In this document: piece by piece, positions 1 through 64,000 of the stretch | Position numbering within the stretch: the first letter of the stretch is position 1 | Layout: each line of letters begins with the position of its first letter | NCBI GenBank assembly: GCA_025769875.1 | Contig: JAGFNK010000223.1 | Span: forward strand, 16,034-80,033 | DNA: 64,000 nt | Direction of reading: 5' to 3' | DNA from: Russula earlei | Lineage: Eukaryota; Basidiomycota; Agaricomycetes; Russulales; Russulaceae | Position numbers and translations under genes: made by a program | The notes under the pieces: generated by a model | Database searches by the model: none | What the model was told of the DNA's origin: nothing | Seen by the model: the letters and a program-made list of their open reading frames with translations, nothing else

Positions 1-269
1 CGACAGTAAATGTAGGTAAATGGTACGCTGACGAAAAGGGCGACAAGCCTCGTGTTATGCGGGTTATGCGGGTTTGTGCTTGACATTTTTCATGATGACT
101 GCAGTTGGATAAAGATAAATAACACAGCCCACTTGTCGATGACGTTCTGTCACTTTGTTTGACTTTGACGACATATGAGAGAGCCTTCGACGGAACGATA
201 ATGAAGAAACTCATAAATGTTGTCCGAACGGGGCTAATCGAACTAGACGACCAGATGGGTGCGGTGATA
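1..269. other. Left margin, no gene recognised
   Basis: No convincing coding segment is visible. The stretch lies 3' of the minus-strand membrane protein gene and probably holds its 3' UTR or terminator. Confidence 0.4.
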
Positions 270-2235
270 TCAAAGGCGTAACATCTTATCAGTGGGCTTG
301 TGGGAAGGAAGAGACCTAGTTTGTCGGGTTGCTCGAGTGACACTACAGGTATGTTGACCGTCCGCGATGTCGTGTGGGTGAGTGGAGGAATGTCGGCGAG
401 GAGCGACTCTCGTCGGCGCCAGAGATGGCAGATATGGGGGTGGCAGGCCTTGCACGTGGTGCCAATTCCAGGTTGAAGGGAACGGTACAGAGGAATCGCC
501 TATACGAAGAATCGAAAGCCGTGGTGCGGTGGCGAGGACACGAGGGAAGGGCATGGAGAAATCTTTGCCGTCGGCTGCATCATCCCTGATGAGCTTCGTA
601 CCGATTCCCCGCTTGTACCCGTCGGCAAATGTGAGGGCACTGCCTATTGAAGGTGAATGATGTAGGATGGAACGAGTCTTCGAAGGCGCATCGAAAATAT
701 CATAGGGAATTGGAATGGGGTGGCGAAGGAGAGAATTTAGTACTAAGATAGGAGAAGATATCGCCACGCTAATCGCCAGAAAAATAGACGCGAATTCGTT
801 GCTTTGAAAGTGAGTGCTGTCGCGGCAGATGATGTGGGGTAAAGACAATACCTTGGGAGACTTAGCAAGATATCAGCACATTAAAAAGGGAACATACCAA
901 AGGAATCCATATTCCGGCCAAACAGGCTACAATGCGCAATATGGATATGTCAATCTGCGATGAATGTGCGAGGGCACCGGTGGATGACGTTCTCCTCTCA
1001 GCCTGCGGTGCGGATGGCGCATATGAATTGTTAGCCAACACTCTCACACTTTCAACAACAGCGGTGACCGGGCTGGCGTTGCAGGGACTCGGACCTTGCG
1101 TCGGGGTCAAAGCGATGGCTGACTCCACGCCAGTTGGGACACTGTCGGGTGGGCTTGAGCGCCGGGTAGCAAATGACCACGCCGAAATAGTGGGATGGGT
1201 GCCAAGGGATGATGTAATCCAAGAGTTCTTCTGCGAGCCCAGAGTTAGTGCCGCCGCTCGAAAGGACTGAGTCTGGTGGCGGAATAGCCCAAAGTCTTTC
1301 GCGTATACATCACCACGGGATGGCGAGGGTGTTTGACGCGATGCTGACGACTGCGTTCCCTGGAGAATGCACAAGGGAAGCCGCGGAGGTGAGGCTTGGT
1401 CTGGTATGCTTCGATTAGAGCGCGTGGAAGTCGAGAAGGAAGAACACAAGGATCTAGTCTCGCGACGAGAGCTTGTTGGGGATGTGATCCACGAACAGCC
1501 CTCTCCAATGACGTCGATGTCCTCGGCGGAGAGGGTAATTTGAGGCGTTTCGACGGTCTTATGCGGACACTTAGAGACCTGGAAAAGAGCAAGGTTGCGC
1601 CTTATAATGATCAGACTGCGGACTAGAGAACCAAACATGATGGTGTTCAGCATTGCAACCGTGGAGGAATACGCGATGTAACCAATCAGGAAGCTTCTGG
1701 ATGTGATATCAACAAACAAGCCTGCTGCAATTGTAGACACGCCGGCCAAGAAGACGAGGGGCACCCAGAGATACCATTGGGCGAAGCCAAAGGAAACCGA
1801 CTTTCGCAGTCGCACATGGATAACAATAAGGGCCGAGATGATGAGAAAGCACGTTTGGCGCAAGGTAAGTGCTAGCCAGAGTCGAGCAGCGGAGCGGACG
1901 TTGGAAGCAACACCAACACTTGACGAGGAATCGAACCATTGATCGAAAGTTTCCCAGACAAACACGACCGCGGCAGATAGGTCGCAGAGTGCCAGCCAAA
2001 TATAACCCTTGTCAGCTGGGGGAAGCGAATAAGAAATTGGATAGCTAAATGCCAACTTTACGAGCATGATAAACATTGGAGCCTGAGTAATTCAGAAAAA
2101 TAACAAGCGCACCGGATAGACTCGTCTTCCCAGGTAGCGGTGAGGTAGAATGGGGATGATGATACGAAGAATGACAAATGCAGAGCAGACGAAGGAGACG
2201 AGAGACAGTGTGATGGTGAGCATAAGTGGAATCAT
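270..2235 (-). CDS. Seven-helix integral membrane protein, uncharacterised
   Basis: I read a multi-exon minus-strand gene starting at the ATG at 2235-2233 (MIPLMLTITLSL). A short intron near 2085-2120 leads into the main exon (862-2084). A second intron, about 49 nt with GTATGT...CCAAG borders, spans about 845-893, and the last exon runs to 270. Seven hydrophobic segments are visible: near the start, GYIWLALCDLSAAVVFVW, LWLALTLRQTCFLIIS, WYLWVPLVFLAGVSTIAAG, FLIGYIAYSSTVAMLNTIMF, ILRIVACLAGIWIPL, and FLAISVAISSPILVLNSLL. A Ser/Thr-rich loop of about 200 residues separates helices 5 and 6. The layout resembles a 7TM receptor with a long cytoplasmic loop. Similar proteins without known function occur widely in Agaricomycetes, so the family assignment is from general knowledge and a receptor role is only inferred. 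The exact first intron borders are unsure. Confidence 0.55.
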
Positions 2236-2975
2236 CTTGGAGCGTCACTTGTTATAGGTACGTTGAGGCGTGAAGACATAAACCTTTCGTGAAGATGTTA
2301 TTATTGAGGGAGAGAGACTGTTCTGTTCGTTCGAGACAGCCCAAAGTCCTAATCTTTAACGTGCACTTTAGCGCTGAAATATGGCGAGGCGGAACGGCGG
2401 CTGAAATCCGTAAATGAGAAAAAACCACCAACACGGGCAGCCTTAATGACGCGCTACGTGCCAAGGTTACCGTGACCGCGCGTCCAAAAGGCGGAACTAG
2501 CATTTAGTTATCCCCGCTCATGCTCCTTTTCCAGCGAAGGGTGACGCGACCAAACGAGAGCTTAACATCTGACTTGAGCTGTAGATTGACTTGGTTGATC
2601 TGCATGTGCATACGTGCTGATGTACGTACCGTGAGATGCTGGTCTGGGATATGCATTGGAAATAGCGACTTACGAGTTGGCGCTCTAGATCTGCATATTA
2701 TCGCCGTGTCGATGGGTCCCCGTTCCCCGTTAATTGCGGGTAACGGAAGACATGCTGATGGGGTCTTCGGGATTCGCCAATGGGTGCTGTTATGGTGTGG
2801 GATATGCCTTGATCTTGTTAAATGAGTGGGGTGTGTACAAGTCTTCATTATTGAAACTGCACGAATGATCATAGGTATCAGTTCAACATGTGTCACAGCG
2901 GGAGATCGACGGCCTTTTGTTCATACGACATGTCGATTGACTTTACACGGGATATACAATTTGATACCCGAACGG
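2236..2975. other. Intergenic, no gene recognised
   Basis: Open frames here are short and show no recognisable motif on either strand. It should contain the promoter of the membrane protein gene on the left and the 3' UTR of RRN3 on the right, since both genes run on the minus strand. Confidence 0.4.
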
Positions 2976-5570
2976 TCATGCAGTAGCGAAATTAATTCCG
3001 GTCGTAGTAGCGTATACGGGTGCACGCACGGGGCTGATGCTCATTCCGCCAAGGGATGCCCCAAGTCCATCTGCGTCCAAGTCGACATCACCGACCGTGT
3101 CACATCGTAAGAACCCGACCTGAATTCCTTCTTTGCCTCTCAGCTCGTCGTCGTCGTCATCGTCGTCGTCGTCGTCATCACCCTCGATCGCGACGCTCGC
3201 CCATTCACGGTAGATCGGCTCAATGTACGTACTCGAACGTGGAAGCTTATACGGGTCGAAAGGGAAGAAGGATGTGAGTTCTCTAAGAGTACTGATGCTG
3301 TTGTTCCCAGGGAGCATGGCGCGCTGCCACTCGCTGCAGGCGGGTGGTGGTGGTGCGGAGAGTAGGGGGAAGACATACATGAAACCTGTGACATGCGCGA
3401 CGCGCGCGAACTGGCGTGCCACATTCTCTGAGCAAAACTAGTCGGGTCAGAGCAGATTAACCAAGTGACACGTGCGTAGAGGAAGGGGAAAGCACCTTAA
3501 GCGGTTGGAGCGGGCACATGACGACGCGCTTCACAATACTGAGCTCCGCCATCCACATCCTCTTCCGCGGCCCCGCCAAGGTATCTTGCTCGCGGTCACC
3601 TTCCGCATCAGCATTGTCATCAGCCTCTACCAGATCTCTCCACCGAAAACAGAATATCAGAAAGACGGCCTGTGCGACTGCATAGAACACGCCTGGCGGC
3701 GCGGCATCGTCGTCGCTGGCCTCGTATGCGTCAACATCATGCTCAAGAAAGCGGCACAGCACACGGACAGCGCCCCGCGCCTCGTTGGGACCGATGTACG
3801 TTGCGCGCGAGACAAACGATGCGACGTAGCTTGCGGCAGCAGCACGGGCGATTTCCGGTTCAGTGGGTTCAAGCAAGGCGTGAGCGATGAGTTCTCCGAG
3901 AAAAAGGTCTGCAAAGGCAGCATCGCGCGATGCAAACCAGAAGAGGAGAAATTGTGTGTAGCGTGACTTGAAGGTGCGGAGAATGGTGCGGGTGAAGATG
4001 GCGAGGAGTGTATGAAATTGAGCTAGCTGAAGCACATGAACCTCCATCCTCTCAACGGGCAGTGGTGTACTTGGGCGTGAGGGGGTAAAGGGGGTGGATG
4101 TAGGGGATAAAGGGGGGCTAGATATTGCGGGACTTGAGGGCCCAGATGACGAGGTGGACGTAGATGTGAAGGAAGGTTGTTGGCTGAAATGATCGAAAAG
4201 GAGCTTGAGGATGGCATCAAGTTTATTTACCATCTCTGTTATGCGACCAAGGTCGATGGACTCGTCTTTCTGTGCCTCGTCGTCATCTTCTTCGCCAGCG
4301 GCCTCAGAGGACAAATCAGAAAAACCATCGATCCCGTCCTCGGATCCTTCCTCATCTTCCGCAGTATCGCTTAGTTGCTCCTGCCCGACTACGATATCAA
4401 ATGGATCAAGATCAAATAACTCTGCCTGTTCCTGTGTGGCACCCGACGCTTCGAGCTCCTCGAGCTCAACTTGTATCTCTACCTGGATTGTGCATGGTTC
4501 ATGAGTGTACGTGTCATCGAGGCAGCCGGCGCTGTAACATGTACTCACATCCATCTGAATCGTGCGATCAATGATCGTCGAGAGTAGATTATCTGCTATC
4601 TCTGGACAGTAATCGGTGACCCGAAGTATATTTCGGATGTAGGTGACTTGTGACAGTTGGGACTGCCGTTTGTGAGGAAAGTTTTGCACCAGGAGCGGCT
4701 GGAGGGTGGAGGGAAGGGTCGGAATGATGACCAAGAGATGTCGCAATAGGTGATGTATGCGAGCGTAGACTGTGCGGCGGGTAAGAGGCGACGAGGAGCA
4801 CTCGGGGAGACAGGCTTCGAGGGCCTGCAGACCCGATTCTGTGATTTGGGAGCAGGATAAAAGTCAGAGGATTAAAATCGGTTCTTTTTCTGAGAGGACA
4901 GACGGTATGTGAAGCCTTGCGCTATGCGACCAAGCACGATGGAAAGGTACTCTGGTCTCGCGCTGACAAGGATCTCAATAAATGAGGTATAAGTCTTCAC
5001 AACGGTGGATTCCATGGTCATCCACGGCAACCTCATTATGGCCTCTATGAGCGCCATGTGAGTACGGTCAAGGCACGAGACGACATGCATGAGGGCTTGA
5101 AGCCATTGGCGAAGTTGCGGGATTGGCGAGGGGGTATCGAAAGCCGTTTTCTTGATATTGAACTGGTCGACGAGCGTGTCGTATGGTTCGTTATTGCCCT
5201 GCGTATGCGCTCAGGCCTAAATCAAACGACGGGAGGGGCTGTCGCGCACGAGGGTTTTTTGTTCTAGGGCATTGTTCACAAAGGCGAGATACATGTCCTT
5301 CTGAAGGCGTTCGCCTTGCTTGATTCTGGAATTTGTAGCGATGGGGCGGGGGAGATCATCAAGCACGGTTGGCGAAGAGAGAGAGGATGAGGATTTTCTG
5401 CATCTACCACGAGACTGGCTAGCGAGGAGAGATTGCTTGGCATAGCCATTTAACGAGGGAGGTTTTGGGTGAGGTAGCAAGTCCATATGCATCTGTCTTT
5501 GATTGGGAAAAGAAGGGCCTGCCTTTGGGGGACGTTGATTGAACTGAGACAGCGTCGAGTGTGGGTCCAT
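2976..5570 (-). CDS. RRN3: RNA polymerase I-specific transcription initiation factor RRN3
   Basis: RRN3 bridges RNA polymerase I to the core factor at rDNA promoters in the nucleolus. The start chosen is the ATG at 5570-5568 (MDPHSTLSQF). The exons read in order: a Ser-rich N-terminus followed by QKDMYLAFVNNALEQK; the helical repeat segment with QLRQWLQALMHVVSCLD and STVVKTYTSFIEILVSARPEY; a very acidic insert (DTAEDEEGSEDGIDGFSDLS); and FKSRYTQFLLFWFASRD. The signature FFPFDPYKLPRSSTYIEPIY and YREW follow near 3300-3200. At least three short introns are needed, for example one starting GTGCGCGACAGC near 5250 and one around 3430-3456. Near the C-terminus an uninterrupted run of 11 Asp is encoded by a GTC/GAC microsatellite. 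It is divergent from NDUFB9 across a 75-bp gap. The length and signature fit the family. Confidence 0.9.
3144..3182. repeat. GTC/ATC trinucleotide microsatellite inside RRN3
   Basis: A near-perfect run of GTC triplets with two ATC interruptions on the plus strand. On the coding strand it gives eleven consecutive Asp codons near the RRN3 C-terminus. Confidence 0.9.
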
Positions 5571-5645
5571 TGAAAGTGGTTGCGTTGAGTTGAGGGGAGC
5601 GGGTTTGCTTGCCTCATCAAGCAACCTTTCTTTGCAACACTGAGC
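5571..5645. promoter_or_regulatory. Short divergent promoter between RRN3 and NDUFB9
   Basis: Only 75 bp separate the two start codons of oppositely oriented genes. Both promoters, or at least both 5' UTRs, must be packed here or extend into the neighbouring genes. No TATA box is obvious. Confidence 0.55.
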
Positions 5646-6224
5646 ATGTCCGTCTCGCCTTTCACAGTTGCTCACAGACGCCACGTCAAATCTCTCTACA
5701 AGCGTATACTCGAAAATGAGCGTAACTGGGTAGTTCGCTACGATCTCTGGCGTGCTCGCGCCTGCGCAGTCCGCGCCGAGTTTGAGCGCAACCGGTACGT
5801 TGACTTGTCCACTCTCGACCGCAAATTAATCTCCCTTCCTTTATGCGAACGAAGAAATGTTCATGATCCACGTGCGCTTGCTGCGATATTAGACAAGGCG
5901 GAGGAGAAACTGGCCCGTGAACGTCACCCCGATCCCTATATTCGTGCGTCTTCGATCGAGTCCTTATCCGCTCTTAACGCCTCAACTCACCTACTCATGA
6001 ACAGATCCAACATTCCCTGGTGGCTCAAAGTGGTGCGTCTGTCGTTCTCTGGAATTTATGGGGAAGCCTCCTTTTTTACGTATCCTATCTCTTCCTCTGG
6101 GCTTAGGGAACGCAATTTACCGGTACGTGCTGGCTAGTTCACCGTCTGCCGGGCATTTTTTAACTGACTATGATATTCTCAGCCCCCTCTTGGACCTATT
6201 TTCGATCATGAAGCCCACCACTGA
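5646..6224 (+). CDS. NDUFB9: NADH dehydrogenase 1 beta subcomplex subunit 9 (complex I LYR protein)
   Basis: This is an accessory subunit of mitochondrial respiratory complex I. The protein starts MSVSPFTVAHRRHVKSLYKR, with the LYR-type motif (SLYKR). It continues NWVVRYDLWRARACAVRAEF, then NVHDPRALAAILDKAEEKLA, HPDPYIHPTFPGGSKWERNL and PPPLGPIFDHEAHH, and stops at 6222-6224. I place four introns: 5795-5854; about 5946-6004; about 6032-6106 (GTGCGTCTG...CTTAG); and about 6124-6182. Splicing them keeps a single frame and restores the family C-terminus (GGSKWERNLPPP). The length of about 105-110 residues is normal for fungal versions. Confidence 0.92.
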
Positions 6225-6870
6225 GGTGTTCTTTGTGTACCTTGTGCTCTATGCCTTTCCGAACAATAACATCCAGTGTTTCCTTTCCTTATGAGTTGGC
6301 TCCCTTATTCCATCGCAGAGAGTGCAAAGACATTGTTGGATATCATCATTCGCGAATGGGCATCAGAACGGGCTACAATGCAGCCACAAAAATGACAACA
6401 GACATTTACATGTGATACGATAGAGTTGCAACAATTCAAGCCAAAAAGCAAGACATAGACGCACGGGAATGGAGGGGAGCAACTTGGGTGTGTGTAATGT
6501 TCGGTGAGGGGATGCACTGCTGTCATAGGAATCGAAACCAGAACTGATATAACGCTCGTTTCATGTCGTAAGTGTAGTAGAAAAAGGCAACGAAAGGCGG
6601 CAACGAAAGGCTAAGTAACAAAGGGAAATCGGACATGAGTCGATCCCATGCGAATAAGAGTATAAGAGTATGATAGAACAGGCGATTTATCAACTGTATG
6701 GCGGTATGTGTAGATATTGTAACTTACCAAGCCCCCCATTGAATTACACAAGGCATTCCGGGTCAAGAACACAGCTGGTTGAGCCGTGCAACAGGGATGG
6801 TGGGGGCTAAGGATATGTGAGCGTGACAGGGAGCACGGGCTCACCGCGAGTTTACCCTAGAAGCATTCCG
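6225..6870. other. Convergent intergenic region, no gene recognised
   Basis: This lies between the NDUFB9 stop and the stop of the Btz-domain gene, so it should hold two 3' UTRs. The small open frames present have no recognisable features. Confidence 0.4.
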
Positions 6871-9285
6871 CTAGTAATACACAGCCTGACCAACACGGGG
6901 ATCGGCATTGTAAGCGTCGTACTCGACAAACTGTGCCGGCGGGTACGTGTATCCTTCCGACCCACCAAATGCATAGTATGGTGGCTGAGGGTAAGCCGCA
7001 TATCCCATCACGGCTGCCGGTGCAGGGGGAGGGGCAGAAGCCACCTCCGTTGGTGGACTGGGATAAAACTCATGCGGCGCTGGCGGTGCGGCGTGCAATG
7101 GGATAAAGGCAGGCGCGGAGGCACTCGTGCGCAACGGCGAAGGTCTCGAGGTATGCAGCTGAGTGTGGGTGGAGGCGAGGCGCGAGCTTTCTGAAACAGA
7201 AGACGCGTCTGGCCTGCGGATCTCGATTCGCGAGCTTTGTCGGGGTGGGGCAAAAAGCGACGGATCAGGCGAGGCGTGAGACCGGTGCTGCACCTGCGAG
7301 TGTAGGTGTGTGTATGGCATCATGTATACCGGCGTATGGACCTGTGGTGGAGCAGCTAAATACAATGGGCGGCCAGTCGAGAGCTCGTAGGGTACGCCAT
7401 GTGCATCTAGGGCAACGCCGGGTGGTAGCGCGGGTGCCGACACAGGAGCATATGTGTATGTTGAGGTATATGAAGCTGCGGATGCGGGTATCGGCTGCGT
7501 AAACGTCGGTTGAACATGCGGGGGTGGAGAGCGCCAGAGGAGCCCGCCCTCCGGCGCGGTGGTAGAATGAGACATTGGAACAGGTGCAGTCGGCGGTACG
7601 GGTGCACTGGGTGGGCTGATGGTGGAATTAATTTGTGTAGGTGTAGATGTTGGGAGAGGGATGACTGTTGGAGGCGGTGGATCGCGTAACTTAAACGGGT
7701 CATCAGCAAGGGATTCAGAAGTTGCCACAGGTTGCTCCTCGATCACGACTTGGAGTAAGGATGGGGATGCCGATCGAGTAACCGATGCAGCAACGGTAGG
7801 GGATGATGGCGGCATTGACTCCAACGATGCGTGATCGATTACCTGTTGTGGAGATGTCGGTGCAGACGAAGGAGGTGCGGATACCGCAGCAAGCGTGGGA
7901 GCACTCCCGGTAGCTTCAGGCTTACATATACCACGCGGCAGAGACACGGTGAAAACAAGCTCAGCATCTTCTTGTCCTGCATCACGCGGCGGTGTCAGGG
8001 CACGAGATAGGGAGGGCCGCGCTAAAGTCCGTACAACAGCATCTGGGAGTGTTCCGGAGAGTTTGACGCGATATGTTGGAGCTTGGCCAGGGCGAGAACG
8101 CTGAGAAGGATCCGAATACAGAAACAGTTCGTGGTGCTTCGTCCATGGGCGCTCCGGCTTGATGAGGAACCAAGTACGGGGAGTCATTGAAGACGGCGAA
8201 TCCGTGGAACGTGCTACGCTAGGGCGCGGCGAGGATCGACCCCTTCCAAAGCTTCGCCCTCGTGGGTTAAAGGTAGCTCGCGAACCACGGCCGTTGCTAT
8301 TGGATGTTTGAGTCTGGTGTTGCCGTTGCAAGCGCAGATCTTCACGGCGCTTCAATTCCTCGAAACCGTCATGGGTCCACGGGCGATCTACTGGTGGCAC
8401 ATCCCTCGATGGGGACGGTACTTCACGCGTCGAGTGGCCATCGTCACCTAAATTGGGGTCCGCATGCTCGTGCCCACGCTCCCGTCCCCTGATACCGAAA
8501 AAACGCCCTCGGGTGCCCCCCTGCCAACGTCCACGCCACCACCCAGAGAGACTGCGGAGATCTTTGTCCAACAAACGATCATCGTGGCCCCAAAACTCGC
8601 CTACAGTCGGAACATACGAAGGGTCGTTCTCTAATCGTTCCTGATATGCTTGCCGGGCTGTTTGACCACGGCGATGAGGTGCTGGCGACGACGTAGGCAT
8701 TGATTCGGGGTGAGGGGTAGGCTTTCCGGCCGATGTTGAGGGCGCCTGTGGTTCAAATGATGGACCGAATGACGTAGAAGGTGCCAATGGCTCAGACGAA
8801 TGATGACGGAGAGCTGGGCGCTTAGACGCGGATGTTCTGCGTTGCACAGGGGCACGAGGCGTCTTTGCATGGATGACACTTGCATCGAGGTCTGCAAAGT
8901 CAATGACAGGAAGCTCGGTAGTGCCATTAGCAACGTCATCTACGGTCATTTCGGGCCAGTTCACCGACGCAGCAAGCAAAGGGGCATGATCATCGCCGCC
9001 ATTGACAGCGGGCGGGGTGGTGCTGGGGCTGAGCAAAGTGGAATGGCCGTTCTGTGGTACATCCTCAGAGGCCGGCTCTGTCTCTGAGTCTGTATCTGAA
9101 TCGACCGAAGACTGGTCATCTTCATCGGTGTCGGAATCTGATCTCGCCTCGCGCTGAATCTCATCATCGCTATGAAAACCGCTTTCTCTTCCTCTCCTCC
9201 TGGAGGTTCGAGCGGTGTGCGGGGATGGGCGGTGAACTGAAGATGAGGTTGGCTTTGAAGTTTTCAGGGCAGGGGGAGCAGGCAT
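6871..9285 (-). CDS. Btz/CASC3-like exon junction complex protein
   Basis: A single long exon encodes 804 residues. The N-terminus is acidic and Ser-rich (SDSDTDEDDQSSVDSDTDSE). Around residues 215-260 comes YVPTVGEFWGHDDRL followed by SLSGWWRGRWQG. This is the Btz (CASC3/Barentsz) pattern that binds eIF4AIII and RNA in the exon junction complex. An RGG-like stretch (RGRSFGRGRSS) and PWTHDGFEELKRRED follow. The C-terminal half is Pro/Ser/Ala-rich with low complexity. The family role is in mRNA localisation, translation and nonsense-mediated decay; that function is inferred from the motif alone. It fits its neighbour THOC3, another mRNP protein. The gene is convergent with NDUFB9. The start at 9285 gives MPAPPALKTSKPTSSS and has no competing upstream ATG in frame. 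Confidence 0.8.
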   Translation of the reverse strand: MPAPPALKTSKPTSSSVHRPSPHTARTSRRRGRESGFHSDDEIQREARSDSDTDEDDQSSVDSDTDSETEPASEDVPQNGHSTLLSPSTTPPAVNGGDDHAPLLAASVNWPEMTVDDVANGTTELPVIDFADLDASVIHAKTPRAPVQRRTSASKRPALRHHSSEPLAPSTSFGPSFEPQAPSTSAGKPTPHPESMPTSSPAPHRRGQTARQAYQERLENDPSYVPTVGEFWGHDDRLLDKDLRSLSGWWRGRWQGGTRGRFFGIRGRERGHEHADPNLGDDGHSTREVPSPSRDVPPVDRPWTHDGFEELKRREDLRLQRQHQTQTSNSNGRGSRATFNPRGRSFGRGRSSPRPSVARSTDSPSSMTPRTWFLIKPERPWTKHHELFLYSDPSQRSRPGQAPTYRVKLSGTLPDAVVRTLARPSLSRALTPPRDAGQEDAELVFTVSLPRGICKPEATGSAPTLAAVSAPPSSAPTSPQQVIDHASLESMPPSSPTVAASVTRSASPSLLQVVIEEQPVATSESLADDPFKLRDPPPPTVIPLPTSTPTQINSTISPPSAPVPPTAPVPMSHSTTAPEGGLLWRSPPPHVQPTFTQPIPASAASYTSTYTYAPVSAPALPPGVALDAHGVPYELSTGRPLYLAAPPQVHTPVYMMPYTHLHSQVQHRSHASPDPSLFAPPRQSSRIEIRRPDASSVSESSRLASTHTQLHTSRPSPLRTSASAPAFIPLHAAPPAPHEFYPSPPTEVASAPPPAPAAVMGYAAYPQPPYYAFGGSEGYTYPPAQFVEYDAYNADPRVGQAVYY

Positions 9286-9554
9286 TCTGAAGATTTGAAA
9301 ACATCAGGAGGCTGAACCAAAGGAGGAAGACAAAAGAAAAATACCAAAGTGATTCGGCTAAGAAAGGTGGCAAAAAAAAAAAACGAGGATGACAGAGGGT
9401 TACACCGTGGTCGAACGCAAGACAGGGAGACGGAGAGACCCAAGCCTGGCACACGGCAAATCCCGTCAAGATTCCAACTCAGAATGTTCACATTATACTG
9501 CCAAGCCACGTGGAGTACAGTACGCTACGCTACGGACGCATGGCCCATTTTATG
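9286..9554. other. Promoter of Btz gene / 3' region of THOC3
   Basis: Short gap between two minus-strand genes. It contains an A12-like homopolymer near 9371-9382 and no coding feature. Confidence 0.4.
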
Positions 9555-10990
9555 CTACAACCCTGGCCCGAAGAGACTGATTACAGCAACAGGTGCAGGC
9601 CCGCCTTCACGCGGTTTTGTTTGTCCGCAATACGCGATAACATAGTTTGAGGGATGCCAAGTTACCTTGGGCGAGCTAGCTAGCGCGGGTACCCTATGTA
9701 GGGGCACTCCTGTCTCAGTCGCGCACTGTACCAACAGAAACAATGTCCAACCAGAAGGATGATTCAAGAAAGGTTTAGCACGCACAATATCGATGTAGTT
9801 TCCTGCACCAGCGATCGCGAGGTATTCGCCATCGTGGGAGAAGCCTAGGTCCGAGATGGCTTGCCTGACACAAGGTGAAAGGTCAGTATGCTGCTGCTTC
9901 GATCCATAAAGGACAACAGCGCAGCACCCACTCGCAAACGGTGATCGTCCGGGCGGCAATCCACTCGCTGGTGTCGAACAAATTCACTATCGAGTCGTAT
10001 CCACCTGACGCGAGGTAACAGCCACGGGGGTCGAGTGCAGCAGCAGCGCAGCCGCCAACGTGAGCAGCGAGGTTTTCGCGCAACGCAAGGGAAGGAACAT
10101 CAACGATGCGGATGGCGTGTTCGGACATATGGGTGAGGATCACGCTGTCTCCCGTATGATTGAACATTGCGGCCGATGCGGCCAGCTGGCAACGCACGAT
10201 CGTCATCAGTGGGTCTCACGGGAAGGGAGAAGAGAGCGGAGAGTACGGGATGACGATCCATGAGAGACCATTGTGGTTGAGCGGCAGGATCATCGGGATC
10301 TTTGCCATAGGACATGAAGAAGAGCTGGTTCCCGGAAGACACATAAAGTAATGTTTCGCCGTCCGGTGCATAGTTGATCTGGACTGGGGAGACCTTGAGG
10401 GTGAACTGTTGAACGTGTCGACTTTCTGGCCACAGAATGGAGAGTTACAGACGGAGCACATAAAGTGCAAGGTACGTACGCCTTGCGTCCCAGAACGCAA
10501 TCCTTCTATCCTTCTGGCTCGACGAGCAGAACAGCTCTGGGTGAATAGGACTCCACGTAACGTAGTCGACTTCATCACCATGCGCACCGGAGAAGAGAGA
10601 TGCGGATCTCGTCTCCATCTGAATTTTTTGAATTAGCTCAATACGGATGGGGAGGGCCAGCGGTAGATGACGCACGCTCTTCTCGGGCTGAAATACCCGC
10701 ACCATCCTGTCGATCCCAACAGCGGCTAGCTTCTTCCCATCACAGTTCCAAGCGACATGTGTGATTGCCTGTGTAGAGGTGATACGGACATCACGAGGTC
10801 GAAAGGCAGAGAAGGTCGGTGTCTACGAGAGAGATCCCCCGTCATGGCGGTATTCTGGAAAGTCGGTGGACAGATCGCATACGTGAACGCCTCTAACAGC
10901 AAAAGTTGTATGTGGGGGGGGTGAGGGTGGCCGCTGGGGAGGAAGAACTTCTTCACCGTCGTTCCCTTGTTGTTGGGAAAAACTGGACAT
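9555..10990 (-). CDS. THOC3: THO complex subunit 3 (Tex1-type WD40 protein)
   Basis: THOC3/Tex1 is a beta-propeller subunit of the THO/TREX complex, coupling transcription to mRNA export in the nucleus. Starting at the ATG at 10990-10988 (MSSFSQQQGNDGEE), spliced exons give RPRDVRITSTQAITHVAWNC, DGKKLAAVGIDRMVRVFQPE, then HGDEVDYVTWSPIHPELFCS and KDRRIAFWDARR. Next come VSPVQINYAPDGETLLYVSS, AAHVGGCAAAALDPRGCYLA, QAISDLGFSHDGEYLAIAG and VTWHPSNYVIAYCG. About six short introns are needed, including GTATGCGATCTG...CTCGTAG near 10803-10862 and GTGCGTCATC...TTCAG near 10617-10672. Repeated GH/WD-like blocks match a seven-blade propeller. It is divergent from TFIIB over 167 bp. Confidence 0.9.
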
Positions 10991-11157
10991 GACGACGGTA
11001 GGAAGGCGAGGGGAGGTGATGAATGGATGAGGGCTAGGCGTCGGTATCACGTGATTGTGGGAGACTACTGCAGACGAGTCACTGGCCTCATCACCTTCAC
11101 CTCCTTGGAACCACTTCCCATCTCGCACATACCGCGCACGAGACCTCCTCTTCGACA
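10991..11157. promoter_or_regulatory. Divergent promoter between THOC3 and TFIIB
   Basis: A 167-bp gap separates two start codons of opposite orientation. It includes a CACGTGAT-like site near 11048 (TATCACGTGATTG) and is otherwise without recognised elements. Confidence 0.5.
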
Positions 11158-12263
11158 ATGGCTTATCCTAAACCATTCCCTCTTGCCTCGCCTCCTAAAC
11201 CTCAACAGGCGGCCTTTGCACCCGACCTTTCCGTCCGTCTCATCTGTCTGGACTGCAGAGATCCCAACCCGACAATTATCGAGGAATTCGGAGCAGGAGA
11301 TCTCGTGTGCGCAGGATGTGGCTTGGTCCTTGGGGACCGCGTTGTTGATACCCGGAGCGAGTGGCGGGTATGTGTTTTTGCACCTTTCATCCTATGTTCC
11401 TCCTAGTGGAGACTCTACTTTTCCTCCAGACCTTTGCCAACGATGAGGGTGACGACCCTTCTCGTGTCGGTGCCGCAGCCGACCCCCTGATGGAGGGCAT
11501 GGAACAGCTTGACACCATCATCGGATTTAAGGATGGTGGAACGGGTATTGCCCGCGAACTGCAGCGCGCTGCGACGCGCTCCCAAAATTCGCGTTCCGAG
11601 CGGAACCTTCTCTCCGCCTTCCGTGACATCTCGAGTTGGTGCGATCAGTTCTCGCTGCCAAAAACCATCAGCGACATTGCAAAGCAGCTTTACAAGCGTG
11701 CGGATGAGGAAAAACTTCTTCGCGGCAAACCACTCGACGCTGTCATCGCAGCGTGCATCTTTATTGCGTGTCGCCAGGCACATGTGCCACGCACGTTCCG
11801 CGAGATTTGCAACCTCACCCACGTATCGAAGAAGGTGCTTGGTCAATGCTACAAGGCCCTTGAACAGGCATTCAACCTCACCCCCGGGTCGAGCGCAGCG
11901 CGAGCAGGCGCAACAGGTGTAGCAGGACCTGAAGACCTCCTCGTGCGGTATTGCAATCACCTCGACCTGCCACCCCATGTGCAGGCGATATGTAAGGATA
12001 TTATCGTTGCCGCGCGGGAACATGGCATTGCGGATGGCCGCAGCCCTGTATCAATCGCAGGTGGAGCGATCTATTTTGCGTGCCTACTACTTGGCGTGCC
12101 TAAGGCTGTGAAGGACATCAGCATGGTGGCGGGTGTCAGCGAGGGGACAATCAAGTTAGTGTATCGGCTATACTACGCGGACCGACAAAAGCTAGTAAAG
12201 GAGGAGTGGATAAAGGAAGGCAAGGTTAATATGGATCGCCTCCCAGTCGAGACGGCCAAGTAG
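11158..12263 (+). CDS. SUA7: Transcription initiation factor IIB (TFIIB)
   Basis: TFIIB is the RNA polymerase II general factor that binds TBP-DNA and the polymerase. Exon 1 (11158-11367) starts [17 protein letters not shown] and carries the zinc ribbon [19 protein letters not shown] then [21 protein letters not shown] 62-nt intron (11368-11429) is followed by exon 2 (11430-12263), starting [20 protein letters not shown]. The two cyclin-fold repeats show [40 protein letters not shown], and in repeat 2 [19 protein letters not shown] with [20 protein letters not shown]. The protein has 347 residues, normal for the family. The stop at 12261-12263 lies 146 bp from the convergent RRS1 stop. Confidence 0.97.
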
Positions 12264-12409
12264 TCTCCCTCCTTAGGTTAGCTGTAGACTTGATGTGTTC
12301 TCGCCACCCAAGACTGGACATAATCTTCCCCTCCTTAGCACAATGTATGTATAGGACACACATATGAATATAAGATAATCTCAGTGAGCACAAAAGAATG
12401 CATGGCGAG

Positions 12410-13588
12410 CTACTGCTTGCCCTTCCGCTTTTGTCGGCTATTTCTCCCAGTCCCTGACTTGTGTGCAAGTGCAACCGCTCCTTGCCCATGGGAAGCAAAC
12501 CGTACCGCCTTGCGTACGTTGAGAATATTTCCGTCTCCAATGCTCTCGCCGCTGGGGTCTTGTTCGGCCTTCTTCGACGAGCGGTGGCCATTCCCTAACT
12601 TCTTCAAGAGCGCTAAACTCGCGCTCTTCTCCGCTTCGACCGACCTTTCTATCGGTTCGAACTAGGAAAAATACAGAGTGTCAAGGGCGGCATCGAATAC
12701 AGAAGGAAAGGTTACCTTGCGCTTCACGCCGCGCGGCTTTTTTTCGCCTTCGAGCATTCGGTCGAACTTACCCATGCTCGCCGTACTGGCACGCGTCGTC
12801 GCGAGCGTACGCTCTAGTTCCTGCTCTCGATCAATGGGTGCGCGTACAGCCTGTCCCTGCTGCGAGCGCGCGAGATTTTGCGTACGTTGACGCTCGTTTT
12901 TGGCTATCTGCGCCCTGCGGGCGGCGCGAGCCTCCTTCGACGGATCATAATCCGTATCTGATGTTATTCAGTACTTCCGCCGAAAAAAAAAGGTATGTGT
13001 CGGGACGCACCGGCGTTGGCAGGAACCTCGTGCAGCCACTGCGACTCCTCAGTCTTATTTTTACCCCTCCAGCCCCAGCGTGCTACCCAAGTCTGGCTCT
13101 CCTCGTCCCACACCTTCCTATCACGCCGCTGGGAGTGTATGCCCTTTGCGCGTGCAAACTTCTCCCATTTTGTAACTGGCTTGGGCTTCGGGAGAGGCTT
13201 GGCGCGCGGGAGTTGCGTAGTTGGCGCTGGAAGCTGTGCAAGGGGGCCTTCGGGCGAAGAGAGAGTTGGAAGGGAGAAAAGAGCCGCAATGAGGAGCTGA
13301 ATGCCATCGCGGGCATTTGCCTGGAGATATGTTTCGCGCTCATGACTAGATTATCAAATTAGGTGAAAGTGATAGGGAGAAGGAGGAGCGTACACGTAGC
13401 TCTCGTTATCGATTGCGTTTGTGTCTGTGACTGTTAAAAAACTCGGATCAATGTCAGGAGGAATGTCCTTCTCTACAAGGATAGACTTGCTGGCGTGAAT
13501 GAATTTGGGTGAGGCTAAATGGAAAACAAAGTGATATGATATCTTACTGTTTTGAAGCCTGAGAGGTAAGAATATCTGAGACATCCAT
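12410..13588 (-). CDS. RRS1: Ribosome biogenesis regulatory protein RRS1
   Basis: RRS1 recruits 5S RNP components during 60S subunit assembly in the nucleolus. I place the start at the ATG at 13588-13586 (MDVSDILTSQASK). A 58-nt intron follows that begins GTAAGATATC and ends CACGCCAG, giving KHKSILVEKDIPPDIDPSFL and TVTDTNAIDNESY. Later exons read HERETYLQANARDGIQLLIA, ALFSLPT, PKPKPVTKWEKFARAKGI, RDRKVWDEESQTWVARWGWR, EESQWLHEVPANA, EQELERTLATTRASTASMGK and FDRMLEGEKKPRGVKRK. The basic tail ends KSGTGRNSRQKRKGKQ. Introns are visible near 13339-13385, 12950-13010 and 12662-12715. The motif order matches the family. A longer in-frame start at 13614 is rejected because it does not lead into the MDVS.ILxxQAxKHKSI pattern. 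Confidence 0.93.
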
Positions 13589-13820
13589 TGGTGGTGAGCA
13601 GAAGAAGTGGTCATGTGATCTGTAAGCCTTGCTCGAGTTTAACCGCCTGTCTGGTGCGCCGTCATTTTCGATTGCTGCCCTTTGCGACCCTCTCCTCAGG
13701 AGTCTGCTTGGGCTCGAAAAAGGACAGTCTACTCCCCACTTGGAATATTTTACTTTTATTGTCTGCCAAGTTGAAACTACTTGACTTATCCTGTCGTGTC
13801 TCAGGCGGCGACGAGCAACG
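13589..13820. promoter_or_regulatory. Divergent promoter region, RRS1 and F-box-like gene
   Basis: A 232-bp gap lies between opposite start codons. No specific element is recognised. Confidence 0.45.
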
Positions 13821-14583
13821 ATGAATCAGCAGTATGCCTCGAGTGCACATCAATCGGTACACCATCCTTCTGAGGTCGATGTGCCCTCTCCGAGTCCCGG
13901 CCAGCGTGTCATGGCGATCGACGCCATACTTGATGTCATATTCTCCTTCTCTACACCCCGCGCCATCATCACCCTGTCTAAGACTTGCCGCTCCGCGCGC
14001 CCCATTGCCGCCTCCTACTTCCGCGTCGCATATAAACCGGAGAACCTCCTGCAGCAATTTCTTCCAGACCCCGCAATCGCACGCGCATTCCGGTCCCTCC
14101 AGGCCGAGACAGGGCTGAAAGTATTCGGGAAAGCCGCGTACAACTTCCTTGCACGCGCGGAGCCGACGGATACAATAATGAACTTATACGTAGATGGGTC
14201 GCATCCATCTCTAGTGAGCGACTTCTTGACACACGCCGGGTACGATGTGGAGGTGCGCGAGCACGAATTCGTGTTCTTCAGGACGGGAGAAGGCGAACAA
14301 GTCATACGTGAGATCACGCTTCAAGTCAGCCCGCCAGACTCGTTCGACTTGATAGACAAGGCTCGAATCCTTTCGAGCGGTGCGTCGCGTGCAAATTCCT
14401 AGAACTTCTACCGACAATGGTTGATCCCAACCGATTTTACAGAGTTCACAGACGTCATCACGTTCGATGGCGCATATTCTCTTTTTCCAGCCCAGTATGA
14501 TGAAGAACTAAGTCGAGAATCCGCTACTCTCGCCAAGCCAAACCTTATCCATTTGAAACCCATGTACCGTAAGCTTCTCAGAT
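13821..14583 (+). CDS. F-box/nucleotidyltransferase-like protein (Agaricomycete family), 3' end unresolved
   Basis: The start is the ATG at 13821 (MNQQYASSAHQS). An F-box-like helical segment follows: VMAIDAILDVIFSFSTPRAI then ITLSKTCRSARPIAASYFRV. The next block, FRSLQAETGLKVFGKAAYNF then EPTDTIMNLYVDGSHPSLV, aligns by eye with a fold common in Agaricomycetes, where SGSTALQFF and SDLDLYV motifs suggest a nucleotidyltransferase core. Here the usual Asp pair appears as T-I-M-N-L-Y, so catalysis is unlikely. After a stop at 14400-14402 the frame resumes as FTEFTDVITFDGAYSLFPAQ. The exons are probably joined by an intron such as GTCAGCCCG...CCTAG. Beyond 14575 (GTAAGC...) the exon structure is unclear. 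The name is tentative. Confidence 0.5.
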
Positions 14584-15420
14584 CGCGCTAGCTGGGTTGT
14601 TACTTTCGACCAGACACAAATCCTACCGCCGCAGCTGGCCTTTGGCACATCCCTACCAGTGCGTGACCCATTATACACGAGCAGCTTGCTGGTGTCGCCC
14701 CCAAAGGAGCATCCCGTCGATCGGTACCGCAATATCCAGCTGTTCGGGGTGGTGCTACGTTCACGACTGCTCCGGCTCACCCACGTCATGTGTTGCGCCG
14801 AGCTAAGTCAATTCGTGCAGCAATTCCTGACGAGACTGGTGATCGCCCACCCGGAACGCTCCAAATCGTAGTGCGTGTTAACTTCCTCGTTTCACCGCCA
14901 CGCGTTCAATTTTTGAGTGTGTGGCGTGACTATATAGCTTTGATGCTGAGGTGGCGCAATTTCTGAGCGCCTGCGTCGAAATAGTAGACATTCGCAATGG
15001 AATCGCGTCCTACTCGGCCATCTGGAACATCATGAAGGTTGGTATCCTGTCATTGGCAATTTGGTGGCATTCACATAAGACGATTGGGGAAGGAAATGGC
15101 ACCGCTACCATCGGATATCCCAGGCGCAGGCGGTCTACAATGGCCACGCAGTACATAGATCGAACGTACTGCATCAAGCTGGTGTACAACTCGCGACGCT
15201 TGTTACTTAAAGAGGACGTGTACATATACCCCGTGGCGCCACATGGACGAGTAAGAGGATCGAGCGTCGCATGGTTTTCCATGAGTACCAGTCTTAAGCT
15301 CAGGGAGACGGCCCATGCGGTTGTAGAGGAGGGAGTGCTGCTGATGTAGACGGAGCACGATCCAGAACCACAAGCGCAACCAATGACTTGGTACATGGTT
15401 TTGGACCACAGCATCAGACA
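14584..15420 (+). other. Unresolved possible exons downstream of the F-box-like gene
   Basis: Two plus-strand frames are suggestive but unplaced. One, 14625-14871, reads TQILPPQLAFGTSLPV then LYTSSLLVSPPKEHP and DRYRNIQLFGVVLRSR. The other, 14951-15349, starts AQFLSACVEIVDIRNGIASY. They may be later exons of the preceding gene or remnants of another. I could not build a single frame across them and recognise no family. Confidence 0.25.
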
Positions 15421-15936
15421 TATTACATTAGCTCTTGCTTAGACGACACGACAAGGAAGATGGTAGACAAACTGCGAACCTTGCAAGGTGGGTGTGCTCA
15501 GAGAACATATCTATGAAGCCTGCAAGTCACTGTCAGAATGTTGAAAAGAGGCTAAGCAGTTATAATGGCTGGCTCTTGACGGAGACGCTATAGCCTGAGT
15601 CTGCCCGAGCCTGTGAGGCGAATCTTATTGTACGACTTGATCCAGACACAAGGCAAGTGGACTACCAACACGTCCACTGATTCATCGAATCCAGCGTTTG
15701 TTGATCTGTGGAAGCTTGTTCCATTCAATAGTCTAGGACAGGTAGTGGACGGGGCGGTTCACTAAGATCCTTCCGCATGCCTTCCTTAGTGGCTCCGATG
15801 TCGATGCCAAGAGGGCAGGACAATCAGGTACAAAGACAGTGCTTGTCACTCCTCAGACCAACACCACCACGAGATGGAGTACTGATACACCAGTGACCGG
15901 CCCTCCGGTCAAAAATAACCAGAAGTAGCATTCGCG
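15421..15936. other. Intergenic, no gene recognised
   Basis: No sustained reading frame or motif was seen. It should contain the 3' UTR of TIP41 on its right side. Confidence 0.4.
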
Positions 15937-17030
15937 TCACGATTGCAGCTCAGCAACCTGCACCACATCTCCAAGACCGCGCCAGCCAGTGCCAGCACCG
16001 GCCTCTTGCGACGCCTCCTTCGGTAAGTCCGAGAGTACCTTGCAAATGAAGTTCGGATCCGTCAGCGGCATCAGGTCGTTCCGTCGCGGCAGAGACTGGA
16101 ACGGGCAAGGAAGCCCAAAGGAGGCGTCAGAGGCTACTATAGGAAGGGAAAGAAATGTAAGCAGTACCCGCTTGACATGCTCGTAAGGCGCCTCCCAGCC
16201 GCGTGTCTCACGTACCACAAGCGGCGGCGACGACGCAAACGAGTGGTAGAGGCGCGTATCATGCGCGCGAAAGAGCACGTTGTCTACGCGCAACGTGAAA
16301 CGCGACAGTATAAAAATGCACGTTGGCATCACGCGCTGCCCGAACGATGATTTTAAATCGGGAATGGGAGCGGAGGAGGGACGCACTATTCGGACGAGAA
16401 GATGAGACGCGCCATTGTCGTGTAGTTCGTCGTCGAAGAGGGGAATCTCAGCGTAGAAGAGAATTGGGTCGGGCCGTAAGAGCTCGTCGATGGGGATTGC
16501 GTGTAGCGCGTTGGTGGGCTCTGCGGGAATCCATTGTACAGTGCTGGAGCCGGCATCATCTAGGCTGCCAGCGTATGTCGTCGTATACGTCCAGTCATAA
16601 GGTTTCGTTTCGACCGTTTGAGGCATGGGCATCTGGGAGTCTGCGCCTGTCCTAAGTACAACGCATCAAGGATGAGCAGCTCGGTCGCAATGATATACGA
16701 TGCTCACCTGCTTTTGAGCCAAACATCGGCGTAGCCGACTTTGACGCCCCCGTCTCCTGGTTCGAGCGGTCCGTTCCTCACCCATCTAAGTGCGTCCTCC
16801 GCGCGGAACGCGTACGCCCACCCACTTGGACGGTGTGTTATCCGCAGCAAATTACTACCAAACATCATCTCTGGGAGTGGAAGTCCTAGACTAGAATGCA
16901 GCGTAGCACAGTAGGTCGCGCTGGAGATCGGGCCTGTTGCAGCTGTCACGGTCCAATCAAAGATCTCTATCGCACGTGAATTGGGGGATTCAGAAAGCTT
17001 ATGTTCGGGTAGTGCGACTGCCTGCGCCAT
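15937..17030 (-). CDS. TIP41: TIP41 family regulator of PP2A/TOR signalling
   Basis: TIP41 proteins bind PP2A-type phosphatase pathway components (Tap42 or the catalytic subunits) and modulate TOR signalling. Two exons, 16708-17030 and 15937-16651, are joined over a 56-nt intron (GTGAGCATC...GTACTTAG), giving 345 residues. Exon 1 starts MAQAVALPEHKLSESPNSRA and carries LGLPLPEMMFGSNLLRITHR then GWAYAFRAEDALRWV. Exon 2 carries KPYDWTYTTTYAG, then DPILFYAEIPLFDDELHDNG, VMPTCIFILSRFTLRVDNVL, and FRAHDTRLYHSFASSP with VVRETRGWEAPYE, all in family order. An in-frame ATG at 17084 would add 18 residues; the 17030 start fits the family better. It is divergent from the dynein gene. Confidence 0.93.
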
Positions 17031-17189
17031 CAATGTGTCTTGATATGTGTACGCCGTGGTCGTGATGATGGTTGGAGACAACAAGCAACCAGCACGAGGA
17101 GGAACGGTTCAATGTCCGAAACTGAGCGTGATAGGTATCAAAAGACGCGGTCGCGGTCCCTTTGCAAAGTAACAACCATCGACTCGATT
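17031..17189. promoter_or_regulatory. Divergent promoter between TIP41 and dynein light intermediate chain
   Basis: The gap is 159 bp if the inner starts are used and only about 27 bp if both upstream in-frame ATGs (17084 minus, 17112 plus) are used. The compact spacing favours the inner starts. Confidence 0.45.
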
Positions 17190-19077
17190 ATGGACGAAGG
17201 CTCTCGTTCATCTTCGCCAGATGCACCTCCACAAGATCTCTGGCTAAGCATCCTTGATTCTGTCTCATCGTCACGTTCGATACCCGCCAAAAATGTCCTT
17301 GTGCTTGGCCAGCCTTCAACCGGCAAGAGCACGCTTGTTTCTGCCCTCCTCCAAAAACCAGCTGTCGACAGTAACAATGACGAGCCACGTGTTGATTTTG
17401 CATTAGGGTATGACTGGGCTGATATACGTGACGAAGGAGAGGAAGGTCTGTCCTTCGATGGCATGTGTATCGTACTCTTACAACGCAAGTCCACACGCAG
17501 ACATCCTTACCCGGTTATCCGTATACACCGTCCCATCATCCGCTCCTTCATATACTGCACTTGTATCACACTTCTTGAGCCCACTGTCCGCTCTCACTCA
17601 CACTGCCGTCGTAATCGTGTTGGACTGGACACGGCCATGGACCTTTCTTGAGGAACTACACACCTGGCTCACCTGGATTGAGCGCTGGGTCCAGGCGGAC
17701 GGAGCGCATGAGCTTCAAGTCCTCCGTGAGGAACACCGCGAGCGCTGTGCGTCCATCCCTTTGTCTCTTCCCTTCCAGCATTGATCGCTCCCTCATGCAG
17801 GGCAGGCTCACCTCCAGCACTATTCGGAGCCTTCCATCGAGCCCCTCCCTACGACGTCCAGTGCATTCCAGGGCACCATCCTCCCGCTAGGTCCAGGCAC
17901 ATTCACTCACAATGTAGCAGGCGTGCCCATCATCGTCGTGTGCACCAAAGCAGATTTGATTGATGATAACAGCGATCTTGTCGGCGTTGGCGCATCCGGG
18001 ATGGGGGGTATAGTCAAGGGAAAAGGGGACGAATGGGAGGAGCGCACAGACGGGGTCATGCAGATACTGCGCACCGTTTGCCTCAAGTGTGCGCCTTCTG
18101 ATATTCGTCTTCCTGATTGCTTTTCATGTGTCTGACCACTTACAGATGGCGCGGCCCTCTTCTATACAACGCCTGGGCCGACGACACTCAATATCTTGCG
18201 CCAGTACACACTGCACGTCCTCTTTGTTCCTCCCGCCCCCGCTCCTGATGGTGCGCTCGATGGGGTGGCCGCACCAGCACGCAACCCATTTCCGTTCTTG
18301 CACAAGCCAAATACACTCGACCGCGACCGCATCGTCGTACCCGCGGGATGGGACAGTTGGGGCAAAATTGCGGTACTACGCGACGGCTTTGACGCGAAAG
18401 CGTGGGGCGAAGCATGGGAGTACGACCTCTCTTCCGAATCTGGTGCGAGCGGAAGGAGCGAAGGGGGGGCACGGAAACAGTACGCCGTCCTCGTGCCGGA
18501 CCAAGGCCTCAAGGCATGTGCTGTTCCTTACGACTTTTCCGTTTTGTGGAGCTGAGGTTGGCTACAATAGCCAACACCGCTCCCACAGTTTAATAATCCC
18601 ACCCCGGAACAAGCGTTTCTCGCGAAGAACTACGACGAGAACACTCGCCGTGCTGATCGCGATCCGCGGGGCATGTTCCGCAGTCCCGTGGACACTTCCG
18701 CACCGCCCACGGCGGGTCTTGTTGGGCCACTAGGTTCTACATCCTTTTCGCTGCCGACCGTTGAGCGCGCGCTGGCCGAGATGGAAGGAGGCAGCACAGG
18801 AACAACACTCGGCGTGGGGATGGGCTTCAGTAAGCGCGCAGGTGCACCGACGTCGCCGATCATCGGAAGTGCACCGAGTCCAACTGGTCAGACACAACAC
18901 GAGGTGTTGCAGAATTTCTTCAAGAGCTTGTTGAATACGAAGGATCGTGGGGCGGGTCCGAGTAGCTCTGCGGTGAGCCCCGGCGCCACAGCTGGGAAGG
19001 CACCCCCGACAGGGCCGAGGACATCAGGTGGTGGGGGTGGGCAGGCTGATGTAGGGAGCGGTGCGGACGATGGATAG
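17190..19077 (+). CDS. Cytoplasmic dynein light intermediate chain
   Basis: This subunit links dynein heavy chain to cargo adaptors. The protein begins MDEGSRSSSPDAPPQDLWLS and has a P-loop (VLVLGQPSTGKSTLVSALLQ). It continues LGYDWADIRDEGEE, ILTRLSVYTVPSSAPSYTAL, THTAVVIVLDWTRPWTFLEE, GVPIIVVCTKADLIDDNSD, ALFYTTPGPTTLNILRQYTL, and DRIVVPAGWDSWGKI. The C-terminal Gly/Ser/Pro-rich tail contains EVLQNFFKSLLNTKDR (about 18900-18950), matching the amphipathic helix that binds activating adaptors in animals. Several short introns are needed, for example GTCTGTCCTTCG...CACGCAG near 17444-17500 and others near 17745-17880, 18085-18145 and 18513-18590. An upstream in-frame ATG at 17112 would add 26 residues. 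The stop is at 19075-19077. Confidence 0.9.
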
Positions 19078-19171
19078 CTTGCCAGTGGTTCGTTGTATAT
19101 TACAAGCATTAATATATGTGGTGTTTGGTGGTAGACGGCAAATTCCGGTTCGCGGTTCGTCTCTACTACTA

Positions 19172-20421
19172 ATGATTAAGAAACGCACTAGACCCCAAGC
19201 CCGTGTTCGCGATCCCTCCTCGGATCCCTCAGACTCTGCACCTACAGAATCACAGCAAGACAAGTCAGCGCAGAACCAAGACGAGGGCGATCTCCCGTAT
19301 GTTTGCCTTTCCCAAACCAGCCATTTCGTCTAATGGGCACCCGAGGGCTACAGTGTCTTTGAACTCCTCGAGCTTCGCAAGTTTCGCCGTGCGCGACAAG
19401 GAATTGATGCATCAAGACTGACCAAGGGAGACGGAAAGAAGAAGCGCCGCCGCAAGCCTGATGACAGTGAAGACATGTCCCAGGGAGGGCTACGGCCTGG
19501 CGCCCAGATTTCTGACGAATCCGACTCCGAGTACGCCTGTTTTGCTGCCTTCTTGGTGCATCTATTCACACCCTTCGCTCAAAATTGTGAAGCGAGCCGG
19601 GGGACAAAGCGACAAAGACGCGTCGTGCAGTGCGTGCCAACAACTTTACACAGCAGACCAACGCCCTCGACGTTGACAAGCATATGTATGCCCTCCTCCT
19701 TCTTTCCCTTTCTGAGAACTGAGATCCAGTATAGGATGACGTACATCGAAGAAAATATGAAACTCCGTCGCGGTTACGCCCAGCAATCTGCGAGCACGAG
19801 CGCGGGGATAGGGTCGGAGACGGGCTCCACTAGCGCGGCGGCGGGCGCGAGTGCGGGGGCGCAACCTGTCGGAAATGCGCCAGACGACATCTTTGATAAC
19901 CTTGATCCAAAATACAAGGTTGAGCGCAAGCTCGGCGAGGAGGGCAGTGTCACCAACTCGCTCTCGATGCTCACCGCCATACCCGAGGTCGACCTCGGCA
20001 TGGAGTGCGTCTCAACCACCCTCCGATCTCCTAGCTTGCTTCCGAACTTCGCCTGACCCCTCTTTCTCTTTTTATATTAGCACGCGACTGAGAAACATCG
20101 AGGAAACGGAGAAGGCTAAGCTCACGCTGTCGCAGGGCCGCTCACGCGACCGCAAAACACGCAACGACGAAGCCCACCTCGCCGCCACGCGTTGTGCTGT
20201 TTACATAAATCTCTTGTCCTTGCTCGCTGAAAACTCCTCTTTTGTGTATAGTCTACCGCCCGGCACTGCGCGCCAAATCCGATGCAGATATCATCCGCGA
20301 TGCTAGGCGCGAAGCCCTCGGGCTCCCGCCGGCACCTGAAGAGGAAGATCGTCAGCGCGGGCCGCGGATGGCAACAGACGAGCAGGTGATGGAGCGATTC
20401 AAGAAGCGCATGCGCAAGTAA
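19172..20421 (+). CDS. tls1: Tls1/C9orf78-like splicing-associated protein
   Basis: The family (human C9orf78, fission yeast Tls1) associates with the spliceosome; Tls1 is needed for splicing of some shelterin and heterochromatin transcripts. The start is the ATG at 19172 (MIKKRTRPQARVRD). Exons give ARQGIDASRLTKGDGKKKRR, then DDSEDMSQGG, AYIEENMKLRRG-like MTYIEENMKLRRGYAQQS, KYKVERKLGEEGSVTNSLSM, LTAIPEVDLGM, RLRNIEETEKAKLTLSQGRS, KTRNDEAHLAATR, YRPALRAKSDADIIRDARRE and ATDEQVMERFKKRMRK, stopping at 20419-20421. The family-typical order and the closing FKKRMRK support the call. There are about five introns of 50-70 nt. It lies tail-to-tail with the sedolisin gene. Confidence 0.9.
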
Positions 20422-20829
20422 GCTCCACGGAAGTCTCTCTGTGCATCCTTCCTTTCTGTCCTCATTCCTTGTCTCACTGTTTGCAACCTTTTGTCCTTCT
20501 ACGGCGAATCCCGCTATCTACTTGTCTTCAATTCCTTGTTCAGACCCTCAGTGATAGACCATGTGCACTGTCTAAAAATCACCGTGCAACTCATGGTCTG
20601 GTAGGCTCTACCAAACGTTGATGCTGTTCAATGTTATGGTTTTCATTTTTTATCTCACTAACGTTTCCACACAATCAACCAAGTGTATAACAAATGTCCG
20701 GAAAGGAGCGGTATATTAAAACGGAAGTAGCCGGCAGAACGGAACAAAATCAGAATTCACAACAAAATTTAGTGCGCTCTGATAGCCCATAACCAAAGAA
20801 AGATCAGGCGAAATGTCCAATGGTGCGCC
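20422..20829. other. Convergent 3' region between tls1 and sedolisin
   Basis: AT-rich noncoding DNA with no recognisable frame; presumably two 3' UTRs and terminators. Confidence 0.45.
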
Positions 20830-23520
20830 TCAACCCCTGAAATCCAATATGATCTGTCGTGGCAGGTACATGCCCCTGTTTTCTTCCTTTTCTACAATAT
20901 TTTGAGCGAGATGCTCGCAGAGAGACTCAGGCTGAGGATGTTCCCGAGAAGATCCACCCAACAACGTCGGCGCTGGGGGCGTCCAGGAACTCAGAATATT
21001 CTTCAACTTGCTGAAATCGGGCGTCCCAAGGCCCGTTACAGGGTCCCAACCCTTTGATGCCTATGCCACCCACAAAATTACTCCAAATTGCGAGAAAGAA
21101 ATGGATGAGCAACGCACGTTGAAACCTGGCGTGCCACAACCAGGATTATTCCCCGCAGTCACGTCATTCAGTCCTGCGGCACCAATCGAATAGAGCATGG
21201 GGTTGAGGAAGCCCAGCGGTGGCTTGCACGCGGCGATAGATGCGTCATTTAGGAGCGCAATGATAGCAGCGAAGGTTGGCGTCGAAGCAGAAGTGCCGCT
21301 GACCAACATGCCCTGACCCTGGAACCACATGAGGAAGTGTCTTGATTGAGCCGAGACGTCTGGGTATGCCTACGAAGGACACCGAAACACGTGTTAATGC
21401 CCTGATAGCAACAATTAAGATATGAGGTAGACATACGCGGCCGAGACTATGTGTAGGCAGGCAGGAGCCAAATCCTGGTAATAAGTCGAAAGAGAGAATG
21501 GATAAAAGAAAACACGTACGGGTTGAAAAGGCCTTGGTATTGGCCGGTGGGAAGGCTATTGAGGTACGTTTGGACAGCCAGGTTCTGATAGGATGGACGC
21601 CCAAACTTAGATCCTTCGCATCAATAGTCAGGCCTAGCCAGATACAATTTGAACTTACGTAGTTGCTAAAACCACCACCCGAGAAATGCGCCGCAACTTC
21701 TGGGATTCCTGAAGTCCCTCCTACCGCGGTAATACTGTCCACGGGGGTGTACATAGTTGATAAGAACTATGAAAGAACGTGAAAGGAGGCGAAAATAACG
21801 CACTAGGGACAGCTCGCGGGAAACTCGGGTATGAATCGGGTCTGGTTCTTGCCATCATTCGAGATGCACTGCTGTGTTGTGGGGTCCGGGTCGCCGTCGC
21901 CTACACCGCCATCACCTGATGAGAAGATGACTGACACACCGCGAGATCCTGCGTACAGAAGACTTGAGTACGATGATGACTGTGACAAGCACGACCCACC
22001 AAGGAGCGCGAATTCCCTGCAGACACGGATTGCGTAGTCTTTGGGCACTAGAAGAAACGAGGTACAACGGGCGATACGTCAGCTCCAGTCATGTACAATG
22101 AACGATGCGTTGAATGCTAGATCGCGTTATAAGGAAGGAAGTCGTTCTCACCTGTCTGTTCGTCATCGCCGTAGCTTGTTGAGATGGTTTGGGGAACACT
22201 ATCAGCACGCATCCCCAACACAAATTGCAGCCACTGAAAGGACATCCGAATGCGAACATAAGTACATCCCCAAAGCGAAAAGGGGCACACTACACACGTC
22301 ATCGTAAGGCTCGTTCGTGTCACTCGGCGTCAGAGCATCGGGAACGAAGGGTGGGCTACCCCCGGTCGAGAAAAATGTTCCTGGAGTTGGAAACGCGATT
22401 CCAAAGCCAAATTGTGTATCCAAGTTAGCCTCTATACCAGCATTTTCTGGGGTCTGGTCATTCTGCCCGTCTGCCATGCAAGTCAGGTCGTCCTACTAAG
22501 TCTAAAGCAAGAAGCCGTCTACGGTCCACGCACCATTGACCAAAACCGTTTTAAATGTTGAGTTGACCGCCTCCGGACGTTCAGCCGCATAGAACGACTG
22601 CAGATCTGCCATGTTTGCAAACTGGCCGAGGTACCCAGTGATCCCGATCCCGTTCTCAGCCGTCGCGGCCGGCTGATACCCTGCTACATTATACATCTCC
22701 AGCAGACAAGAGACAGTAATCATTTCAGAGCAGTTCGTGCCGAAATTCGGGTCCGTGAATATGGGAGAGGATCCATTAACAGGAGTTGCGGATGGGGATG
22801 GACTGCCTAGGGATACTGTGATATTGACTTTGAGGACGTCGAGGGGTTCCAGGAGGAAGCTCGTGCTCATCGCCTTGGGACGACCAAAGTATGTTGTGGG
22901 CTGTATAAGCTCTATGTGCGCGTGCAGGTCTTCCGGAAGGCTGTATTGCGTCGTGCGGACGAGAACATCCTTGTTGTCATCGTCTTTGTAATGCTTCCAA
23001 AGATGGAACTCCTGTGCAATGCGAGGATTCCACAGTGTGAGAAGGCGAGGAGTGGGATTGCCCAAGAACTCACCGTATCCAGCATCTCCTCCGCTAGAGC
23101 GACAGGCACGCGAATCGTAACCCAATCACCAGCCCTTGAACGTTGAACTGCCTCCCCTCCTATGTCATATTTGGCCAGCCACGCATCAACAGCTCCCACG
23201 TTCCGCCGATCTGGCCGGACAAGCTCCTCGACTTGCTCCTTCATAAGATGTTGTCCATACCGTGCATGAGATGGATCGCTGATCTCATACAGCTGGCGCT
23301 CAAGTTCGGAGAAACGCGCCTGGGGTAGAGCAATGCGAAGCAAGATGACCTGGGTGGGCGGCGCACGGCCGAGGTCTAACCAATTCGATGGCGGAGGGAC
23401 GGAATCCTTTAGTCTTGGAGTACCCGCGTTCGAGGAGTGGTTTGGCGCGGCGAAGGATAGTTGAAGTTTGCCTAGGAACAATGCAAGGGAAAATGTTAAG
23501 AAAGGAAAGAGTGGACGCAT
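20830..23520 (-). CDS. Secreted sedolisin (S53, tripeptidyl-peptidase-like)
   Basis: Sedolisins are acid serine-carboxyl peptidases secreted as zymogens. The ATG at 23520-23518 opens a signal peptide ([17 protein letters not shown], then LSFAAP). The prodomain reads [40 protein letters not shown] and [18 protein letters not shown]. The catalytic region shows [28 protein letters not shown], a [17 protein letters not shown] loop, VTAVGGTSG, the Ser motif [37 protein letters not shown] and [16 protein letters not shown]. At least eight introns of 50-80 nt are required. The stop is at 20832-20830. The position where related sedolisins usually have Glu (YLEQ) reads Gly here, so activity is uncertain. 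A broken paralogue lies just upstream. Confidence 0.9.
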
Positions 23521-24085
23521 CGTTACTGATGACAAGAGGGCGTGGAAGGGAGAGAAGGAGATCGGAGAATAGAACAAGAAATGAGTCCAAGGGCGACCAT
23601 TAGCGCCTTTAATTAGGTACTGCCAGGTACCGTACTAAGCGTGGGATCAAGGGGCTGATTTATCGAAAGAGTGTCGTAGTTCTTCGTGTCTGTCAGAGAA
23701 AATGAAAAACGAGGTGATTGAGTGGAAATGTCGCACCAACCATGTTTTCTGCCTGAGATTCATTCAGGGTAACACCCGACCGGAGGGAGGGAAGATGTGG
23801 TTGATTGTCACGATCAAAAAAGATTGTCTCGCTTACCGGTATGATTGACAGATTGACACGGTTATGTGAAGCCGTCGATGTGGTCTGTGAGAGTGACGCG
23901 GTAATGTGCGGTAAAAGCGGGGGCTCAACGGTCAGCAGTGACGTCGGTCCGACATTCAGCGCGTGCGGGAACGCCAGCGATCCTTCCTCGATGCTTGCCT
24001 GCGCATGCGAGGTTGGTCCATCATTTCAATCGGCCAAACCAGAATACAAGTGGTATAGTTATCCAACGTCACCGGCAAAACGTTG
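23521..24085. other. Intergenic between sedolisin and its broken paralogue
   Basis: This contains the sedolisin promoter. Small open frames show no recognisable content. Confidence 0.4.
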
Positions 24086-25041
24086 ATTACGAGATGGACA
24101 TGTTTTTTTATTTCAACTTCTCGAAATCCCGAGACCCGTCACGGGGTCCATCACAGTCGCCTAACGCCACGCAAACACGGAGCACTCACTTTGAAACCTG
24201 GGGTCACACACCCCGGCGCGTTTCCAGCTGTGATATCATGGAATCCTTTCCCGATCAACGCGTAAATCAACGGGTTGAGGAGCCCCGGAGAGCGCTTTAC
24301 TGCGGTGATGCGTGCATGGTCGAGCAATGCAATGAAACCAGCGAATGAAGGCGATGCCACCGAAGTACCTTGGGCTCCCCGTGAAAAAGACGGAAGATTT
24401 GTTCAGCAGACATAGAAGAGGAAGAGCGGGGGAGAAACCGAATGTTGGCTGGATGAGCTCGACGTGTCGGTCAAGGTGGGCTGGTGAGTTATATTCGGTC
24501 GTGCGCACGAGGTCCTTGCCATGTTTCCACGGGTGGAACTCCGACAAACGTGTGGGTATTCACCTCAACTATCCGAATCAAGCAGCGATGAGAATGACAT
24601 GACGTGCTAAGCAAATTTTCCACCTGCGCGACAGGCAAATGCACAGTGACCCAATCGCCCGCAGTCAAGGGGAGACATGCCTCCTGAATGTCATGGCTAC
24701 AAAGCAGCCACTCGTATTCCACATCCACACTGCTCGGAAGAGGTGCGACAAGCTCCTTGACCTCTTCCTTTGACAGATGTTCGTCATAGCGAGCGTGGGG
24801 TAGGTCTCTGATCTCTGCGAGGTGCCGCTCCAGCTCAGGGAAGCGTGGTTGAGGCAGAGCAATGCGTAGCTGAATAATGTGCGTGGTGGGGGACGCGGCC
24901 GATGTGGATCCAGTCCCGGGGCAGTGCAATGCTTCCAAGGTGTTTGAGGTTACTGGAGGCAGCTCGAGCAACGCAGAAGGAACAAAAACAGCTAACGTGT
25001 GGTAGAAGATCGATACGAAGATCTCCCAGATTCGGAATCAA
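24086..25041 (-). pseudogene. Truncated, frameshifted sedolisin pseudogene
   Basis: Prodomain remnants read WIHIGRVPHH then, in another frame, HIIQLRIALPQPRFPELERH, SKEEVKELVAPLPSSVDVEY and LTAGDWVTVHLPVAQVENLL. DLVRTTEYNSPAHLDRHVEL and IQPTFGFS follow. The sequence then jumps to GTSVASPSFAGFIALLDHAR (catalytic Ser motif) and DITAGNAPGCVTPGFK. The central part carrying the Glu/Asp dyad and the oxyanion Asp region, about 250 residues in the neighbour, is missing. There is a frameshift near 24900. After the last intron the family [13 protein letters not shown] block reads MDPVTGLG and then falls out of frame. It is adjacent to and parallel with the complete gene, consistent with a decayed tandem duplicate. 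Confidence 0.85.
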
Positions 25042-25097
25042 CCGGCTAGTTTCGCGCTCCGCAATCCGAAGTTTTGACTTACGACGTCACCAATGAG

Positions 25098-27210
25098 TAA
25101 GAGCGATCAAGACACGCACACTTTTTGGAAATGCGATTTCTTATTCCTCTCTCTGTACGTAAACAAGTCGAGATGCAAGAGGCTTCCATCATCGTTTCCA
25201 CCAACTTTATAAGAGAAGTGATGTGGAACACGTTTCGCTGCGCAACGCAAGGGATCATGCAATCATTAATCATGGACACGGGTGGATTAGTGTTCCCACA
25301 AGAAGCATACGAAGTAGCGCGCGCAGCATACCGCGAAAAGCCGGACGCACCTCCGCCTCCGGGAGTATTAAAAATGGAGAATTCTATAATCTAGCCACCA
25401 TTACCACAGCGTAAGATACAACGGAAACCGAGACAGTCGCGTGATATCAAGGCTCCCCAATACCGCTGAACTTGTACGCGATCGTCTCTCTGACCCATCT
25501 CGACTTGCACAACATCCACAGCATCCAATCCCGTACAGTGAAGATGTGAATCGGCGACCACGAAAACATGTCTCGGACACCAGGCGCCATTCCCACCGCG
25601 CCTGCCATAACCTTGGCGACCCCAATCACATTGACGGCGCGCTCGCGGCGCAAGGCCATATGCGCAGCGCACCCTCTCGTCTGTCTCGGGAGATGTGCCA
25701 GCCGTGAGCGCGGCAGCGATGATAGGGCCAAGAGAGACGCCGTCGCGAAGGCCGAGGTTCATGCCTTGGCCACCAGCAGGTGGGTGGATGTGAGCCGCAT
25801 CACCAATGAGGCACACCCTCGCGCCAGTGGATCCCGCTCCATTGCTGCTGCCGCCGCCAAAATAGGTGAAAAACGTGTCCGCGACGGCGTACTTTCGTGC
25901 GGAAGCGCGTGGACCAGACAACGTCGGTCACCTTGATTGCGTGAGGGTTCTTGTTCTTGTCGCAGGAGAGCGAATGCGGCCCGTACTTCTCGATCAGCGC
26001 CTGGCAGTACTCTACTGACGATTTAGATGGAGGTGCGCCGTCGGTGAGAGGTACTCCGCAGGCCAGTCGATAGATTTGCTTTCCGTTGGCGTCCTTGGAG
26101 CCTGCAGTGGGATGCTGCAGATGCGCCAAGATGAAGAAACTCTCCAAGCTGAGCACAGCGTAGAGCTTGTCTGTGATGTGGGGAGTTCCATCGAATGTGA
26201 TGTCGGCGATGACCATCTGAGCTAGAGTGTTCATGGCCTCTGGCTTGCCAGGAGTGGTGCCGGGGTCCGCAAATGCTACGCCCGACAATTGGCGCACCTA
26301 ACAAAATAATCACAGTTAGCATCGGATTTAGTGATGCTCGACGGTATGAGAGCACATACCATAGATTGGGAGCCATCAGCACCGATGACGTATTGAGCCG
26401 TGATAGACTGGCCATTCTCGAACAAAACGTCCACGGCACGGGCGTCTTGATGATTTTCGCGCATGTCCACGGCTTTGTAGGGACGATATATGGGGACACC
26501 GACGTCCTTCAACTTTTGACTGAGAACGTCTTCGGTGATACGCTGAGGGAGAAGAACGAAGTACGGGTGGCTTGTTTTTCCAAGTAGGCCGTCGGTGAAG
26601 TCAACGCCCATCAAAAGGTTGTCGGAGCGGTCGTAGTAGTTCATTGAGGCACCCTTGATTCCGCGTGCGACCAAAGAATCAGCGCAGCCGAGAGAATCCA
26701 GCGCCTAGGACCGAGTTAGAAAGACGAAAGGATTGCGTCCAGGGACCCAAAGCCTCACCTCCAAAGTTGCGGCATGGATAACTATCGCACGAGATGCGTT
26801 ACTGACGCCAAGAGCTTGTTCGTCTGCATCGACGATGACTACATCCTTGACGCCAGAATCCCAAAGGGAGATGGCGCATGCCATGCCGGCAGGCCCTGCT
26901 CCGACAACGAGGACTCTTGTGCTCGACGGTAAGGACATTTGGATGAAAAAAAACGCGTGTAAATGAGGAGTGAACAAGGGCTGAGAGAAGGGGGGGGGGG
27001 GGGGGTTTAAATACATCGACGCAGAGCAGAGAAGAGGCTGGTCATGGTCGCCATTGAGGTAAGTCACAGAGTCTTGGATAAGTCGTCGGAAAAGGAAAGC
27101 AAGAGGTCAGAGGCGAAGTCTGGAAGCACTAGACAGTGTGTTATAGTTCGACGTTGAGGTGGATGAGTCCGACTGCGCCGGAAAGTCTGTTGGATCGCCA
27201 TGGGAAGAAC
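25098..27210. repeat. Left arm of large inverted repeat carrying a monooxygenase gene copy
   Basis: Reverse complement of 28370-30478. From 25098 to about 27110 the match is about 99% by eye, including introns and 3' flank. It then weakens inward over about 100 bp. Small differences include a G16 versus C12 run near the gene start, a 2-bp GA repeat change near 25147, and scattered single-base changes. Confidence 0.9.
25439..26928 (-). pseudogene. FAD-dependent monooxygenase, frameshifted inverted copy
   Basis: The gene structure is the same as the intact right-hand copy: three exons, two introns, start at 26938-26936 region reading MSLPSSTRVLVVGAGPAGM. Two 1-nt insertions disrupt the third exon. 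One lies near 25893 (an extra A after TTCCGCACGAA), before the GD motif CLIGDAAHIHPPAGGQGMNL. The other lies near 25668 (an extra T in the GGTGCGCGCGCAT stretch), after SPETDE. Each shifts the frame, so the C-terminal third cannot be made as in the intact copy. Everything else is nearly identical, so inactivation is recent. Sequencing error in one arm is an alternative. Confidence 0.8.
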
Positions 27211-28369
27211 GGGTAAACTTGGAGTCCTCCTGTAACGCGATGAGTTCGGTGTCCTCGCGGTCGATCACTTCAATGATCTCGCTCAATCCGTTCTCGACAG
27301 CTACAGAAGACAATTACCAGCATGCAGTAACCTCTATTAACATACATAGTCCACGAATATTTTCTACAAGCTTGTGTGGTGTGGAAGCAAAAATAAAAAG
27401 CAATTTGTCACACCCCTCGACCAATGCCGTGTCGGAGTTCCTAGTTCACACGTCGTCGCGTGTCGCGCGTCACGACCCCCGTGGCACCGTGACGTAGCGA
27501 TTAGCGATAGATGATGACATCTTCAGCTATCACACGTGGTAGAGAATTAATATTAATATATAGTGTAAATCTTTGGCCTGGGTGTTGCGCCTCCTGGGAG
27601 ACGGGCCACAACGTTCTCACGAGATGAATGTCCGCTGCTGACCTTGATAAGGATGAGAGCACATCATCGATGATTCGATGGCGAGATCTTCCACTGGCAA
27701 TCACAGTCATCATTCACTTCACATCATCGATCAGGCCCCCTGATACTTACCACCAACTCCACCATTTCCAATCCTGATCTCCGAGACTGCAGCGTGCAGC
27801 CTCAAGGATCCGTTACCTAAAATTTCTTACTTTCTAACAGCACGTCAATAAATCTGTCGTGTTTTGATTCACTGTAAGCCTACATGAATGAACCCAGGCA
27901 GAGCGTATCACTGGGAGGCAAGGGGTCTCAAGTCTGAACCTGGGCCTGTGACATTATGTGTCTGCGCGAAAGAAGCTACCACGAGTACTGTGGGCAATGA
28001 CTCAACAAGGGCACCAACCACTTTAGTAATCTTGGGCAGCAAGGAGAGAAGTTTTTCCGAGTCAGTCCGTGCTCTCAGGATGAAAGTCGAGATTCCCTGC
28101 ATTGGTGATCCGGAAGCAGAGAAAAAGACCGGTTCGGCTAGTATGGAGCCAGCGTGGCGGTATCGGTTCGCCAATTGACAGCCGACGGTTGGATGGGGTT
28201 GGTGATATGGCGGTGGCGGTACTCAGTTTGACGGTTGACACCGAACACCGGTTCTTACCAGATCTTACCTCTGGAACATGGCCCTCTAGGATATCTTCTA
28301 CATTTTCGGTCCCGAACACTGGACTCTCGTGATGTGTCTATGGTTTCTCTCTCCTGAGACCACGGACTC
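27211..28369. other. Spacer of the inverted repeat, no gene resolved
   Basis: About 1.15 kb separates the two arms. Minus-strand frames such as GLSEIIEVIDREDTELIALQ (27107-27313) and ILRARTDSEKLLSLLPKITK (27908-28174) look protein-like, and GTAAGTATC near 27750 could be a splice site. I recognise no family, and a complete gene could not be assembled. Confidence 0.35.
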
Positions 28370-30478
28370 TCATCCGTTCCTTGGCGACCTCAATAGACTT
28401 TCCGGCGCCGTCGGACTCATCCACCTCAAAGTCAAACTAAAACGTTGTCTCTAATGCTTCCAGACTGCGCCTCTGACCTCTTGTTTCCTCTTTTCCGACG
28501 ACTTATCCAAGACTCTGTGACTTACCTCAATGGCGACCATGACCAGCCTCTTCTCTGCTCTGCGTCGATGTATTTAAACCCCCCCCCCCCTTCTCTCAGC
28601 CCTTGTTCACTCCTCATTTACACGCGTTTTTTTTCATCCAAATGTCCTTACCGTCGAGCACAAGAGTCCTCGTTGTCGGAGCAGGGCCTGCCGGCATGGC
28701 ATGCGCCATCTCCCTTTGGGATTCTGGCGTCAAGGATGTAGTCATCGTCGATGCAGACGAACAAGCTCTTGGCGTCAGTAACGCATCTCGTGCGATAGTT
28801 ATCCATGCCGCAACTTTGGAGGTGAGGCTTTGGGTCCCTGGACGCAATCCTTTCGTCTTTCTAACTCGGTCCTAGGCGCTGGATTCTCTCGGCTGCGCTG
28901 ATTCTTTGGTCGCACGCGGAATCAAGGGTGCCTCAATGAACTACTACGACCGCTCCGACAACCTTTTGATGGGCGTTGACTTCACCGACGGCCTACTTGG
29001 AAAAACAAGCCACCCGTACTTCGTTCTTCTCCCTCAGCGTATCACCGAAGACGTTCTCAGTCAAAAGTTGAAGGACGTCGGTGTCCCCATATATCGTCCC
29101 TACAAAGCCGTGGACATGCGCGAAAATCATCAAGACGCCCGTGCCGTGGACGTTTTGTTCGAGAATGGCCAGTCTATCACGGCTCAATACGTCATCGGTG
29201 CTGATGGCTCCCAATCTATGGTATGTGCTCTCATACCGTCGAGCATCACTAAATCCGATGCTAACTGTGATTATTTTGTTAGGTGCGCCAATTGTCGGGC
29301 GTAGCATTTGCGGACCCCGGCACCACTCCTGGCAAGCCAGAGGCCATGAACACTCTAGCTCAGATGGTCATCGCCGACATCACATTCGATGGAACTCCCC
29401 ACATCACAGACAAGCTCTACGCTGTGCTCAGCTTGGAGAGTTTCTTCATCTTGGCGCATCTGCAGCATCCCACTGCAGGCTCCAAGGACGCCAACGGAAA
29501 GCAAATCTATCGACTGGCCTGCGGAGTACCTCTCACCGACGGCGCACCTCCATCTAAATCGTCAGTAGAGTACTGCCAGGCGCTGATCGAGAAGTACGGG
29601 CCGCATTCGCTCTCCTGCGACAAGAACAAGAACCCTCACGCAATCAAGGTGACCGACGTTGTCTGGTCCACGCGCTTCCGCACGAAGTACGCCGTCGCGG
29701 ACACGTTTTTCACCTATTTTGGCGGCGGCAGCAGCAATGGAGCGGGATCCACTGGCGCGAGGGTGTGCCTCATTGGTGATGCGGCTCACATCCACCCACC
29801 TGCTGGTGGCCAAGGCATGAACCTCGGCCTTCGCGACGGCGTCTCTCTTGGCCCTATCATCGCTGCCGCGCTCACGGCTGGCACATCTCCCGAGACAGAC
29901 GAGAAGGTGCGCGCGCATATGGCCTTGCGCCGCGAGCGCGCCGTCAATGTGATTGGGGTCGCCAAGGTTATGGCAGGCGCGGTGGGAATGGCGCCTGGTG
30001 TCCGAGACATGTTTTCGTGGTCGCCGATTCACATCTTCACTGTACGGGATTGGATGCTGTGGATGTTGTGCAAGTCGAGATGGGTCAGAGAGACGATCGC
30101 GTACAAGTTCAGCGGTATTGGGGAGCCTTGATATCACGCGACTGTCTCGGTTTCCGTTGTATCTTACGCTGTGGTAATGGTGGCTAGATTATAGAATTCT
30201 CCATTTTTAATACTCCCGGAGGCGGAGGTGCGTCCGGCTTTTCGCGGTATGCTGCGCGCGCTACTTCGTATGCTTCTTGTGGGAACACTAATCCACCCGG
30301 TGTCCATGATTGATGATTGCATGATCCCTTGCGTTGCGCAGCGAAACGTGTTCCACATCACTTCTCTTATAAAGTTGGTGGAAACGATGATGGAAGCCTC
30401 TTGCATCTCGACTTGTTTACGTACAGAGGAATAAGAAATCGCATTTCCAAAAAAGTGTGCGTGTCTTGATCGCTCTTA
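28370..30478. repeat. Right arm of large inverted repeat
   Basis: Reverse complement of the left arm. The outer limit is sharp at 30478: TAAGAGCGATC is shared and the flanks differ immediately outside. The inner limit is gradual between about 28460 and 28370. Confidence 0.9.
28642..30131 (+). CDS. FAD-dependent aromatic-type monooxygenase, intact copy
   Basis: Class A flavoprotein hydroxylase (FAD_binding_3 fold), using NAD(P)H and O2 on a presumably aromatic substrate; the substrate is unknown. Three exons, 28642-28821, 28876-29220 and 29283-30131, give 457 residues with introns of 54 and 62 nt. Exon 1 holds the Rossmann motif RVLVVGAGPAGMACAISLWD and ends its beta2 with VVIVDAD. Exon 2 holds YVIGADGSQSM (DG motif). 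Exon 3 holds ARVCLIGDAAHIHPPAGGQG then MNLGLRDGVSLGP (GD motif). The C-terminus stops after SGIGEP, close to the end of the FAD domain and shorter than phenol 2-monooxygenases, which carry a thioredoxin-like extra domain. A C12 run lies about 60 bp before the ATG. It is the partner of the frameshifted inverted copy. Confidence 0.95.
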
Positions 30479-30811
30479 TTCGGCCATCATACTAGTACAA
30501 GCGCGACATGACCGATAAATTCTCATCCCTGGGCACTTCGGTCCCAAACATTTAACACGGCAACGGGTAAGGAGACTTACGCCGCGATGCCCGAGGACTC
30601 GTCTACACTACCTACACTCTGACTCGGAGGACAACCGCCGCACTCTGCAGAAGCAATGTCTAGCAATCAGGGCCAAGCCAGATCCGATTGTAGAGCTGCG
30701 CACCATCCGTCTGACGGGTAACAGCCATACAGTTGACAGTCAGGTGATGAGTATAGTCCTACTGTCTGTCACATCTGGTCAGCAGATCCCCTAATGGGAA
30801 TGGGATGGGTA
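30479..30811. other. Short unique segment between inverted repeat and pogo-like transposon
   Basis: No reading frame or motif recognised. The last two bases (TA, 30810-30811) are the target duplication of the transposon. Confidence 0.5.
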
Positions 30812-33800
30812 CTATCACCTATGGGGAACTCGCCAGTTCACGACCATCTCGCCGATTTCATTTTCCCCTGTATCTGCCTGAACAACTACATTTAAAACTT
30901 CATATTTATACTATTGAGTGCCATTAATGTCATTCTAGCAATGAAAAATGGAGGTCCATCGAGTGGTTTTCAAGTTATATTTTGGCTGGGGGTCATGCCT
31001 GCATCATGCCTTCTGTCATGGCAGAGTGCAGAGTTTGATTCCAACTGGGTGATCACATACACTGACTCTGAGGGGTCTGGGGTCACTGCTATTCTATCCC
31101 TGTAATGCCATGTTACAGATGGTCCAGTCGGCCAGCACAAGACCACACATATGAGCAGCGGCTACAGGCTGCTTTGAGTGACTACAACAATGGTATACAT
31201 TGATCTTTTGCTTGTGCGGCACTGGCCCATGATGTGAGCGCTGCGTTCCGTACATCACAAAGTCCTTATCCAATAATTTCCAAGGTTTCCCACCGGACGC
31301 TACAAGACAGAGCTTCTGGGAGGCATAGGTCATGTCAGGAAGCCCACCAGGACAGCCAGCTTCTCAAGCCGGCCCAGGAAAAGACGTTGTTCGATTGGTG
31401 TGACCAAATGTCCATGAAGGCGATGCCTCTGGATCAAAAGGCACTGTGCGCTCACGCTCTGGACCTCTCTGGCCAGTACCCTGGAATAAACTGGCACTAT
31501 CAGTTCATCAAATGCAATTCCGGTCTGACTTTCTCAAAAGCAAGAGCGTTGGATCCAAAGCGTGCACAAAATTTCAATAAGGCAGTAGTCCATGACTACT
31601 TTGCAAAACAACAGGAATTGGTGGATAGTTACAACGGGATACCACCGGAACATCAGTGGAATATGGATGAGAAGGGAATTCAAATGGGAGGTGGCCATAA
31701 GAACAATGGAAGGAAGTTCTTATTCATGAAAGAATGGAAACAGCGATACCGTATCAAGAGTGACTGTCTGGAGCTCGTCTCCATCATTGAGTGGGTTTCA
31801 GCAGGTGGATTTATTATGCCATCGGGCTTTGTCCTCTCAGATGGCCCACTGCCTGACTGCCAGGATTTGGAAGGTGTTGGAAGGTGAGTTTTAATCCAGC
31901 GGTATGGCAGCAAGAATTAATATCTTTGTCTTCACAGCATCGCAATGTCCCCTTCTGGGTGGACAGATCGCGAAATATGCGAGCGATGGTTCCATTCTGT
32001 ATTCATTCCATTCGCTACTACACATCGTGTTAACAACAAGCCAATTGTACTGACCCTTGATGGGCACAGCTCACATGAGACCCCGGCCATGCAGCAACTC
32101 ACATACAACAACAATATCATACTGTTCTGCTTCTCTTTGAAGACAACACACAAGCTTCAGCCACTTGATGTGTTGGTTTTCGCACCAGTCCAGCGCACGT
32201 GGTCATCGCATTGCAACTGCTGCCTTGCCGAAGGTATCAAGATCACACATTATAATGTCATCCATGAATACATGGAGATTTGGAAAGTTATCACCCCGGA
32301 ACTCATTCAGAACACATTCTGCAAGTCCGGAATATGGCCCCTCAATCCATTGGTCTTCATGGAGGAGGACTTTGCGCCTAGCATGGTGTCATCATCTTTG
32401 TCGTGCTTCCCATCCTCATACCCGATAGAGGTTCCAACATCGCCTCCAGCAATCAGCTCGGACCTCAGTTCCGACTCTGGTGACGGTGATTACAGTGCCT
32501 CGGACTTGGAGGAAGGAGGGGAAGGAGTGTTAGATCCTTCTGGAGTATGGCAACAAGATAAGAGGGGCTCTGCAGATGGGGTAGGAGTCAACTGGTTGGG
32601 ATTGGCAAACTAAGTTGAGCTTAGGGCTCAACTGTTACAACAGGGGGCCTTATATAGCCCTACAGGGATAAGGTTTGTGCTACTGTAGTACTGGTCGGTG
32701 CTATAGAAGCAAAACGCGGCTCATAGAAGCGAGGTTGCTTCTATGTAAATGATCTCGGTGTTGGAAGCATTAAGTGCTTCCCTAGTAGCAATCTTGGTGT
32801 CATAAGTACTTTCCTAATCAAGGAAGCGACGTACGTGGCAGTACAAGAACATCTGGAACAGAAGCAATGCTACTCATTGCTTCTTCAATACATCTTCAGA
32901 TAGATACGATCAATGCGTTCCAAATGCGATATCAATGAACATAAACGATAAAGATCTGATGCACATATGATGCAAACGGTACAGTCCGTAGTTCAGGTGT
33001 TCCAGCATTCTCTGGACCCCAAACCACTCGGTAACAGCATGCAACTCAATAATCACATGCGCGTCTTTGGCACAGACCACGGAGGGGGTCATTTCTAATG
33101 ACCAAGTTGTCTCTCTGCTCCAAGATCAAAAGCGGAGCCATCAAGAGCTGATTGTGAAAATACAATCTCTTCATCAACAAGTTTCCGTCCTCACACAAAC
33201 AGTAATCATGCAAGCATCGCAACTGAGTGCGGTGAATGCACACTGCATGATCGCCCAGCGAGAGGCCAACGATTTGCATGCAAAGCTGGAAAATCAGCGA
33301 AAAACAAAACCACATTCTTCAACAAAGATCAAGGCCCGGTTTGTAACGCATCCTGAGCTGAAGGAAGCATTTGAAGCAGAGGAACGAAACCGAATTACCC
33401 AGGAGAGACAAGAAATACAAAAGTGCACTGAGAAAGCTGCTGAGGATTCTGCCCGTGCAATACAAATTAGTAAAGGTACTGTCTCAAAGGTTTTCAACAA
33501 CTCTCTTTCATCATACAAGCGCAAGGAAGACCTCATGATCATTGCAGGTGCACTTGAGCTCTTGATGGAGGGCACCACATCTGAGCTCACCACACAAATC
33601 AAAGAGCACCTTGCTGCACATCCAGAGTTGGAAATCAACCAACAGTTTATGGGACTCTATGGCAGATGACATAGTAGTATGCTGTATCCCTCCTCATTGT
33701 CCCTGGTCTCCGAGTCATCAGGAGGACCCTCAAATGCAGCACAACCATTTGCACAACTGTCCTCACTGACACACCACTTGGTTTTTGCTTACAGCACTAC

Positions 33801-34039
33801 ACCTTACAATAGTACTGTACCATCATTCCAGACTGAAGAAGAACTGGATTTCACTCAATTAGATGCCCATTACAACTGTTTTCCTTAGTCCCCACCTAAT
33901 CAAATTGCCTATGTAAATACAATGGGGATGTTTCATCCTGGGTGGACTTCAATTCGGCATGTGTTACATGTCCATTACTTTTGTGACATTTGTGACTGGC
34001 AAGATGGTCATGAACTGGTGAGTTCCCCATAGGTAATAG
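30812..34039 (+). mobile_element. Pogo-like (Tc1/mariner superfamily) DNA transposon, 3.2 kb
   Basis: The terminal inverted repeats are 30812-30850 (CTATCACCTATGGGGAACTC...) and 34001-34039 (reverse complement CTATTACCTATGGGGAACTC...), with a few mismatches. Both ends are flanked by TA (30810-30811, 34040-34041), the target duplication of this superfamily. Transposase exons lie inside. A 699-bp deletion derivative with related ends and internal blocks sits at 49428-50126. Confidence 0.88.
31234..33669 (+). CDS. Pogo-like DDE transposase (CENP-B-type), probably interrupted
   Basis: The first block (to 31887) reads SKVSHRTLQDRASGRH and AQEKTLFDWCDQMSMKAMPL, a CENP-B-type HTH segment, then WNMDEKGIQMGG, the first catalytic Asp region. 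A 51-nt intron (GTGAGTTTTA...CTTCACAG, about 31887-31938) leads to the second block with PIVLTLDGHSSH (second Asp) and KTTHKLQPLDV (third Asp), then an acidic Ser-rich stretch ending at 32613. A stop and about 450 nt without a frame follow. A third block, 33067-33669, reads LLQDQKRSHQELIVKIQSLH, a coiled-coil-like tail usual in these proteins. The catalytic residues are present. Whether 32614-33066 is an intron or an insertion is unclear, and the start codon is not certain. Confidence 0.72.
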
Positions 34040-34041
34040 TA

Positions 34042-36675
34042 TTATTGCTGTTTTCAGCACACTTGGTGGAGCTTGAATTCCACCCAAATTGGCGCAGAAA
34101 ACACCCTCAAACATGCAGGATGAATATCTAACTCAAAACACCTCCAATTCATATGAAACCTATTGTCCCTGAATTGCCTGAATGAGGGCTAGGCAGCCCC
34201 ATTATTTTCATGAGATTTGAGTGAGAATTGGTGGAGCTGGACTCAAGCCACCTCCACATGTGTATTAGATGAATTACAACTCAAAATCATGGTCAATATC
34301 TATTATTTTGCCCTCATGTTGTACCCATGGGCTATCTTGAGGCAGCCCCATAGTGTTTTTGACTGGGAGGAGCACCTAGCAGGAATGTGAGAATGTGTTT
34401 GTTCATTCAACTGCACTCAGGTTCACACAGATGATAAAAGGACAACAGGGCAACTTTATTCAAGATGGTAGCATATACAGGTGGGAACTAAGGCTAAGGG
34501 ACAGGAAAAGCACAAAAGACAGGCATATGAAAGGAAATCTAGACATAAGAAGGGGACCAAAGCTGGACAACATGAGGTATTGAGTCATGGTCTCCAGCAG
34601 CTGTGGTAGTGGTGTGTGGCAATTTGTGAAGGATGGCTGAGGCCAGGTGTGGTGACAAGGGGTGTGGTTGAGTCGTGACGTGAGGGGGAGACAATGCAAA
34701 GGAGAGGCTGGAGGGGGGATAGGGAGAGTGCTGGTGGGTGGTTGCTTGGGTGCTGATGGCGCTGCTGAACATGATTGCAGGTGGGATGATTGGAGAGATT
34801 GGATGGCAGATGCAAGGTAGAGGAGCAAGGGGGCGTGGATGTAGAAAGGGAGAGGGAAGACAGCAGCAGGCTGGGAAATGGATGCATAGGTGGTGTGCAG
34901 ATCTCTGACTAACAAAATGAGAGACTAGTAAAAGGGGAGAAAAAGTGTACTGAAACATACAGTAGCAACACTGTCCGATGGCAATGAAGATGGTGGCATG
35001 GTACAGGGCTCTTCGGTGGTGCATCAGGACTCGTCAGTGCATGGTGAAGGCAGGGGCATTGAGGGCAAGGGTGTGCAGTGGTTGATTGGAGTGAGGTGGC
35101 ATGCTGGTGGTGGCAATGATGATGCAAGGACAAAGAGGAGATGGCACAAAAGGAATATGCACATATGTACTCTTGTAAGTGATTCGTGGCCAGCCATATA
35201 GCTGTGTGGGTGAGTTGACATTGAGGCCATGCTGAGATGCAAGGGAGGCAAAGGCAAGTGAATCAGTCTTGAATTGTGACTGAAAGACAGAAAACTCACC
35301 CATAAAGTGACCACAAGCAGAATGCACTGAACAATGGACTTGACAATGTTCATATATGACATGTTCAACCTCAAGAGCAAGAGAATGGGCAAGGTGAAGG
35401 TGAGGTGGGTGTGAAAAGTGATGTACAGTGTCCAAGTGATGTGTGGCAGCAAGGAAGCAACTCAAAAAAAACAAGTGTATGCATATGTGCCACTGAATCA
35501 CTCAGCGTTTGCATTCACATTTGTTTGCCACAAATCACTTACAAGAGTACATATGTGCATATTCCTTTTGTGCCATCTCCTCTTTGTCCTCACATCATCA
35601 TTGTTGCTGCCAGCACGCCACCTTGCCCCCATCAACCACTGCATGCCCTTGCCCTCAATGCCCTCACCTTCACCATGCACCAACAAGTCCCGATGCAGCG
35701 CTGAAGAGCCCCATACCATGCTGCCATCTTCGTTGCCATTGGACGGTGTTGCTACTGTATGTTTCAGTATGCTTTTTCTCCCCTTTTAGTAGTCTCTCAT
35801 TTTGTTAGTCAGAGATCTGCACACCACCTATGCATCCATTTCCCAGCCTGCCACCATCTTCCCTCTCCCTTTCTACATCCACACCCCCTCGCTCCTCTAC
35901 CTCACATCTGCCATCCAATCTCTCTAATCGTCCCACCCACAATCATGTTCAGCAGCACCATCAGCACCCAAGCAACCACCCACCAGCACTCTCCCTATCC
36001 CCCCTCCAGCCTCTCCTTTGCATTGTCTCCCCCTCATGTCACAACATGACCACACCCCTCATCACCACACCTGGCCTCAGCCATCCTTCACAAATTGCCA
36101 CACACCACTACCACAGCTGCTGGAGACCACAACTTGATACCTCACATTGTCCAGCTTCAGTCCCCTTCTTACATCTAGATTTCCTTTCATATGTCTGTCT
36201 TTTGTGTTTTTCCTGTCCCTTAGCCTTAGTTCCCACCTGTATATGCTACCATCTTGAATAAAGTTGCCCTGTTGTCCTCTTATCATCTGTGTGAACCTGA
36301 GTGCAGTTGAATGAACAAACACATTCTTGTGTTCCTGCTAGGTGCTCCTCCCAGTCAAAAACACTATGGGGCTGCCTCAAGACATCCCATGGGTACAACA
36401 TGAGGGCAAAATAATAGATATTGACCATGATTTTGAGTTGTAATTCATCTAATACACATGTGGAGGTGGCTTGAGTCCAGCTCCACCAATTCTCACTCAA
36501 ATCTCATGAAAATAATGGGGCTGCCTAGCCCTCATTCAGGCAATTCAGGGACAATAGGTTTCATATGAATTGAAGGTGTTTTGAGTTAGATATTCATCCC
36601 GCATGTTTGAGGAGGTTTTCTGTGCTGATTTGGGTGGAATTCAAGCTCCGCCAAGTGCACTGAAAACAGCAATAA
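34042..36675. mobile_element. Foldback element with about 1.15-kb inverted arms
   Basis: The left arm, 34042-35189, begins TTATTGCTGTTTTCAG. The right arm, 35527-36675, is its reverse complement and ends CTGAAAACAGCAATAA. By eye the arms are about 95% identical, and they flank a spacer of about 340 bp. The arms carry only low-complexity Pro/His/Ser-rich frames, which I do not treat as genes. The left end directly abuts the TA duplication of the pogo-like transposon. A partial end of the same family occurs at 57265-57302. No clear target duplication was found. Confidence 0.8.
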
Positions 36676-37523
36676 CCAGACTAGGTACAAACTGAGTGTA
36701 AATAACTAGTTCTACTCAGAGATGCTAAAAGGGGTCCTGGTATATGTGTCGAGTGAGGGGATCCCTCACTCGGCCTCATGTGCTCGCGATTGAGCTCACT
36801 CGCAGTCGGGAATCATAACAACAGTTTTGCTGATGAAGTAAGTACCTGAGACCACAAAGTGCAGTACACCTAACTGCCATCATGGGTCACTAAGTATGTC
36901 CAAGGATCTGTGGTAACTAGCTACTGATTGTGCTAAATCATCCCATCAGTGTATCTAACATGTGATGCACTGCATCACATGGCAGTGTATGAGCTGAAGC
37001 TGGTAATGCCTGGCCCAGCCAGGGCTGGGTGATTTGATGCATCAACACATCAGAGTTGTGATTGCATCACAACACACCTGGGGCTCAGGCCAGTGCAGAT
37101 CTCAACAGGTAAGCTGACTCTCCATTCTCATTTTAATTAGTTAATTGATTATCAAGGGAGGTTTTTTCCTGATGATTCCACATCATTACCAACATTGGAA
37201 AATCCGAATGCGGCATGGCCGAACGCATACATACTGAGCTGGGTTATTTGCAAACCACTTGTGGTTCTCCTGATGCAATGCTATTGCGTTTGCTATCGAC
37301 ATCACGATGCGATGATGCCAATCCTGATCCAGTAGCTGTGCAGGTGATTCGCAATATACTATAAAGTCAAGTCCTGTCGTAACATTCCCTTTTAGCCGTG
37401 CTCCCATCTACATACTAGTCTGTGCTGGTCACCGACAATCTTTCTCTACATTTTCTACGCCGCTACCTTGTTCGTAATTTGACGACTTCGACAAAAAATC
37501 CACAATCCCGATTATAAGTAACA
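36676..37523. other. Upstream region of the secreted repeat gene
   Basis: No gene recognised. Short repeated TGATGCATCA-like and TGCATCACA words occur near 36960-37075. GATTATAAGTAAC lies just before the start codon at 37524. Confidence 0.4.
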
Positions 37524-39248
37524 ATGCGCGCCTCGGTTTCTGCCATATTCTGCCTCGCCGTTGGTATCGCTCCATCGTTCGCGCTTCCTGGATTGTACGC
37601 CCACCGCGTCAAGTTATCTCTCCTCCTGAAGTTGACTTTACCTTTTAGTGGTCAAGGTCAATCAGACGACCCACAGGCCCGGCTTGAAGCGTTGTATGCC
37701 CACCTCGCAAGTTCTCTTTCCTCCCTGAAATTGACTTTACCTTTTAGGCTTAATCGACAAGGAGCTTCGTTACGATCGTCCGCGCCTCATGGCTTGTACG
37801 CTCACCGCGTCAAGTTATCTCTCCTCCTGAAGTTGACTTTACCTTTTAGTGGTCAAGGTCAATCAGACGACCCACAGGCCCGGCTTGAAGCGTTGTATGC
37901 CCACCTCGCAAGTTCTCTTTCCTCCCTGAAGTTGACTTTACCTTTCAGGCTTAATCGACAAGGAGCTTCGTTACGATCGTCCGCGCCTCATGGCTTGTAC
38001 GCCCACCGCGTCAAGTTATCTCTCCTCCTGAAGTTGACTTTACCTTTTAGTGGTCACGGTCAATCAGACGACCCACAGGCCCGGCTTGAAGCGTTGTATG
38101 CCCACCTCGCAAGTTCTCTTTCCTCCCTGAAGTTGATTTTACCTTTTAGGCTTAATCGACAAGGAGCTTCATTACGATCGTCCGCGCCTCATGACTTGTA
38201 CGCCCACCGCGTCAAGTTATCTCACCTCCTGAAGTTGACTTTACCTTTTAGTGGTCAAGGTCAATCAGACGACCCACAGGCCCGGCTTGAAGCGTTGTAT
38301 GCCCACCTCGCAAGTTCTCTTTCCTCCCTGAAGTTGATTTTACCTTTTAGGCTTAATCGACAAGGAGCTTCATTACGATCGTCCGCGCCTCATGACTTGT
38401 ACGCCCACCGCGTCAAGTTATCTCACCTCCTGAAGTTGACTTTACCTTTTAGTGGTCAAGGTCAATCAGACGACCCACAGGCCCGGCTTGAAGCGTTGTA
38501 TGCCCACCTCGCAAGTTCTCTTTCCTCCCTGAAGTTGATTTTACCTTTTAGGCTTAATCGACAAGGAGCTTCATTACGATCGTCCGCGCATCATGGCTTG
38601 TACGCCCACCGCGTCAAGTTATCTCTCCTCCTGAAGTTGACTTTACCTTTTAGGCTTAATCGACAAGGAGCTTCATTAGGATCGTCCGCGCCTCATGGCT
38701 TGTACGTCCACCGCGTCAAGTTATCTTTCCTCCCTGAAGTTGACTTTACCTTTTAGGGGTCAAGGTCCATCATCGCCCGTGCCTCATGGCTTGTACGCCC
38801 TCTCGTCACGTTAGCTTTCCTCCCTGAAGTTGACTTTACGCGAACCTAGTGGGTCAGGCCACTTGCAGAATCTACCGCCTCCACCGTACTCGGAAATTGA
38901 TCCATAGTACGTTGTCTTTCCTCCCTGAAGTTGACTTTACCTTGTAGACCTAGTGCTAGTGTGCCAAACAGGTCTGCATCTCCCGTGCCTCATGAAGTGT
39001 ACGCCCACCTCGTTATCTTTCCTCCCTGACGTTGACTTTGACTTGTAGACCTGGTGTGTCAAAGCAGGGTCCATCGTCCCCACATCAAACGTACGTCCAC
39101 CTCTTCAAGCTGTCTTCCCTTTCTGAAGTCGACTTTACCGTGCAGAGATACTTCTGCGTCCCGATCCCGATCCCGGTCCCGGTTCAGCATGCGGAGCATG
39201 ACTAGGGGGAAGAAGAAAGACGGGGGTTCATCATCAAACAATTATTGA
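37524..39248 (+). CDS. Small secreted repeat protein encoded by a tandem exon-intron array (17 exons)
   Basis: The start MRASVSAIFCLAVGIAPSFA is a clear signal peptide. From 37595, five 201-bp units each read intron A (54 nt, GTACGCCCACCGCGTCAAG...TTTTAG), exon a (45 nt), intron B (54 nt, GTATGCCCACCTCGCAAG...TTTTAG), exon b (48 nt). Spliced, each unit gives 31 residues: GQGQSDDPQARLEAL then LNRQGASLRSSAPHG plus a junction Phe. Further introns are 38600-38653, 38702-38756, 38793-38849, 38907-38953, 38999-39048 and 39091-39145. The last exon (39146-39248) encodes a Ser/Arg tail (SASRSRSRSRF) ending NNY-stop. The CDS is 867 nt, 288 residues. All 16 introns are phase 2, and all internal exons are multiples of 3. 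No Cys and no dibasic KR/RR sites occur in the mature repeats. The function is unknown. The unspliced frame is also open to 38756. Confidence 0.78.
37595..38599 (+). repeat. Five tandem 201-bp units, each two exons plus two introns
   Basis: Units start at 37595, 37796, 37997, 38198 and 38399, and a partial unit begins at 38600. Identity between units is about 97% or more, with a few substitutions such as GGTCAAGG/GGTCACGG and TTTTAG/TTTCAG. Introns A and B also resemble each other over their 3' halves (CTGAAGTTGACTTTACC). Confidence 0.95.
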
Positions 39249-39622
39249 TCGGGGTTCAAATGATAATCCAAGTTCAAATATTTTTAGGGGTCCAAATAAT
39301 TTTCAGGTTGTCAGGCCTGAGTGGCCCCATAACATGAGGAGGTGATGAGGGGTTGAGCCAAATTACTTGTGAAATTATTGCAAACCTGTATATATGATTT
39401 GGTCCAAGTGAAGAGGGACTGTAGTGTGCCACTGTGGGCAGGTGGAGTTTATGGGGCTTGATCTGAGGGTTGGTATGAGCAGAGGAATAGAGAGCAAGCA
39501 GTGGTTGTGCCCTGGACATGGTGCTTGATGCCTTAGAGGCATGGGCCCAAGAGTGAATGTATGTGCATTTTGAGGGAGAAGAGGGAGAGTGTTTTATAAT
39601 AAGGAGTTGTTGGTAGTTGCGT
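39249..39622. other. Unassigned DNA between secreted repeat gene and MULE
   Basis: AT-rich; no reading frame or element end recognised apart from the MULE border at its right side. Confidence 0.4.
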
Positions 39623-39775
39623 ACTTTTAGCAGGTGGTTAGATGATCAAAAATTACTATAAAAGGTGATTGGGTCGGCAAGATAATCGGGGCTTCAATCA
39701 CGCGTGTAAATGACACCAAAGTATTTTCTAAATCACTTATTTAATGACTTATTTATTATGTATCTTGAAAATAAA

Positions 39776-40342
39776 TTACAATACAAATAAAGATTTTCTA
39801 TTGTAAGGATCAGCAGAAGATGAGGCCACTAGAATAGGTGGTGGTGCGAGTCCGAAGGGACATGGTGCAAGGGAGGCTGGTGGCATCTGAGGGAGGGGGG
39901 TTCCGAGGGGGGTTCCGAGGGAGGGGGGTTTGAGACGGCGGTTCCCCGAGGGCACTGCATGCGCGCATTCGCTGGCAGGCAGATGTTGCATCAGGCTTGG
40001 CGCGCTTGCCCGACCATTCGCCCCCAGGCGTACGGATCATCGTGAACACGGCGGCGCTTTCCCTTAGCGACGCCGATGCTTTGCGCTGTAAGTCCCCGCG
40101 CGTCGGGGAGACTGGTCCAGTTGTTTTGGGCCCCGTTTGACACCCATACGCTCGGCTGTCTCCGTCCATGTATGCTGATTGGGCGCAATTACCTCTTATC
40201 AGGGTAAGACCTTGAAACCTTGAATTATATTAATTGTGGCTGCCAAACTGTATTTGGCGGCCCAGGCGGCCTCGACGATCTCTGCTGATTGATTAGTATC
40301 CTCAAGCCTAGATGCAAGATCGCGTGATAACAATATGATCTC
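39776..40342. other. 3' noncoding part of the MULE
   Basis: This lies between the left inverted end and the SWIM-domain exon. It contains a G-rich stretch (39890-39935) with repeats of GGGGGGTTCCGAG and no recognised frame. Confidence 0.45.
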
Positions 40343-40765
40343 CTATGAGAGAGATACTAGGCTCTTCCTTGGCCTGGTGGATGGGGATGGTGGGTCAGGG
40401 GATCTATTTGCATTCTCTGTGGGAGCTTTTTGGGTGCTCTCTTCAGGACAGAGGTGGGGAAAGTGGATGTAGATTGCTGCAATGTGTTTGCAGAATCTAA
40501 TCCGTGGATAATCTGTGCAATCACAAGTTGACTTCATCAGATCAATTGAGTAAAACTCACCGGACCGGGATTGTGAAGCGACGTGAAAGCAGATCTCGTT
40601 GAATTGCAAAATCGAATCTTGTGATATGCTCTTGGCGCAGGCGAAAAGTTTCCGACGCCTGTCAGCCACCAGGTCCCGACCATCGAGCCCGACTTGCTGA
40701 CGTTCATGCCTGTTTTGGTAATATGGCACCATTCAATGCACTAGCACAAATAAGATTCAATCAAT

Positions 40766-41302
40766 TGTTAAGATCTGACAGATCTTAGTACCAACTCTTC
40801 TTGTGAAAGAGTTGCTTGATATAGTTCAAGCACTAGACTTCGAACCCTTTGATATTATCTCAGGAAGATTGAATGTAGAAAAGAGAGGGACCTCTTTCAG
40901 TTAGAGTCTGCACTATAGTTTGTTTAGATCGTTTGACAAGATAGTTGTCTTGTTGAAAAGTGTAAGTCGAGCGTAAGGCTCGACTTCTTGGTACCACAGA
41001 CTATTTATACGATATCTCAATAACTACTGATCCGATTCGTACGAAACTCGGGGTGCACATAGCTGGGAACCAGTAGTATCCAAATACATAGGGCGCAATT
41101 CAAGAATGTTAGAAATGACTCACGCGTGAGTCATTCTTTCCTAGTATCAGTCATGAATCAGTAAGCAATCAGTCATCGATCAGTAAGCAATCAGTAAGCG
41201 ACTATGGTCAAGATCAGTAAGCAATCACTAAGCCAGACATATGAGTAATCACAGATGAGTCAACAAAACAGATGACAGTCGGAGAACAAGAGAATCTTAA
41301 CA
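40766..41302. repeat. Solo LTR inserted in the MULE transposase gene
   Basis: The 537-bp segment starts TGTTAAGATC and ends GAATCTTAACA, so it has TG...CA ends with a terminal inverted TGTTAAGAT. The flanking 5-mers are TCAAT (40761-40765) and TCGAT (41303-41307), a target duplication differing by one CpG-type transition. Inside are repeats of the ATCAGTAAGCAATCA type (41150-41240). No internal retrotransposon coding region is present, so this is a solo LTR from recombination. Confidence 0.78.
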
Positions 41303-42352
41303 TCGATCCACCAATTGCGCTTGCCATCGAGCCAGTGTGATTTGAGGACGTGATGATATCTAAAAAATGATTAAGTCATCTTATCTGTGGATCAGTTGGA
41401 ACACATAAGCTTCGATCAACATATTTGTGTCCCCTTCCTCAAAGATATGCCAATTTTTCCAGAAAAGCATGGACCACATATGCACCACAGGCATCCATTC
41501 ACACCCAAGGTAGTTCACAAAACTTTGTGGGACCTGAGGATCAGTGGAGATCTCCTCCCAGATTTGCAGAAAGTCGGCCTGATCATCTGTATGTACCCAT
41601 CTCTTGATCTTATCCCACAGATCAGGAAATTCAGTTGTATTGAAGTGTGATTGCATCGCGCGCAACACGTGCCATTTGCAAAGCCATATCCGACTTCCCA
41701 GATAAGCAATCTTGAGGGCGGCAATCTGCATGGCATCATGATCTGTCATAATAATAGATGGCCGGATAGCTGGACTGGCATCCCTGACCCAATGGACAAA
41801 AAAGGAAATTGTGTCCGTTGTTCCATTGGATGCCAGCATCCAGGCAACAGGCACACCTATCCAGAAAAGGTAAGCGCGCTAAATTGACATTTAGTAAATA
41901 TTATGCACCATGTCCCTAGTGATCCCGCGCGATCATGGTAAATAATAAAAAGTCCGGATATTGAGTAATATTATGAGTTGCATCAATACCAATGAAGCCG
42001 TTCCCAAGGCAGCGGAATGCCTCCATTTGGAAAGGGGTCTGGATGCATAACACATATGCATCCTCCTGCAGATTTGACTGAGATGGGGCACTGTGCAGCC
42101 TATCTTTGTAAAATACATTTGTATTTTCATCTCTCAATCTGTCCAACCAGAGCCTGGTGGAGATGGCATCCTCTGGATGCAGCCTGATATCGTTATCTTC
42201 AATTTCCTGGGCCATGCGGCTCACATCCCGAAGCGAGATGAATCGGTCTCGGCTGCCATCAGGCGACGAATCCTGAATATCGCATACCTTTCAATTCATT
42301 AGGTTAGCGATTAAAAATAAATTCAATGCACACTTACTATTTCCCATGGATC

Positions 42353-42366
42353 AACCTTCCTTGACA
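42353..42366. repeat. Left target-site duplication of the LINE
   Basis: AACCTTCCTTGACA (14 bp) at 42353-42366 is repeated at 49323-49336 directly after the poly(A) tail. Confidence 0.92.
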
Positions 42367-42373
42367 CATGACC

Positions 42374-45133
42374 ATGGATCTCAGTTCGCCACCACCACCA
42401 CCTCCTAACCCTAACCCCACTTTGAACCCCCCCATTCCCCCCCAGTAAAGCCTCCCGACCCAGGGAAAGCCGACTCACCGAAAGGAGACCTCCCAAAAAG
42501 TGTTGTGACCACCCTGGACAACAAGGCAGACACAGCCATTCCACCCAACCTGGGTCACTACGCCCCAGTTAGAAATGAGACCAAAGCACACACCCCTGGT
42601 ACCAGAGAAGACAGCAGTCCAAACCAAACACCAGATGGGAGTAACGATCCCATCGGCATACTCTCATACACCCATGAATACCTTAAAATCATTCAAAAAG
42701 GATTCATGGCCCCAAAAACACCGGGAGCTCTGAATGCCTCGGAGTGGGCTGAAATATGCTGTCTCCTAATGAATGCTATCGGTCGAGGCCTTCTCCAGGC
42801 ATTTGACAATCTAGGAGAAACTGAAATGGAAAAGACCATCACCAGCTCCATTGATCCAGCTCCTATGACACCAAACCACCCCACTTACTTCCATAGGATG
42901 GCAGACGCAGCTGAACTCCTGATGGCCCACCTCACTGGAAACCTCATCAACTTCCATGATGAGCACTCCAACATCCTAGAGGAGTACAGGAAGAAAGCCA
43001 CCAAAAAGGCCTTAGTGGAAGTAGAGGAAAAGTGGAGGATATGGAAGGAAGATCAGATTGAACTATGAGCAGTTGCGCATGAGGCAGAGATCAACGCATC
43101 TGCCCATAGCAAAAACACCACCTACTTCCTACAGTCCACGGAGGCTGTGGGGCTTACCATCTCTGCACCAAGCACCACTGACCAACCACAGATGACACCC
43201 AAAACAGGCAGCAAAAGGACCATCTCCAGATCCATCCCACCACCTGGTCACAACCACTCACCCCAGAGTATACCCTCTTTTGACACGACCAATACGCTCT
43301 CTCCTCTCCACACTCTGAGAGGGCATAATGCAACACGCTCCCCCCACCACCCCCCACCCAACTACCAGGCAAATGGCCCCGTCCCTGACACCAAACCCCA
43401 AAGGTAAAACCTACCCCCTTTCACTGACCACAACACAAGGCACCACCCACCTGGACGCTGACGCAATCACCAACGCTGTCATGAGAGCAATAGCTCCCTT
43501 CGCGACACGTCTTGAGGCTTTGGAAAGGCTCTCGATGCCCCTGCCCCAAAACAAGACATCAGGTGAGCCCCACCATCTTCCACTTGCTAATGCATACACC
43601 AGGCCATGGCCCCCACCCCCGCATCCAATGCCAGCTACCACCAGCCACACCCACCCCAACCCCTTAGCTGCCGACACAGACAAGCTAGAAACAAACTTTG
43701 TGCAGGTCTCCTACCAGAGGAAAACCAAAGGCACAAAGAAAGGAGCGCCTGCCACCAGAAACGCACCAGCTATGTCGATAATCACCCCAGCATCATACGC
43801 CGCGATAGCAGCAACTGTGGCAGACGACACAAACAAGGCCCCTGGACCGAAACCTAAACTCCACAGCAGGCAGACCATCACAGAAGTGACAGTCTTGCGA
43901 TCAGGTGGCCACAATGATGCCCAAGTGGAACAGTACATACGTGCTAGGGCCGTGGACACTATAGTCAGGGAGGTCTGCCTCCAAATGAGCAAAGCAGTAG
44001 CCAACCCAATCCCCCTTAAGGCTGGTAGATGGAGCATGCACCCACACAGCAAAGGTAACTTTGTTTTCTCCTTCGAAGGGAACATATCCTTTGACCATAT
44101 CATGTCGTACAAGCTGTTCCTCCTCAGGCCCTTCCAGGGTGTGGGCCAACTGTGCCCCTCCATGGGCTGGACCCGTCTTTTCGTACACGGCATCCCAGTC
44201 CAAGACAACGATGGCTTAATTTTCAGACCAACCAAACTCCTCTCAGAGGTAAGCTCCCTACCGGGACTCAAGAAAGCCCATTTCTCCATGCAACCGAGAT
44301 GGTTGAAACCAACCGAGAGAATTAATGGACCATACTCCACCCTCACCTTTGTCATCTCTGACCCGGATGGCTCAGTGGCAAGCAGGCTCCTCAAAGGCCG
44401 CTCCGCCCTCTTCGGTAAAGAAGTGAATATATGTAAATGGATTGACAAACCTGCACTAGTGCAGTGCTCCAGATGCCATGCGTTGGGACACACCAAAAAA
44501 TCAAAGGGGTGCCCTCTTGGGAAAGATGCAGTAAGATGCTACATCTGTGGCGCTGCGCACTTATCACAGGAACGTGACCAAAAGTGCCCCTGGAAACACA
44601 CAACCGCTGGCCTTTGCGACTGCATGCATTTCAAATGCCTGAACTGCCGAATGGGCGGTCACCACTGCCGAGACAGCAAATGCCCTGCCAGAGATAACTA
44701 TAGACCGAGGGCCCCATGGAAAGCAATACGCGCAAAGGACAAAGGTAAGAACAAGGAGGACAACCCCGAGATGGAAGAAGGTGAGTACTGTGAATGGGTG
44801 GAAAGCCTACCCAACAACGATTACTTGGACGACATGGACACTGCCCCAGACCAGGAGCATATCAGTATCTTTGACCCCGACCCAACGCCGGTCTTTTCCC
44901 TCCAGCCCCAACCAAACCTCTCCACCAGAGTAACTTCACCACAGACCATGCCCAAAAGGAAGACCATCCAGTTCAGCCCACCCAAAGCAGGTCCTTCACA
45001 TCACATGCCAGGACTGGTGAACCCCTCAAGGCACCCCATGACACATGGACGGGAGAACCCAAACCCAACAGTCACCAAACAAACCCTCGCGCACCAACAA
45101 GGTAGCACTGCCCAGCCTAACCCCCCCTTATGA
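42374..45133 (+). pseudogene. LINE ORF1 (gag-like, CCHC zinc knuckles), disrupted
   Basis: Proposed start ATG at 42374 (MDLSSPPPPPPNPNPT). The frame shifts in the C-rich stretch before 42505. It continues ILSYTHEYLKIIQKGFMAPK and GALNASEWAEICCLLMNAIG to a TGA at 43066-43068, then AVAHEAEINASAHSKN onward. A second shift lies in the C runs of 43340-43400. The last segment (from 43328) contains TFVISDPDGSVASRLL, CSRCHALGHTKKSKGC, CYICGAAHLSQERDQKCPW and CLNCRMGGHHCRDSKC, a cluster of zinc knuckles typical of LINE ORF1 nucleic-acid chaperones. It ends at 45131-45133, overlapping the ORF2 ATG by the ATGA arrangement. Confidence 0.82.
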
Positions 45134-48100
45134 TGGCACAACCAAAACTGCATATAGCATTGGTGAACATGCGCAAACGCAATGCTATGACACACGCTCT
45201 ACTGAACAGTGCCAACAAAACTGACCTTATCTTCATACAGGAACCCTGGTTCAACAAGATTGGCACAGCCCGGAAAGACAATGCCCGAGATGGAATCGAC
45301 GTATGGGGTGGGGTGGCCTCACCAGCCTGGGAAATCCTCTACCCAGGGCTCAATGACGGACAGAAACCTAAGGTAATGTCGTACGCATGAAAGCCGCAGC
45401 TGGACAGCAAGATAGCTCCCAGCTGCACGGCCATAACGAGACAGGACATCTGCAGACACCCATGCGTGCAAGCAATGGACATAATACTTGACAACGAAAC
45501 ATGGTGAGTAATTAATTTCTACCACGACATCAGAGATGCTACTGCCCTAGCAGCACTCACCTCAATAGAAATCAACCCCAACACCCCGACACTGGTAATA
45601 GGGGACTTCAATACCCACTCCCCAACCTGGTCACTGCCAGGAAACCCCAAGTCACCCTGGGCCAACCAAGTAGAAGACTGGGCCGCAACTAACCTCCTTA
45701 GCCTAGCCAACACACCCGGTGAGACAACACACAAAGGCCCTGCCCACGGAAGAGATTCAACATTAGACCTGGCGTGGTTCAACGCTGCAGCGGTAAGGCA
45801 CGCCACTTTCACTGGACTGAGCATAGACTGGCCTGGCTCCCTTGGCTCAGACCACGCCATGCTCCGACTCATGGGGAACCCCCTCACACCTGTCACAAAC
45901 ACCAGAACGAACTCTCCTGACCCAGGGTACTTAGTGGACACAGAGCAGAAAGAGGCATGGATCAAATCCTTCAAAGCGAACTGCGAAAACTGGACCCAAC
46001 CCCCATGCCCAACAAAAGAGGATATGGATGAGGAGGTAAACAGATATATGACTGACATTCAAAAGACAAATGAAGCTTCCTTCAAAACCAGACACCCATG
46101 GAGCTGATGCACCGCACCCTGGTGGAACATGGAATGCAAAAGGGACATGCAAACCCTCAAAGAGGCCCCAGATCGGGATGGAAAGAAGGGAGTGCAAAAA
46201 TGGCTAAAATCCACCATTCAAGAGGTGAAACGCCAATGGGCCAACAACTACATTGACACCGCCCAGTTCTGGGAAGTCGCAACTTGGAGGCATGGATGCA
46301 AAACCACACAAGTCCCCCCCTCAGGGGATCAGAAGGTTTCTCCAACTCACACGAAGAAATGGCTAAAACACTTTCACAGTGCTTTTTCATCACAGAGAGA
46401 CAAGAAGTGGAAACACATCAACCCGATGACCCAGCCCCTATTCCACAACGCACACTTCCAAGGGTCCACAAAGAACTAGTAAGTGACCTCCTACAGAAGG
46501 TTTCAGGGTGTTCCGCACCAGGTCCCTCTGGCCACTCCTGGACCATCATAAAATGGGCCTGGGAGGCGAACCCAGACAGACTCCTTTGGCTCCTCGAGAA
46601 TTGCCTCAAAGCTGGACATCACCCAAACACTTGGAAGGAGGCGCTAGTATGCATCATACCCAAACCAAACAGAGCAGACTATACGCTAGCCAAAAACTTC
46701 CAGCTGATAGCGTTACTGGAGTGCATGGGTAAGCTCCTGAAAAACATAGTGGCTAGACTCATCTACCAGGACATGGACAGACACAATCTCGTCCCCACAA
46801 CCCAGTATGGCAGGCAAAACGCATCATCAACAGTTGATGCAGGGCTTGCGCTCCTTCATGACATACAGGCCGCGCACCAAGCGGGCCTCCATTGCGGTCT
46901 CCTACTCTTCGACATCCAAGGCTTCTTCAACAACATCAACCACCAAAGACTTACCCAGGTAATTCGGAACCTAGGTTTTGCTTTGGAGATAGTGAGCTGG
47001 TGCCACTCTTTCCTGACCAACAGGAAGGTTTGACTACGATTCAACGGACGCACCTCAGACCCTTCGACCTAGATGCTGGCACACCCCAAGGATCCCCAGT
47101 CTCACCAGTACTATCCATCCTGTACACTTCCCCCATGCTGCACAAGGCGAAAGAGTGGAAACAAGCCACACTAGCCATGTACATCGATGATGGAGCTATC
47201 TTCGCCTGTGGCCAAGATTGGGCGGCAGTGGAGTCGACACTCCGGATGGGCTACACGGAATGTGCTAACTGGCTAGCTAAAGCGGGACTCAACATTGAAC
47301 CAGAAAAAACTGAGGTAACCTTCTTCAAAAAGCAGAGGGAGAAAGCGGTCCTACCCTGCCGTATACACCTACCACTCTCATCCCACAACACCTATTATCG
47401 TGTAGCAACAACTGACACAATCAGATACCTGGGTTTTTTCTTCGACACCCGCCTCTCCTGGACACAACACGTTGACTACATGTGTAACAGAGCGAGAGCT
47501 TCCCTTAGAGCTCTCCAGCTACTAGGCAACTCGGTCCAGGGACTGGAGCAAGCGAAGTGGAGACAGGTATACCTAGCAATCTGCCTCCCCACGCTAACTT
47601 ATGGCCACCAACTGTGGTACACAGGCAAACAAATCAAGCTGGTCAAGAAGTTACAAGTTGTCCAGAACAAAGCAGTCAAGGTAATTGCAGGAGTCTTCCA
47701 CACGACCCCAAGGGAGCCCCTCCACCACTTGCTGACCATCCTCCCAATGAAGATATGACTAGGCAAACTAACGAACAATGCAGCAGTGAGGCTACATCGC
47801 ACCACAAGGCACAGTCAACTTCAAAGAAGACTAGGAGGTGACTGGCACGACCAACCGAACCACAATGAGCCACTACCGACACCAAATAGCACCAAAGCAA
47901 AGACCACCCTAAGGTCATTAGCACACCGAACAACTCTGAAAAGCCCACGTATTGAAGACTTCCCCCACCTCCCACCAGGCGCCCCAGACTGGAATGGACA
48001 GGTAAAGATTGAATCAAACAACCCACAGCTCCCAGATGCCCAGCAAACACAAGACACTTTGACCAGACTTACGGAACAATGCCATACAGGAAACGCCATC

Positions 48101-49141
48101 ATCATCTTCTGCAATGGCATCAAAACTAACAGAAACAGGTCAGACCACAAGCAAATCGGCACAGCAGTGGCAGTGCTATATGAAAGAGGGATTTTGCGGG
48201 GACATAAAGAACAAGTGATCAGAACAACGGTATCAGACCAAGGCACTCATATTTGGTCCCTAGGGACTGGGCTAGAGGCCCTAGCAGACTACCTTGACAT
48301 GCAAATGATGACAACACCCACTTTTGCCCACCTTTGCCTGCCAACGCATGCAGCAACAGAACTGGCTATTAACTACAAGCCACACGATGAACAAGCAACA
48401 GCCCTACGCCACCTAAAGCGAATATGTGAGATCATCCGTACTCACCCCGAGACGAACATAAGGCTGCTCTGGTTTCCCAGGAGCAGCGCAATAACAGGCT
48501 TCTGGAAGGCCAAACAAATAGCCACGGAGACCACAAGTACAGCGCGCACTGAGCACATTACGGAACCCTTATCCCTAGATGAGCAAAAAAGAAAACATGA
48601 AAAGGACGCAATAGCAGAATGGGGAAGAAGCTGGCACAAATCGCCCCGCACCTCCCTCGCCTACCGCACAGCCCTCACCAGGCCACCTGATGGGAAACCC
48701 CACCCCACCACAACTGCACAAAGAAGGCCGAAACGAACCGACACAGGAAACCACTCCAAGCATAACAGGAACAATGTCTCAAGTCAACACAATAAGTTCC
48801 CGAGACAAATTACAGCCACTTTCTACCGACTTATCACAGGTCACGCGTTCACTGGGGAATACACCCAATGATTCTACCCAAGACACACAGCCGCACAGCT
48901 CGAGTGCCAGTGTGGGGAACCCATCCAAACAGTCGAGCACATGCTCCTGTCTTGCCCACTTTTTGACGACGCGCACTGCAGGCATCTATCTGCAAGAGGC
49001 CGCCCACAAAACCTAGCCCAACTCTTCAATCACCCTGAACAGGCAAAGAGCACGCTATGCTTCCTCAAGGAAACCAAGGCATGCCTTAAACCGAGGGAAA
49101 CCTGGGACCCAGGAGGAAGGAGAGGAATTCAGGAAACATGA
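45130..49141 (+). pseudogene. LINE ORF2 (endonuclease, reverse transcriptase, RNase H), disrupted by TGA codons
   Basis: The ORF starts MMAQPKLHIALVNMRKRNAM. The endonuclease shows TDLIFIQEPWFNKIGTA, TLVIGDFNTHSPTW, HGRDSTLDLAWFN and GSLGSDHAMLRL. The reverse transcriptase shows GCSAPGPSGHSWTII, ALVCIIPKPNRADYTLAKNF, LLLFDIQGFFNNINHQRLTQ (motif A), GTPQGSPVSPVLSILYTSPM (motif B) and AMYIDDGAIFAC (motif C; YIDD instead of YADD). The RNase H-like region starts AIIIFCNGIKTNRN, with Asn where Asp is expected. The C-terminus has CQCGEPIQTVEHMLLSCPLF. Premature TGAs are at 45388, 45505, 46105, 47031, 47756 and 48869. One frameshift lies in the C7 run near 46314-46320. The final stop is at 49139-49141. 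Confidence 0.88.
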
Positions 49142-49427
49142 GACACCCCACCTAACCACCACAACTGACCACCACACACTACGCCCTCTCGCTGCCATAC
49201 CGCACCTGCAGACAACCTCAGAAACAAATGCCTAATCACAGTACATAGCTTACAACGCCCGTGACCACCTCTGTATAATTATGTACGCGCCGTGGAATAC
49301 AAATTCGGAAAAAAAAAAAAAAAACCTTCCTTGACAACAAGGATCTAATTTTATTGCACGCTACGCGTGACATGCGTGTGTAAGTGAGATTAGCAATTCC
49401 GATTTCATGGTCATGCTCGCTTGCGTA

Positions 49428-50126
49428 CTGTACGCCACTGGGAACTCGGCGGTTCACTACCATCTCGGCGATTTCATTTTTCCCTGTATCTGCTCAAACA
49501 ACTCTATTCAAAACTTTGTAGTTATACTATTGAGTACCATTAATGTCATTCTAGCAAAGAAAAATTGCAGTCCATTGAGTGGTTCTCAAGTAATGTTTTG
49601 GCCTGAGGGTCATGCCTGCATCACACCTGCATCACACCGCTGTCATGGCAGAGGGCGGAGTTTGATTCCAGCTGGGTGATCACATCACCACAGTACGCTG
49701 ACTCAGAGGCCTCTGAGGATCTGGGTACTCTCTCAATGCCATGTGTGGCCAGCACAAGACCATACATATGAGCAGCGGCTGACGATGTAGTAGTAATAAT
49801 CACTATCCCTCCTCATCATCCCTCGCCTCATCAATAGGACCCTCACTGGCACAACCATTTGCACAGCTGCCTTCGCAACACTCTTACAGTACTGCACCAT
49901 ACAGTACTACTACACCATCATTCCAGATTCAATGTTGGGACCAGATTCCACTCAATTAGATGCTTCTCCTGTTTTCCCTAGTCCCCACCTAATCAAATTG
50001 CCATTGTACATAACATTTCATCCTGGGCGGACTTTAATTCGGCATGGGTGTTACATGTTTGTTACTTTCATGACATTTGTGACTGCCGAGATGGTAGTGA
50101 ACTGCCGAGTTCCCAGTGGCGTACAG
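49428..50126. mobile_element. 699-bp nonautonomous pogo-family element in the MULE
   Basis: The ends are CTGTACGCCACTGGGAACTC (49428) and its reverse complement (to 50126). TA duplications are at 49426-49427 and 50127-50128. About 340 bp at the left match the 5' region of the 3.2-kb pogo-like transposon. About 350 bp at the right match its 3' region, including CCCCACCTAATCAAATTGCC. The transposase gene is absent, so it is an internal-deletion relative. It sits inside the FAR1 domain exon of the MULE. Confidence 0.88.
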
Positions 50127-50731
50127 TATTGTCTGAGAATGGTAGGCACATCCACATATGATTTGATGACTATTCGGCAACGGCAACCCATCTTCTTGAT
50201 CTCAGATCTCCGTGTGCGATCAGGGTGCTTCTTTACATAACACGAAGCTCCTCCGGATAGTTGGCAGGAACAGACGAAAACTTTTTTTGTCCATCCCTGC
50301 CCATGCTTGGTGCTGGATGTAATCAATTCAATTGCATGAGCCAGTTCTTCTTGCCAGCGCCATGCGTCAAAATCGGCTGCTGTCAGCCATTCCATGGGGT
50401 ATCCGCCATGCTCCCGGTCATAATTAAAATCTCCCCTCTTTCCAGAATTGGCAATGATCTTTGAAGGGGCATGCGTGAACTTTAAATGTTGTGTCGCGCA
50501 AGGTGCGCTCAGGCCAGAAGCGGCAGATGGAGCGGATGGGGCGGATGATGTGCCGGCCAATCAGAAACAGGATAACATTTGTTTTTGATTTGGTAGGGAA
50601 AAAGGTAAGTAGTTATGCTACTCTTAACTCGCTTATATGTGTAATTTAACATGTGATTGAACCCCCGATTCTCTTGCCGACCCAATCACCTTTTATGGCA
50701 ATTCTTGATCATCCAACCCACCCCTAAAAGT

Positions 50732-52670
50732 CAAAAGCTCCTGACGGTCACTGGACCAGTTCAGACCAGTTTATAACCGGTCCAGACCATGCATTTATAA
50801 TAATGTAACATTATATTATTGCGGTGTGTGCTACATACTACAGATATGAATGCATAGTTTATTATCTATGTGCTCTGCAGTTGTGACTATGTTCCTTCCG
50901 TTGCTATATCTCTGTACGGGTACGGGATCCGTGTCCGAGGACGATCGAGTGTGTGACACGTCCTTGTCCGAGTCTGAGCCTTGCGGCATGTCGAAGGTGT
51001 TGAACGCAGGTGTGGTGTGTCGAAGCAGGGAGGGGATGAGGTGTGCTCGCAGCATGTCGAATGTGTCATCACGCCTTGTGGTGTTGCCAAGCGTCGGCCG
51101 TGTTGCTGCTGTTGCTGCTGCTGTCTATGCAGAGGTGATGGCGGCAAGAGCAAGGGCGGTGGTGAGAGAGGGTGGCAGCGCCGGAGGGTGAGGGTCGTGG
51201 GAGATGGAGGCAATGGAGAAGAGGGTGAGGGTGGTGGCGAGATGGCGGGGTCGTCTCTACAGCAGGTGGTGGTGGGACGTGTTGACGATAGTGCGCAAGT
51301 GGGTGACGAGACAAGAGGTGGTGGACAGCATGGTTCGCCTTGCGAACGCTTGCTGTAGTTGTTGAGCTAGAGAGTGTGTGATCAGTGTCCAAAAACAAGA
51401 CGTGAACGGGTCTCGGGTAATCATCTCACGGCTGCGGCGATGAGGTCTTTGCCACTGCAGGTGGTGGCAGCACGCGTGGATGAGGGTGTACGTGTGGGCG
51501 GGGATGCGATGGAAGGGGAGGTGTTGTGCGGCATGGTGCTTGCGTCGGCAGCCTCTCCTGTGACGATGGCGTGGTGGCAGGGTCTGACGTTCTTTCTGCG
51601 AGGCAGTGTTGTGACATCTGCTCTTCTGAGGTGGCGGTGTGCTCTTTGTTTTCCAGTTATTTGTGCGTTCTTTCTCGGTGGTGCAAGGCGGCATAACGGC
51701 TAGCGACGGAAGTGAGAGGGCGGCGTGGTCAGGAAGCAGAGCAGTGGCTGGGACTAGACCCAGAATGGCAGCGGATGAGGCTGAGGGCATGGTGGCGATG
51801 GCCGATTGAGCTGGGCTTGAGGCGGCGGGCGGCGCTAAGACATCAGTGGGCGAGGCTGAGGCTACGGGTGCGGCAGTGCACGTGACAAGGACTGGGGTGG
51901 CGACGGAAGACGTAGAGGCGGGTGGCAATGCTGAGGCTGAGACTGGCAGCACAGAGGCTGTCGCTGACGCGGGCGGAGAGGAGACGAGTGAGGGCACGGC
52001 GGCAGACAAGACTGGGGTGGCAACGGGAGACGTAGAGGCGGTGGCTGGCAATGCCAGTGATACGTATAGTTGAGGGTTGGATAGAGGTATAGGGCCTGAG
52101 TGCGCGAGCCACAGGGCACACGTGGGTAAGCAAATGGGAGACACCTGAGATACTGAGTGATGGTGTAAAAATTAAAACAAAGTAGCCACAGGACGAAAAT
52201 GAAATACCGCATGTGCAAATCCATTCCAGCTGAGTCAGGAATGTGGCTTGCTATGGGTAATGAGGTGGAGGCTTGTCCAGGGAGGTAGTCATGTTGGCCA
52301 TGGAGAGAGGTTTAGTGGGAAGGAGAGGGAGGAGAGGATGAGAGAGCGTGTGTGAATGAAACAAACGCACTGCGGATACTGCTGACACAGCTACACTTCG
52401 GTTGCCATCAGTCCGGCCTGGTTCGATCCGCGGTCCATTTTCGGTCCAATGGCAATGGACCAGACTTTTTTCTTTCCGCATCCTCACTTATCGGCCCACA
52501 TTTGTCACATGACCACATCTTTGTAAGCTACTATATATGGAAATGTCATAGTGAGAGATCCAAGCAGGCAAATTGTGGCGGTGGCGGTGGCGGACGTTGC
52601 AAACTGTGTGGTCAAGTTGAGTGTGTCATGTGACAAGTGACATTTTACTCCTTTCATTTGCTCTGCATTG
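50732..52670. other. Repeat-like, low-complexity DNA, no gene accepted
   Basis: Alternating CAG/GTT-type runs near 51100-51125 and Ala/Ser/Thr/Pro-rich frames on the minus strand (51257-52144). These frames are open on several strands at once and show no domain. The right part contains the promoter of the FunK1-like gene. Confidence 0.4.
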
Positions 52671-55076
52671 ATGTCATTTGCGACTTCTCCTGATTCCAGC
52701 CATTCAGGCCCACATACACCTCCTCATGGCCAGGTCCCTCCCATCAAACCTACCAAGTCGTCTCCAGTCGGCAAAGTGTACAAGTATTTTCTTCCCAAAA
52801 ACCGTGAGCAATACCAGAAATTTGGTCACGATGAGTGCTTTATGCTGAAACCTTTTGACGAGTCAGGGTTCCTCGACTTTTTGAAATTAAAGGACCAACT
52901 CCCCAAAATTGTTCTCGGCGAAAACCTGAGAAAACAGGAATCTTTTCTTGAATTGGCTAATACAGCGGCCCAAATGATAAAGGATGAGTGTGAGCACCTA
53001 TCTGGTTTTGTACTTACTTGGCTTTCTTGCCGACATATGATTTTCACTTTAGATTTTTCACAGGGCAATACCCTTGAGTTCCGGGACACGGGAAACAAAT
53101 CACCACCTGGACACGTTACGGACACAAAGCGCAAGCCTGACATCATGGCTGCCTTTCAGAACAACTGGAAGGATGATGTCGTGTGCTGGCCATTTATTCA
53201 ACTTGCCGGGGAGATGGCATCTAGGGGAAAACCCCCAAACATCCAGAGGGGACAGGTGATTTCATATCTCCACTACCTGCTTTTAGCTAGACCCGACCTC
53301 TATGTCGCCCAAGGCCTGCTTTCATCTGAAAAGGGCCTCACATTCTTTTTTGGGATTGGCGGGGAAGGTATATGGGAATTCCATGTCCAATGGGATCACG
53401 AACACTTCGACCAGTTATTATGTACATTCATATATCGCCTCTACCAGCCTGGCCACTTTGCAGATTCATTGTATATCAACATCGAGTTCGATAAAGAAAC
53501 CATGGCCAAGTATACGATAAACATACACATATTGGAAAGGGAAAAAAGAGCAGTGTCCAGTTTTTATCCCATATATGCCAGAAATCCATTCGCAACTCGT
53601 ACACATGTTCTCTCCCATCCACGCTCCAAACTAGGAGACAAGAATCTTAGCATACTCAAAGACCAGCTTTGCCAAGTTGGAAGACGTTTTAAAGAACTAA
53701 AAATTCTCCAAGAGCATGTTCATAAACCAACGCAGGTGCCTGGCATGGTGGTAGCCACATATGGCAAAACAATACCAATTGGGGAACCTCTGTCGAAAGT
53801 AAGGTGGAAGCACTGCTTGGGTCTTGGAGAGAGTGGATCCCCTTTCACAAGTATCCCTACACTGTCTCAAGTGTTGGAGATGTTGTTCGACATTCTAGAA
53901 GGTCTTTAAATCTCTGTTGCAACGCGATCTGCTGGCATTTTTGCCAGTATTGCGGTATTTGCGGCTCCACCACGAGGTCCTTCATCGCGACATCAGCTCA
54001 GGAAACGTGTTGTATGTCAAGAATCCACCAGACCGCTCTCTGCCGCCAAAGACTGTGCCTCTTCCTCAAGACCTCTGCTTCGTTAAGTATCTCCTAGGTG
54101 AGAGGTATGTGTATATTGAAGAAATAGGATAGTTGATATCAAAGATTTGATGTAGCAACGATCCCTTGAAACATCAATGCTCCTTGTTGACTTCAACCTT
54201 GTGGAGCACTTAGGACCTGAGAATGGCGACAAGACGCGAATTGACCGAACAGTGAGTTGCATGGTGATCCTATACATCAGGCACCCTACTCATTTTTAAT
54301 AGGGAACACCTATCTTTATTGCTCAGGCTGTTGAACAGGGCGCACCTGTGCCACCCACCAAGTGGGTCGCCCGAGTTCCTGGGATTCCCCAGAGTTGTTC
54401 TCCCTATGCTATGGCCCACCTGGATCGAGTTAAGAAATTCTCGAGCTTAATTGAAGAAAAAATCTTCGTTCCAGTTCTCACACACACTGATACAGGATCA
54501 CGTGACGAGTTCAGCCATGAGCTCAATCATGATGCGGAGTCCGTTTTTTGGCTCCTTCTTTACTGGGCTATGGTCGTGCAGCCTGAGAATTGTCTCAAGG
54601 AAAAGATTGGCACGGAATTCTGGAACCAATTGATCGGAGACCACACCAGCAGAAACCGCCTAATCCAAAACATTGCGTTCAAATCGTCCTTACTGGACAA
54701 CCTCATCCATTCGCTCTACAATCCCTTGCAACCTTTGATCGAAGGTCTCGCCGCCATTCTTGTTATTGACAGCCATTGGCTTGCTGCGCCAGATCCTCAA
54801 AAGGACCTATACTACATTACCGAAGCATTTCAGCGCTTAATACTCAACTTCATCATCAACAATCATGGCAAAGAATTCATGCACTGTCGGGTTGATAAAA
54901 CCTTCCGTAAAGTGCAGGAGACGCAGGATTCTCATGCATTGTCAGTTAGCGATGTGCAGTCGTTGAATGCACAATCCCGTGTTATCCTGGTGGGTTGTGT
55001 ATGTGGATCTATGAATTTCTGTCTGTTCTTATTGTTGTGCTTACTACAGGACACAGATGAAATCGAGATTGATTGA
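52671..55076 (+). CDS. Fungal-type (FunK1) protein kinase, possibly frameshifted
   Basis: The start is the ATG at 52671 (MSFATSPDSSHSGPH). The N-terminal part up to about 53900 reads VVCWPFIQLAGEMASRGKPP, YLHYLLLARPDLYVAQGLLS and IPTLSQVLEMLFDILE. A 46-nt intron (GTCTTTAAATC...TTGCCAG) joins it to LRYLRLHHEVLHRDISSGNV, the kinase catalytic loop (HRD, then Asn). A further intron follows FVKYLLGE. Then come ETSMLLVDFNLVEHLG (DFN instead of DFG), GTPIFIAQAVEQGAPVP, ELNHDAESVFWLLLYWAMVV and a helical C-terminus to 55076. In the segment around 54150-54170 (SNDPL, then ETSM) I cannot keep one frame without a 1-nt shift or an unusual GTTAAG 5' splice site, so the gene may be broken. FunK1 kinases are expanded in Agaricomycetes and mostly uncharacterised. 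Confidence 0.75.
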
Positions 55077-58000
55077 TGGATGGTACGCAATGAAAGAGGT
55101 TGTGAATCGGTGATTAAGGGGTGCTAGAGCTGATTAGGAGAAATGAGGCGAGCGCTGCCATTTTGGTGTGCAGCGCCAGCCCATGCCACACACCGTTCCA
55201 TATCCATCTCAATTACTCACTCATCAATTGTGGGAGATTATTGACTATTGTAGGTATCTACGTAGATAATCTTTATGTTCAAGGTTAAAGACTATCAAAT
55301 GGAGTCTGTAAGAGGAGATGTTGTGGTGGAAGGTTCGAACAAGACCCCTGCCTGTCCATTGCCTTAAGTGTGGGTGTCAGTCGTTTCCCTATATATGTCG
55401 TGGAAGTTACTCTACCTAGTGCTATCGCTGGCTCGGCTCGAAACTGCTCACTCAAACAGTGCGAGCCATTTTGAGCCATTTTGAAGTGCCCAATTTGGAG
55501 TTCTGGTTCTGAAGTGCCAGATTTGGATATGGTTGCTCAATTTGGAGAGTTGTCTGCCACTCTGCCTATTCCTGGAATCTACCTTGCTCCTTGGTTCCTG
55601 AGCCAACATTGCCAGCATTCTCAAAATGGAAAGTAGATCTAAAAGTAGAAATGGCCCAATTGGGATGGCTCAAATTGGCTCCCACTGCCATCTTCTTTCA
55701 TCAGTTGTGGATATGTGTACCTCATCATTTTATCTTTATATCCACCTTGATGCAAGTGCCACTCATGGGCCTTGGCAAGATCTTTGGTGCTCCTTTCTCA
55801 GCAGAGGCTGCACTGTCTCCTTCCCAAGCTGCCTGCATCCTGTATTGCTAATCACTTATAGGACTCAGGAACAGGTGAGTAAGGGACTGGACAAGGTGAT
55901 GGATGTTAACAATGATATTGCCAATGAGGATGAGCTAAATGAGTAGCATGTACCAGATGGGTACTGGCAAATGTTGTTAGAGGCAAAGGCAGAGACAAGA
56001 GGCCAGTCTGAGTGACTTGAAACAAGGCAGTCACAGAGGAGTCCCTTGTTCTTTAGACAAGATGGTTGTTGGAAGTATTTTAGAAGATGAGAGTATCACA
56101 AATAGACAGTCTAACAACTGCCATGCTACATCAGGGTTTATTTACTTGTTACAAAGCTGAGTATGAACAATACAAATTATCTTAGACTCTTTGGACTGCT
56201 CCAATTGGATTCAAGGGGCATAATCCTACTGTATTAACCCAATAGATGACTCAGGACACTTGGGGCTTTTGTGGAGCAATATATAATTAAAACAAGAACA
56301 GTGGGAGAGTCAGCTGATCAGGTGGTCCCTGGTTGGCCCCAGATGGCAACCTGATGACAAAGTTCAGTTACTAAGTGGTGAAAAAAATCTTTTCACCACC
56401 ACATTGCACTGCAAATTGTGCTGTCCTCTCCTGTCCTCAGCCCTCTCCTCTACCATATCCACCACCCCACCCTCTCTGGATGTCCAAGACTGGTCAATGC
56501 CGCCCTTTGGGTCAATGACAGACCATGATCAAAATGGCCACTAGAACAACTCAGTGGAATCATAAACCCGATGTGCATTTTTCTTTGTCCACTTTTTCAC
56601 ATGCTCTCTCTCATCCTCTCCTTCCCACTATACAGTTCTCTGTTGGGCTTCAAGGCAAAGTGCTTATGGCCCTCACGGCAGCACTCTCCCACCCACTAGC
56701 ACCCATTCCCCTGCAGTGGTGACCATGAGGACTCGGCCATGGATATGATGACCTCACAATGGCCACAACCACATGTGTTTTTTCATTTTCATTTCTATAT
56801 GGTTTTTAATTTTTTCTTTTCCTCTCCAGCTCCTATATATGCCAGTTCTTGAGTGCATGGCATTCCTCTCCCCTCCTCTCTGCTCCAGTTGACCTATGCC
56901 ACCAAAAGGGGGCTCCTGTGAGAAACAGGTCAATGCAGCACATAGGCGTGGCCATTCACACACCAAAAATGGCCATTCTTGCCACTTTCAAATCCCTAAG
57001 GAATGAAATTGGTATGAACTGGTCCCATCCCAATATCAGCAGTACAAGGAAGTCTTTATGGAAAAGAAATCAGAAAGATTTCCTGGAGAAAGGAAATGGG
57101 ACCATGCAATTGATCTTAAACCAGATGCAAACACTTCAATCAACTGTTGAGTATACCCCTGTCTCCCAAGGAAAAGGAAGAACAACAGAAATTCTTAGAA
57201 CAGAACCTATGACTCAAGAGGATCAGAAGATCAAACTCTCCCTATGCAAGCAGGTTCTTCCTCATTATTGCCGTTTTCAGTGCACTTGGCGGAGCTTGAA
57301 TTTAGTGCTGTCACGGCTCAGCTCGGTTCGGCTCAGCAACGGCTTGGCCAGATTGGGTGAGCCGGACCAAGCCAAGCCATGGCTTGCGGCTTGAGCCAAT
57401 TCGAGCCATCCCATTTGGGCCATGTCTACTTTTGGATCTACTTTCCATTTTTAGAACACCAAAGAACTCTTGTTGCCACTTGCCACTGTAATGCTCTTGT
57501 AGGTGACATTGGCTCTGCTCGCCTTACTTAATACCCTCGCATTGGAATGGCACCACGTCCTTCATGTCTACCTGCCTCAACTCCTTCATCGTCTTGCAGG
57601 AGGTACTTCCTCCCCACATGTATAGCTCTGTTTCCTATCCAGCTTTCGAATTCGCTCTTAAATCTTCCATCTTCTCAGCAACTCCGCCTCAGAATCATCA
57701 CATAAGGGCCCCCCAATTGCCATGGGTCCCCGCCTTTCATCAATCATTTCTTCGCTTCAGGCATGCCTGATGAGCTGAAGGAAGATCCAACGAGACTCAC
57801 AATAAATAGGTCGCACTGTCACCGGTGGGTCCTTGGGGATGGCTGCACTTGAGGGCTATGCTGCGGCAATAGATGTATCTGGATTTCTGTCTGTCTTGAT
57901 GCATGCATCCTTAGTATTGCCAGATGTTTGACAACCTCAAGAATGGTGTCAATCAGAGGCCCCTACATCCCCTAACTCTGAACAAGTCTCGCGACAAGCC

Positions 58001-58861
58001 TAAAGATAAGTTTTCTTGTTACTTATGGCACTTCATGGCTGGATGATGCCAAGCACCTGTATTGGAATTCCTCACCCGCTCTTGACAACCTCACATGGAC
58101 GACGGTTCCTGCTGAGCTGAAGGTGAATGCACTGCCCTCGCCATGCGGAACTTTATGGACTTATGATCCCTTGACAGCATGACATCAACTGTTCAATGCT
58201 GCTTGTCCACCCCTCTCCCAAATTCTCGGAGCTGTTTTCCACTCTGCGTCACTCCTTGTCAGCATCACATCACCTCCCCCTCACTTACAGCATCTCATCC
58301 AATAGATCTCAGATGCGTGATTACCACCATGGTTTCCTACCCACCCTCATCACACCGTCCTACTATCGGGCTTTACGTCGTCACCTAAACCCACAGATAC
58401 GGCCTTGACCCATCACTCCCACTCCATAAGGCCACTCATGGTTCTATCTCAGCCGCAGTCCCACCTACAATCCCCACCAAGCATCCTGCAGAAACTCCTG
58501 CTGAGCAACGCTTACCTGGCCCGAAATTTGTAAAACTTCCCTCACAGACCGCGTCCCTGGCCTTGGCCACTGAAAAAAAAAACAATCCCACAATCTAGTC
58601 CCTTGGTCCCTCCAGCCCCCCGCCCCTGCTCCACCATCCTCTGCCTTAGCCTCCCCGGCGCCTCAAGCCTCTCCACCAAAACCTCCTTCCTGCAAACCAC
58701 CAGAATCAGATGTCATTGATCTCACTCAACCCACACCAGAACTTGTGCCTGCATTGGTGCAGAATTGTCCCCTTCCCTCTAAACCAAACCCGCCACAGCA
58801 GGCGCCCTCACTGCCTAATCTGGCATGACCACCACAGCCTACTCAGCCTCCACTGATGGAG
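55077..58861. repeat. Repeat-rich segment with fragments of several elements
   Basis: Visible pieces include two TAGTGCT-initiated, GGCTC-rich ends at 55417-55520 and 57303-57420, resembling hAT-type termini. There is an inverted pair at 55618-55690 and 57391-57452 (shared AAAATGGAAAGTAGATC). A truncated foldback end lies at 57265-57302. A Pro-rich frame around 58600-58830 includes SDVIDLTQPTPELVPALVQN. No complete gene could be supported. Confidence 0.5.
57265..57302 (+). repeat. Partial terminus of the 34042-36675 foldback family
   Basis: TTATTGCCGTTTTCAGTGCA and CTTGGCGGAGCTTGAATT match the outer end of the foldback element with one or two changes. The match stops exactly where a TAGTGCTG-type end begins at 57303. 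Confidence 0.8.
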
Positions 58862-60382
58862 GCATGGGCACAATGTGCTCAAGAAGTTTCATATTTCTTC
58901 AAGAATCTGCCGATGTACACACAAATTTTACCCACAAGTGCGTGCACAGGGTCACAAGCGCTATACGAGAAGGTTCTCGAGCGATATGCTATCTTCCAAA
59001 GCATTGGGCCCTACCTCCACCAATTCGCGGCCATCAAAGCTCCCAGGTGGAACCATTCCATTCTCCCTGCCCAGTTGACCGGTCATCTCCTTAGTCAGGA
59101 TGGGGAGGATTTCATCATTGTATGGCAGTGTGAGCACTCTGGATGGAAACTCCTGTCAAGGTCCTATATGGCTATGTCTGACACAAACACCTAATACCAG
59201 GTTTATCCGCCCCTGTTGCAAGTGCTCCTGTCAATCACATGGCCTTGCAACCACCCGTAGTTCTTTGCCTAGAAGATATTGGACTTGAACTTGAACCTGA
59301 TGGAGATGGTTTGGTTGTCGCCGCCACACTCAACTTGCTTTGTGCCGTCATATCAGACAATCAAGTCCTTGCAGCACAGGTTCTCAGTTCGCTCCAAAAC
59401 AGCAACTATGTTGGGATCACGACTGATGGCGACTCACTGGGCCTGGTGCAACTGATGATGCCCATCCTCAAGGACGCACTTATGCGCTCTGTGCGGCAGC
59501 ATAGCGGAACACCCCCAGAATCTGCCCTTATAACATCGGCAATGGGTCTACTTGCAGGACTGCTCTCACTCCCAGAGTATGCTCGGCACATATGGCTATT
59601 TGTGCATGCATCGACTGCATTATTCAACTCTCCATGCAGTCATGGCGCCATGGCCGCTGAGCGTGCAGTGGGAACTATGCAACCACGCGGGCACTGCTCC
59701 ATCTCATTCATGCGTTGTGGACTGAAGCATCCGGTATTTTACTTGCACCACACGATGGAAAAGCTCGCTTGATTGAGATCAAGGAGGCACTCCTTCATGC
59801 ACTGCATTTCGTTCACGTTGAAGTGTGCATTGAGCACATAGGGTGGAAATATGCGCAGCTGGGGACGCGTTTCGAGCTCAGGAAGCTCGTGTCAGGCTTG
59901 TATGCCGATGTCCTCGATCAAGTACCGCCGGATAGGGAGGGTCCCTTGTCCATAGTTAGTCGGGCCGTAGTGTCCAAGGCAACGACTTCCACTGTTGAGC
60001 CTCTGATCTCCATGTTCACCAGCTTCGCTGTTGTCTCATGCCGGATTCATGCATCCCATCACCTTAGCGATCTTCTTGGCCTACACCTTGTTCTCTGATC
60101 CCACCTCCATGCCTTGCGTCTCTCCCTGATTTTCAAGCAGCGCATTTGTGTAGAGGAGGGGCCTTGCTTGCTGGAGTATGCCTTGTGTTGGTCGTTCGAT
60201 GGAGGACGACACAAGTCGGACCCTCTTGATGTCCTCGCAGGGTTTGTCAAAGAATCCTCTACCGATTCCATGGTTCCACTGGAATCCATCCATTTATTAT
60301 ATGCACTATGCTCATCATTGTCAACTTGGAAGTTTTCCAGCCCGTCCATGGTTGGTCAATTATCCAATCTAGAAGCAACAGT

Positions 60383-61306
60383 CATGGGGGGGCTCCTTGA
60401 ACCACTACCACCACCAGGTGCGGATTTTCCCATGGTAAAACCGGGGCAAGGATGGGCAACAATGAAGATGACAGTGGGCTCTGCAAGGTCAGAACCACCC
60501 GTCTGAGCCACGGCCAACAATGGCCCCCGACAAAGACAATAACACTACATCCCTACATTAAACTGCCTACCCCAGTAAAGCATTACCACTAAACAGTGAT
60601 ACAAATATAACATGACGCCTGCACTACCATGCCTACAACCCCCATCGGGTCAGTCAACACGCCCACCCTCTACAATGGACTCCCATGTCCCACCCTCCCA
60701 CTGAGAACAGAATGCTACACTCACGGCCAACCTGCCAACCACTCCCTCCTACCCCATCCTCCATGCCACCACACCACACCCATGCCACCACAAGGCCTTT
60801 TCACTTCCAATCCCCACCCTCAGTTCCCTTTCATCCAATGAAACTCAGCTCCCTTTGTTACCCCTTCACACAGAACTTGCCTCCACAACTTCCCCCCCTC
60901 TCCACCCCCCAGCGCAAGGTGGTTATGTATCATCAACATGAGACTTACCAACGACAAAATTACCACAACCAAATTTAAAAGAGATAAAGGGTCCTGCCAA
61001 TTAGTTAAGGATACCTGGGAACACCTCCTCAAGAAAACCATGGAACTCCCAATGAACTGGCTCTCATTCTGTGAGGTTTTAGTGGGTAGGAGGTCACCTT
61101 AGCCCCGCCCCCCAGGCTAGGTGCCCTGAGTCCCACACTGTCCCCTAACGGGGTCGTGCATAAGTGCATTTTACCCTCACACCTGGTCCACTCACCGGCT
61201 ACAGTGCATTAGATAGGGCTGAACCTTTTTCTCCTGCTATCTAACACCTATTCTGAGTAGTTACCATACTTAACTACCAGAATAAAATGCTTTCCAAAAA
61301 AAAAAA
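60383..61306 (+). mobile_element. A-tailed short retroelement (SINE-like or truncated LINE)
   Basis: The 924-bp segment ends in about 11 A and is flanked by the 14-bp direct repeat TAGAAGCAACAGTC (60369-60382 and 61307-61320). Excising it joins LSNLEATV to VALVGVARHPY in one frame. It carries C-rich short frames but no reverse transcriptase motif. Confidence 0.85.
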
Positions 61307-61502
61307 TAGAAGCAACAGTCGTGGCACTGGTGGGTGTGGCTCGACATCCATACCACAACTTGGACGTGTGGCTTGGTGTATGGCGTTTTATGGCGCTCGC
61401 CGTTGAAGCAGAGCCTGCCCTTGGTCACCCTTTCATCATGGGCCATTTTCAGGCTCCCAAAGAGGAATCCACTAAGGATAAAGGGAAAAGTAAACGTGTG
61501 AG

Positions 61503-62749
61503 TAGGGTTGTGCCCGGCCCGGCCTCAGGCCGTGAGCAGGGCCAAGCCAGGCTGAAATAGGCCGGGCCGAGCCGGGCCAAAGTGATGGCTTCGTGACGGC
61601 TTTGGCCCGGCCTGTCATTTGAAAAGCCAAAGCCGGGCCGTCAAGCCCCGGCTTTGATCATTTGGGGTAATCATCAAACTTTAATTTATCAACTTTACAT
61701 GGACATGGACACACCATTGTTCCCTGTCATTTTTCATCGTTGTATCTGTGCTTCCCTCTCAACCTTCCTTTTTGCTTGAGTCAAGTACATGTACAATATA
61801 AGCCTTGGTGGCCTATATGTCAATGTGCAATGCTCAGTCGCATTGGTTGCTCGTAATCCCTTTCCTCAGTCTTAGATCGCTTCGTCCCGCAGCGTACCAT
61901 GTTGTACACTGGACTTCACTCATTCCACATGTATAATCCATGCTCTTACCATGCCTCATCATGCTCTCCAGAACATAACGACTCCGTAATATATTTGATA
62001 TTTAAATACAAAAGTGCTATTCTAAAGTCCTCCTACTGCGAATCCGCGAGCATGAGGCGATGCGGCGATGATGTCGGGGGCGAGACGTTATGGGCAGCGA
62101 GCCCTCGAATAGGGCGGCAATGACGATGGGCGAGGCGCTGTGGGCAGCGAGCCCTCGAGTAAGGCGATGGTGACGATGACGAACACGTCATACGGGTCCG
62201 TGCGTAGACGTGTGGCGGACGCGAGGACGATGCTTGAGGGACGGTCTTGGGAGGGCGCGAGGCGCAGCCAGATGGCGATGGTGTCATGCCATAGGTCGAA
62301 GTGTGGGGAGGAGCCGTGCTCCGACTTGAAGACCGAAGGGATGAAGGCATTGAGCGCCAAGGCGAGTGACGTCGACGGCAATCGAATTGAGCCGTTGTCG
62401 TAGTCTGCTGACATGGAGTGGGCAACGCGGTGGGGATGATGTCGAGAGTGGGAACGCAAGGAAAGGAGAGTGAGGTGAAAGGAATGACGATAGTTGGAAG
62501 GAGGGATGTGAGTGGGATGAAAGACGTTCCCTTTGGGAAAGTGAATGCGCATGGGTGGTACAAGTCATGTGGCCAGCGGGCTCAGATACAGAAAATCTTA
62601 CATACAAAAGCCATGGCCTAGGCCAGGCCAAGCCGGAGCCAAGCCGGGTTTGATGGCTTTGGCCCGGCCTGGGGTTTTAGAAAGCCAAAGCCGCCTCGGG
62701 CCGAGCCAAAGCCGGGGCTTTCAGGCCAAGCCGGGCCGGAAAAACCCTA
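61503..62749. mobile_element. hAT-like nonautonomous element, 1247 bp, GGCC-rich ends
   Basis: The ends are TAGGGTTGTGCCCGGCCCGG and (reverse complement) TAGGGTTTTTCCGGCCCGGC, with further inverted AAAGCCGGGC-type repeats inside. The 8-bp flanks are CGTGTGAG (61495-61502) and CATGTGAG (62750-62757), a target duplication with one CpG transition. An 8-bp duplication fits hAT elements. No transposase is visible. Its removal restores KRVS-ALNAARE in frame. Confidence 0.82.
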
Positions 62750-62919
62750 CATGTGAGTGCACTCAATGCTGCTAGGGAGATGCTTGCGAACTGGAACAAG
62801 TACCGGGAGACAAATCTACAGCTGCTTTCGGCTGTTTTGGGTTTCCTGACAGTTGTATGGCAACGCGGGTGGGATCATCAGTCGACATTAACCAATATCA
62901 GGAAGAATTCGGAGTTCTG

Positions 62920-63016
62920 CATCAGGAAAAAATGTTATTGCTACAAGCACTATGTAGCACTATATAGGCTATACAGTGCTACATAGTGCTTGTAGCAATA
63001 GCATTTTTTCCTGATG
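62920..63016. mobile_element. 97-bp perfect-type hairpin miniature element
   Basis: Almost the whole element is a palindrome: CATCAGGAAAAAATG at the left end and its reverse complement at the right, with arms of about 48 nt and only three mismatches. The flanking dinucleotides are TG on both sides. Excision with one TG joins GAG TTC TGG AGT CAG (EFWSQ) in frame. Confidence 0.88.
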
Positions 63017-63780
63017 TGGAGTCAGCTCGCCGCACTTGCCAAGGAAGAAATATCCCCAGCGCCGGAGTACAAGAGCAAGGAGCTGGTTGAGATGGCCGGA
63101 TATCCGCGTGCTGCATACCACGAGAGCATCTCATCTCATTCGTGTCGGGTGCTATCCAAAGCTTTTGCAATACGGATCATCGCACTCGATATCGGTTTGG
63201 ACCCGGCCCCGTCAGCCAGGGAACATCGAGCAAAGCCCCAAAGCTACCAGGCTAGCGAAAGCATTCTCAAATCCGAGGAGCAGTTTTCGAATGAACTCCA
63301 CGAAGCGATCTTCAATGCTTATGACTCTTTATGCAGATTTTGCAGAGAAAGCCGAAGGACACTTTCCGGACTTGGTTCTTGAACACTATGAATCAAGGGA
63401 GCTGGTCGGAGAGCACGAGCTGGGGGATGACTTTGCCTTCACAAGCGAGCCTCTTCAGTTGCGAATGAGCTTTCCAACATTGATTCTTTGGACACAACTG
63501 TAGCCCGTGCCGACGAACTTATTCATACCCTCTTCTCCATCAACCTCAACCTCTCCCTAGCGTATGCATCAACCCAACTTGGTCAATCGTGGCAAGTATT
63601 TCTAGTCGAAGTTGCACCTTTCTTACAAGGTGATATCAAATTTCGTCCTGTCGTAATGTCGCTTGCGTCATCGATATCTGCTTCAATCGCGAAAGAGAAG
63701 CGCTCTGGGGAAATCATTCTCACTGCTCATGGTGTTCGCTTAGCGATCATTCTGGCGCTGCTGGAACTAGCATGGTTCTC

Positions 63781-64000
63781 GGGCACCCAAAGTCAACCAC
63801 TGACTACATCACAGCCCAAGTACAACCGCCAATACAACCTCAACCTCAACCCCCATCTCAATCTCCGTCGCTACCCCTCAATCTAGGGCAAATGGCAAAT
63901 GCCGATGTTGCAGATTTGCAGGCTAAACTCAAGCAAGTGGAGATACGCATCACCGAGATGCGTAACAGGCAAATGGGGGCTGCACAAGCCGGGCATACCG
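63781..64000 (+). CDS. Partial frame with Gln/Pro-rich then coiled-coil segment, runs off the window
   Basis: Downstream of the Nup188-like sequence, the frame reading QVQPPIQPQPQPPSQSPSLP followed by MANADVADLQAKLKQVEIRI and TEMRNRQMGAAQAG stays open to the end of the window. Its character (Pro/Gln-rich plus predicted coiled coil) suggests the start of a different protein, perhaps an element-encoded one. No family is recognised. Confidence 0.3.

Follow-up and report, generated by a model that had tools for sequence, protein, structure and literature searches.

Within a 64,000-nucleotide stretch of the genome of Russula earlei (Basidiomycota, Russulales; hereafter the window), positions 37524-39248 of the forward strand carry what is likely a lineage-restricted, effector-like micro-exon gene, grown by the copying of an intron and by the tandem duplication of small exon-intron modules. 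The gene would encode a secreted and probably disordered repeat protein of 225 or 288 amino acids. Its spliced architecture, as deduced from the DNA, appears real and is well supported by relatives: two paralogs, family-wide evidence of intron splicing, deposited gene models and the substitution pattern all back the core of the first-pass annotation, which had described a secreted repeat protein built from tandem exon-intron modules. That description holds, with the correction that the gene is not isolated and represents one branch of a large family.

Gene structure and repeat array of the window locus

A splice parse resolves the 1725 bases at 37524-39248 into 17 exons and 16 GT-AG introns, all of the latter in phase 2. 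The exons measure 71 nt, then alternately 45 and 48 nt, followed by 48, 36, 57, 45 and 42 nt and the last exon, and each of the 15 internal exons (36-57 nt) is a multiple of three; the introns comprise eleven of 54 nt and then five of 55, 57, 47, 50 and 55 nt. Joined, the exons give 288 codons and a stop (867 nt), the stop ending at 39248. The re-parse thus reproduces the 16 phase-2 introns and the unbroken 867-nt spliced frame claimed at first pass, together with the internal exon lengths (45, 48, 36, 57, 45 and 42 nt, all multiples of three). With internal exons that are multiples of three and introns all in phase 2, the gene can gain or lose modules and keep its spliced frame intact. Tandem Repeats Finder places the array at 37574-38653 (period 201, 5.4 copies, 97% match), in a register that starts 21 bases inside exon 1, and this result and the parse confirm a 201-bp unit with two 54-nt introns and exons of 45 and 48 nt. 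Of the array introns, to which a TTGAC branch-like site had been assigned, introns 6, 8 and 10 carry TTGAT instead. A profile of 40 family introns (including intron 1 of the window gene and of its paralogs on contigs C335 and C471) recovers all 16 introns, with E values from 4e-14 to 9e-7, and finds no further match with E <0.05 in the whole 64-kb window. The features are as follows, placed by the splice parse unless another basis is given.

37524-37594 (+): exon 1, signal-peptide-like MRASVSAIFCLAVGIAPSFALPG, ending in phase 2; common to the family
37595-37648 (+): intron 1, 54 nt; profile match; its homologue in deposited members of the family is spliced
37574-38653 (+): 201-bp tandem array, 5.4 units; register from inside exon 1
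37649-37693 (+): exon A, 45 nt, GQGQSDDPQARLEAL type
37694-37747 (+): intron 2, 54 nt; an apparent copy of the intron, its flanks differing from those of intron 1 (parse and flank comparison)
37748-37795 (+): exon B, 48 nt; last ~21 nt like the end of exon 1 (parse and shuffle test)
37796-37849 (+): intron 3, 54 nt
37850-37894 (+): exon A copy
37895-37948 (+): intron 4, 54 nt
37949-37996 (+): exon B copy
37997-38050 (+): intron 5, 54 nt
38051-38095 (+): exon A copy
38096-38149 (+): intron 6, 54 nt (TTGAT)
38150-38197 (+): exon B copy
38198-38251 (+): intron 7, 54 nt
38252-38296 (+): exon A copy
38297-38350 (+): intron 8, 54 nt (TTGAT)
38351-38398 (+): exon B copy
38399-38452 (+): intron 9, 54 nt
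38453-38497 (+): exon A copy
38498-38551 (+): intron 10, 54 nt (TTGAT)
38552-38599 (+): exon B copy
38600-38653 (+): intron 11, 54 nt
38654-38701 (+): exon B copy, without a preceding A exon
38702-38756 (+): intron 12, 55 nt; the stop of the unspliced frame lies here
38757-38792 (+): exon, 36 nt
38793-38849 (+): intron 13, 57 nt, acceptor CCTAG
38850-38906 (+): exon, 57 nt, encoding PPPPYSEIDP
38907-38953 (+): intron 14, 47 nt if the second AG is the acceptor; choice of the first AG (end 38947) shortens it to 41 nt and leads to a stop
38954-38998 (+): exon, 45 nt
38999-39048 (+): intron 15, 50 nt
39049-39090 (+): exon, 42 nt
39091-39145 (+): intron 16, 55 nt; similar last intron in C335 and C471
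39146-39248 (+): last exon, with the Ser/Arg tail and the stop
37524-38756 (+): unspliced 410-aa open reading frame (rival reading)

We infer that the window transcript is spliced in this way and that its product is secreted, the N-terminus being a signal-peptide-like stretch (judged by eye), MRASVSAIFCLAVGIAPSFA. It is followed by 31-residue repeats, FGQGQSDDPQARLEALLNRQGASLRSSAPHG, and then by Pro/Ser- and Ser/Arg-rich ends, a composition that gives the impression of a probably disordered protein. No dibasic KR, RR or KK occurs inside the 31-residue repeats, and no Cys in the mature part. Kex2-processed repeat peptide precursors carry dibasic KR/RR sites between their repeats; such sites are absent between the repeats of the window protein. 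PPxY-type motifs (PPPPYSE, PPPAYDQ twice, and PPPPYPG) occur across the window protein (exon 38850-38906) and the C471 protein, and we take them to be possible WW-domain ligands.

The open spliced frame had been offered as an argument for splicing. The frame is indeed open, but over the array this argument alone fails to exclude an unspliced message: from the same ATG, an unspliced open reading frame of 410 aa (frame 0) runs to 38756 and is broken only at intron 12. The array is open without splicing because its first 11 introns are 54 nt long and stop-free in that frame, so that an open spliced frame over the array alone is no evidence of splicing. Keeping any single one of these 11 introns adds only 18 residues (288 to 306). 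The 54-nt intervals could accordingly be translated, either always, as the 410-aa protein, or in part, as exitron-like isoforms with 18-residue inserts, a reading that is weighed below against the relatives.

Intron 14 (38907-38953) has a 5′ half shorter than usual by ~14 bases and retains two competing acceptors. The first AG, at 38947, leads to a stop at the junction and a protein of 225 aa, as does retention of the intron; only the second AG, six bases on, yields the 867-nt frame with the last 63 residues and the Ser/Arg tail. Since that second AG is required, the tail is the least certain part of the protein, and its inclusion in the spliced frame, as first proposed, holds for the second acceptor only.

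Transposon remnants lie near the gene at 31945-32613, 41381-41854 and 46284-47758, and the domains detected within 10 kb comprise a DDE_1 endonuclease, LINE-like reverse transcriptase fragments and, scoring under its cut-off, a MULE-like domain. The window also contains FAD-binding monooxygenase-like fragments at 25391-26674 (-) and 28906-30131 (+), inverted and ~2.2 kb apart, several of which share identical open reading frame translations.

Relatives sharing exon 1 and intron 1

Many places in the genome resemble the first ~121 bases of the window gene, which take in exon 1 and the greater part of intron 1 (the best 40 were scored). A 35-base exon-1 pattern, allowing up to 3 mismatches, occurs at 79 places and a 26-base pattern at 161, whereas the same patterns reversed, as controls, occur at none. 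A set of 63 places was collected, many of them as stretches only ~600 bases long, and 48 could be parsed; the medians given here come from these 48, a few identical duplicates and the three arrays among them. The window gene has both the exon 1 and the intron 1 of this family. After intron 1, the spliced frame runs for a median of 86.5 codons, compared with 20.5 and 20 in the other two frames, and it is the longest of the three in 41 of the 48 loci. The median open reading frame is 111 aa spliced and 44 aa unspliced, the unspliced one being longer in 10 loci, the window among them. A non-redundant set of 40 cassettes was obtained by keeping introns of 45-60 nt and dropping L037 and L039 (phase-0 donor), L048 and L056 (length) and repeated cassettes; their donors are mostly GTACGC (30) or GTATGC (6), their introns measure 47-57 nt, and 32 of the 40 introns are not multiples of three.

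A search with a family profile yielded 14 deposited proteins, each of them from Russula earlei, and one more was found later; all 15 are annotated as hypothetical proteins. Nine are identical, letter for letter, to the predicted spliced protein, P0002 and P0009 are two residues off at the junction, P0014 agrees over its first 57 residues, and P0013 has no matching locus among those examined. At L072 (contig C265), the donor of intron 1 is lost, and the deposited P0005 reads the former intron as coding. With nine spliced predictions as query, five identical deposited proteins were retrieved, P0002 nearly so, and three predictions were not found; P0008, P0010, P0011 and P0012 are identical to predictions outside that nine-protein query. 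The deposited models may stem from gene-prediction software and not from RNA evidence. The window protein itself was not found among the deposited proteins searched (~150-480 aa and ~120-383 aa; best 8000 candidates by shared words). Protein searches for relatives returned only R. earlei, under a requirement for shared five-residue words by which distant relatives could be missed. In Pfam, ten proteins gave no match at or above a family's own cut-off; TMP_C, DUF3037, Erythro-docking and TruB_C, suggested for the window protein, and one match of P0001 fell below the curated cut-offs and were rejected. NCBIfam returned nothing for five proteins, which is weak evidence from a bacterial and archaeal library. 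A literature search found no description of a family with such a repeat, so that, as far as Pfam, the literature and the hypothetical status of the deposited relatives go, the first-pass view that the repeat belongs to no described family stands.

Among the matches listed, arrays occur only in the window, C335 and C471. The C471 locus (L035) has 11 introns of 55, 55, 58, 58, 61, 55, 55, 67, 55, 55 and 55 nt, all leaving a remainder of one on division by three, and ten internal exons of 57, 42, 48, 48, 39, 48, 87, 39, 42 and 33 nt, all multiples of three. Loss of the usual TAG, with the next AG used in its place, lengthens four of its introns; the eighth intron, which the splice pattern missed, was placed by hand and has the branch-like site TTGTC. 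Spliced, C471 encodes 219 aa; unspliced, a stop follows after 38 codons, and retaining any single intron gives a shorter protein. The deposited F5148DRAFT_1291235 (P0015) is identical to the C471 splice model over its first 182 residues, through ten of the 11 introns and at all four lengthened ones, and keeps the last intron. The C335 locus (L034) has 13 introns, mostly of 53 and 54 nt alternating in the repeat, four of them with the weak-looking donor GTCCGC; its 3′ modules are out of frame, and its protein is 191 aa long.

Substitution pattern and proposed growth of the array

Comparison of the window and C335 over one repeat unit reveals 19 changes at 68.7 nonsynonymous sites and one at 24.3 synonymous sites (dN 0.345, dS 0.042), along with 8 changes in 106 intron positions of the unit. 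The nonsynonymous rate differs from the synonymous one (p = 0.019) and from that of the introns (p = 0.0005), and from all silent changes with the 3′ introns included (19/290; p = 5e-6). The test covers a single unit of our choosing, 31 codons per array, units within a locus being alike and counted once. Around it, 16 of 242 upstream bases and 2 of 71 in exon 1 differ; the two 3′ exons compared (1/36 and 5/42) do not evolve faster, and the last exon, taken together with its 3′ flank, has changed more (74 of 423 positions). Such a distribution of changes agrees with exons that are translated and introns that are not, and within the repeat unit it points to selection for change. Elsewhere in the family, 41 proteins were compared, a set that excludes the three arrays, L037, L039 and all identical copies, and pairs were used if they aligned over 35 residues or more with an identity of at least 40%. 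In the five pairs that align best, exon-2 dN is 0.18-0.27 and dS 0.12-0.41, and the pooled values (pN 0.38, pS 0.50) give no general excess of dN over dS. As exon 2 has there diverged at both kinds of site, positive selection is unsupported across the family and is retained for the window/C335 unit only. A special conservation of the intron was rejected: intron interiors diverge (0.267) like exon-1 synonymous sites (0.302) and upstream DNA (0.271; 153 pairs, the 40 distinct cassettes giving 780), so that their conservation is ordinary.

These data bear on the translation of the 54-nt intervals. Such a reading gains from the open 410-aa frame with its 11 three-fold, stop-free introns, from the eight of 48 parsed loci (window included) with a three-fold first intron, whose retention leaves the frame open in each case, from P0005, and from a second branch with two intron copies (see below), where the frame stays open with both introns kept in four of six loci and is out of frame either way in the other two. 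Against this, retention of homologous introns shortens the protein for every intron of C471 and for any one of the first ten of the 13 in C335, most of the distinct family introns are not multiples of three, and the divergence of the introns, unlike that of the exons, resembles that of silent sites. Moreover, judging from the sequences, the stop-free 54-nt form could be reached from the usual 55-nt form by the loss of one base, so that the property requires no selection. On balance, translation of the intervals, whether constant or partial, seems improbable to us.

The locus might alternatively be a decaying, unexpressed array, once a working gene, whose modules still duplicate as a DNA repeat. 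The shortened intron 14 with its stop-producing first acceptor, the out-of-frame modules of C335, the transposon-rich surroundings and the absence of the window protein from the deposited candidates would agree with decay. It is nevertheless an unlikely account, given that GT and AG are kept in 16 of 16 introns and phase 2 in 15 of 15 internal exons, that nonsynonymous changes far exceed silent ones without introducing stops, which is not expected of a dead array, and that the C471 paralog has been deposited as a gene.

For the micro-exon gene that we favour, the steps of growth can be partly traced. Exon B closes with ~21 bases that look like the end of exon 1, a likeness equalled by none of 2000 shuffles, and the intron that follows equals intron 1 at 53 of 54 bases; the end of exon 1, the intron and exon A were therefore probably duplicated together. 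Intron 2, between exons A and B, shares 48 of 53 bases with intron 1, but the similarity of their flanks does not exceed that of shuffled ones (p 0.40 and 0.21); it may have been copied alone, or its flanks may since have changed. In the paralogs, the exon-end test gives p 0.008 for exon B of C335 and <0.01 for three of eight C471 exons, while the remaining five, like both A exons, fall short of the 0.05 level; the C471 modules are alike in their upstream flanks (score 5.8, against 2.4 when shuffled) and, less distinctly, in their downstream ones (3.7 against 2.3). In the second branch, six loci (L094-L099, on C50, C62, C260, C465, C1020 and C1090) have intron 1 and another copy ~140 bases on, the copies being identical at 47-52 of 54 bases in the four compared, with flanks matching at 7-13 of 30. 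As intron copies without shared flanks occur in two branches, at least two copying events within the family seem likely, with gene conversion between copies as an alternative that could keep them alike.

Copies without shared flanks would also be expected if the intron were an introner-like mobile element inserting in many genes, the array being one hot spot. Searches with three intron patterns, by which only close copies can be found, gave 32, 39 and 29 matches (overlapping sets), with no unrelated host gene among the loci examined. Family exon 1 lies upstream in all nine examined of the ten non-array contigs with the first pattern (C807 left out) and in 19 of 20 examined loci of the other two, which cover part of the places; at the remaining locus, L101, the match starts no earlier than the end of exon 1. 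With 28 of the 29 non-array loci counted thus belonging to the family, spreading through the genome was set aside, and we hold the mobile-element explanation to have a low probability.

Intron 1 may additionally mark a border. In C105 and C51 (L043 and L051), 50-base bins are 96-100% identical over 800 bases upstream, within an aligned stretch that extends to the edge of the examined DNA, 2.2 kb upstream, and fall after intron 1 to 75, 46, 54, 40, 71, 84, 80 and 53%, then to background. In C1194 and C571 (L052 and L053), exon 1 and intron 1 are unchanged and exon 2 has a dN of 0.23 and a dS of 0.21, and in most other pairs compared, upstream similarity is gone after 150-400 bases. If genes exchanged their 5′ part as far as the intron, near-identical 5′ sides beside diverged mature exons would be accounted for; assembly haplotypes, or duplications that end there, could be responsible instead.

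On the favoured reading, the gene belongs to a large family of presumably secreted small proteins that have in common a signal-peptide exon and a ~55-nt first intron, the two elements by which the members were recognised, with a gene-specific downstream part. In the branch of the window, C335 and C471, the intron would have been copied into the second exon, and intron-plus-exon modules would then have been multiplied in tandem, in the window as the 201-bp unit with two introns. The spliceosome would remove the introns, the signal peptide would direct the product out of the cell, and the repeat region would be under selection for change, most likely because of contact with a changing partner, whether host root, other microbes or fungi. 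Russula species are ectomycorrhizal, and candidate effectors are usually marked by being secreted, small, repeat-bearing, lineage-restricted and fast-changing and by lying in transposon-rich DNA, traits that the predicted window protein would share, its lineage restriction as far as the searches reach. We rate the chances that the product acts as an effector, with a tree root, other fungi or microbes as its partner, as about even. More tentatively, a single fungal intron may have served as a point of both growth and exchange, being copied, multiplied with micro-exons and placed at the border between a near-identical 5′ part (promoter, signal exon and intron) and strongly differing mature parts, with stop-free three-fold introns adding retention isoforms; we consider this possible but doubtful.

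Comparison with known micro-exon and repeat systems

The nearest structural parallels come from animals. The bicycle genes of aphids, candidate effectors in plants that evolve fast under positive selection, have many very small internal exons, nearly all in phase 2, with ~17 exons on average (PMC9168663), and the window gene likewise has many small phase-2 exons (15 internal, 36-57 nt). They differ in belonging to animals, in having a CYC motif of their own and, in the description given there, in showing no tandem array at the DNA level (PMC9168663), whereas the R. earlei gene is fungal and its introns and exons are copies that are close to identical. The window protein shows no relation to bicycle or CYC proteins: its mature part is free of Cys, and protein searches returned only R. 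earlei. Micro-exon genes (MEGs) of schistosomes are described as having very small symmetrical exons and secreted products whose mature part evolves faster than the signal peptide (PMC4350168). They are reportedly restricted to platyhelminths and vary their proteins by alternative splicing (PMC4350168). The window coding region, as parsed, also consists mostly of very small symmetrical exons.

Among fungi, the SP7-like effectors of Rhizophagus combine a signal peptide, 6-11 hydrophilic repeats and a conserved intron before the first repeat (PMC11333574), and a signal peptide, repeats and a conserved intron are also features of the window gene as predicted. As described there, however, they belong to Glomeromycotina, some have a nuclear localisation signal, and they have one conserved intron rather than one per repeat; the signature that closes their repeats, Y[KR]Rx[AP]x[AP] (PMC11333574), is absent from the spliced window protein, judged by inspection. 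Introner-like elements of Dothideomycetes are near-identical intron copies within one genome, reported from unrelated genes (PMC4457414); the likeness lies in the near-identical intron copies, but those seen in R. earlei stay in one gene family. By the sequence features compared, the window gene belongs to none of the four systems, and in structure it resembles bicycle genes and MEGs. Micro-exon genes for secreted proteins are already known; in fungi they are new as far as we have searched. Genes of this kind are easily missed or mis-called, and the window gene was not found among the best 8000 deposited candidates. In aphids and schistosomes, the origin of such genes is hard to see, presumably because the copies are old. 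The R. earlei copies look young, with modules 97% alike in one locus and diverged in two paralogs, and together with a separate branch in which the intron was apparently copied once, they make intron gain, module growth and rapid protein change testable within one species.
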